IMG/VR virus record: IMGVR_UViG_3300008108_001005 | Coordinates: 1 to 29,139 of that record | Strand: one strand, 5' to 3' | DNA length: 29,139 bases | Source of the DNA: a virus | Part shown: positions 1-29,139 of the stretch, piece by piece | How the letters are laid out: the number at the start of each line of letters is the position of its first letter | Numbering within the stretch: the stretch's first letter is position 1 | Made by a program: the position numbers and the translations under genes | Notes under the pieces: model-generated | Seen by the model: only the letters and a program-made list of their open reading frames with translations | Told to the model about the DNA's origin: nothing | Databases searched by the model: none

Positions 1-794
1 GTGTCGAGTCGGTACTTCATGACCTTCTGGCCGTCGAGGCCGCTGAGCATGCTGATCATGCGAAGGATCACTTGAGCGCTGGACATCTCCAGACTAAAGA
101 ACAGCACCGGGACGCCACGCTGTGCCATGTTCAGCATCTCGCTGATGGCCATGGCAGTCTTGCCCATGCCGGGACGTCCTGCCATGTACATGAGGTCCGT
201 CTTCTGGTGGCCTCCGATCAGCCGATCGACGCACTGGAGTCCTGTCGACACGCCACTCACTCCGCTCGCTTCCTTTTCACGTGAAATGACGTCTTCTGTG
301 ACCTTCTCAGTCAGTTCTCCGACGTGTGAGACTGTGGTCTTCACGTTCGTCGAGAAGATGCCTGTCATCTGGGTAGAGAAACGGTCGAACATCTCGAAGA
401 CGTCAGCGCTCGGATCGTATGCTTGCTCGTTCACTTGTGCACTGATCCGCGCGAACTCTCTCTTCATGTGGTGCTCGCTGAGCATCAGACACCACTGCTC
501 GAGGTTAGCCGATGAGGCGACGCGTGAGGTGAGTCCTGCGATGTATGCCGGACCTCCAGACTGATCGAGCAGGCGCTTTTTGCGCACGTGCTGCGTCACG
601 GTCAGGATGTCGATCGGCTTGTTCTCGATGAAGAGCTCCGCCATCGTCTCGAAGATAGTGGCATGGCGTCCGTCGTAGAAGCGGTCGGCACTCAAGTGAG
701 CGATCGCTGTGCTCATGGCCTTCGTGTCGAGCAGCACGGCGCCCAGCACGAGCTGTTCGAGCTCTGTGTCGTGTGAAGGTATTCTTGAGATCAT
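1..794 (-). CDS. dnaB: Replicative DNA helicase, DnaB family (C-terminus cut by window edge)
   Basis: This gene reads leftward off the window, so only the first 264 codons are visible. The translation begins MISRIPSHDTELEQLVLGAV, a typical DnaB N-terminal (primase-binding) opening. After a linker comes the RecA-like helicase core with Walker A GRPGMGKT at about residues 206-213 and the DnaB signature FFSLEMS at about 232-238. The later Walker B and arginine-finger parts lie outside the window. The protein should be the hexameric 5'-3' helicase that unwinds the phage fork. Its ATG overlaps the stop of the upstream replication gene (ATGA), so the two are translationally coupled, as lambda-type initiator and loader genes often are. 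Seen: motifs and overlap. Known: DnaB family chemistry. Assignment is firm. Confidence 0.95.
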   Translation of the reverse strand, partial: MISRIPSHDTELEQLVLGAVLLDTKAMSTAIAHLSADRFYDGRHATIFETMAELFIENKPIDILTVTQHVRKKRLLDQSGGPAYIAGLTSRVASSANLEQWCLMLSEHHMKREFARISAQVNEQAYDPSADVFEMFDRFSTQMTGIFSTNVKTTVSHVGELTEKVTEDVISREKEASGVSGVSTGLQCVDRLIGGHQKTDLMYMAGRPGMGKTAMAISEMLNMAQRGVPVLFFSLEMSSAQVILRMISMLSGLDGQKVMKYRLD

Positions 795-1420
795 GCTGGT
801 CTGTATTTATCGGCCGCCTGCCATACCGCAGGCACGTCTCCGATCGCCGGGTTGTAGTTAGTTGGGAGGACGATCTCCTTCGGTGCTTGTGGCTTGTGCT
901 CTTCGCGGAACCATACGCCGCGCATCTTTTGTTTCCATGCTCGGACAGGTTCGCCTCGTGAGTCCTTCCAGCCTGCCTCTGCGTAGTAGTGGTATGCTTT
1001 CGTCGCGATCTCCACGCTGTACCCGTTCTCTTTGAAAAACGTCTGGACCTCTTCGAGTGTGGGTGCAAGAGCGGAGCGCTTGCCCTTTACATTCTCATTT
1101 ACATTTACATTTTCATTTTCATTAGCTTCTGCTTTGCTTCCTTTTTGCTTCTCGTTTGCTTCTGTTTTGCTTCTGTTTTGCTTCTCGCTTGCTTTCAACT
1201 TGCTGCCGTCTTGCTTTTTGCCGTTCGTGTAGCGCTTGATGTTAGCCTCCAGCTGCGGACGGATCAGAGTGAAGACAGTCTTCGCGATACCGGTCAGATG
1301 TGGCTCGTTAAAATTCAGCGAGTACTCGCAGATCGCATTCCAGACCTGAGCCTGTGCATCAGTGGGCAGGTCGACGATGGCCTCGTAGAAGCTGCGGTAA
1401 ATTATAAAAGAGTCTCTCAT
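791..1420 (-). CDS. DUF6291-like phage replication protein containing the iteron-like array
   Basis: A 209-aa protein starting MRDSFIIYRSFYEAIVDL, the typical opening of DUF6291 proteins, which sit next to helicase genes in Bacteroidota phages. I start it at 1420 because the family-like sequence begins there and the preceding bases are AT-rich; an in-frame ATG at 1528 would add 36 residues unlike the family. Residues about 1-75 form the conserved domain. Residues about 76-115 are a low-complexity linker of 11-residue repeats (SK.EANEKQ pattern) followed by an Asn/Glu/Val run. Residues about 120-209 are a second basic, aromatic-rich domain (VWFREEHKP). The linker is encoded by strict 11-bp tandem DNA repeats and an AT-rich hexamer tract, listed separately as a possible origin. 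It probably acts as replication initiator or helicase loader; that role is inferred from position and architecture. Confidence 0.8.
   Translation of the reverse strand: MRDSFIIYRSFYEAIVDLPTDAQAQVWNAICEYSLNFNEPHLTGIAKTVFTLIRPQLEANIKRYTNGKKQDGSKLKASEKQNRSKTEANEKQKGSKAEANENENVNVNENVKGKRSALAPTLEEVQTFFKENGYSVEIATKAYHYYAEAGWKDSRGEPVRAWKQKMRGVWFREEHKPQAPKEIVLPTNYNPAIGDVPAVWQAADKYRPA
1091..1126 (-). repeat. AT-rich hexamer tract beside the iterons (candidate DNA unwinding element)
   Basis: Six consecutive hexamers of the type ATTTAC or ATTTTC run from 1091 to 1126, abutting the 11-bp array. This is a short strongly AT-rich stretch inside an otherwise GC-richer region. In the coding direction it follows the iterons, the same order as in the lambda origin (iterons, then AT-rich). 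It encodes the Asn/Glu/Val run of the replication protein. The unwinding role is inferred. Confidence 0.55.
1125..1223 (-). repeat. Nine-unit 11-bp direct repeat array (candidate replication iterons)
   Basis: On the plus strand, units begin with GCT at 1125, 1136, 1147, 1158, 1169, 1180, 1191, 1202 and 1213, exactly 11 bp apart. The consensus is GCTTCTGTTTT; the last three units are degenerate. Because 11 is not a multiple of 3, the repeats are read in rotating frames and give an 11-residue protein repeat every three units. Spacing near one helical turn places all units on the same DNA face. The array lies inside the replication-protein gene, as lambda iterons lie inside gene O. Confidence 0.8.
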
Positions 1421-1528
1421 GTAAAAAATACGACCACCGCACGCAAAGGACACCCAGCGCTCGGTCGAGCTTTGGCAATGCGGCGGCAGTCTGTATTCAA
1501 GCTTTTCATGTACTGGGTGTCGATGCAA

Positions 1529-2287
1529 TTATAGGTTGCGGCCGTCCATGTTTGACCATGACTTTTGAACATTCAGGGTCCACTCTTGAACATAGCGCTG
1601 CTTCCATGCCTCCGCGCGTTCCATGCGCTCGCAGAGCAAGTTGAGCGCTACGATGTCGGCCTCGATCCGTGCGTAGTGAAGACGACGGTGCTCCGGTTGT
1701 CTCGGGTCGTAGCTGGCGAAGTAGGCCGCAGTGGTCTGATGTATCAGCATGTTCATCTGGACCTGCCAGTAGTAGTCCTCATTGATGTCTCGAAGAGTCT
1801 CGCCGCCTGTGATCCGTGAGTGCATGAAGTGCGTCACGCTGTTGTATGGGCACTTCATCTCCACGATCAGCATCGGATCCATCTCGCCGTCGTAGATTAT
1901 CGCGTCGGCTGAGCATCCAGCGTACTCATTGAACAGCTTGAAGGACGGCTTCATGACCATGCGGACCTCGCCACGTGACTCGAACTCGAGACGCTTGTGC
2001 AGCTCATTCAGTGCGTGCTCTTCCCACTCGTTTCCCCAGTCGATCGCGCGACCGTATGCGTCCTCCTGTGACTCACCTGTCACGATCTCCATGGCCTTCT
2101 GTATGACGTACTTCTCAGCGGCTTGTGATAGCTTCCCTGCATCGCGGTCGGCCTTGCTGCGTGGCTCGCTCATGAGGTTGTGGATCGTGCTGGCTGTGAA
2201 CTTGCCGAGGCGGATCTTGTCCCATGCCTCTGACTGTTGTCTGATCTCTTGTGCGTGCTGGAGCACGTCTGCGGTGTATTTGTTCAT
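1529..2287 (-). CDS. YqaJ-type / lambda-exonuclease-family viral recombinase nuclease
   Basis: A 252-aa PD-(D/E)XK nuclease of the YqaJ family. Visible signatures, in order: GKFTAS (about 28-33), the acidic GNEWEEHAL helix (85-93), the metal-binding Asp in CSADAI (128), the E-x-K motif in VEMKCP (143-145), and the conserved glutamine helix YYWQVQMNM (172-180). These enzymes resect dsDNA ends 5'-3' to expose a strand for an annealing partner. The gene just upstream encodes such a partner and its stop overlaps this ATG (ATGA), so the pair is an operonic exonuclease/annealase system like Red alpha/beta. It likely supports recombination-dependent replication and concatemer formation before packaging. 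Length is normal for the family. Confidence 0.92.
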   Translation of the reverse strand: MNKYTADVLQHAQEIRQQSEAWDKIRLGKFTASTIHNLMSEPRSKADRDAGKLSQAAEKYVIQKAMEIVTGESQEDAYGRAIDWGNEWEEHALNELHKRLEFESRGEVRMVMKPSFKLFNEYAGCSADAIIYDGEMDPMLIVEMKCPYNSVTHFMHSRITGGETLRDINEDYYWQVQMNMLIHQTTAAYFASYDPRQPEHRRLHYARIEADIVALNLLCERMERAEAWKQRYVQEWTLNVQKSWSNMDGRNL

Positions 2288-2967
2288 GCTTTGTTTGTGA
2301 GTAGATTTTCGATGTGTGCCTTCTGTTCTGGACTGATCAGCTCGGCGAGCTCTTCCATAGCTTGACGGATCTCGAACTCGTCCTCGCCCTTCTGGATGCT
2401 CTGCTCGATCAGCGCCATCGTGTGCTCTGGCAGCTTAGCGATCGGCACGTCCTTCCGGCTGATCTTGTAGGGCTTGTAGGTGTCCTTGTTCTTGCGGTTC
2501 AGATCGCGGCCGAATATCTTGCCGAGGGATTGCGCTGCATTTTTGAGGCACTCCGCCTTCAACTTCGGGAAGGCCATGTCGAGCGCGTTCGGCTTCTTAT
2601 TTGATGGCGAGAGTGCCCACTGATTTCGGAGCTGTGGATCGTCTTTTATCGAGTCCGGCACGCGGTCGACCATGATGACGACCGAAGCGGCACCAGTGCG
2701 ACGGATCTCCATGCCCGTCACCGGGTGAACTACCACGAGCTCGAGCGATGCCTGCACCTCGTTCGCGATCGTGTGCCACTTGAAGTTCTCAGTTTTCCAC
2801 TGACCGAAGTACATCTCGTCCAGCGTCATTTCGATGTGACTGATGACGACGGTCTTCGCCTTTTTGTCTGGTGTTGACTCGGTCGACTCTTCGGTCGGTT
2901 CCGCGTTGAGTCGCGCTTGGAACTTCTGGAGCGCGTCGATGTGGGTGTCTTGTATTGGGTATCTCAT
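2284..2967 (-). CDS. Single-strand annealing protein, Rad52/Erf-like
   Basis: A 227-aa protein. The N-terminal 40 residues are charged and probably flexible. Residues about 45-165 look like a Rad52/Erf-type annealing core: a strand-rich segment with VQASLELVVVHPVTG, then the helix KLKAECLKNAAQSLGKIFGR, which matches the pattern of Rad52-family helices in phage annealases. The C-terminal 60 residues are helical and acidic and could contact the exonuclease. Its stop overlaps the start of the YqaJ nuclease gene, the standard arrangement for phage recombination pairs. It should coat ssDNA made by the nuclease and anneal complementary strands. Which annealase subfamily it belongs to (Rad52-like, Erf or RecT) is not certain from the sequence alone; annealase identity also rests on context. 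Confidence 0.75.
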   Translation of the reverse strand: MRYPIQDTHIDALQKFQARLNAEPTEESTESTPDKKAKTVVISHIEMTLDEMYFGQWKTENFKWHTIANEVQASLELVVVHPVTGMEIRRTGAASVVIMVDRVPDSIKDDPQLRNQWALSPSNKKPNALDMAFPKLKAECLKNAAQSLGKIFGRDLNRKNKDTYKPYKISRKDVPIAKLPEHTMALIEQSIQKGEDEFEIRQAMEELAELISPEQKAHIENLLTNKA

Positions 2968-3281
2968 AACTCTGGAGTTTTTGCGTAGTTTGAATGCATG
3001 AACATCACAGCGCCTTCGAGCTGAAAAACGAACTGGGCCCCAGTGATGACGTGATAGCGATCCGTGAAGGACTGATGAACTGGATGCTCGAAGGGAAGAG
3101 GCTCAGCCGGATCGAACGCATGGCGGTCAATTTTGCACCACTCTGTCGTATCACGATCACGCTGGAGTCGGATGTAGTGGCTCTTGTAGATTGCAATGTA
3201 CACGCGTGTGCCGCTTGCCTTGTAGATCGGCTCAGTGATCTCGTGACGGATCACGGTGCCTGCGTAGGTCTGGAGTATCAT
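2964..3281 (-). CDS. Hypothetical 105-aa protein, paralogue of the next gene upstream
   Basis: Function not recognised. The protein is 105 residues, soluble-looking and strand-rich, with a core VYIAIYKSHYIRL at about 27-39. It shares a pattern with the adjacent 105-aa protein: E[IL]xxP near residues 14-18, then V[YF]xAI...HYI. Both have the same length, which points to an old tandem duplication. The start has an unusually strong Shine-Dalgarno, AAGGAGGT six bases before ATG. The ATG overlaps the upstream stop (ATGA) and the stop overlaps the annealase start. Position suggests an early function linked to recombination or host takeover; that is only inferred. Confidence 0.7.
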   Translation of the reverse strand: MILQTYAGTVIRHEITEPIYKASGTRVYIAIYKSHYIRLQRDRDTTEWCKIDRHAFDPAEPLPFEHPVHQSFTDRYHVITGAQFVFQLEGAVMFMHSNYAKTPEL

Positions 3282-3595
3282 GGCTGCACCTCCTTCCTAA
3301 AAGTCGTCATGTCCACGAACACTTGCGCGAGCTTAGCCTCGAAGCGGCCCTGAGTGGAGTCGATAAATTCGTCACTCGTTAGCACGCGACCGAAGGAGCT
3401 GAGCGGGTCGATGTTCTCGTCTTGCTTGATCGCTTCCGTCTTGATGTATCGGAAGTCCTTGCTGTATGACTCGTAGATGTAAATATAGTGATCCTCCAAG
3501 ATAGCACAGAAGACGTTGCCGTCTACGTTCTCGCGGAAGGAAGGAGCGACGAGCTCAACCGATGTCGTCGTCCGATGAGTGAGGCTGATATTCAT
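3278..3595 (-). CDS. Hypothetical 105-aa protein, tandem paralogue
   Basis: Function not recognised. The protein has 105 residues with a strand-rich core VFCAILEDHYIYIY at about 28-41, matching the core of the neighbouring 105-aa protein. The second half is more acidic (KQDENIDPL). A strong Shine-Dalgarno, AGGAGGT, sits six bases before ATG, at the same spacing as in the paralogue and with a similar spacer, so the ribosome site seems to have been duplicated with the gene. ATGA overlaps at both ends tie it into the early operon. Confidence 0.7.
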   Translation of the reverse strand: MNISLTHRTTTSVELVAPSFRENVDGNVFCAILEDHYIYIYESYSKDFRYIKTEAIKQDENIDPLSSFGRVLTSDEFIDSTQGRFEAKLAQVFVDMTTFRKEVQP

Positions 3596-3843
3596 GACTC
3601 TACCTCCTCGTCTTCGTTAGTTAGGAAGCCGAAGTTCGACGGCATGAGCTCGATGCGATAGTCGTGACCAACACCACCGGCACTCATTAGCGCGGTGCCT
3701 TGTGGGAGTTCGGTGTAGTCGTAGCCCAGCTCGTCGCAGCGTTGAATGAATGACGTGTGAGCGTCCTGCCATGAGCTGAAAAAGTGAACAGCGTGCGACT
3801 TCTGTGAGCCGCTGATCTGTTCGATCGTGATACAGTACTTCAT
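3592..3843 (-). CDS. Hypothetical 83-aa protein, first gene of the early leftward operon
   Basis: Function not recognised. The 83-aa protein begins MKYCITIEQISGSQ and has a strand-helix-strand look (ITIEQ, SWQDAHTSFIQRCDELGY, then GHDYRIELMPS), as in small ferredoxin-like folds; the C-terminus is acidic (NEDEEVES). An alternative start at 3883 in another frame gives an unconvincing Arg-rich product. It is the first gene after a promoter-like box (3870-3877) and overlaps the next gene by ATGA. No Shine-Dalgarno precedes it; the leader is short and A/T-rich, normal for Bacteroidota. Confidence 0.7.
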   Translation of the reverse strand: MKYCITIEQISGSQKSHAVHFFSSWQDAHTSFIQRCDELGYDYTELPQGTALMSAGGVGHDYRIELMPSNFGFLTNEDEEVES

Positions 3844-3869
3844 TTGGTGTGTTTTTTAAATTTGTGAGA

Positions 3870-3877
3870 CAAATGTA
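3870..3877 (-). promoter_or_regulatory. Bacteroidota-type -7 promoter box for the early operon
   Basis: On the minus strand the octamer is TACATTTG, a full match to the Bacteroidota primary-sigma -7 consensus TAnnTTTG. It lies about 27 bases upstream of the ATG at 3843. No good TTTG -33 box is visible at the usual 19-21 bp spacing, so the site may need an activator. The same octamer occurs at 26554-26561 before the late operon. The region 3844-3981 holds no gene. Confidence 0.5.
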
Positions 3878-3981
3878 CGTCACTATTTTGCTACATTAAT
3901 AAGAAAAAACACGGAGTTATTAGTCGCGAGCTGTTAATATAGCGCAACTAACTGAAGGTTAGCCTGTAAAGTGTTGAAAAG

Positions 3982-4362
3982 TTAGTGCTCGAAGTGTGGT
4001 AGATCCTTAAATCGGCGCCATTCTCCACCCCATTCGACGCCATCGAAGAGATCGCTCACGATCTTGGCGAAGCGCTTGAAGTGGATCGACGACCAGTCAA
4101 GGCTTCCCTGTCTTTTGAATGCGATGTCGAAGGCTCTCGCTGGGTAGACGTTGTGCTTGCCGTTCTGCTCGATATATGTCACGATCTTGCCGGGCTTCGT
4201 TCTGCCTTGAGCGTAGAGTTTTTTCTGCTCTTCGTTGGTTCTGAAGGTGCAGGTCAGGAACGGCTGAGGCATGTCCTTGTACTTCTCAGCGTATACCTTC
4301 GAGGACTGCATCCAGACGAGCTGAAGGAACTCGGTGCAGTCATTTATGTCACGACTGGGCAT
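3982..4362 (-). CDS. Endolysin, M15-family peptidase (VanY / L-Ala-D-Glu type)
   Basis: A 126-aa zinc peptidase. The sequence shows TFRTNEEQKKLYAQGR (39-54), then the zinc region with H70 in KHNVYPARAFDIAF and D79, then WGGEW (111-115) and the C-terminal DLPHFEH with H123. H70, D79 and H123 are the expected zinc ligands of M15 endopeptidases such as T5 endolysin; the HNVYPARAFD spacing is the longer variant found in many phage members. It should cut peptidoglycan stem-peptide bonds at lysis. There is no signal peptide, so export depends on a holin, and two membrane-protein genes lie immediately upstream. The start overlaps the preceding gene by 14 bases. It is the last gene of the late leftward block. 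Confidence 0.92.
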   Translation of the reverse strand: MPSRDINDCTEFLQLVWMQSSKVYAEKYKDMPQPFLTCTFRTNEEQKKLYAQGRTKPGKIVTYIEQNGKHNVYPARAFDIAFKRQGSLDWSSIHFKRFAKIVSDLFDGVEWGGEWRRFKDLPHFEH

Positions 4363-4933
4363 TGCTTAGGCTGTTTATGGTTTGATCTTTTACGTGCGAA
4401 CTGCGTGAGCTTCCCACGTAGTAACTGAAAATAGACGCGCCGATGCTCATGATCGCGCCGAAGGTCATGTCAGCGAGTCGCTGATTCTCTTGTGGTATTG
4501 TGATAAAGATCAGCGAGAGCACGACACCGATGAGCAGGACCAGACCAGACACGACGACCGCAGCCATCAGCCAGTCACGCTTGCCGGTGGCCTTCGTGAA
4601 CTCGGCCTCCCGGAGTCTTGCGCTGGTGCGATCTTCGACTTCTGTCTTGTATGCTTCCAGCTCTGTCTGCATGTCGATCCGGTGCATCTCCAGCGTGAAC
4701 TCCAGCTTGAACTTCTCGAAGTCCTGCGCGAGCTTTGCGGCTTCATCGCTCTGTCCCTTTTTGCCATTGATCAGCGCGCCCACTGTCTCGATGGCTTGTA
4801 TACCGGTCACGTCACCGACGACCTCCAGTATGTCACCGGCCACGGGCTTCACGCGATCACGGACAAAAGTCCCGAACTTCGAGTTCCGGATCTTCTCGCC
4901 GATGCGCTGCTTGTCTTTTGGCTCGTCACTCAT
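4349..4933 (-). CDS. Two-helix membrane protein, holin/spanin-associated candidate
   Basis: A 194-aa protein. Residues about 1-60 are soluble with a Gly/Val-rich segment (GDILEVVGDVTGIQAIETVG). Residues about 63-115 form a charged, probably coiled-coil helix. A first membrane segment runs at about 120-145 (LMAAVVVSGLVLLIGVVLS) and a second at about 158-178 (FGAIMSIGASIFSYYVG). It lies between a three-helix holin candidate and the M15 endolysin and overlaps both, so a lysis role is likely. It could be a second holin, an antiholin or an inner-membrane lysis accessory. No lipobox is seen, so it is not an outer-membrane spanin. The family resembles membrane proteins often annotated as holins in Bacteroidota phages; the exact role is inferred. 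Confidence 0.75.
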   Translation of the reverse strand: MSDEPKDKQRIGEKIRNSKFGTFVRDRVKPVAGDILEVVGDVTGIQAIETVGALINGKKGQSDEAAKLAQDFEKFKLEFTLEMHRIDMQTELEAYKTEVEDRTSARLREAEFTKATGKRDWLMAAVVVSGLVLLIGVVLSLIFITIPQENQRLADMTFGAIMSIGASIFSYYVGSSRSSHVKDQTINSLSNAQS

Positions 4934-5256
4934 TTGCGCTTGAACATCGAGAGCACGTTGTTGAGGATCGTCTTGTGGTTCTCCATGACGTATTGGATCA
5001 GCTTCTCACCGAAGAGAGTGGCAAGCGGGACCAGTATCTGAGAGAGATCAGTGTGGCCGCTGCTCATGCAGTACTGCGAGGTCAGGTACCCACAGAAGAC
5101 AGAGAGCGCGATGACTGCGACCCACTGAATGAAAGAGAGAGTGCGTTTCATGTATATGTCGTAGCTTAGTTTCGCAAGTAGACCGACGCCGATGCCGACG
5201 ACGTAGGTGTGAGTGTGATTGAATAGTTCAGCGAGTTCTGTCCACAGTGCCTTCAT
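4930..5256 (-). CDS. Phage holin (three membrane helices)
   Basis: A 108-aa protein with three hydrophobic segments: about 16-34 (TYVVGIGVGLLAKLSYDIY), about 40-62 (LSFIQWVAVIALSVFCGYLTS) and a weaker one about 71-90 (LSQILVPLATLFGEKLIQY), then a basic tail ending KRK. Size, three helices and a charged C-terminus fit class I / LydA-like holins, which open the inner membrane to release the endolysin. The stop overlaps the next membrane-protein gene (ATGA). The start lies inside the end of a 40-codon ORF (29-base overlap). Confidence 0.8.
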   Translation of the reverse strand: MKALWTELAELFNHTHTYVVGIGVGLLAKLSYDIYMKRTLSFIQWVAVIALSVFCGYLTSQYCMSSGHTDLSQILVPLATLFGEKLIQYVMENHKTILNNVLSMFKRK

Positions 5257-5350
5257 TTTGTGATCGTTTTTTCAGTTGACTGAGCAGCTCCTTCTCGTAG
5301 CGCTTGAGCTTCTCCAAATAGACTCGTTTTTCGTCTCTTTTCTCTCTCAT
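5228..5350 (-). CDS. Small 40-aa charged helical protein (hypothetical)
   Basis: A 40-codon ORF starting nine bases after the connector gene ends. The product begins MREKRDEKRVYLEKLKRYEK and is almost all Lys/Arg/Glu/Leu in a heptad-like pattern, so it is probably a short coiled coil. It runs 29 bases into the holin gene in another frame. Its place between the connector and holin stops and starts, with an A/T-rich leader, favours a real gene; the overlap is longer than elsewhere in this genome, which lowers confidence. Function unknown. Confidence 0.45.
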   Translation of the reverse strand: MREKRDEKRVYLEKLKRYEKELLSQLKKRSQNEGTVDRTR

Positions 5351-5359
5351 GGTTGCACT

Positions 5360-5920
5360 TTATGGAATGAAGTCGATGCGGCGACCGTAGTAGTCCGGAG
5401 GATTCACTGGCATGCTCCGGCTGAAGTCGTACCCGAACGGCTGACGACGCTGCAAAGGTGAGCGCTGCGGCCATACATTCGAGCTGTACTCTGGGAAGTC
5501 GGCCGAGTTCGCGCAGAGGTAGTCGAAGAGGAGCCCGGTGTAGTACTCCGCGTTCTGCCGATAGCGGACGATGAAGTCCTTCATCGTGGCGTCACTCATG
5601 CCGGTGCCATCTTCTGACGATCGCTGCACGAAGGTGCCGTTGTCGAGCTTGTACACGAGCGAAGGAAGAGCCTCGACCATGGTCCACCAGAGGACGACCT
5701 TCTGACAGTACTCGGTGACGAGTGTCTCGTAGTCACCGCTCAGCGTATTGCCTGCGATGTCGTCCTTGAGCTTGTTGTATAGGTTCGTGCCCAGCCACGG
5801 TTGCAGATACTTGTCCTGAGCGAGGTATACGCTCGGATAGAGGAGGTTCGAGTCAACTGCTCCGTTGACTTGTGTGTACTTTTTGATGTACACGTCGCTG
5901 ATGAATAGGATCTCTGCCAT
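5360..5920 (-). CDS. Head-tail connector / head completion protein (gp6-like, DUF6712-type)
   Basis: A 186-aa protein. Residues about 1-125 are helical with a pattern typical of connector adaptors: NLLYPSVYLAQDKYLQPWLGTNLYN at 25-49, then TEYCQKVVLWWTMVEALPSLVYKL. The last 55 residues are Pro/Arg/Tyr-rich (WPQRSPLQRRQPFGYDFSRS) and probably extend into the portal or neck. Proteins of this kind follow the portal gene in Bacteroidota phages and form the ring beneath it. The gene lies directly downstream of the portal region (11 bases). Family name is from memory; the functional call rests on position and the N-terminal pattern. Confidence 0.75.
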   Translation of the reverse strand: MAEILFISDVYIKKYTQVNGAVDSNLLYPSVYLAQDKYLQPWLGTNLYNKLKDDIAGNTLSGDYETLVTEYCQKVVLWWTMVEALPSLVYKLDNGTFVQRSSEDGTGMSDATMKDFIVRYRQNAEYYTGLLFDYLCANSADFPEYSSNVWPQRSPLQRRQPFGYDFSRSMPVNPPDYYGRRIDFIP

Positions 5921-5931
5921 GTTTTTGAGTT

Positions 5932-6294
5932 TTATCCGTATTTAAGTGAGCCACGATCTGTTCGTTTGATCGGTGCGATGCCTTCGATGCCCTTCGGCTT
6001 CACGTATGGGACGTTGCCGACGCGCTCGTCATTCTCGAGTCCTTTGTTCGGCAGGAACTTGCCGCGCTCACGCTTGCGGAAGTAGATCTGACGCTTCCAG
6101 TGGTGGTGGCAGAAGCAGCCGCCGACATACTTGAACAAGTCGTAAGAGCTTTGGCCAGCTGTATGCGTACCGCAGCTTGTACAGACCACGATCTCCCCAT
6201 GCGCTCTTTTTGTCCGGTTCGGCGTATCCTTCGAGACTCTGGAGCTGATAGTCTTGCAAGTTCTCGCAGAACTGTCGCTCGATATCGGCATCAC
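5932..6294 (-). CDS. Portal C-terminal Cys/His domain, out of frame with the main portal ORF
   Basis: This reading frame carries the end of the portal protein. From about 6155 down to 5932 it encodes SYDLFKYVGGCFCHHHWKRQ, then a basic stretch (YFRKRERGKFLPNKGLEN) and a tail ending DRGSLKYG. The GG.C.CHHHW.R pattern followed by LPNKGLEN is the normal C-terminal end of this portal family as I recall it. The portal ORF upstream stays open in another frame to 6068. Relative to the portal frame this one is shifted +1 (or -2). The ATG at 6294 is probably not a real start; residues before about 40 are the shadow of the portal frame. Either the portal gene has a frameshift and small deletion around 6140-6175, or there is recoding or a sequence error. 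Confidence 0.6.
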   Translation of the reverse strand: MMPISSDSSARTCKTISSRVSKDTPNRTKRAHGEIVVCTSCGTHTAGQSSYDLFKYVGGCFCHHHWKRQIYFRKRERGKFLPNKGLENDERVGNVPYVKPKGIEGIAPIKRTDRGSLKYG

Positions 6295-7840
6295 GTAGCG
6301 CCTCGCCTTCGTGCACCAGCTCCCACTCGTCCAGATCGATCACTTCGCCGCGATCCTTGAGCCTGTCACGCCAGTACTGCTCGTCGTCGGCAGTCATGTC
6401 GACCGCTTCAGACTGTCGGGCCTTTTTTTTTTCGCGTGATAGTGTCGCCGTGAGCTGTGCCGGAGTGGTCGGAGGTGTGCCTTCCTTGATGTCTGCGAAG
6501 ATCTCGTCGACTTGAGCACTCGATAGCATGGGGAAGGACGCCGCCATGACTGCCTTCGCTGCCGTGATCGGTATCAGTCCGCTCGTCACTTGTGCGATGA
6601 CCTCGAGCATGCTCGCAATCTGGGCTCCATTGAGTGCGGTTGCTGCCACGTTCTCGACCGGTGCCGCATCTGCGGTCGGTTCTGCCGCTTGAGGCGCTTG
6701 TTGAGGCGCTATGGAAGCCGTCGGAGTCTGTTCGATTGTGGTCGCAGTGGCTCCTGTCTCGGTCATGAGCGGAGTGTTTGGCACGATCGTGATCGTCACG
6801 TCTGGCATCTCGTAGCTGAGCACGTACTCGAAGCCCTGCGACAACTTGCGCTGCTTCGGTTCGATGACCTGCTTCGTGAAGATCTCCAGACCGATGACCA
6901 TCTCCTCTTTATTCGATCCGAAGCCAGTGCCACCGTCACGGATGCCGAAGATCAGAGGCGTGGTGCAGCGATGCGCGAGGAGTACCTCCTGCCGGGAGGT
7001 GTTGGTCAGATATTCGTACTGCTTGTCGGCGTCCGATAGTGGGAAGCTGTCGATCTTCGGCGGTGTAGCGTTCGGCTCGTTGAAGGTGAAAAACGTCTTG
7101 CCGCTGTTCTTAGCTCCGCCGAGGTGCATCTCCATGTCGGTCCGCATACGACGGATGCCGTCCTCATCTTGCTGGCCGTTAAAAAAGGACACGATCAAGC
7201 TGGGAAACATGCCGTTGAGGATGTTCGAGACGTGATAGATGCCGATCTGCTTCGATAGTTCGATGTAGTTCACCGCGCTGAAGTAGTCCGGCTTCGGATA
7301 GATCTGGCCGCCTGTGTAGTCGAAGCACCAGTAGACCTGCCGAGGCTCATCGACTGCGGTCTCTTTGTTGAATTTCGGTATGAACTCGGGCTTGTTTTTC
7401 TTTTTGCGGATGTTCGCCCAGTCGTCACTCTGATATATGCCGATGACCTCCTCGTCTTCACCACTCACAGCGATGCGACACTCTTCGTATGGTAAGTGCT
7501 GGAGCTTTGCGATCGTCTTGCGATCGACTGAGTAAATGACTTCGATATAGTAGCCTCCGAACTTTTTGAGATCGGATGCACAGCCCTGTCGGATGTCCTC
7601 GGTGAGAAGGATGTCGACGCGGTTCTGATAGCTTCCAGCGCTGACTCCCTTCCCTGCGATCATGTCCGCGATGCTGATGCACAGCGCTCCGTGAATAGGA
7701 GACGACTCTGCCAGATCGCGGAGGTACATGGGGAACAGGTTGTCGAGTCCGGATGTCACGTAGCCGGAGCGGTCGATCTTCTCGGTGCTCTTCACTGGCG
7801 TGTAGTCAGTGAGTGAGACGTTCATGATATTGTTAGCCAT
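6068..7840 (-). CDS. Portal protein (main reading frame; true C-terminus lies in another frame)
   Basis: A 590-aa frame starting MANNIMNVSLTDYTPVKS at 7840, overlapping the previous stop by 8 bases; an in-frame ATG at 7900 lies inside the upstream gene and is unlikely. The core shows SGLDNLFPMYLRDLAESSPI, then IADMIAGKG (clip/wing region) and RQEVLLAHRCTTPLIFGI, the portal-crown helix motif. After about residue 370 comes a Pro/Ala/Thr-rich linker, then a helical domain (AAKAVMAASFPMLSSAQVDEIF) and a charged segment (GEVIDLDEWELVHEGEAL). Family resemblance ends near GLYKLRYAYS; the remaining residues to the stop at 6068 are Leu/Pro-rich and read as out-of-frame. The portal forms the dodecameric vertex through which DNA is packaged. 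Confidence 0.85.
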   Translation of the reverse strand: MANNIMNVSLTDYTPVKSTEKIDRSGYVTSGLDNLFPMYLRDLAESSPIHGALCISIADMIAGKGVSAGSYQNRVDILLTEDIRQGCASDLKKFGGYYIEVIYSVDRKTIAKLQHLPYEECRIAVSGEDEEVIGIYQSDDWANIRKKKNKPEFIPKFNKETAVDEPRQVYWCFDYTGGQIYPKPDYFSAVNYIELSKQIGIYHVSNILNGMFPSLIVSFFNGQQDEDGIRRMRTDMEMHLGGAKNSGKTFFTFNEPNATPPKIDSFPLSDADKQYEYLTNTSRQEVLLAHRCTTPLIFGIRDGGTGFGSNKEEMVIGLEIFTKQVIEPKQRKLSQGFEYVLSYEMPDVTITIVPNTPLMTETGATATTIEQTPTASIAPQQAPQAAEPTADAAPVENVAATALNGAQIASMLEVIAQVTSGLIPITAAKAVMAASFPMLSSAQVDEIFADIKEGTPPTTPAQLTATLSREKKKARQSEAVDMTADDEQYWRDRLKDRGEVIDLDEWELVHEGEALRDADIERQFCENLQDYQLQSLEGYAEPDKKSAWGDRGLYKLRYAYSWPKLLRLVQVCRRLLLPPPLEASDLLPQA

Positions 7841-8222
7841 TGAATACGATGTCGTTGTTGATGTCAATATCCGGCACAGTGTAGAAGCTCGTGCCGTCAC
7901 TAAGTTGGCATAGGCCCTGTTCGCAGAGTCCGACCACGCTGGCGTCGGCAGGATTCAGGTTGATCGCGCTGTTCTGTCCGTATACGTCGTAGCGATAGCG
8001 ACCAGTCAACGTGAGCCCTGTGGTATTGATCAGCACCTGCGTGATCCTCTGATTTTCTGCCACTACATTGAGCACTTGAGCCAAATATACGCCCGCGTCG
8101 CTGTTCTCTTCATGTCGAAGTATGAACAGATAGTGCGTGAATGGCGTGGAGTAGTACTGACGCGCCTCGTCGAGTGTGAGGTAGAGCGTCTGGTTCATGG
8201 TGTTGGCGAGGAGTGTGATCAT
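7833..8222 (-). CDS. Small virion-associated protein (conserved in Bacteroidota phages), function unknown
   Basis: A 129-aa strand-rich protein: TLYLTLDEARQYYSTPFTHY, then YLFILRHEENSDAGVYLAQV and LTLTGRYRYDVYGQNSAINL, ending in an acidic tail DINNDIVFNG. The layout (YLF...E followed by G.Y.Y.VYGQ and a C-terminal G.c..) occurs in proteins next to portal and capsid genes in this host group, and it looks like a beta-sandwich. A head-decoration or neck role is possible; I cannot name one. The gene starts 11 bases after a terminator T-run, and a promoter-like octamer lies just upstream at 8271-8278. Confidence 0.7.
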   Translation of the reverse strand: MITLLANTMNQTLYLTLDEARQYYSTPFTHYLFILRHEENSDAGVYLAQVLNVVAENQRITQVLINTTGLTLTGRYRYDVYGQNSAINLNPADASVVGLCEQGLCQLSDGTSFYTVPDIDINNDIVFNG

Positions 8223-8233
8223 GTTCTGAGGTT

Positions 8234-8268
8234 AAAAAAAGACGGCGAAGCTGATGAGCCCCGCCGTC
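8234..8268 (-). terminator. Rho-independent terminator downstream of the 185-aa virion protein
   Basis: On the minus strand a perfect 7-bp stem (GACGGCG / CGCCGTC, loop 14 nt) at 8241-8268 is followed by seven T at 8240-8234. It follows the gene ending at 8306 and precedes the ATG at 8222. It should reduce expression of portal and lysis genes relative to capsid genes. Confidence 0.75.
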
Positions 8269-8270
8269 CC

Positions 8271-8278
8271 CAAATTTA
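8271..8278 (-). promoter_or_regulatory. Possible -7 promoter box upstream of the 129-aa and portal genes
   Basis: The minus-strand octamer TAAATTTG fits TAnnTTTG. A start about 7 bases downstream would fall at the first bases of the terminator stem, so transcripts begun here would lack a full stem. No good -33 box is seen. Tentative. Confidence 0.3.
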
Positions 8279-8305
8279 CAAAAACATACAATGATCTCCG
8301 CGTAA

Positions 8306-8863
8306 TTAGTACGCTGGATCTACCACGATATCCGGCGTGAAGTTGCTGAACGGAGTGTCTCCGACAGTATACGGCTCAAGGAAGAGCGGCTGAGTCGGCT
8401 CCTCTGCGGTGAGAGTGAGCGTGTAGCCGTTGAGGTCTCCCTTCGCCTTGCCTGACTGGTATGTCCCAGCGGTCAGGAAACAGCCGTCGGTTGTTCCGCA
8501 CATCATGATCTGATCGTCGTACAGACGAACGAACACTGCGACCTTCGCCTTCGAGAGGTTCTCGAGCTCTTTGCGCTTGTCGTTCTCAAGTTTGCCGAGC
8601 GTCAACTCGACCGCCTGCACGAAGTAGAGCGTCCCATTTTCAAGAGATGCTGTTGGTGTAATAGTGACAGCGCCGGTGTTTCGGTTCGGCTGATAGCGGA
8701 ACACGGTCACAGGTGAAGTGACGGTGAACCCCGTGATTATGCCGTCCACGTCCTGAGTCACCCCGGCAGCGAATGAGTTCCAAGGTGCGATGAAGATCTC
8801 CTTCACGCCTCCGACTCCTTCGTTACAATCGAGCAAAAAGCCCGTAGAAAGTACGCAAGCCAT
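8306..8863 (-). CDS. Virion structural protein, probable major tail (tube) protein
   Basis: A 185-aa protein starting MACVLSTGFLLDCNEGVGGV, a very characteristic N-terminus in Bacteroidota phages. Features in order: KEIFIAPW, then GIITGFTVTSPVTVFRYQPNRN, then NGTLYFVQAVELTLGKLENDKRKELENL, then VRLYDDQIMMCGTTDGCFLTAG and GKAKGDLNGYTLTLTAEEP. The LEN.KR.EL motif and the NGYTLTLTA strand near the end resemble tube-type beta-barrel proteins that stack into the tail. It is placed right after the major capsid gene and flanked by a hairpin before and a terminator after, consistent with an abundant product. Tail tube is inferred; another head-associated structural role is possible. Confidence 0.65.
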   Translation of the reverse strand: MACVLSTGFLLDCNEGVGGVKEIFIAPWNSFAAGVTQDVDGIITGFTVTSPVTVFRYQPNRNTGAVTITPTASLENGTLYFVQAVELTLGKLENDKRKELENLSKAKVAVFVRLYDDQIMMCGTTDGCFLTAGTYQSGKAKGDLNGYTLTLTAEEPTQPLFLEPYTVGDTPFSNFTPDIVVDPAY

Positions 8864-8892
8864 TGATTTTGAGTGTGTTAAGTTTATAAAGA

Positions 8893-8914
8893 GGGGAGAA
8901 CCGAAGCTCTCCCC
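8893..8914 (-). terminator. Hairpin with C(UUCG)G tetraloop after the major capsid gene (weak terminator)
   Basis: On the minus strand GGGGAGA pairs with TCTCCCC, closed by a C(UUCG)G loop, one of the most stable RNA tetraloops. It follows the capsid stop by 8 bases. The downstream tract is only CTCTTTATAA, so it probably terminates partially or protects the capsid mRNA 3' end. Confidence 0.5.
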
Positions 8915-8921
8915 GTTAAAA

Positions 8922-9827
8922 TTAGAACCATGTCGAGTAAGCCGCGATGTCAGAGCCTACGCCGTACTGAGTACCGGCGAAGAACTTGATCGAGAAGCGG
9001 ACATTATCGTCAGCCCATGCGCGCATGTCGACAACTTGTAAGCTGTTCCAGTCGCTCACGAGGTTAGTGCCGAACCACAAGTTCGATGGCTGTGCCATGA
9101 TCATCGTGTTCGCTGGCATGCCCGGGCACACTGCTATGTTATACAAGCCCATGAAGCTCTTCTGAACTTCGGGACCTGCGTATGTATACCAGCCATTCCC
9201 TGCGGCGGCGTTCGCGTACATGTACGCCTCCCACACGTCGTTCGACATGTAGATGAGTGGCTTCTCGGTTGCTTTTTTCAAGCCGATCGGAGCCGCAGCG
9301 ATCAACTCTTGGATCTTTGCGAACACGTTGCTCGAAGTGATAGCGACAGGAGTCGACACGAAGTTGATGTCGCTGTCTGCATCGGCGCCGATCTGAGTCA
9401 AGAGACCAGCGTACTCGCCAGCGGTTGCTCCGTTCCCGGTCCAGATCAAGTTCTCGTTGTTCTGAGCTACGCCTGCGAGCATGGTGCTGATCAAGCCCTC
9501 AGTCAAGGCAGTGCCGAGCGTGCCGTTCTGCACGTCCTTCGCTTCCCATGAGTCATTGAACTCGTTCAGACATACGTCCTGCTGGAATTGTAACTTTTTG
9601 AGCTCAAGGATGCGCTCGGTCAGGTTTACGGTGCCTGTCGGAGTGAAGGCACAGGTCGCGTTCGCGAAGGTCACGTTGTCCGCGATGCGCTTCACGACTT
9701 GCTTGTACTCGATGTTTTCCTTGACAGTGATGTGCTGCAATGTCTCGTTTGCGTAGAACGCAGCCTTAATGTATTCGCCCGCGAATTTTCCGGCGAAGGT
9801 TGTTGTGTTGTTTACGGTTGTTGCCAT
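8922..9827 (-). CDS. Major capsid protein (HK97-like fold)
   Basis: A 301-aa protein. It begins with a flexible Thr/Asn-rich arm and FAGKFAGEYIKAAFYANETL, followed by the N-arm/E-loop region (ITVKENIEYKQVVKRI) and CAFTPTGTVNLTERILELKK. The central part has the helical P-domain segments (DSWEAKDVQNGTLGTALTEGL; IQELIAAAPIGLKKATEKPL) and an A-domain stretch with GNGWYTYAGPEVQKSFMGL. It ends VRFSIKFFAGTQYGVGSDIA, a C-terminal strand pattern usual for capsid proteins of this type. A scaffold gene lies four bases upstream and a stable hairpin follows. Size, order and sequence pattern agree with a major capsid protein; fold is inferred, not modelled. Confidence 0.88.
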   Translation of the reverse strand: MATTVNNTTTFAGKFAGEYIKAAFYANETLQHITVKENIEYKQVVKRIADNVTFANATCAFTPTGTVNLTERILELKKLQFQQDVCLNEFNDSWEAKDVQNGTLGTALTEGLISTMLAGVAQNNENLIWTGNGATAGEYAGLLTQIGADADSDINFVSTPVAITSSNVFAKIQELIAAAPIGLKKATEKPLIYMSNDVWEAYMYANAAAGNGWYTYAGPEVQKSFMGLYNIAVCPGMPANTMIMAQPSNLWFGTNLVSDWNSLQVVDMRAWADDNVRFSIKFFAGTQYGVGSDIAAYSTWF

Positions 9828-9830
9828 TTT

Positions 9831-10439
9831 TTACTTGTTTTGAAGGTTGTATTCGATACGCTCACGCATAGACATGCGGTGGAACGGCTTGTTAGGTACG
9901 GCAGGCTGAGGCTGCTTCACGCGGCCGAGCTGCACGGTCTTGTCTTTTACTGAAGGAGCGGCAGCGCTTGACTTCACCTCAGAGAGTTCGGTCTTGATGC
10001 TGCTCAGTTCAGTGGCCTTGCTGATGTTGTCAGCTTCCGCCTTCGATAGCTTGCTCAGGAGTTCGGTGTTCTGTCCTTCCAGAGCAGCCACTCGTGAGCT
10101 GAGGCTCTCGATAGTTTTCAATAAATCGGCGGTGCTCATCTCGTCCTCGACTTCGATTTCCTTGATCTCTGCGATCTTGGCATCTTCGCCGATTACAATC
10201 ATGCGACCGTCCTCGAGTGCGTACTCGCCAGCCATCAGAGGCACAGCGACGCCGTTCTCGTCCTTTGTGTATACGTCGACACCCATGCTCCACTCCGCAG
10301 CGCTTGTGAAGATCACAGTGCCGTCGGCAAGTTTGCCCTCGATCTCAAGCTTCACCTCCTCCTCGAGGAAGATCTGCTTCGGGTCGATGCTGAACTGGTG
10401 GAAGATGTCGCGTACTTTTTGCGCAATGGTTCCTTTCAT
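9831..10439 (-). CDS. Capsid scaffold-like protein
   Basis: I start this 202-aa protein at 10439 (MKGTIAQKVRDIFHQFSID), because the 27 codons upstream to 10520 run through the divergent promoter region. Residues about 1-100 are a soluble beta-rich domain (FLEEEVKLEIEGKLADGTVI; WSMGVDVYTKDENGVAV). Residues about 100-155 form an acidic coiled coil (LLKTIESLSSRVAALEGQN; LLSKLSKAEADN). The tail is basic and Pro-rich and ends RERIEYNLQNK, a capsid-binding-like tail. A coiled coil plus a basic C-terminus directly before the capsid gene is the usual scaffold signature. It may be the first gene of a separate capsid transcription unit because a terminator and an inverted island separate it from the protease. 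Confidence 0.75.
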   Translation of the reverse strand: MKGTIAQKVRDIFHQFSIDPKQIFLEEEVKLEIEGKLADGTVIFTSAAEWSMGVDVYTKDENGVAVPLMAGEYALEDGRMIVIGEDAKIAEIKEIEVEDEMSTADLLKTIESLSSRVAALEGQNTELLSKLSKAEADNISKATELSSIKTELSEVKSSAAAPSVKDKTVQLGRVKQPQPAVPNKPFHRMSMRERIEYNLQNK

Positions 10440-10449
10440 CGTTTCAATG

Positions 10450-10480
10450 TTTGAACTATTGACTCGAGTGTATAACTTTT
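10450..10480 (+). promoter_or_regulatory. Bacteroidota-type promoter for the plus-strand island
   Basis: TTTG at 10450-10453, a 19-bp spacer, and TAACTTTT at 10473-10480 match the -33 TTTG / -7 TAnnTTTG arrangement with one mismatch in the -7 box. Transcription would start near 10487 and reach the ATG at 10533 after about 45 bases. It lies inside the leader of the divergent scaffold gene, so the two units may interfere. I found no equally good minus-strand promoter here. Confidence 0.6.
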
Positions 10481-10532
10481 CCCGAACATGTAGCAAAAGA
10501 GTGACTACTTTGCCGTCCATATACTACACCCC

Positions 10533-11468
10533 ATGAGCACAGCCAAATCACTCGACCTCCTCGGACTGCCGCAGGAGCTCGCTCCCTTCGAGGGACAGAT
10601 CCAGACACGCGTCACGCGATCGATCCGGATATATGAGAACAATGACTTCACCAGCGGCAAGCAGGTCGTCTATTACACGGCCGAGATCGGCCCGGAGGTG
10701 ACGAGTCTCTTCGGAGCGTACCCTTTTAATCTGGCCGCAGGTTATATCTACCACGGAGCATTCAGTCCGATGGGTCAGAGACCGGAGGGCTACGTCCTTT
10801 TCAAGCCGTCGACATGGGTGCGACATGAAGCGCCGAGCGGACTGGCAGGTCAAAACGTGTACTACGTTCAGAGCAAGGTGACATTCGCGCACACTATGCA
10901 AGGCGCCGTCATGGACTTCGAGTTCGAGCCATACGAGACGACATGGCAAGGCAAGGCTGAGGACATGAAAGACCCCATGATCAGAGCGGCGTACTATGCG
11001 CGCGTAATCACGAAGGGAGCGGACGGCAAGCCGAGAGTGAGCTGGACGTCTCGCAATGTCATCACTCCGAAGCGTCGACTCCGTCGTTATAAGAGTGTCG
11101 TGTATGTCAACGGGCAGGACGTGCTCGACTTCGACTATCGCGCACTCACGAACAGCTTCGGCAAAAAGTATGAGGGCTTCATGTGGATGTGGAGGCTGCA
11201 CAATGGTCCACGGATCGGAGGCACGACCGACAATGTCTACGGATCCACGCTGAACATACCACTCGCTCCGGATGTCGACAGTACGATCACAGTGGAGCCG
11301 GGTGTCTCGAATGTATACGACACGATCGAGAAGACTCTGGTGTATAACCCGAACTTGCAAGAGCAGGCGACACTCCTCTGCTACATGGAGTTCCTGCCTG
11401 CGAACGGAAAAAATGAAGGAACTGGGAAGACATACAACCTTGAGACAGGTGAGGAGCGCCTCTTCTGA
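10533..11468 (+). CDS. Hypothetical 311-aa protein of the inverted island (moron-like)
   Basis: Function not recognised. It is the only large plus-strand gene within 26 kb of minus-strand genes. The product is soluble, strand-rich and aromatic-rich (NVYYVQSKVTFAHTMQGAVM; EGFMWMWRLHNGPRIGG), with no signal peptide, membrane segment or evident catalytic motif. A basic patch, TPKRRLRRYKSVVYVNGQD, lies at about residues 183-201. The composition suits a beta-sandwich binding or virion protein, but that is only an impression. It has its own promoter (10450-10480), is followed by a YegP-like gene and ends at a bidirectional terminator, so it forms an independent cassette between protease and scaffold genes. 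Such insertions are usually accessory genes expressed apart from the late operon. An antisense ORF across it (10548-11360) has the look of a shadow. Confidence 0.75.
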   Translation: MSTAKSLDLLGLPQELAPFEGQIQTRVTRSIRIYENNDFTSGKQVVYYTAEIGPEVTSLFGAYPFNLAAGYIYHGAFSPMGQRPEGYVLFKPSTWVRHEAPSGLAGQNVYYVQSKVTFAHTMQGAVMDFEFEPYETTWQGKAEDMKDPMIRAAYYARVITKGADGKPRVSWTSRNVITPKRRLRRYKSVVYVNGQDVLDFDYRALTNSFGKKYEGFMWMWRLHNGPRIGGTTDNVYGSTLNIPLAPDVDSTITVEPGVSNVYDTIEKTLVYNPNLQEQATLLCYMEFLPANGKNEGTGKTYNLETGEERLF

Positions 11469-11518
11469 TGCGCTGGCTGATCCTCGAAAGTGGTCGCATA
11501 ATTAAACACCAGAATGAT

Positions 11519-11692
11519 ATGAAGTACGTGATCAAAAAAAGCGCCGACGGGCAGTACTACTACACCGTCACCGGAGCGAACGGCGAGGTCATGCTCACCA
11601 GTGAGACGATGACCGCGAAGCACAACTGCCTCAAGGCTATCGAACGCCTCCGCGATGAAGCTCGTGAAGCCGACGTAGAGTCGGAAGATTGA
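11519..11692 (+). CDS. YegP / DUF1508 single-repeat protein
   Basis: A 57-aa protein starting MKYVIKKSADGQYYYTVTGA. It holds one complete DUF1508 (YegP, UPF0339) repeat: the strand pair around GQYYYTV, the turn NGEVMLTSE, the helix AKHNCLKAIERLR, and an acidic tail. Normal YegP has two repeats; single-repeat versions of this length are common. An in-frame ATG at 11468 overlaps the previous stop, but the 17 codons between are unlike the family and the AT-rich leader before 11519 supports the later start. The domain's molecular role is poorly known; it is linked to stress in bacteria. Here it rides in the inverted island and may be an accessory gene taken from a host. Confidence 0.85.
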   Translation: MKYVIKKSADGQYYYTVTGANGEVMLTSETMTAKHNCLKAIERLRDEAREADVESED

Positions 11693-11706
11693 GGCTGGTT
11701 TGGATC

Positions 11707-11741
11707 AAAAAAGGGGAGCCTCACGTGTGCTCCCTTTTTTT
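11707..11741. terminator. Bidirectional rho-independent terminator
   Basis: A-run, GGGAGC, nine-base loop, GCTCCC and T-run are arranged symmetrically, so each strand reads a stem followed by T (T7 on plus, T6 on minus). It ends the plus-strand island and also the leftward tail/protease unit, whose last stop (11740-11742) overlaps the T-run. Confidence 0.85.
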
Positions 11742-12315
11742 ATTCACTCAAGGCAGCCATCAGCGCCTCCACGAACAGGTCATCGCTGGAGCTGCTCAGC
11801 TCTGCGACCATGTGGTCGAAGATGCCCTCGATGCTGAAGCCCTTGACCTTGCCGAGCTCGACCTCTTCCCAGATCTCGTCGGCCTGCACGTAGGTGCCGA
11901 CCATCCACGTCCCGACAGGCACGTCGATGCCGAGGTGCACGCTCTTGTCTTGCTCGCTCTCTTTGTACCATGTCTCGACCACTGTGCACCCGGTCACGGC
12001 GTACTCATGCTCGAGCGTGTGATTGTGGTGCAAGTTTTTCAACATGAACTGGTGCGCGCACTTGTAGACGGTCTCCTCGTCGAAGTAGATGTAGAACTCC
12101 TCCCCGGTCGTCTTGTCGATCCGGAGGATATACTTGTTCGGTATTAACGCCGGGCCGTATAACATGCGGCGCTCTTTGTTTACCGCGCGAAGTTTGACCT
12201 CACTCAGAGCGACCCAGTTCGTCTCGATCGCAGGAAATTCCACGAGGCTAATCGCTTGTACGCCGAGCTTCATGTCGTCGTCGATCACGCACTTCATAAC
12301 TTTTTTTTTGTCCAT
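11740..12315 (-). CDS. Prohead maturation protease, XkdF-like serine protease
   Basis: A 191-aa protein starting MDKKKVMKCVIDDDMKLGVQ at 12315 (in-frame codons to 12417 cross a hairpin leader and are not family-like). The signature runs ISLVEFPAIETNW, then RRMLYGPALIPNKYI, FYIYFDEETVYKCAHQFM, HHNHTLEHEYAVTGCTVVE, VPVGTWMVGTYVQADEIWEE and VKGFSIEGIF. This matches the XkdF-like phage serine protease pattern; the probable catalytic Ser is in GFSIEG and the His is in the HHNH/EH segment. It would cleave scaffold and capsid during head maturation. The C-terminus is a Ser/Asp-rich tail. In related phages it lies directly before the scaffold; here the inverted island and a terminator intervene. Confidence 0.88.
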   Translation of the reverse strand: MDKKKVMKCVIDDDMKLGVQAISLVEFPAIETNWVALSEVKLRAVNKERRMLYGPALIPNKYILRIDKTTGEEFYIYFDEETVYKCAHQFMLKNLHHNHTLEHEYAVTGCTVVETWYKESEQDKSVHLGIDVPVGTWMVGTYVQADEIWEEVELGKVKGFSIEGIFDHMVAELSSSSDDLFVEALMAALSE

Positions 12316-12383
12316 GTTTGTCTGTTTTTTCGTGTGTTTATATTGCCATCGGTTAATCCGCAATATAGCATCAAGGTGTGAAG

Positions 12384-12413
12384 AGAGGGCTGTCCTAACG
12401 AGGGCGGCCCTCT
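12384..12413 (-). promoter_or_regulatory. Competing hairpins in the protease leader (possible attenuator)
   Basis: GCCCTC at 12407-12412 can pair either with GAGGGC at 12400-12405 (tight loop) or with GAGGGC at 12385-12390 (7-bp stem with flanking base, 16-nt loop). The two choices exclude each other. They sit just after the tape-measure stop and about 70 bases before the protease start. No T-run follows on the minus strand, so this is a structural or processing site rather than a plain terminator. Confidence 0.35.
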
Positions 12414-12417
12414 TCAT

Positions 12418-13269
12418 TTAAAGTCGGGCCAGCTCCTCCACTCGATCACGTGCCTGCGTCGCTTTTTCGACGTCACCTGCGAGCACGTAGGCGCGAGGTG
12501 TCTCTTGCTCGGGTCGGTTGTTTAGGAAGTCCAGCACGAGAGGATTGAAGCCGGGAGTGGTCGCTTCCGATCCTCCAGCTGATCCTCCTCCTGCTCCACC
12601 TCCGGCACCTGCCACGTCTGGGACGTTTGTGCTGGCCGGTGGCGTGGTGCTCTCGAATTGTGTCTGCTTGATCTTTGCGATCTGTAAAGCGCCAGCTGCG
12701 GCAGCTGCGGCTGCGGCTATTCCAGCACGGACGACACTGGTCGGATCTCCCGGTATGATCTGTGAAGCGAAGGCAGCAACTGCCGCGCCTGCGGTGTTCA
12801 CGATTGCCGACGCGATCTGGAGCCGCTTGTTTTTCTCGAAGGCCTTTTTCTGCTCGGCTTCGATGACTGCTCGGCGCTTGATCAGATCGGCACGCTGTTG
12901 AGCTGTTCGCGCCTCTTCGATCTGCTTGTCGATCGTCTTGAGCTTCTCGCCGAGTTCGGCGCTTTTTGCTTCGTTCAAAGAGGTCAGAGTGTCCAGAGCT
13001 TGTGCAGCTGTGTCGGCCCACATTTGAACTGTCTCGGCCGCTGCCTTGATGCGTATCTCTTTTTGCTTATTGCTGAACTCCTCCTCGAGTGCAGTGGTGT
13101 CCTCGCCGTACTGCTTAGCCAGTGCGATCCGTACGTCATAGTCAGCCTTCAGCGCTGCGAGTTCAGCGGTGAGAGCTTGCTGTCTCGAACCGCTTGCTGC
13201 CGTTCCTTCTCTTTGTCGACGTCTTCCTGTGCATACTTGTCGATGATCTCCTGTCGCTTTTTGTCCCAC
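12418..13269 (-). CDS. Tape measure protein, C-terminal part in the -1 frame
   Basis: From about 13185 down, this frame carries the end of the tape measure: QQALTAELAALKADYDVRIA, a long helix with LIKRRAVIEAEQKKAFEKNK, then a hydrophobic segment LQIASAIVNTAGAAVAAFAS and an Ala-rich stretch (RAGIAAAAAAAAGALQIAKI), a Gly/Ser-rich linker and a short C-terminal helix (VEKATQARDRVEELARL). That order (coiled coil, hydrophobic hairpin, Gly linker) is the usual end of tape measure proteins of Bacteroidota phages. The first 28 or so residues of this ORF are an out-of-frame shadow. The upstream ORF (13149-14912) is the N-terminal part, one base out of register. Joined, the protein would be about 831 aa. 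Confidence 0.75.
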   Translation of the reverse strand: MGQKATGDHRQVCTGRRRQREGTAASGSRQQALTAELAALKADYDVRIALAKQYGEDTTALEEEFSNKQKEIRIKAAAETVQMWADTAAQALDTLTSLNEAKSAELGEKLKTIDKQIEEARTAQQRADLIKRRAVIEAEQKKAFEKNKRLQIASAIVNTAGAAVAAFASQIIPGDPTSVVRAGIAAAAAAAAGALQIAKIKQTQFESTTPPASTNVPDVAGAGGGAGGGSAGGSEATTPGFNPLVLDFLNNRPEQETPRAYVLAGDVEKATQARDRVEELARL

Positions 13270-14912
13270 TCTTCCTGTATTGCTGAGGCATCCTTCCCGG
13301 CATCTTCGAGGAGTGTGACCTTCTCGAAGTAGACCTCACCCAGTGCGTCGAGCTCTTGTTGCTGGGCACTCTTTTGCGCGGTGAGATTCTCCTCCACCAG
13401 TGCGTCGACGATGGCTTGCTGCTCTTCCTGTGCCTGCTTCGTCATCTCGATCAGCATCTTCGCATACTTCTCACGAATGGCTTGCTCCTCTTTGCCTTGT
13501 AGCTCGACGATCTGTGCGGTGTCGACCTTTGCCTTCTCGGCCTGTTCCTTGAGCTTGCGATACTTCTCGGCCACGTCGGCCAGCTCCTGCTCTTGCGCGG
13601 TCTTTGTTGACTTGCTGAGCTCGTCCTGTGCTGCCTTGATCGCTTCAGCGACGGCAGTCTGTTGAGCGATCAGCGCATCTCTGATCGACTTCGCCTTGTC
13701 GGCTGCCGCTTGTGCGTTCGCCTTGTCGGTATCTGCGAAGCCCTTGCGAAGCTCTTGGAAGCGTGCCGCAAATACTTCGCCCAGCTTGTCAAGATCCTCC
13801 TCGGTGGCGCCGAGCGCGATCAGCTCCTGCCGACGCTTCTCGTATTCACGCGTCAGCAATGCTTCGGCCTTCGTCCGGTCGTCAAGATTGCGAAGCTCGA
13901 ACTCGCCCTGCAAGTCGGTGCGCTTTTGATTCAGTGCGTTGATCGTCTCGATCTTGATCAGTTCGCGATCGACCTCCTGCGTCCGGTACTTCTGGCGAAG
14001 GTCGGCAAGTTGCTGCTCTTGCTCTTCGCTCAGACCGTACAAAGTCTGTTGCTGTTCGACCAGCTTGTTGATCTTCACCTTCGTCGCTGCGATGTCTTCC
14101 GCGTTCGATTGCAGCTTGAGCTGTGTGAGCTTCTGGGTGTTGCCTGCGGCTTGTGCGAACGCGATCCTCTCGTTATCTTTTCTGCGTTCTGTGTACTTGT
14201 CAACCTCTTTGTTGAACTTGTCAACGTCGGCCCTCTCAGAGTCGAGGAAGGCCTTCACGGCGAAGCCCAGCGCAATGATAGCCGCCGCGATCGCGAAGAC
14301 TGGATTCCCGAGTAGGGCCTTGCCCAGTGAAGAGAAGGCGCCGCCCAGTCCCTTCACTCCGTCGATCACTCCCTTGAAGGAGACGTTCTTGATGTTTCCG
14401 GCAAAGTTGCGCACGTCTTGACTCAGTCCTTCGAAGTCGAGATTCTTGAGTCGCTCAGTCAGTCCTCCCGAGATGTTCGACAGATTCTCAAGCGGTGGCC
14501 CTGCGTTCTGTCCTGCACTCTCTGCGATGTCCTTCAGTTGATCGTTGACTTCGCCGAGTCGCTGAGTGAGCTGCGTGTACTTCTCGACGCCGAGAGCCTC
14601 CTGTCCTGCGAGGAGTGCCTTCTTGAGTTCGCGCTGCTCTTGCTTCAGGTTGTTAGTCTTCGGGACCAGATCGTCCAGACTGCCGCCGAGCTTCTTGTAC
14701 TGCTCCGTCAGTTCCTTGTACTGATCACTTTTGACGTCGGTGTTCTGGAGCTGCTCGCGAAGTTTGGCCAGCTGAGCCGTGACGTCTTCGGTATTGTTCG
14801 CGACTTTTTGCTCTGCGTTCGCTACCGCTTCGAGTCCTTTGGCGACATCGTTCAGCGTGCCGATCGTCCCGTCTGCTTTGGTCTCGAGTTCAATGATATA
14901 CTTTTTCGCCAT
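13149..14912 (-). CDS. Tape measure protein, N-terminal part
   Basis: A 587-aa frame. It begins MAKKYIIELETKADGTIGTL, then runs through coiled coil (AQLAKLREQLQNTDVKSD) and a Gly-rich segment (SNISGGLTERLKNLDFEGLS) to a membrane-like segment at about 208-230 (NPVFAIAAAIIALGFAVKAF). Long Gln/Lys/Glu-rich coiled coils follow to near the end. This is the standard layout of a tape measure protein, which sets tail length and enters the cell envelope at DNA ejection. Coding resemblance stops at about VRDSK; the last ten residues (LSPLNSQR) are out of frame, and the true continuation is in the -1 frame. Total joined length of about 831 aa would predict a tail of roughly 125 nm by the usual 0.15 nm per residue rule. 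Confidence 0.88.
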   Translation of the reverse strand: MAKKYIIELETKADGTIGTLNDVAKGLEAVANAEQKVANNTEDVTAQLAKLREQLQNTDVKSDQYKELTEQYKKLGGSLDDLVPKTNNLKQEQRELKKALLAGQEALGVEKYTQLTQRLGEVNDQLKDIAESAGQNAGPPLENLSNISGGLTERLKNLDFEGLSQDVRNFAGNIKNVSFKGVIDGVKGLGGAFSSLGKALLGNPVFAIAAAIIALGFAVKAFLDSERADVDKFNKEVDKYTERRKDNERIAFAQAAGNTQKLTQLKLQSNAEDIAATKVKINKLVEQQQTLYGLSEEQEQQLADLRQKYRTQEVDRELIKIETINALNQKRTDLQGEFELRNLDDRTKAEALLTREYEKRRQELIALGATEEDLDKLGEVFAARFQELRKGFADTDKANAQAAADKAKSIRDALIAQQTAVAEAIKAAQDELSKSTKTAQEQELADVAEKYRKLKEQAEKAKVDTAQIVELQGKEEQAIREKYAKMLIEMTKQAQEEQQAIVDALVEENLTAQKSAQQQELDALGEVYFEKVTLLEDAGKDASAIQEEWDKKRQEIIDKYAQEDVDKEKERQQAVRDSKLSPLNSQR

Positions 14913-14913
14913 G

Positions 14914-15090
14914 TCAGTCGATTATTATATAAGCAATAAAAGAGAGCAGCGCCCACGCTGCGAGTATAAGAGTCCACCTGACCAGATAGAAGAGTGCAAG
15001 CCGACGTCCTTTGAGATGTCTCTCGCTGGTGTTGGTCTTGTATCCTGCCTTGATTAGATGAAGGAGTGGAGTGATAGAGTTGTGCGTCAT
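14914..15090 (-). CDS. Small 58-aa single-pass membrane protein
   Basis: The product begins MTHNSITPLLHLIKAGYKTN, has a basic stretch RHLKGRRLA, and ends with a membrane segment LVRWTLILAAWALLSFIAY followed by IIID. The start overlaps the upstream tail gene's stop (ATGA) and the stop lies one base before the tape measure ATG, so it fills the gap exactly and is almost certainly real. Function unknown; a position just before the tape measure suggests a tail-assembly or envelope-associated role, which is speculative. Confidence 0.75.
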   Translation of the reverse strand: MTHNSITPLLHLIKAGYKTNTSERHLKGRRLALFYLVRWTLILAAWALLSFIAYIIID

Positions 15091-18000
15091 GTTATCTGTG
15101 ATTGTTGGTAATATAGTGAAGCGGTGACGACAAAGGTCGCTGAAAAAGTTCCGCCTGTGACCTGCACAGTGATTCGGTGCTGTGCCGGATCAGTGACGAC
15201 GTCGACATCGAATGTGAAGACGTAGCCGCCGAAGCCTCCGTTCGTGTTGATCACGACGACAGGAGAAGCCGAGGCTGTGCCGCCTAAATTAAGCAGCGCG
15301 AAGCTGAGCTGTCCGCTCTCGTAGTTGCCAGCAAGTGCCTTGTCTTGCACTGTGTAGTTGAGCAAGCAGCTCCACACTGCATCGGTCGGAAGTGTCAAAT
15401 ATGTGCCGGGCACTCCGTCGACAAAGAGCTCCATGATGTCACCACTGGCCACGATCGGTGCTTCGTCTTGTAGCACAATGATGCCGCTCTGTGCCCATCC
15501 AGCGTAGGTACTCATGGAATCCCCTCCACGATAGCCTCCTCCGTAGTGGATGCCGGGCATGTTGGTGACGACATTCTTGCCATACATGACGACGCCGCCT
15601 GCGCCTTGTTTCGTCAGGTTCTCGCCGATGGCTATACTCTCAGGATTATTTGCGTCGATTGTTATATTCGTGCCGACGGCTACCGTATAAAGGTTTGATG
15701 GATCATTGCTGAGCTTGTCAGCCATGACAATTGTGTTCTCGGCGTTGCTGACTTCTCTGGTGCTGGTTCCTATTTTTGTCTGACTCACTAACTGAGTGTT
15801 CTGAGGCTGTGACGTGAAGCCGTAGCATGAGTTCGTCGTAGCGTCCCATGTGTAGCCGAAGCGCTCGCATGATTGCTTTGTAGCTGAGGCAGGATTTCCA
15901 GCGCGATCCACAAATTCTATCAAGCCCCCGGGCGTTGCAGCGTTGGGACGTACACTTGTCTCAGGCAGCGCGTCGATCAGCTTGAGGAGTGTCACCTTCG
16001 TCACCTCAGCGCTGCCGATCTTGTAGTCACTGATCTCGAGGATCCTCCACCACGAGTTCACGACCCAGATGCGATCGGCAAAAGTGAAGCCGAGGATGTC
16101 GGCAAGATCGAGCGCCATGTAGCACTCCATGATTCGCGCGTTCGGTGAGTAGAGCTGATTCAGATAGTCGCGCCAGTATAGGTTGAACAGGTTGTTTAAT
16201 GGATTCACGCCCTGAATGTAGAGCGGCACCTCTGGCGCCCAGTTAAGATCACGAGAAGAGAAAAATGGCTGGAGAAATTCGTAGTGATTTAAGAGCGGCA
16301 TCTCGTATGACGTGTCTGCTATCTCGAGCACGTTGTCCCACAGCGTCATCGTAGTGCCCCCAGCGTAAAAAAGGCAGCGAAGCTTAGGGCTCACAAAGTT
16401 GCCCTCGCTGTTCACGAACTTAGGGATCACGACACTCGTCCCGTTGATATAGTTGCAAGGCGTCGACTGAGTCGTGAGCTGGATCTTCTGCTCGCTATCC
16501 TTGGCGAAGTCATTCGGGACGTCGCTCTCGCTGACAGTGTAGTTCTCGATCTTGTAGTCGCCGTAGATCCGCCCGAGGCCCGTGTAGATCTTTGAGCCCA
16601 CGTCCTCGCCTGCGGCGTACGTGAACGTCAAGCGCTTGGTCTGGAAGTCGCTGGTGTTAGTCAGCGTGATGTCCTTCGAGATGTCGAGCTTTTTGCTCCA
16701 GTCTCGATCGGTTCCGGTGCCGACATAGTCCTTGATCGGTTCCACGATCAGCTTGTTCGGTTCGGTGCGATCCGGCACGATCACGCAGCAGTGCATGTTC
16801 AGCACGTCGCGAAGGAACTCCGCCTGAGTCACGTCTGGAGCGTTCGCAGTCCAGTCGAGAGTCAGGTCCTCGATCCAGTCCGCGTCATAGCATTCGACTC
16901 CCGAGCCTCCGGCGTAACTTGATCCGGCAATATATGTGACCGATGAGCCAGCTGCTGATCGAAACGTGAATAGTGCGATGTCGCCGATCTCAAGACCCGC
17001 AGGCGCTATGATCAGGCCGCTGTCGTACGTAGACGTGCCCGCTGGGCATGGTATTGATATGTTCACGTCCAGCGCTGGGAATGGGTAGTTCGCCACGAAT
17101 TGCACCGTCGTCGCTGCTCCGGTATTGTTCATCGTCAGCCAGATGCGAAAATAAAAACGGCCGGTGGCAGGTGCGACATAACTGGCTCCGCTCAAGTTGC
17201 CGCCGTTGTCGTAATCGACGACGATGTTCGCGAACGGAACAGGGAAGGCTGCGGAGGTTGCTGCTTGATTCACGGACAAATAGTACCGAAATCTCGCAGA
17301 GTCTTCCGGTAGTGTATACTTGAGCGTCTTCGAGTTTATCCATGGCGCATAGTATAAGTAGAGCACGTTTTCAAGATTTGCAGCGCTATATGAGAAGCCT
17401 GCCTCCGTGATAATCTTCTCGAAGATCCACTGCCAGCACAGCGACGGAGTCAAGTCACCCACGCGCACCGCTGTCCCGGAGCTTGCTGCGTATATGCTGC
17501 GAGATCCTTCCGACCCTGTCTCGTCCCACTTCTGCCCGTAGTCCGTCAGTGAGTAGAGATACGGATATCCGGACGCGCTGCTCACTTCTGTATAGTCGAG
17601 CAGTGCATTCAGATCAGCCAGCGCCGCGATGTCCTTCAGCTTTTTTCCTGCCACTTTATTGAAGAGGTCAGGGCTCTCAGCGTAGAAGGTGAGCTCGAAG
17701 TCGGCAAGCTTGCCTGCTTGAGTGATCACTCTCATCACGCGAACGTATCCGGCAGCGATCGGAAGAGTCTGCACTCGTATCTCAGCGGGGAGCTTCACTT
17801 GCATGTAGTCGATCTCGGCGTCGATGTTCACGTCTGTGAGGTAGCCGATCGCTTCGCAGTTGTTCTGAGTGGCAGGCACCCGGAACTGTCTGGAGAATGA
17901 TCCGAGAGCGGCGAAGGTCTGGAGATCAGAGAAGCGCCAGTTCTGTGAGATGGTCTCGTTGAGGTAGAGCTCGAGTGTGCTTGTCACAGGCTGGTCGAGC

Positions 18001-18302
18001 AGGAAGAAGCCACCAGCAGCGGCTGAGTAGTCCTGTGCCCATGTGCCTGCGAAGTTGAGACGAGTCTGACCGGGCACCGGTGAGTCGATCACTGGCATCG
18101 AGTTCAACGTCTTCACGACGCTGTCTCCTGCCGCGTTCCGAATAGTCAATACGTCACCGGTGCTCAGTGCTGCGACGCTCGGGCTGCTGGTCACAATCAA
18201 GCGCGACAGCACGCCGATGCCGATGTAGATCGGGTTGTTGCTGATGCTTGCGACAGGTCCACTGCCACCTGTTCGTACTATGAGCTCGACGTCGTTGTTC
18301 AT
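15087..18302 (-). CDS. Large tail-tip / baseplate protein with receptor-binding-like C-terminus
   Basis: A 1071-aa protein. Residues about 1-230 hold a domain with TLELYLNETISQNWRFSDLQ and GSFSRQFRVPATQNNCEAIG, a motif shared by tail-hub proteins of Bacteroidota phages. The middle (about 230-780) contains hub-like strand and helix segments (LCWQWIFEKIITEAGFSYSA; VTQAEFLRDVLNMHCCVIVP; NRLIVEPI-like KLIVEPIKDYVG) as in prophage tail proteins that close the tube. After about residue 815 come linker sequences, then a Ser/Asn/Ile-rich region with VAVGTNITIDANNPESIAIG, like YadA-type head repeats, and a C-terminal beta domain (WSCLLNYTVQDKALAGNYES) probably for receptor binding or trimer formation. 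It lies between the 431-aa tail protein and the tape measure. General role is clear from context; exact subunit identity is not. Confidence 0.75.
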   Translation of the reverse strand: MNNDVELIVRTGGSGPVASISNNPIYIGIGVLSRLIVTSSPSVAALSTGDVLTIRNAAGDSVVKTLNSMPVIDSPVPGQTRLNFAGTWAQDYSAAAGGFFLLDQPVTSTLELYLNETISQNWRFSDLQTFAALGSFSRQFRVPATQNNCEAIGYLTDVNIDAEIDYMQVKLPAEIRVQTLPIAAGYVRVMRVITQAGKLADFELTFYAESPDLFNKVAGKKLKDIAALADLNALLDYTEVSSASGYPYLYSLTDYGQKWDETGSEGSRSIYAASSGTAVRVGDLTPSLCWQWIFEKIITEAGFSYSAANLENVLYLYYAPWINSKTLKYTLPEDSARFRYYLSVNQAATSAAFPVPFANIVVDYDNGGNLSGASYVAPATGRFYFRIWLTMNNTGAATTVQFVANYPFPALDVNISIPCPAGTSTYDSGLIIAPAGLEIGDIALFTFRSAAGSSVTYIAGSSYAGGSGVECYDADWIEDLTLDWTANAPDVTQAEFLRDVLNMHCCVIVPDRTEPNKLIVEPIKDYVGTGTDRDWSKKLDISKDITLTNTSDFQTKRLTFTYAAGEDVGSKIYTGLGRIYGDYKIENYTVSESDVPNDFAKDSEQKIQLTTQSTPCNYINGTSVVIPKFVNSEGNFVSPKLRCLFYAGGTTMTLWDNVLEIADTSYEMPLLNHYEFLQPFFSSRDLNWAPEVPLYIQGVNPLNNLFNLYWRDYLNQLYSPNARIMECYMALDLADILGFTFADRIWVVNSWWRILEISDYKIGSAEVTKVTLLKLIDALPETSVRPNAATPGGLIEFVDRAGNPASATKQSCERFGYTWDATTNSCYGFTSQPQNTQLVSQTKIGTSTREVSNAENTIVMADKLSNDPSNLYTVAVGTNITIDANNPESIAIGENLTKQGAGGVVMYGKNVVTNMPGIHYGGGYRGGDSMSTYAGWAQSGIIVLQDEAPIVASGDIMELFVDGVPGTYLTLPTDAVWSCLLNYTVQDKALAGNYESGQLSFALLNLGGTASASPVVVINTNGGFGGYVFTFDVDVVTDPAQHRITVQVTGGTFSATFVVTASLYYQQSQIT

Positions 18303-19594
18303 GTCCAGTAATCTTGTGAGTATTTTACCTTCAGCTGTATGTTGTAGAGCTTGCCGTTCCGCTCTCTTCTCTCGAGGAAGCTGGTGTCCTCAATGCTGCA
18401 CGGTGTGAAGGTGCCGTCATCGTTTACTATGTGGACTTGATTCGACACGAGAAGACCGCGCAAGAACACGTACTCGTTCTCCTGCACCCAGTCCGACGTG
18501 ACGCTCAGCGTCTGAGTCACCAGAGTCTCGCGATCAGTCAGCACGCGATCGCTCGATAGATAGAACGGCGAGCTCGCACGCCAGCGCGTCTGCTTGTATT
18601 GCTTGCGCTCGATCGTGTCCGTGATCTCGTTTTTCTTTATGAAGTTGAAGTAGTCCCAGCCGCTTCGTGAGTTGACCCACGCAAGACGGACGGGAGTGTA
18701 CCGACAGTCCCACTGACCCCAGTCTTCTGCATTGTAAAAGACATAGCGGACGGCAGTGGGAAGATTGTCGGTGTTGAGCAAGGTCAGCAAGTAGTACCTC
18801 CAGTTCGGGTACATGCTCGGCTTCTCTGTGACTGTCGCGTCATCGTTCAGATTTGCCGGATATGCTCCGAGAAGCGTGATAGGGTAGTCCGCGAGTGTCG
18901 CACTTGTCCATGTATGCGATGCTCCTGCACTGTCGTAAATAGTGATGCGCCACTTGACGACGTTGTTCGCTGGCATGTAGGTCTCGCCTCCCGGTATAAC
19001 GATCTGACCATAGTCAGCCTCGCGGACTGGGATGTAGATATTTTGAGGGAAGGGCGTGCCGACGTATGCCGACCGGAGCTTCGTCCACGTGTGCGTATCA
19101 GCGAAGCGGTCACTCATGACTCTCGAATTTAATGCGTTGCTGAGTGCGTACTTCACGTTGATGCTGCCGAGGTTCGAGTCTGGCTTGTATCCGTCCCTCA
19201 TCTGGTAGTATCCATTGACCACGACAATCTCGATGGCTGTGGTCGGTGAGCCTTGAGGAGTGAGCACGCCGTCGACGGCCCAGAACTCCTGAAAAGTCAC
19301 GCTGAAGCCTTCCCACGCCTTGCCGATCAGCTCCTCATTTTCGCCTGTGTATGCGTGCAGGTCTGGATCGTCCTCAAAATTGCGAAGAGTGACCAGACTG
19401 CCGAGGTCATAAATGACTCCGCTGTATGGGTCAGGGCTTAAAAAGAAGGAGTAGGTCTCGCCTGTGCTGGTGACTGTCACCTCCGCACGGATCCGGAAGC
19501 CCGGCTGTGCCGTCTGCGTGCTCGTCATGTAGAAGAGTAGACGCTGACCTCGTGCGCTCCATGCTCTCGGCTGATCTGATATTGTGATTGCCAT
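18299..19594 (-). CDS. Tail protein (distal tail / baseplate type), conserved in Bacteroidota phages
   Basis: A 431-aa protein, strand-rich throughout. Recognisable segments are LLFYMTSTQTAQPGFRIRAE, VIYDLGSLVTLRNFEDDP, VKWRITIYDSAGASHTW, VRLAWVNSRSGWDYFNFIKK and ERKQYKQTRWRASSPFYLSS. The motif L.WVNS..GWDYFNF with following ERK.YK occurs in tail-tip proteins of these phages, upstream of a large hub protein as here. The stop overlaps the next gene (ATGA), so the two are coupled and likely form one tip complex. A distal tail protein role fits; not proven. Confidence 0.7.
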   Translation of the reverse strand: MAITISDQPRAWSARGQRLLFYMTSTQTAQPGFRIRAEVTVTSTGETYSFFLSPDPYSGVIYDLGSLVTLRNFEDDPDLHAYTGENEELIGKAWEGFSVTFQEFWAVDGVLTPQGSPTTAIEIVVVNGYYQMRDGYKPDSNLGSINVKYALSNALNSRVMSDRFADTHTWTKLRSAYVGTPFPQNIYIPVREADYGQIVIPGGETYMPANNVVKWRITIYDSAGASHTWTSATLADYPITLLGAYPANLNDDATVTEKPSMYPNWRYYLLTLLNTDNLPTAVRYVFYNAEDWGQWDCRYTPVRLAWVNSRSGWDYFNFIKKNEITDTIERKQYKQTRWRASSPFYLSSDRVLTDRETLVTQTLSVTSDWVQENEYVFLRGLLVSNQVHIVNDDGTFTPCSIEDTSFLERRERNGKLYNIQLKVKYSQDYWT

Positions 19595-19597
19595 GTC

Positions 19598-20239
19598 TTA
19601 GGTCTTGAATTTTTTACGTGTATCGAATGCAGTCTGCACTCTGATGCTGATGGCCTCCTCCAGTGCAGCGAGGAAGGCGTCGTCTCTCTTGTCCAGTTCC
19701 GTCTCAATCGCGTCACGGAAGTAAAAGATCGGCTCGATGCCTTTGCGGCTGATGCTCTTCGCCATGCGTGCAGCCATGCGGAGGTAGAGTTTCTCCATTG
19801 TGATCTCCTTCCCGGTCTTCCTGCTCTCGCGTTCTGCCGATGTAAACTGCGAGCGCTTCATTCTGTTCTCGTCGTCGACGTTGCGCGGCTTGATGCCCTT
19901 GACCTTGATCCACTTGAGGATCGGTGAGATCGGTATCTTGCCACCTCTGAAGGAGTAGGGACTGCCCCACTGCTTCTCGGTGCCGTTGACACCTTGCTCG
20001 ATGAAGTCGCCATACTTCTCAGCCTCGCCTCCTGCGTAGAAGTAGAGGTATGAGCTGCGGCCCGTGAGCTTACGATCGAAGCGGAGGTTCTTTGACAGTG
20101 TGCCGGATGCGTTCCGTCGTCTGTTTTTCCCTCCGATCTTCCGAATGATCCGGATGTTCGAGACGGCATTCTCCACCACTCCCCGCCCGAAGTCGTCGAG
20201 CAGGTCGTAGAGCTTCTGATATTCGACAGGCCTTGCCAT
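19598..20239 (-). CDS. Tail completion / head-tail joining protein (HK97 gp10-like)
   Basis: A 213-aa basic protein. The central motif YGDFIEQGVNGTEKQWGSPY, followed by GGKIPISPILKWIKVKGI, is the typical core of gp10/tail-completion proteins of Bacteroidota phages. The N-terminal helix (LYDLLDDFGRGVVENAVSNI) and C-terminal helix (AALEEAISIRVQTAFDTRKK) flank it. It should join the tail end to the neck. Its ATG overlaps the upstream stop by one base (TGATG). Confidence 0.8.
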   Translation of the reverse strand: MARPVEYQKLYDLLDDFGRGVVENAVSNIRIIRKIGGKNRRRNASGTLSKNLRFDRKLTGRSSYLYFYAGGEAEKYGDFIEQGVNGTEKQWGSPYSFRGGKIPISPILKWIKVKGIKPRNVDDENRMKRSQFTSAERESRKTGKEITMEKLYLRMAARMAKSISRKGIEPIFYFRDAIETELDKRDDAFLAALEEAISIRVQTAFDTRKKFKT

Positions 20240-20499
20240 CAGATTTCAGATAGGAAAATCGTGTATGCGGTCGAAGGATTCGCGATGAGAAGCGTGGCGA
20301 AGCGCTGAGCCTTGACTGGATCAACAAGAGCCGCGCTCACGCGGTTGCGATTCGCTTGAGCGGCGTCGTCCACTGTTGGCCATGTCAGAGATCCGTCCTC
20401 GTTCTCATTGGGTTCAACATAGTCGCTTCCGCACTTGAATACAATCACGCCGCTGGTGCTTTCTACGATGAAGTCCTTGCCGTCGAAGTTTATGGTCAT
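20239..20499 (-). CDS. Hypothetical 86-aa protein in the neck/tail cluster
   Basis: Function not recognised. The 86-aa protein begins MTINFDGKDFIVESTSGVIV, has an acidic middle (EPNENEDGSLTWPTVDDAAQ) and a helix-strand end (VKAQRFATLLIANPSTAYTI). The stop and start both overlap neighbours, so it is coupled to the fibre-fusion and tail-completion genes and is probably a minor neck or tail component. Confidence 0.65.
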   Translation of the reverse strand: MTINFDGKDFIVESTSGVIVFKCGSDYVEPNENEDGSLTWPTVDDAAQANRNRVSAALVDPVKAQRFATLLIANPSTAYTIFLSEI

Positions 20500-22859
20500 T
20501 GTGTTAGTTGGATTTGATTGGTTAATACGTTAGCACTGACTGTTGTCGCGTTGTTCTGGAACTTCATGCCCATGAGATCACCGGCCACGACTGAGACGGT
20601 GTTCACGAGATCAGTGAAGACACCAGCTGCTGATCCGGCCGCAATCGTCAAAGTGAGAGCTTGGTCGACGCTGTTCTTTCGTACCGTGCACACAAGTGAT
20701 CCAGTCGCAGGTTGTGCCGCTGATGTTTGAACATAGAGTCGAGATAGTGTCCCGCTTGTGACCATTGGCGTCCGTCGAACATTGTCAGATGATACTATGG
20801 TTTGCGCTCCATTAAAGAGCGAGCCGAAATAGGTAGAAGATGCCGGGATTGTGCTCGCGTTCTGACTCTGGCCGAGAATGGTAAAGGTACCAGAGACGAT
20901 GCCCAAGTCTGTGACCATCTCCGCCGCTGTTCGAGCCGTCACGCTGTTGTCTGTATTTATGCGCAGGAAGCGAATCGCGCTCGGGTTCGTGAGCTTCATC
21001 ATGCTCTGGCCGACGGTGGTCGAGTCAGTGATGTGAGAAGCGGTGAGCTGTCTGCTCTGCCAGAGATCAGTCCCTCCGTCATAATAGAACATGTCGTTCG
21101 CCGCAGGACTGGGCACTTGTACGCCGTGCAGCTCGTTCAGCTCGTAGCCGTTCTGGATTGCAATGATCACTCTGCCCTGAGTCGGATGTGATCGCGCGAT
21201 GTACCCAAGGAAGACCGCGTGTGCAGGCTCAGCCGGTGGCGTGTTGGCCTGCGATGCTCCAGCCGTCTCTGATAGCCAGAGAGTGTCGCCTGCCGTGAAG
21301 CTCGAGGTGTCGAGATCGTGCAGGGTTCCACTCACAGCGACCTGTCCGTCTGAGTTGTTTGCGATGTTCGCGATCACGAAGCCGATCGTCTTTGAGCTGG
21401 TTGCCTCAGTCGATGCGTCTGCGAGCACCGCGTTCGGTCGGTTGCCAGTGGCTCCGCTCAAGTACACGATCTGGCCCTTGAGCAGGGTCGATCCGGTGCT
21501 GTTTCGTACTGTGATCTGTACCGTCTCTGAGGCGTCCACTACTCCGTCCGCGTCCGTATCGTATACGCTCTTGAGCATGTCACCGATCACGGGAGGGAAG
21601 GTCGGCTTGTTTAGGATCTCAGCCAGTCCGCTCGTCGCATTCCAGTCCGCGTTCACGGCTGCCGTATATTGACTCGAAGCGTCTGGGAAAGTCAGTCCGC
21701 CTGCGTTCATGTTCATCGTGTCGCCAGCTGCGTCATCGACCACAGTGACCCCAGTCCTCTCGATGTTGGAGTACTTCGTAGAGTCAGCGTTGCGCGCTGT
21801 CACGTATGTCGGAGCGATCTCTGTGAAGCCCGTCGCTGATTCAGTCTTGAGCTTCTGCTCGCCGAGGTTCACGTTCTGTGAGGCTCCTGTGTAGGGCACC
21901 AGTCCGTCAATCGAAGGTATCGTCGGCAAGTTGTCGAGATCGTTGTAGTCGCCAGTGGTAGCAACTGTCGCCAGTGTTGGCTTGTTGAGTATCTGGTAGT
22001 CACCGCTGGTAGCGTTCCAGTCGACAGGACTCTGCCGAGCACGGAAGGCTGAGCCGACGAGTGTCCAGTATGAGCTATTTGTCGGAAGGATCGCGTCATT
22101 TGTAGCGATGCAGCGATAGAGGCTGCCGCCATACCAGACCACGTCGTTCACGAGGTACGGGTTGCCGGTGGCTGTGACGTGATTCTGATTGAACTCTGTG
22201 CTGATTAGCGTACCGCTTCCACCTCCGCCTCCTGTCGAGTTGATCCGGACGCGGCCATCTCCCAGATCTTCGATCGTGACGTTCGTGCCATCCACGAGAT
22301 CGAGTACATTCTGGACCGTGTTGTCGACGTTGTTCACGCGAAGGATCAGAGAAGGAAGTGGCGAAGGAGGTGTGCCGGATCCACCGCCGCCGATGCTCCA
22401 GTCCGCAGGTATGTCGCATGCGTTGTAGTCATTCGGGACGCTGATCGTGAGCGCCAGAGTGCAGCCGCTCAGCGTGTGAGTCCACTCCTCAATGAAGGGA
22501 GTGATGGTGCTTTCGCCTTCCACTTCGACCAGGCTGCTGAAAACAACCTGCCCGTTCTGGATCTCGCTCAGCAAGTCCTCCGCAAGCCGGATGCAGTCAC
22601 TGATCGACTCCTTCTGGTAGTCAGGCTTGTCCTCTTTGTCGCGTGGTATGTCCGCGAAGATCACGTCGAAGGTGAAGACGCGAGCGCCTGCGGCTGCTCT
22701 GACCTCGACCGGTGCGACGTGCATCCACGGGAAGAGCTGATCCTTCTCCAGATCAGTCTGATCGACTTGCCCGTGAGTGAAGCGCTTGATCAAAAAGTGG
22801 CCGTCAGCGAACACCTTGAAGCGCTCGACGACGACGTTGTAGCTAATATTGTTAAACAT
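20496..22859 (-). CDS. Neck / tail-terminator domain fused to a tail-fibre-like passenger
   Basis: A 787-aa protein of two parts. Residues about 1-154 (KRFTHGQVDQTDLEKDQLFP; VFTFDVIFADIPRDKEDKPD; ACDIPADW) match a neck or tail-terminator type protein that I know mostly as a separate product of about 150 aa. A Gly/Ser/Pro linker (about 156-170) leads to a fibre region: a strand motif ending NSTGGGGGSG, a carbohydrate-binding-like segment at about 235-266 (YLVNDVVWYGGSLYRC and a later YWTL), then repeats of the form DWNATSG..(Q/E)ILNKPT at about 280 and again near 400, and a long Thr/Ser-rich beta passenger to the end. It probably decorates the neck with fibres that bind glycans. The domain split is seen; function is inferred. 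Confidence 0.75.
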   Translation of the reverse strand: MFNNISYNVVVERFKVFADGHFLIKRFTHGQVDQTDLEKDQLFPWMHVAPVEVRAAAGARVFTFDVIFADIPRDKEDKPDYQKESISDCIRLAEDLLSEIQNGQVVFSSLVEVEGESTITPFIEEWTHTLSGCTLALTISVPNDYNACDIPADWSIGGGGSGTPPSPLPSLILRVNNVDNTVQNVLDLVDGTNVTIEDLGDGRVRINSTGGGGGSGTLISTEFNQNHVTATGNPYLVNDVVWYGGSLYRCIATNDAILPTNSSYWTLVGSAFRARQSPVDWNATSGDYQILNKPTLATVATTGDYNDLDNLPTIPSIDGLVPYTGASQNVNLGEQKLKTESATGFTEIAPTYVTARNADSTKYSNIERTGVTVVDDAAGDTMNMNAGGLTFPDASSQYTAAVNADWNATSGLAEILNKPTFPPVIGDMLKSVYDTDADGVVDASETVQITVRNSTGSTLLKGQIVYLSGATGNRPNAVLADASTEATSSKTIGFVIANIANNSDGQVAVSGTLHDLDTSSFTAGDTLWLSETAGASQANTPPAEPAHAVFLGYIARSHPTQGRVIIAIQNGYELNELHGVQVPSPAANDMFYYDGGTDLWQSRQLTASHITDSTTVGQSMMKLTNPSAIRFLRINTDNSVTARTAAEMVTDLGIVSGTFTILGQSQNASTIPASSTYFGSLFNGAQTIVSSDNVRRTPMVTSGTLSRLYVQTSAAQPATGSLVCTVRKNSVDQALTLTIAAGSAAGVFTDLVNTVSVVAGDLMGMKFQNNATTVSANVLTNQIQLTQ

Positions 22860-23127
22860 TGCCTCGTTTTATTCGTTTGAGCAGTCTCAACTTCTCCGCG
22901 TTGTAGTCCCGCATGTAGCTGAGATGCGTGTATATTTCGTAGATGTTCCGATCGAGTACCGCGTCGAACTTCGTCACGTCATTGCCGCTCAGGATCTCGA
23001 GGATGTGCAGCCAGCCATAACGATCGAGACCGTCTGGCGTGATGTCTATCTCGCCTTCATCTCCGTCATCGCTTCCGTCAGCTCCTGCTCGAGAGTACTT
23101 GTCACGCAGTCGCGTGCGATAGTCGAA
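22852..23127 (-). CDS. Tail assembly chaperone frameshift extension (GT-like part)
   Basis: After the T-run at 23126-23134, the -1 frame continues FDYRTRLRDKYSRAGADGSD, an acidic Gly/Asp linker, then RYGWLHILEILSGNDVTKFD and a helical end (YTHLSYMRDYNAEKLRLLKR) to a TAA at 22852. The GW..I..L..GD.TKFD pattern fits the second-frame product of tail chaperones in this phage group. The slipped protein would be about 318 aa (227 residues in frame 0, then 91 here). It has no start of its own. The stop overlaps the start of the fibre-fusion gene. Comparable to lambda G/GT, where a small share of ribosomes makes the longer form. Confidence 0.8.
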   Translation of the reverse strand, partial: FDYRTRLRDKYSRAGADGSDDGDEGEIDITPDGLDRYGWLHILEILSGNDVTKFDAVLDRNIYEIYTHLSYMRDYNAEKLRLLKRIKRGNV

Positions 23128-23807
23128 AAAAAAACAAGGGCCCCTTGTATCTGACTCATGCGCATGCCCTTCATCGTCTCGACCTGACGCTTCGCCTCCT
23201 CCATTGTGTACTTTTTGATCTCGTAGTACTGGCCGAGCTGTGCAGTGATCGGACGGAAGAGCACCGCCATGAGCTGAGGCATGAAGCTCCAGTTCACCGA
23301 TGAGCCCTTCCAGATCTCACCAGCCCACGCTTCCGCGTCGACGTGCTCTCTCATCGTGAGCAGGTCCATGTCTGGAATGAAGCCGAAGAGCTGACCCTCC
23401 AGTCTGAAGGTCGGCACGTGTATCGGCGTGCACTCAGACACGCTCCGCTCGATCAGCTCGAGTGTCTTATTGACTGCCTCGTATGTCCAGTTCTCGACCA
23501 CTGTCTTCTTGATGCCAGTGTATGCGCTGATTCGCTCGCTCTCGGTCTTCGCGTTCATGTACGCGATGTACGTCCGCAGCGTGACGTCGTCCAGTGTCTT
23601 CGGTATCTGCATCGCCTCAGCGAAGTCGATCGACACCTCGCGCATGGCCTTGACCTTCGCAGCGTAGTCCGGATCGTCCTCGAGCCAGTTGTAGTGTGTT
23701 GATCGATGTATCCCCGTGTTGTTGGCCGCAGTCGTGACCACGCCGAGCGACTTCTCGAGGTTGTCGATCATTGTTTTCTTGAGTGTCGAGCTGTCGACCT
23801 TATCCAT
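23046..23807 (-). CDS. Fusion of terminase-small-subunit-like HTH with tail assembly chaperone
   Basis: A 253-aa protein of two families. Residues 1-65 look like a terminase small subunit DNA-binding domain: MIDNLEKSLGVVTTAANNTG, IHRSTHYNWLEDDPDY and VKAMREVSIDFAEA. From Met66 (codon at 23610-23612) the sequence MQIPKTLDDVTLRTYIAYMN begins a tail assembly chaperone: FRLEGQLFGFIPDMD (135-149), MPQLMAVLFRPIT (176-188) and GALVFFSTIARD (222-233). The family's second product is reached by -1 frameshift at VFF (225-227). The C-terminal half of a normal small terminase is missing. Met66 falls exactly where a separate chaperone would start, so internal initiation could also yield chaperone alone. 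The start overlaps the methyltransferase end by 8 bases. No other small terminase is seen in the window. Confidence 0.75.
   Translation of the reverse strand: MDKVDSSTLKKTMIDNLEKSLGVVTTAANNTGIHRSTHYNWLEDDPDYAAKVKAMREVSIDFAEAMQIPKTLDDVTLRTYIAYMNAKTESERISAYTGIKKTVVENWTYEAVNKTLELIERSVSECTPIHVPTFRLEGQLFGFIPDMDLLTMREHVDAEAWAGEIWKGSSVNWSFMPQLMAVLFRPITAQLGQYYEIKKYTMEEAKRQVETMKGMRMSQIQGALVFFSTIARDCVTSTLEQELTEAMTEMKAR
23103..23134 (-). promoter_or_regulatory. Programmed -1 ribosomal frameshift site (slippery run plus hairpin)
   Basis: The minus-strand codons are GTT TTT TTT TCG, so both tRNAs can slip back one base within nine consecutive T (23126-23134). Nine bases further on lies a 5-bp hairpin, CACGC-GACT-GCGTG (23103-23116). 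Slippery heptamer, spacing and stem match the classical -1 signal, and both frames carry family-like coding sequence across the site. Confidence 0.8.
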
Positions 23808-24996
23808 GCTGTTCGAGTTCTGGGTTCCACACTTGTCCGTTGATCTTCACCTCGAGCTCTGGACTCTGTTCGATCATACGGTTGATTATGATCTGGCAGT
23901 ATCTCGGCTCCTTCTCCATGCCGTAGCACGTGCGACCGATCTGATCGCTGGCGAGCATGGTCGTCCCGCTTCCCAAAAAGAGATCGAGCACGATGTTGCC
24001 GCGTTCGCTGCTTGCCTCGATCGCATTCGCCACCATCTCGAGTGGCTTCTGGGCGGTGTGATGTTTATCGCTGGTGCGATTGTGTCGCCAGATATTCGGG
24101 CGGCCCATGATCGGACGCTCGCCTGTGATCGTCTTGCCCATGACCTTCGTCTCGATCGGTGAGTGCGTCATCAGCCAAATGAGCTCGTGACATTGTTGAT
24201 ACCACGTGCCGAGGCCTCCGTCACCTTTGTCCCAGACGATCAGATTCTTCGGAGTGAGTTCTGCCTGAGTGAATGCCTTCTGGAGTGAGAAGGCGCTGTG
24301 CCAGTCGCAGCACACATAGACGTGACTGAAGAGCTGGGTGTGTGCTCTCACGGCTGTGAAGATCGTCACGAAAAAAGGCATGGCCATGCTGTCATCGTTT
24401 ACTCCGTGCACTCCGGTGCTATTGCCGAAGAGTGCGTAGGGCGGATCCGTGAAGACCATGTTCGCCTTCTGTGAGTTCATGAGCTTGTCGACCTCTGTCG
24501 TGATCGTGCTGTCTGAGCAGAAGAGTCTATGCGGGCCGATCTCGATCATGTCGCCTTCGACGATCGTAGTGCGCACGCGTTCCGGCTCGACGTAGCTGTC
24601 CGGAGCGTCATCGATCACAGGGTCGAACATGTCCTTCGGCAGGTCCATGCCCCACTCATCGAGCTCGGCTATGTCCCACTCGTTCGCTAACATCTCCCAG
24701 TCCCAGTCTCCGAAGCCGACGTTGTCTTTGATAATAAACTGGCGCTGCTCTTCCGGAGTCAGGTCGCTGGCCTTGATCACTGGGACGTCTGTGATGCCTG
24801 CTTCCTTGCATGCCTTCAGACGCATGTTGCCGCCGAGGACGATCATGTCATCATTAACCACGATCGGACGCAGCTCGAGCATCTTCGGGAAGCTTCTGAT
24901 CGACTCGACGAGGCGCTTGAATTTCGCGTCCTTGATCGTGCGCGGGTTGCTCGGGTTCGGCTTGATCTTGCCCAGTGGTGTGAGTGTGCTGTTCAT
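23800..24996 (-). CDS. ParB-like nuclease domain fused to DNA methyltransferase
   Basis: A 398-aa protein. Residues about 1-100 are a ParB/Srx-type domain (NPSNPRTIKDAKFKRLVESI; VLGGNMRLKACKEAGITDVP). Residues about 140-380 are an amino-methyltransferase: DPPY at 184-187 (motif IV), a WDKG segment, HTAQKP at 313-318, and FLGSGTT at 340-346 (SAM-binding motif I). Motif IV before motif I means the beta-type order; the base is N6-adenine or N4-cytosine. Such fusions are common in phages and probably mark phage DNA against host restriction. A Shine-Dalgarno AAGGAGG precedes the ATG by 7 bases, unusual for this genome. No cognate restriction enzyme is present. Start chosen at the ATGA overlap with the 48-aa gene. 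Confidence 0.92.
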   Translation of the reverse strand: MNSTLTPLGKIKPNPSNPRTIKDAKFKRLVESIRSFPKMLELRPIVVNDDMIVLGGNMRLKACKEAGITDVPVIKASDLTPEEQRQFIIKDNVGFGDWDWEMLANEWDIAELDEWGMDLPKDMFDPVIDDAPDSYVEPERVRTTIVEGDMIEIGPHRLFCSDSTITTEVDKLMNSQKANMVFTDPPYALFGNSTGVHGVNDDSMAMPFFVTIFTAVRAHTQLFSHVYVCCDWHSAFSLQKAFTQAELTPKNLIVWDKGDGGLGTWYQQCHELIWLMTHSPIETKVMGKTITGERPIMGRPNIWRHNRTSDKHHTAQKPLEMVANAIEASSERGNIVLDLFLGSGTTMLASDQIGRTCYGMEKEPRYCQIIINRMIEQSPELEVKINGQVWNPELEQHG

Positions 24997-25139
24997 GATT
25001 TCGCCTCCTTGTATGACGCGATGCAGACCGCGTAGCGCTGATCTGCTTCCGTGTATTCTGTGAGCATCTTGCTGTCTGACATGCAGCGAGCCATGAAGTC
25101 CTCGCGCTTCTCGCTGGGTGTGGGTGTGGGTATCGGCAT
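24993..25139 (-). CDS. Small 48-aa conserved phage protein (RCM...QR.AVC motif)
   Basis: The product starts MPIPTPTPSEKREDFMARCM and ends QRYAVCIASYKEAKS. The pattern P.P...E...F..RCM.D......E....QR.AVC is widespread in small phage proteins and at the N-termini of some prohead proteins; two cysteines are conserved. Stop overlaps the methyltransferase start (ATGA) and start overlaps the upstream stop (TAATG). Function unknown; the family is recognisable but uncharacterised as far as I know. Confidence 0.8.
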   Translation of the reverse strand: MPIPTPTPSEKREDFMARCMSDSKMLTEYTEADQRYAVCIASYKEAKS

Positions 25140-25240
25140 TACTTGCGTTTTTTCGTTTGCTTGAGTAGATCCATGAGCGACATGACGACCACGGTCGCGA
25201 TCGCGATCCAGAGCACGTAGATGAGGTAGAGCTTAATCAT
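25139..25240 (-). CDS. Small 33-aa membrane peptide
   Basis: The product begins MIKLYLIYVLWIAIATVVVM, a single membrane helix, then SLMDLLKQTKKRK, a basic cytoplasmic tail. Both ends overlap neighbours (ATGA upstream, TAATG downstream), so the ORF fits the operon exactly despite its size. Function unknown. Confidence 0.65.
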   Translation of the reverse strand: MIKLYLIYVLWIAIATVVVMSLMDLLKQTKKRK

Positions 25241-25530
25241 GCTTGCTGTGATATTAGGGCCTCGACGTACTCGTAGTGCGCCTTCAGCCGGTGTACGTAT
25301 CCGTTCGAGAGTTCGATCATCGTGATGTCGTGGACTCCGCTCTCGTATACTCCGACGACGTGCTCCAGTCTGAGCGCGATCCGGTGCTCGCTGTATTGCT
25401 TCGCTCTGTGGATCGCAAGATCTCGGAGTACCTTGTCTGTGATCTCGTCGATGTCGGTGTCTTCCTTCTCGAGCAGTGAGATCGCGAACAGGACGTTGTT
25501 CTCGACGTATATGCGGTGGCCGTTTCTCAT
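25237..25530 (-). CDS. Hypothetical 97-aa protein
   Basis: Function not recognised. Starts MRNGHRIYVENNVLFAISLL at the ATGA overlap with the Cys-rich gene; an in-frame extension to 25779 is an Arg/Gln-rich shadow of that gene. The protein is mostly helical with an acidic patch (EKEDTDIDEITD) and a basic middle (RAKQYSEHRIALRLEH). It lies in the leading part of the late unit between regulatory and modification genes. Confidence 0.7.
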   Translation of the reverse strand: MRNGHRIYVENNVLFAISLLEKEDTDIDEITDKVLRDLAIHRAKQYSEHRIALRLEHVVGVYESGVHDITMIELSNGYVHRLKAHYEYVEALISQQA

Positions 25531-25991
25531 ATCTGGACGTCTTGCTTTTTTCCGATCTGGAGCTGGAGCTCCTTGATCACGATCCGGACACAGTTGTCGC
25601 AGCGCTGCATCGGCCTGCCGCTGACCCTCTCGAACCACTTGATCACATGATCGACCTGTTCGCTGGTTATCTTGCCTGTCTTCGGGAGCGAGTTGATGAA
25701 GTCCTCGAGCATGTTCGTCTCTGTGTCGGTGAGTCGGTACTTGCCCCACTTGCCGATCGGACAGGACTCGAAGCTCCACTTCGTCTTCTCCGGTATGTCG
25801 CAGCCGCAGAGGCGGACCTTCTTTTTGTAGTACTTGACAAGATTGAGATCCTTCTGCTCCTCGGTCGTGTCCAGTTCGGACTCATCAACCAGACCGCCAT
25901 GCGTGCCCGTGACGAGTCTCTTGAGATTCATCAGCGAACCACAGCTTGTGGTCTCTGGGTTGTAGAATTTACACCTGCCACATTCATTCAT
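25527..25991 (-). CDS. Cys-rich putative zinc-binding protein (conserved phage hypothetical)
   Basis: A 154-aa protein starting MNECGRCKFYNPETTSCGSL at 25991, where the ATG overlaps the sigma-like gene's stop by 8 bases; longer in-frame starts lie within that gene. Cysteines at 4, 7, 17, 62, 64, 77, 131 and 134 form CxxC-type pairs (CGRC; CGC; CDNC), so two zinc sites are likely. The segment VRLCGCDIPEKTKWSFESCP is the most recognisable part; similar proteins follow the sigma-like gene in other Bacteroidota phages. The C-terminal helices (EQVDHVIKWFERVSG) may bind nucleic acid or a protein partner. Function unknown; a regulatory role is inferred from position. Confidence 0.75.
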   Translation of the reverse strand: MNECGRCKFYNPETTSCGSLMNLKRLVTGTHGGLVDESELDTTEEQKDLNLVKYYKKKVRLCGCDIPEKTKWSFESCPIGKWGKYRLTDTETNMLEDFINSLPKTGKITSEQVDHVIKWFERVSGRPMQRCDNCVRIVIKELQLQIGKKQDVQI

Positions 25992-26535
25992 CCGGGCAGT
26001 CCGGACCCGTGCTGGGACGTTGAGCTTGAACATTGTCTCGTATTTTTTTGATCGCGTTCTCGACCAGTTTGTATAGTGCTCTCTTCGGTATGCCTGTTTC
26101 CTTGCTGACGACATCGTACTTGAAGTCCTGCATCGCGTAAAGTCGCAGGACGACGGCATCGAGTTCCGGCATCAGCGAGATGTACGCGTCTATGTACTCG
26201 TTGTCGATGCGCGCACCCAGCCACGTCGTCTCGGGTTCCATGTTTGAGACGTCCGTCTCGGTGCTCCAGTGTGCAGCGAAGCGTCGGTACTTCTGGGCGT
26301 ACTTCGTGTGCTTGCCGATCTTCATCAAAAAGAGCGACCTGTTCACGTACTCGTAGAGCTTGCCTCGACTTGCGACCTCTTCAGCCTGTGCTCGATGCTT
26401 GTCGAAGATCTTGAGCAGGGTCTCAGACAGGAGGTCCTCACCGCGCACCACGTCTCTCTCGAGTCGGATCGCGTTCTGCCTCCATTGTTCGAGGTGTCTG
26501 TTCACAAGTGTCTCCAAAAGTTCTCGGTGTTGCAC
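25984..26535 (-). CDS. Sigma-factor-like transcription regulator (region 2/4-like)
   Basis: A protein of about 183 aa. GEDLLSETLLKIFDKHRA looks like the region 2 helix that binds RNA polymerase, and MPELDAVVLRLYAMQDFKYD with VVSKETGIPKRALYKLVENA resembles sigma region 4 with its helix-turn-helix. It is probably a phage late regulator that redirects host polymerase to the long leftward unit it heads. There is no ATG near the N-terminus: a TTG at 26556 lies inside a promoter-like box, so I prefer the GTG at 26535, which follows an A-rich leader. The next in-frame Met is far inside (about residue 70). Real sigma activity is not proven; it could act only as a helix-turn-helix regulator. Confidence 0.75.
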   Translation of the reverse strand: MQHRELLETLVNRHLEQWRQNAIRLERDVVRGEDLLSETLLKIFDKHRAQAEEVASRGKLYEYVNRSLFLMKIGKHTKYAQKYRRFAAHWSTETDVSNMEPETTWLGARIDNEYIDAYISLMPELDAVVLRLYAMQDFKYDVVSKETGIPKRALYKLVENAIKKIRDNVQAQRPSTGPDCPDE

Positions 26536-26553
26536 TTTTTGGGCATATCTTCG

Positions 26554-26561
26554 CAAATGTA
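26554..26561 (-). promoter_or_regulatory. Bacteroidota-type -7 promoter box for the long leftward unit
   Basis: The minus-strand octamer TACATTTG is a full TAnnTTTG match and identical to the box at 3870-3877. Transcription would begin near 26547, a few bases before the GTG at 26535. A weaker plus-strand box, TATCTTCG (26546-26553), directly abuts it, suggesting back-to-back divergent promoters. No strong -33 box is visible for either. Confidence 0.5.
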
Positions 26562-26609
26562 ACGACGGCAGAGGCGCTTCGCTGCTTCTGACCTGTGCAA
26601 TTTATAAAC

Positions 26610-26828
26610 ATGACTCTCGAAGCATTCATTCTCGACCACTTCGGCACTAAGGAACTGGCAGCTCGTCGGCTCAAGATCGCGCGCTGGACGATGTACCGCT
26701 GGCTCAAGGATCCGGACAGTATTCAACTCAGACACTACAAACGTCTCGCACAAATAACCGACACCGATGTCACGACGCTCATCTCATACGGCCCCTCATC
26801 TTCTCGCAGAGTTCGCCGACCTGCTTGA
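26610..26828 (+). CDS. Cro/repressor-like helix-turn-helix protein
   Basis: A 72-aa protein starting MTLEAFILDHFGTKELAARR. The segment GTKELAARRLKIARWTMYRW (about 12-31) is a helix-turn-helix of the lambda-repressor/Cro type, followed by LRHYKRLAQITDTDVTTLI, which completes the five-helix fold. A GTG five codons upstream is a poorer start; the ATG follows the A/T-rich leader TTTATAAAC. It is the first rightward gene opposite the sigma-like gene and probably regulates the divergent promoters between them. Operator sites were not identified with confidence. Confidence 0.8.
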   Translation: MTLEAFILDHFGTKELAARRLKIARWTMYRWLKDPDSIQLRHYKRLAQITDTDVTTLISYGPSSSRRVRRPA

Positions 26829-27345
26829 CAAAGAGACGGCTCGACAGGTTCTGCTTAAATTGCAGCCGCTCATCGCGGATCGGCATCTGTATGACGTGAA
26901 CAGGACGATCGTGCAGCTCATGCCGGACGACTACGATGTCGACTCAGACAGTCTTGTGCAGGCCATCGAGCGCGAGCCGGAGCAGCTGTTCACGATTGTG
27001 TGCTATTGTGTGAGCGAGGTGACTGGAGTCAAGACGGTCGGCAAGATCAGAAGCCGACGTGCTCCGGAGGTGCATGCCCGTTACTTCGTGCTGTTCATAC
27101 TTTGCGAAGAGCTTCACAGCATCGGACGCGTCACCTATCGAGACATCCAGCGTATGTTTGACGGCAAGCTTCACCACTCGAGCATCATTCACGCGCGTCA
27201 CATGGTCGAGAGTTATCTGGCGAGCGATCAGTTCATAAGGAAGCAGCTGATCAGCGTCACGAACATGCTCGCGACCTATGGGCACTGGAAGGCTGCCGCG
27301 AAGATTAACAGCATCGAGCCACTATGGAAGACACCGACCGCATAA
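26767..27345 (+). CDS. DnaA domain IV-like replication protein
   Basis: A 192-aa protein. Residues about 95-155 match the DnaA C-terminal DNA-binding domain: RRAPEVHARYFVLFILCEEL, TYRDIQRMF, then HHSSIIHARHMVESYL, close to the DnaA signature (HSTVxHAxxxIE). The N-terminal 90 residues are helical and unlike the AAA+ ATPase of DnaA; no Walker motif is seen. It may bind DnaA boxes or a phage origin and recruit or block the host initiator. It starts inside the HTH gene with a 62-base overlap, larger than elsewhere, so a later start is possible. Next in the operon come a 51-aa gene and an SSB-like gene, consistent with a replication role. Confidence 0.75.
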   Translation: MSRRSSHTAPHLLAEFADLLDKETARQVLLKLQPLIADRHLYDVNRTIVQLMPDDYDVDSDSLVQAIEREPEQLFTIVCYCVSEVTGVKTVGKIRSRRAPEVHARYFVLFILCEELHSIGRVTYRDIQRMFDGKLHHSSIIHARHMVESYLASDQFIRKQLISVTNMLATYGHWKAAAKINSIEPLWKTPTA

Positions 27346-27479
27346 AGGCACTCAAGAACGAGCTCTTCCTTCTCATGGCTCGCAGGTCGCTCAGGCCGTG
27401 CGTCGCTGAGAACTCGAGGATGTGGTCGATCATGCGCGAGCTTTATGAATTAACAGGAGACGAAAATTTTAAACTATGA
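27324..27479 (+). CDS. Small 51-aa hypothetical protein
   Basis: The product begins MEDTDRIKALKNELFLLMAR and ends ELYELTGDENFKL; it is helical and charged, probably two helices. The start lies 22 bases inside the DnaA-like gene and the stop overlaps the SSB-like start (ATGA), so it fills the gap between them. Function unknown. Confidence 0.7.
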   Translation: MEDTDRIKALKNELFLLMARRSLRPCVAENSRMWSIMRELYELTGDENFKL

Positions 27480-27730
27480 GCAAATACGAACAGAAGCCGA
27501 ACACCGGCGTACTATTTAAGAACAACCGAAAAGAGAAGGACACGCACCCGAACTCGAACGGCACCGCCTTGATTGATGGCAAGAGCTACCGGATCAGCGG
27601 CTGGACGAAGGAGAAAAACGGCGAGAAGTATCAGTCTCTCTCGTTCACACTTGTCGAGGGACCGAAGGAAGGAGCTCCAGCTCCTGCACCCAAATCTGAA
27701 AAGACCGACGACGACGACCTCCCGTTCTGA
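27476..27730 (+). CDS. SSB-like small DNA-binding protein with acidic tip
   Basis: An 84-aa protein. Residues about 8-60 form a short strand-rich domain (NTGVLFKNNRKEKDTHPNSN; GKSYRISGWTKEKNGEKYQS), like small DUF736-type/OB-like proteins in phage replication modules. A Pro/Ala linker leads to the C-terminus KTDDDDLPF, almost identical to the acidic tip of bacterial SSB (DDDIPF), which contacts replication and repair enzymes. This is a compact SSB substitute or a protein that mimics the SSB tip. It lies between replication-related genes and the large terminase; its stop overlaps the terminase start (TGATG). Confidence 0.75.
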   Translation: MSKYEQKPNTGVLFKNNRKEKDTHPNSNGTALIDGKSYRISGWTKEKNGEKYQSLSFTLVEGPKEGAPAPAPKSEKTDDDDLPF

Positions 27731-29031
27731 TGCCGAAGATCGACTTCCTCCCGAAGCAGCTCGAGTGCTTCCGAGCGCTCACGATCGACTCACCGGTCGA
27801 GTGGGTGCTCTTTGGAGGAGGTCGAGGCGGCGCAAAGTCATTCACCGGATCAGTCTGGCAGATCCAGCGTCGGCTGAAGTATCCGGGCACGCGTGGACTG
27901 ATCGGTCGCTCGAAGCTTGACACGCTCAAAAAGACGACCCTCAAGACGTTTTTCGAGGTTTGTGGCATGTATGGGCTGCGCATGGAGAAGGACATCACGT
28001 TCAACGCTCAGTCGAATGTGATCACGTTCTCGAATGGCAGCGAGATCCTGCTCAAGGACCTGTTCGCGTATCCTTCCGACCCCGAGTTCCAGCAGTTGCA
28101 AGGTCTCGAGCTGACTGATGCGTGGATCGATGAGGCTGCTCAGGTGTCCCGTCGTGCTGTGGAGGTCTTGAGCTCCTGCTTCCGTTTTAAGATGAAGGAG
28201 TACGACCTCATGCCGAAGATGCTGCTCACTTGCAACCCTCACAAGGGCTGGCTCTATCACGAGTTCTATGTTCCATGGAGGGACGGGACGATGAGCGCGA
28301 AGCGTGCCTTCGTTCAGTCGCTGGCGTCTGAGAACCCTCACTTGCCGTCCAGCTACCTCGACACGCTGGAAGATCTGCACGAGATCGATCGGCAGCGTCT
28401 CAAGTATGGCATCTGGGAGTATGACGAGAGCGCCGACGGTCTCTTCGGATACGAAGATATGAGCCATGCCTTCCGGGACGAAGAGATGAAGGGCGAAATG
28501 TACCTCACCTGCGACGTCGCCAGACTCGGGAAGGACAGGACAGTGATCGCTGTATGGCGTGGACTCCAGTGCATCGAGATCAGTGAACTCAGGAAGCAAA
28601 GAGTCGACGAAGTAGTCAAGGTGATCAGATCACTCCAGTCGAAGTATCAGATCGAGACGCGGAACGTGATTGCGGATGCTGATGGCGTCGGTGGAGGTCT
28701 GTGCGACGTGCTCCGCTGCCGTGAGTTCATGAACGGATCGCGCGCGGTGCATCCGGAGCGGTTTGTTCACTTGAAGGCTGAGTGCTACTATAAGCTCGCC
28801 GAGAAGGTAGAAGCTCGCGCGATCGTGCTCCCGGTGAGCCATCGCGACACGATCATGAAGGAACTGGACATGATCCGACGCAAACGTCCGGAGGCTGATG
28901 GCAAGCTGTCGGTCTCATCGAAGGAAGAGATCAGCCGCCAGCACGGAGTCTCTCCTGACTATGCGGACGCGATCATGATGCGCATGTTTTTCGAGCTGTA
29001 TCCGAACTACGGCAAGTATAGCTACGGGTGA
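27730..29031 (+). CDS. terL: Terminase large subunit (TerL)
   Basis: A 433-aa DNA-packaging motor. The ATPase part has a Walker A GGGRGGAKS (about 29-37), Walker B AWIDEA (131-136, D134/E135) and the coupling motif LLTCNPHKGW (165-174). The nuclease part has acidic residues in YLTCDVAR (D262), IADADGVGGG (D316/D318) and SPDYADAIMM (D410/D413), an RNase H-like site. It matches the Terminase_6/GpA-like large terminases of Bacteroidota phages in size and motif order. It sits on the plus strand after an SSB-like gene, far from portal and capsid genes, which is unusual because large terminase normally precedes the portal. Confidence 0.96.
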   Translation: MPKIDFLPKQLECFRALTIDSPVEWVLFGGGRGGAKSFTGSVWQIQRRLKYPGTRGLIGRSKLDTLKKTTLKTFFEVCGMYGLRMEKDITFNAQSNVITFSNGSEILLKDLFAYPSDPEFQQLQGLELTDAWIDEAAQVSRRAVEVLSSCFRFKMKEYDLMPKMLLTCNPHKGWLYHEFYVPWRDGTMSAKRAFVQSLASENPHLPSSYLDTLEDLHEIDRQRLKYGIWEYDESADGLFGYEDMSHAFRDEEMKGEMYLTCDVARLGKDRTVIAVWRGLQCIEISELRKQRVDEVVKVIRSLQSKYQIETRNVIADADGVGGGLCDVLRCREFMNGSRAVHPERFVHLKAECYYKLAEKVEARAIVLPVSHRDTIMKELDMIRRKRPEADGKLSVSSKEEISRQHGVSPDYADAIMMRMFFELYPNYGKYSYG

Positions 29032-29053
29032 AAAAAAAGGGCCCGGAGGCCCT
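29031..29053 (-). terminator. Rho-independent terminator for leftward transcription from the right edge
   Basis: On the minus strand AGGGCC-TCCG-GGCCCT (29053-29038) is followed by seven more T. The loop is a C(UCCG)G type, a stable tetraloop. On the plus strand no T-run follows, so it serves the minus-strand gene ending at 29079, not the terminase. Confidence 0.75.
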
Positions 29054-29055
29054 CT

Positions 29056-29077
29056 GTAACATGTTATAACCTGTTAC
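29056..29077. promoter_or_regulatory. 22-bp near-perfect palindrome (possible operator)
   Basis: GTAACA...TGTTAC arms flank a GTTATAAC core; only one base pair of the dyad mismatches. It lies between a minus-strand stop and its terminator, close to the large terminase end. It could be a binding site for a dimeric regulator; none is assigned. Confidence 0.4.
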
Positions 29078-29078
29078 A

Positions 29079-29139
29079 CTACCACAGGAAGCGCACGCGT
29101 GCGTACTTGCCTCCCTCCCTCTCTGACAGGATGCCTCCC
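29079..29139 (-). CDS. C-terminal end of a minus-strand gene cut by the window edge
   Basis: One minus-strand frame reads GGILSEREGGKYARVRFLW and then stops (TAG at 29079-29081). The ending is followed by a good minus-strand terminator, which supports a gene arriving from the right. Too little is visible to name it. Confidence 0.45.
   Translation of the reverse strand, partial: GGILSEREGGKYARVRFLW
29092..29103. repeat. 12-bp perfect palindrome CGCACGCGTGCG
   Basis: A perfect GC-rich dyad, probably inside the coding end of the gene that enters from the right. It may be chance. Confidence 0.25.

Follow-up and report, generated by a model that had tools for sequence, protein, structure and literature searches.

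An origin placed inside the gene of its initiator is a known layout. In phage lambda, ori consists of iterons in the middle of gene O and an adjoining AT-rich melting tract, and helicase recruitment is encoded next door (PMC7466680, PMC5043065). Phage SPP1 oriL has direct repeats and an AT-rich element within gene 38, which encodes the origin-binding protein; gp39 is the loader, and gp40 is of the DnaB type (PMC6316719). In the RepA_N plasmid pSK41, the origin boxes are central in rep, and the protein combines an N-domain that binds them, a dispensable linker, and a DnaD-like C-domain (PMC5703833). In RepA of the PLE satellite, the DNA-binding N-domain covaries with the iterons, and the C-domain is conserved (PMC8263062). 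Here, we describe an iteron array in a gene of the DUF6291 family that is, in our assessment, very probably an initiator-specific replication origin lying inside the gene of its own initiator, with binding, melting, and helicase loading all included in that estimate. The layout is known from lambda, SPP1, and pSK41; the initiator family, for which we found no description, and the site architecture are its own. The literature search, with most subscription journals outside its scope, found no paper on DUF6291 and no 11-bp intragenic phage iterons, in agreement with an earlier note on this DNA, which knew of no described iteron origin for DUF6291 phages.

The window is a 29,139-nucleotide stretch of viral DNA (positions 1 to 29,139 of IMG/VR record IMGVR_UViG_3300008108_001005). 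The features discussed below are as follows.

3-794, minus strand: dnaB-type replicative helicase gene (PF00772, E = 3e-27; PF03796, E = 1e-20), which is cut short by the window's left edge

791-1420, minus strand: DUF6291 (PF19808) replication-initiator gene, 209 aa, assigned from Pfam and phrog matches and gene context

896-1057, minus strand: C-terminal domain (residues 122-175), the proposed helicase-recruiting part, from AlphaFold2 and its replacement by DnaD in relatives

1088-1123, minus strand: AT-rich tract of six AATGTA/AATGAA-type hexamers, the proposed melting element, from codon bias, GC content, and register

1125-1223, minus strand: iteron array of nine 11-bp units, coding-strand core AAGCAA, with cores in three frames

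1211-1420, minus strand: N-terminal DUF6291 domain (residues 1-70), putatively iteron binding, from AlphaFold2 and its swaps together with the iterons

The 791-1420 protein matches DUF6291, its sole Pfam family, with an E value of 1.1e-17 (64.4 bits; cut-off, 27.2) and phrog_15768 with an E value of 1e-32. The stop of its gene and the start of dnaB share 4 bp, and the array lies, as the earlier note had it, within a DUF6291-type gene coupled to dnaB. AlphaFold2 models the N-domain as three helices (pLDDT mostly >95) and the C-domain with a pLDDT of ∼95, joined by a low-confidence linker; at a pTM of 0.39, the model does not give the relative placement of the two domains. Sequence and fold searches of the PDB returned no solved structural relative, and the viral fold matches were other DUF6291 proteins and replisome organizers. 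All 71 relatives scanned match DUF6291; 11 have a C-terminal DnaD domain in place of the window-type C-domain, and one has a Phg_2220_C domain. Among 77 loci, the next gene encodes a DNA primase/helicase in 37 and a DnaB-like helicase in 29 (overlapping sets), and a member of DnaC-like loader families in 9; four DUF6291 relatives are followed by a gp39-like gene (PF11417). Elsewhere in the window (23800-24996, minus strand), a ParB-like N-terminus and an N6/N4 DNA methylase domain are joined in one protein. A plasmid match, NZ_OY725926, was considered as a phage-plasmid and rejected, as it looks like a chromosomal contig carrying a prophage.

Like lambda ori, the DUF6291 array sits inside the initiator coding sequence and adjoins an AT-rich tract. 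The proposed lambda parallel stands as an analogy of layout but does not extend to the initiator family, the site architecture, or the following gene. Pfam finds no lambda O domain in the window protein or in the 71 relatives. The four lambda iterons are 19-bp inverted repeats to which dimers bind, whereas DUF6291 arrays typically hold 5 to 9 direct 11-bp units with 6- to 7-bp cores, and the window units are likewise 11-bp direct repeats rather than 19-bp inverted ones. The next gene in lambda, P, encodes a loader; that of DUF6291, usually a helicase or helicase loader, often encodes the helicase itself. SPP1 shares the repeats and AT-rich element in an initiator gene and, with the four relatives above, a gp39-like neighbor. 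However, SPP1 gp38 is not known to be a DUF6291 protein, and SPP1 carries a second origin, whereas none was seen in the window or in phage GRNRAP2.

The earlier note had reported nine units spaced exactly 11 bp apart, and we confirm them at 1125 to 1223: the units start at 1125, 1136, 1147, 1158, 1169, 1180, 1191, 1202, and 1213, each with GCT, and Tandem Repeats Finder recovers the same nine-unit array. On the coding strand, these mid-gene units read, in order, CGGCAAAAAGC AAGACGGCAGC AAGTTGAAAGC AAGCGAGAAGC AAAACAGAAGC AAAACAGAAGC AAACGAGAAGC AAAAAGGAAGC AAAGCAGAAGC, followed by TAATGAAAATGAAAATGTAAATGTAAATGAGAATGTA, which belongs to the hexamer part. Nowhere else in the 29-kb window do as many as three site cores fall at 11-bp steps, and no such lattice arose in 100 Markov shuffles; we conclude that the array is not a product of chance. 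Its lag-11 self-match is 0.88, a value reached by 0 of 200 synonymous-codon recodings (null, 0.54).

We gathered DUF6291 relatives from viral contigs and genomes, leaving 129 nonredundant linkers, and compared the best 33-bp self-match of each at every lag with 200 synonymous-codon recodings. At lag 11, the DNA self-match was 0.708 versus 0.537 for the null, with 74% of relatives individually significant (p < 0.05); lag 22 was significant in 71%, and most of the remaining lags, multiples of 6 and 11 aside, in ∼10%. Two relatives, L004 and L005, have a 10-bp period instead. Core sequence varies by lineage at constant spacing: information is concentrated in cores of 6 to 7 bp (AAGCAAA, AACCAAA, or AACCCCA), and the other bases are nearly free. 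Gaps between cores were exactly 11 bp in 245/275, 86/122, and 39/47 cases in the three core classes, and successive cores were 11, 22, or 33 bp apart in 93% (AGCAA), 80% (ACCAA), and 94% (CCCC class).

These tables come from a core search, which by itself makes the positions covered by the search pattern look conserved. To avoid this bias, we placed the lattice in one orthologue and counted changes in its partner. Third codon positions had changed in 145 of 1,436 cases (10%) in cores and in 422 of 813 (52%) in spacers; the contrast also holds at first and second positions and is about 5-fold overall, although P values are not to be taken literally, because the orthologue pairs are not phylogenetically independent. 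Codon usage follows the same lattice. Lysine is encoded by AAG rather than AAA (72:3) before Gln and by AAA rather than AAG (54:7) after Ser, and serine is AGC in 76/76 cases; thus, synonymous choice for Lys and Ser tracks the DNA unit.

One could instead suppose that selection maintains a flexible, charged, low-complexity protein linker, of which the DNA period is a by-product; such linkers are common in initiators, and the region has low AlphaFold2 confidence. Cores, however, are spread about evenly over the three reading frames (110/120/98, 49/41/59, and 24/18/16 in the three classes), third positions are kept in cores and free in spacers, and the lattice runs through frame changes (see below). 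These observations exclude protein-level selection, to which the lag-11 excess over the synonymous null is also opposed and to which we assign practically no probability. Thus, the iterons are almost certainly under selection at the DNA level, as the earlier note had favored. Its suggestion to ask whether the 11-bp phase outlasts codon drift in relatives gave a clear answer, since the phase is strongly kept; the case that would have spoken against it, amino acid repeats retained with the DNA period lost, is contradicted, because amino acids, sites, and even frame change while the DNA period stays.

Functionless tandem duplication by slippage would account for the variable number of units and for apparent losses of single 11-bp units (70 bp compared with the commonest 81 bp). 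However, recent copies should match over the full unit, whereas here spacers hold mostly 0.1 to 0.4 bits and cores are near invariant, and separate lineages hold the 11-bp spacing with different cores. The contrast between core and spacer excludes neutral duplication, and we regard it as having a negligible chance of being right. A third possibility is intrinsically bent DNA, with helically phased A-tracts used by host nucleoid proteins. A-runs do recur once per turn, but, besides the first A, the most conserved core base is the C (6/615 changed for each of the two) and not the A-run, and the core class moves with the N-domain in the swaps described below; bending as the explanation is very improbable. 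The codon analyses do not separate selection on DNA from selection on RNA, so mRNA repeats bound by an RNA-binding protein or serving translation have to be weighed as well. The 11-bp spacing (10 bp in L004 and L005) fits the helical repeat of duplex DNA, and a palindromic AACCnnnGGTT class of sites suits a DNA-bound dimer; an RNA-level signal accordingly seems most unlikely.

In 8 of 143 tract loci (L014, its copy L015, L018, L037, L044, L053, L054, and L063), the hexamers and C-domain are out of frame with the N-domain; L044 and L063 belong to the palindromic site class. Five of the frame-changed loci show the 70-bp distance, one 11-bp unit short of the commonest one. The lattice continues unbroken over the stop codon in L018, L037, L053, and L054; in L014 (3001-3600), the stop codon lies just past the array. 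The C-domain is under purifying selection in the pairs L053/L054 (dN 0.02, dS 0.21) and L014/L054 (dN 0.19, dS 0.91). In L014, L037, L053, and L054, the front of the array supplies a start codon for the second frame (the ATG within AATGGT), and some frame-changed loci contain an A AAA AAG run, although the required shift is +1 and not the usual -1. Overlapping genes or recoding are possible at these loci. A broader reading, to which we give about even odds, is that DUF6291 defines a large class of phage initiators, so far undescribed, with a fold lacking a solved relative and with genes in which a helical-phase iteron lattice is overprinted on all three frames of the protein code. Even the reading frame would then yield to the lattice: loss of a single 11-bp unit splits the N- and C-domain frames, and some lineages seemingly keep both halves working, through recoding or through a pair of overlapping genes, each reading the origin in its own frame.

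The AT-rich tract begins in register with the 11-bp lattice. In the window, the minus-strand hexamers AATGAA, AATGAA, AATGTA, AATGTA, AATGAG, and AATGTA fill 1088 to 1123, and 4 bp separate the first AATG from the start of the last core; all six hexamers first noted next to the array are present, although the tract begins at 1088 and not at 1091, 3 bp before the described start. Its GC content is 19%, compared to 51% for the gene, and all 6 of its Asn codons are AAT, against a preference for AAC elsewhere in the phage (250:78). A hexamer tract is present in 95 of the 129 relatives and averages 19% GC; the AAT:AAC ratio is 717:64 within tracts and 762:640 outside them. In 26 of 35 AGCAA genes, the tract starts 4, 15, or 26 bp past the last matching core.

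In the window, a fragment ending 1 kb from the array, which lies at the contig edge, GC skew was uninformative. A detrended cumulative minimum was found near the array in four of six DUF6291 phage records: ∼400 bp (up to 410) away in the mutually related GRNRAP2 and CRP19 and ∼60 bp away in the mutually related NrS-2 and NrS-3. The suggested cumulative-skew analysis thus agreed with an origin in four complete, circular phages of two lineages but fit poorly in PJN03 (3.1 kb off) and MT835521 (7.6 kb off; possibly an incomplete record). Among GRNRAP2 minus-strand genes alone, third-position skew changes from -0.068 to +0.126 across the array; in NrS-3, minus-strand genes agree and plus-strand genes disagree, and the skew in NrS-2 and NrS-3 is partly confounded by gene orientation and local composition. 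We take GC skew as support for an origin, not as proof. An autoregulatory operator, or another protein-binding control site of the early operon, could also occupy this place, since binding of the protein to a site in what is probably its own gene could repress transcription or make it pause. Mid-gene is an unusual position for an operator, however, and the in-register AT-rich tract, the replication-gene context, the DnaD C-domains, and the GC-skew minima favor initiation; a control site instead of an origin is unlikely, and the two roles can coexist.

Two pairs of phages differ in the N-domain and array far more than in the flanks. In the Riemerella phages GRNRAP2 and CRP19, identity is mostly 95 to 100% on both flanks but 56 to 71% over the N-domain, the iterons, and the start of the hexamers (31950-32310 in GRNRAP2, L193; 37870-38192 in CRP19, L198), and their iterons differ, being AACC type at 11 bp and TAGCAA at ∼10 bp, respectively. 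The window and L004 have flanks mostly 83 to 93% identical and an N-domain-iteron block of about 67 to 80%, with 11-bp AAGCAA units in the former and 10-bp units in the latter. The C-domain and helicase are retained across both swaps. To judge from these alignments, near-identical phages exchange the N-domain, the iterons, and at least the start of the AT tract together, as a single cassette, which is the pattern to be expected of an N-domain that reads the iterons. In PLE RepA, too, N-domain and iterons change together while the C-domain stays, but the PLE ori lies outside the gene and has semipalindromic iterons of about 30 bp. Among RepA_N plasmids, pPR9 shows a chimeric N-domain/origin swap, as in the DUF6291 cassettes; unlike in these plasmids, no RepA_N domain was found in the window protein or the 71 relatives at an E value of 0.01, and site spacing and sequence differ. 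On the N-domain tree, iteron class changes 32 times, versus 48 when shuffled, indicating clustering with frequent switches nonetheless; we do not take the tree as proof, because class switches are many and some of the clustering could come from shared descent by itself. N-domain residues 37, 26, and 61 are weak candidates for association with iteron class, shared descent being uncontrolled.

From core selection at helical spacing, the register of the tract, the joint exchange of N-domain and array, and the replication-gene context, we infer a model of N-domain binding, tract melting, and origin firing. The DUF6291 N-domain would bind the 6- to 7-bp cores (AAGCAAA in the window), presented on the same helix face every 11 bp; the protein-DNA complex on the array would melt the adjacent hexamer tract, its register to the last core being fixed; and the C-domain would recruit or load the DnaB helicase, the product of the adjoining gene. 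That the N-domain binds the iterons and that these act as an origin is very likely. The model offers a testable function for a domain that is widespread but functionally uncharacterized, and for many uncultured phages from the gut and the environment it would allow probable replication origins to be located from sequence. Few natural examples show as clearly as the overprinted lattice how DNA-level selection can prevail over constraints from codons and even from the reading frame. The swaps of N-domain and iterons supply ready-made pairs with which to map site recognition by a domain of uncharacterized structure.

Some loci depart from the common pattern. L016, L025, L026, L032, L052, L062, and L082 have palindromic AACCnnnGGTT-like sites at wider spacing, still followed by hexamers. 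Muribaculaceae/Prevotella DUF6291 genes (L069, L083, L089, L094 to L096, L098, L099, L108, and L109) have neither array nor hexamers; their next gene is conserved, with a GxxGxGKT-like motif in the eight checked, and in these lineages the origin may have been lost or moved. Initiators with another N-domain and a similar C-domain contain in-gene repeats, by eye, of ∼20 bp in Flavobacterium phage elemoC (L195:2509-3243) and ∼23 bp in Vibrio phage 1.167 (L205:991-1680), which suggests that the in-gene repeat layout extends beyond DUF6291.
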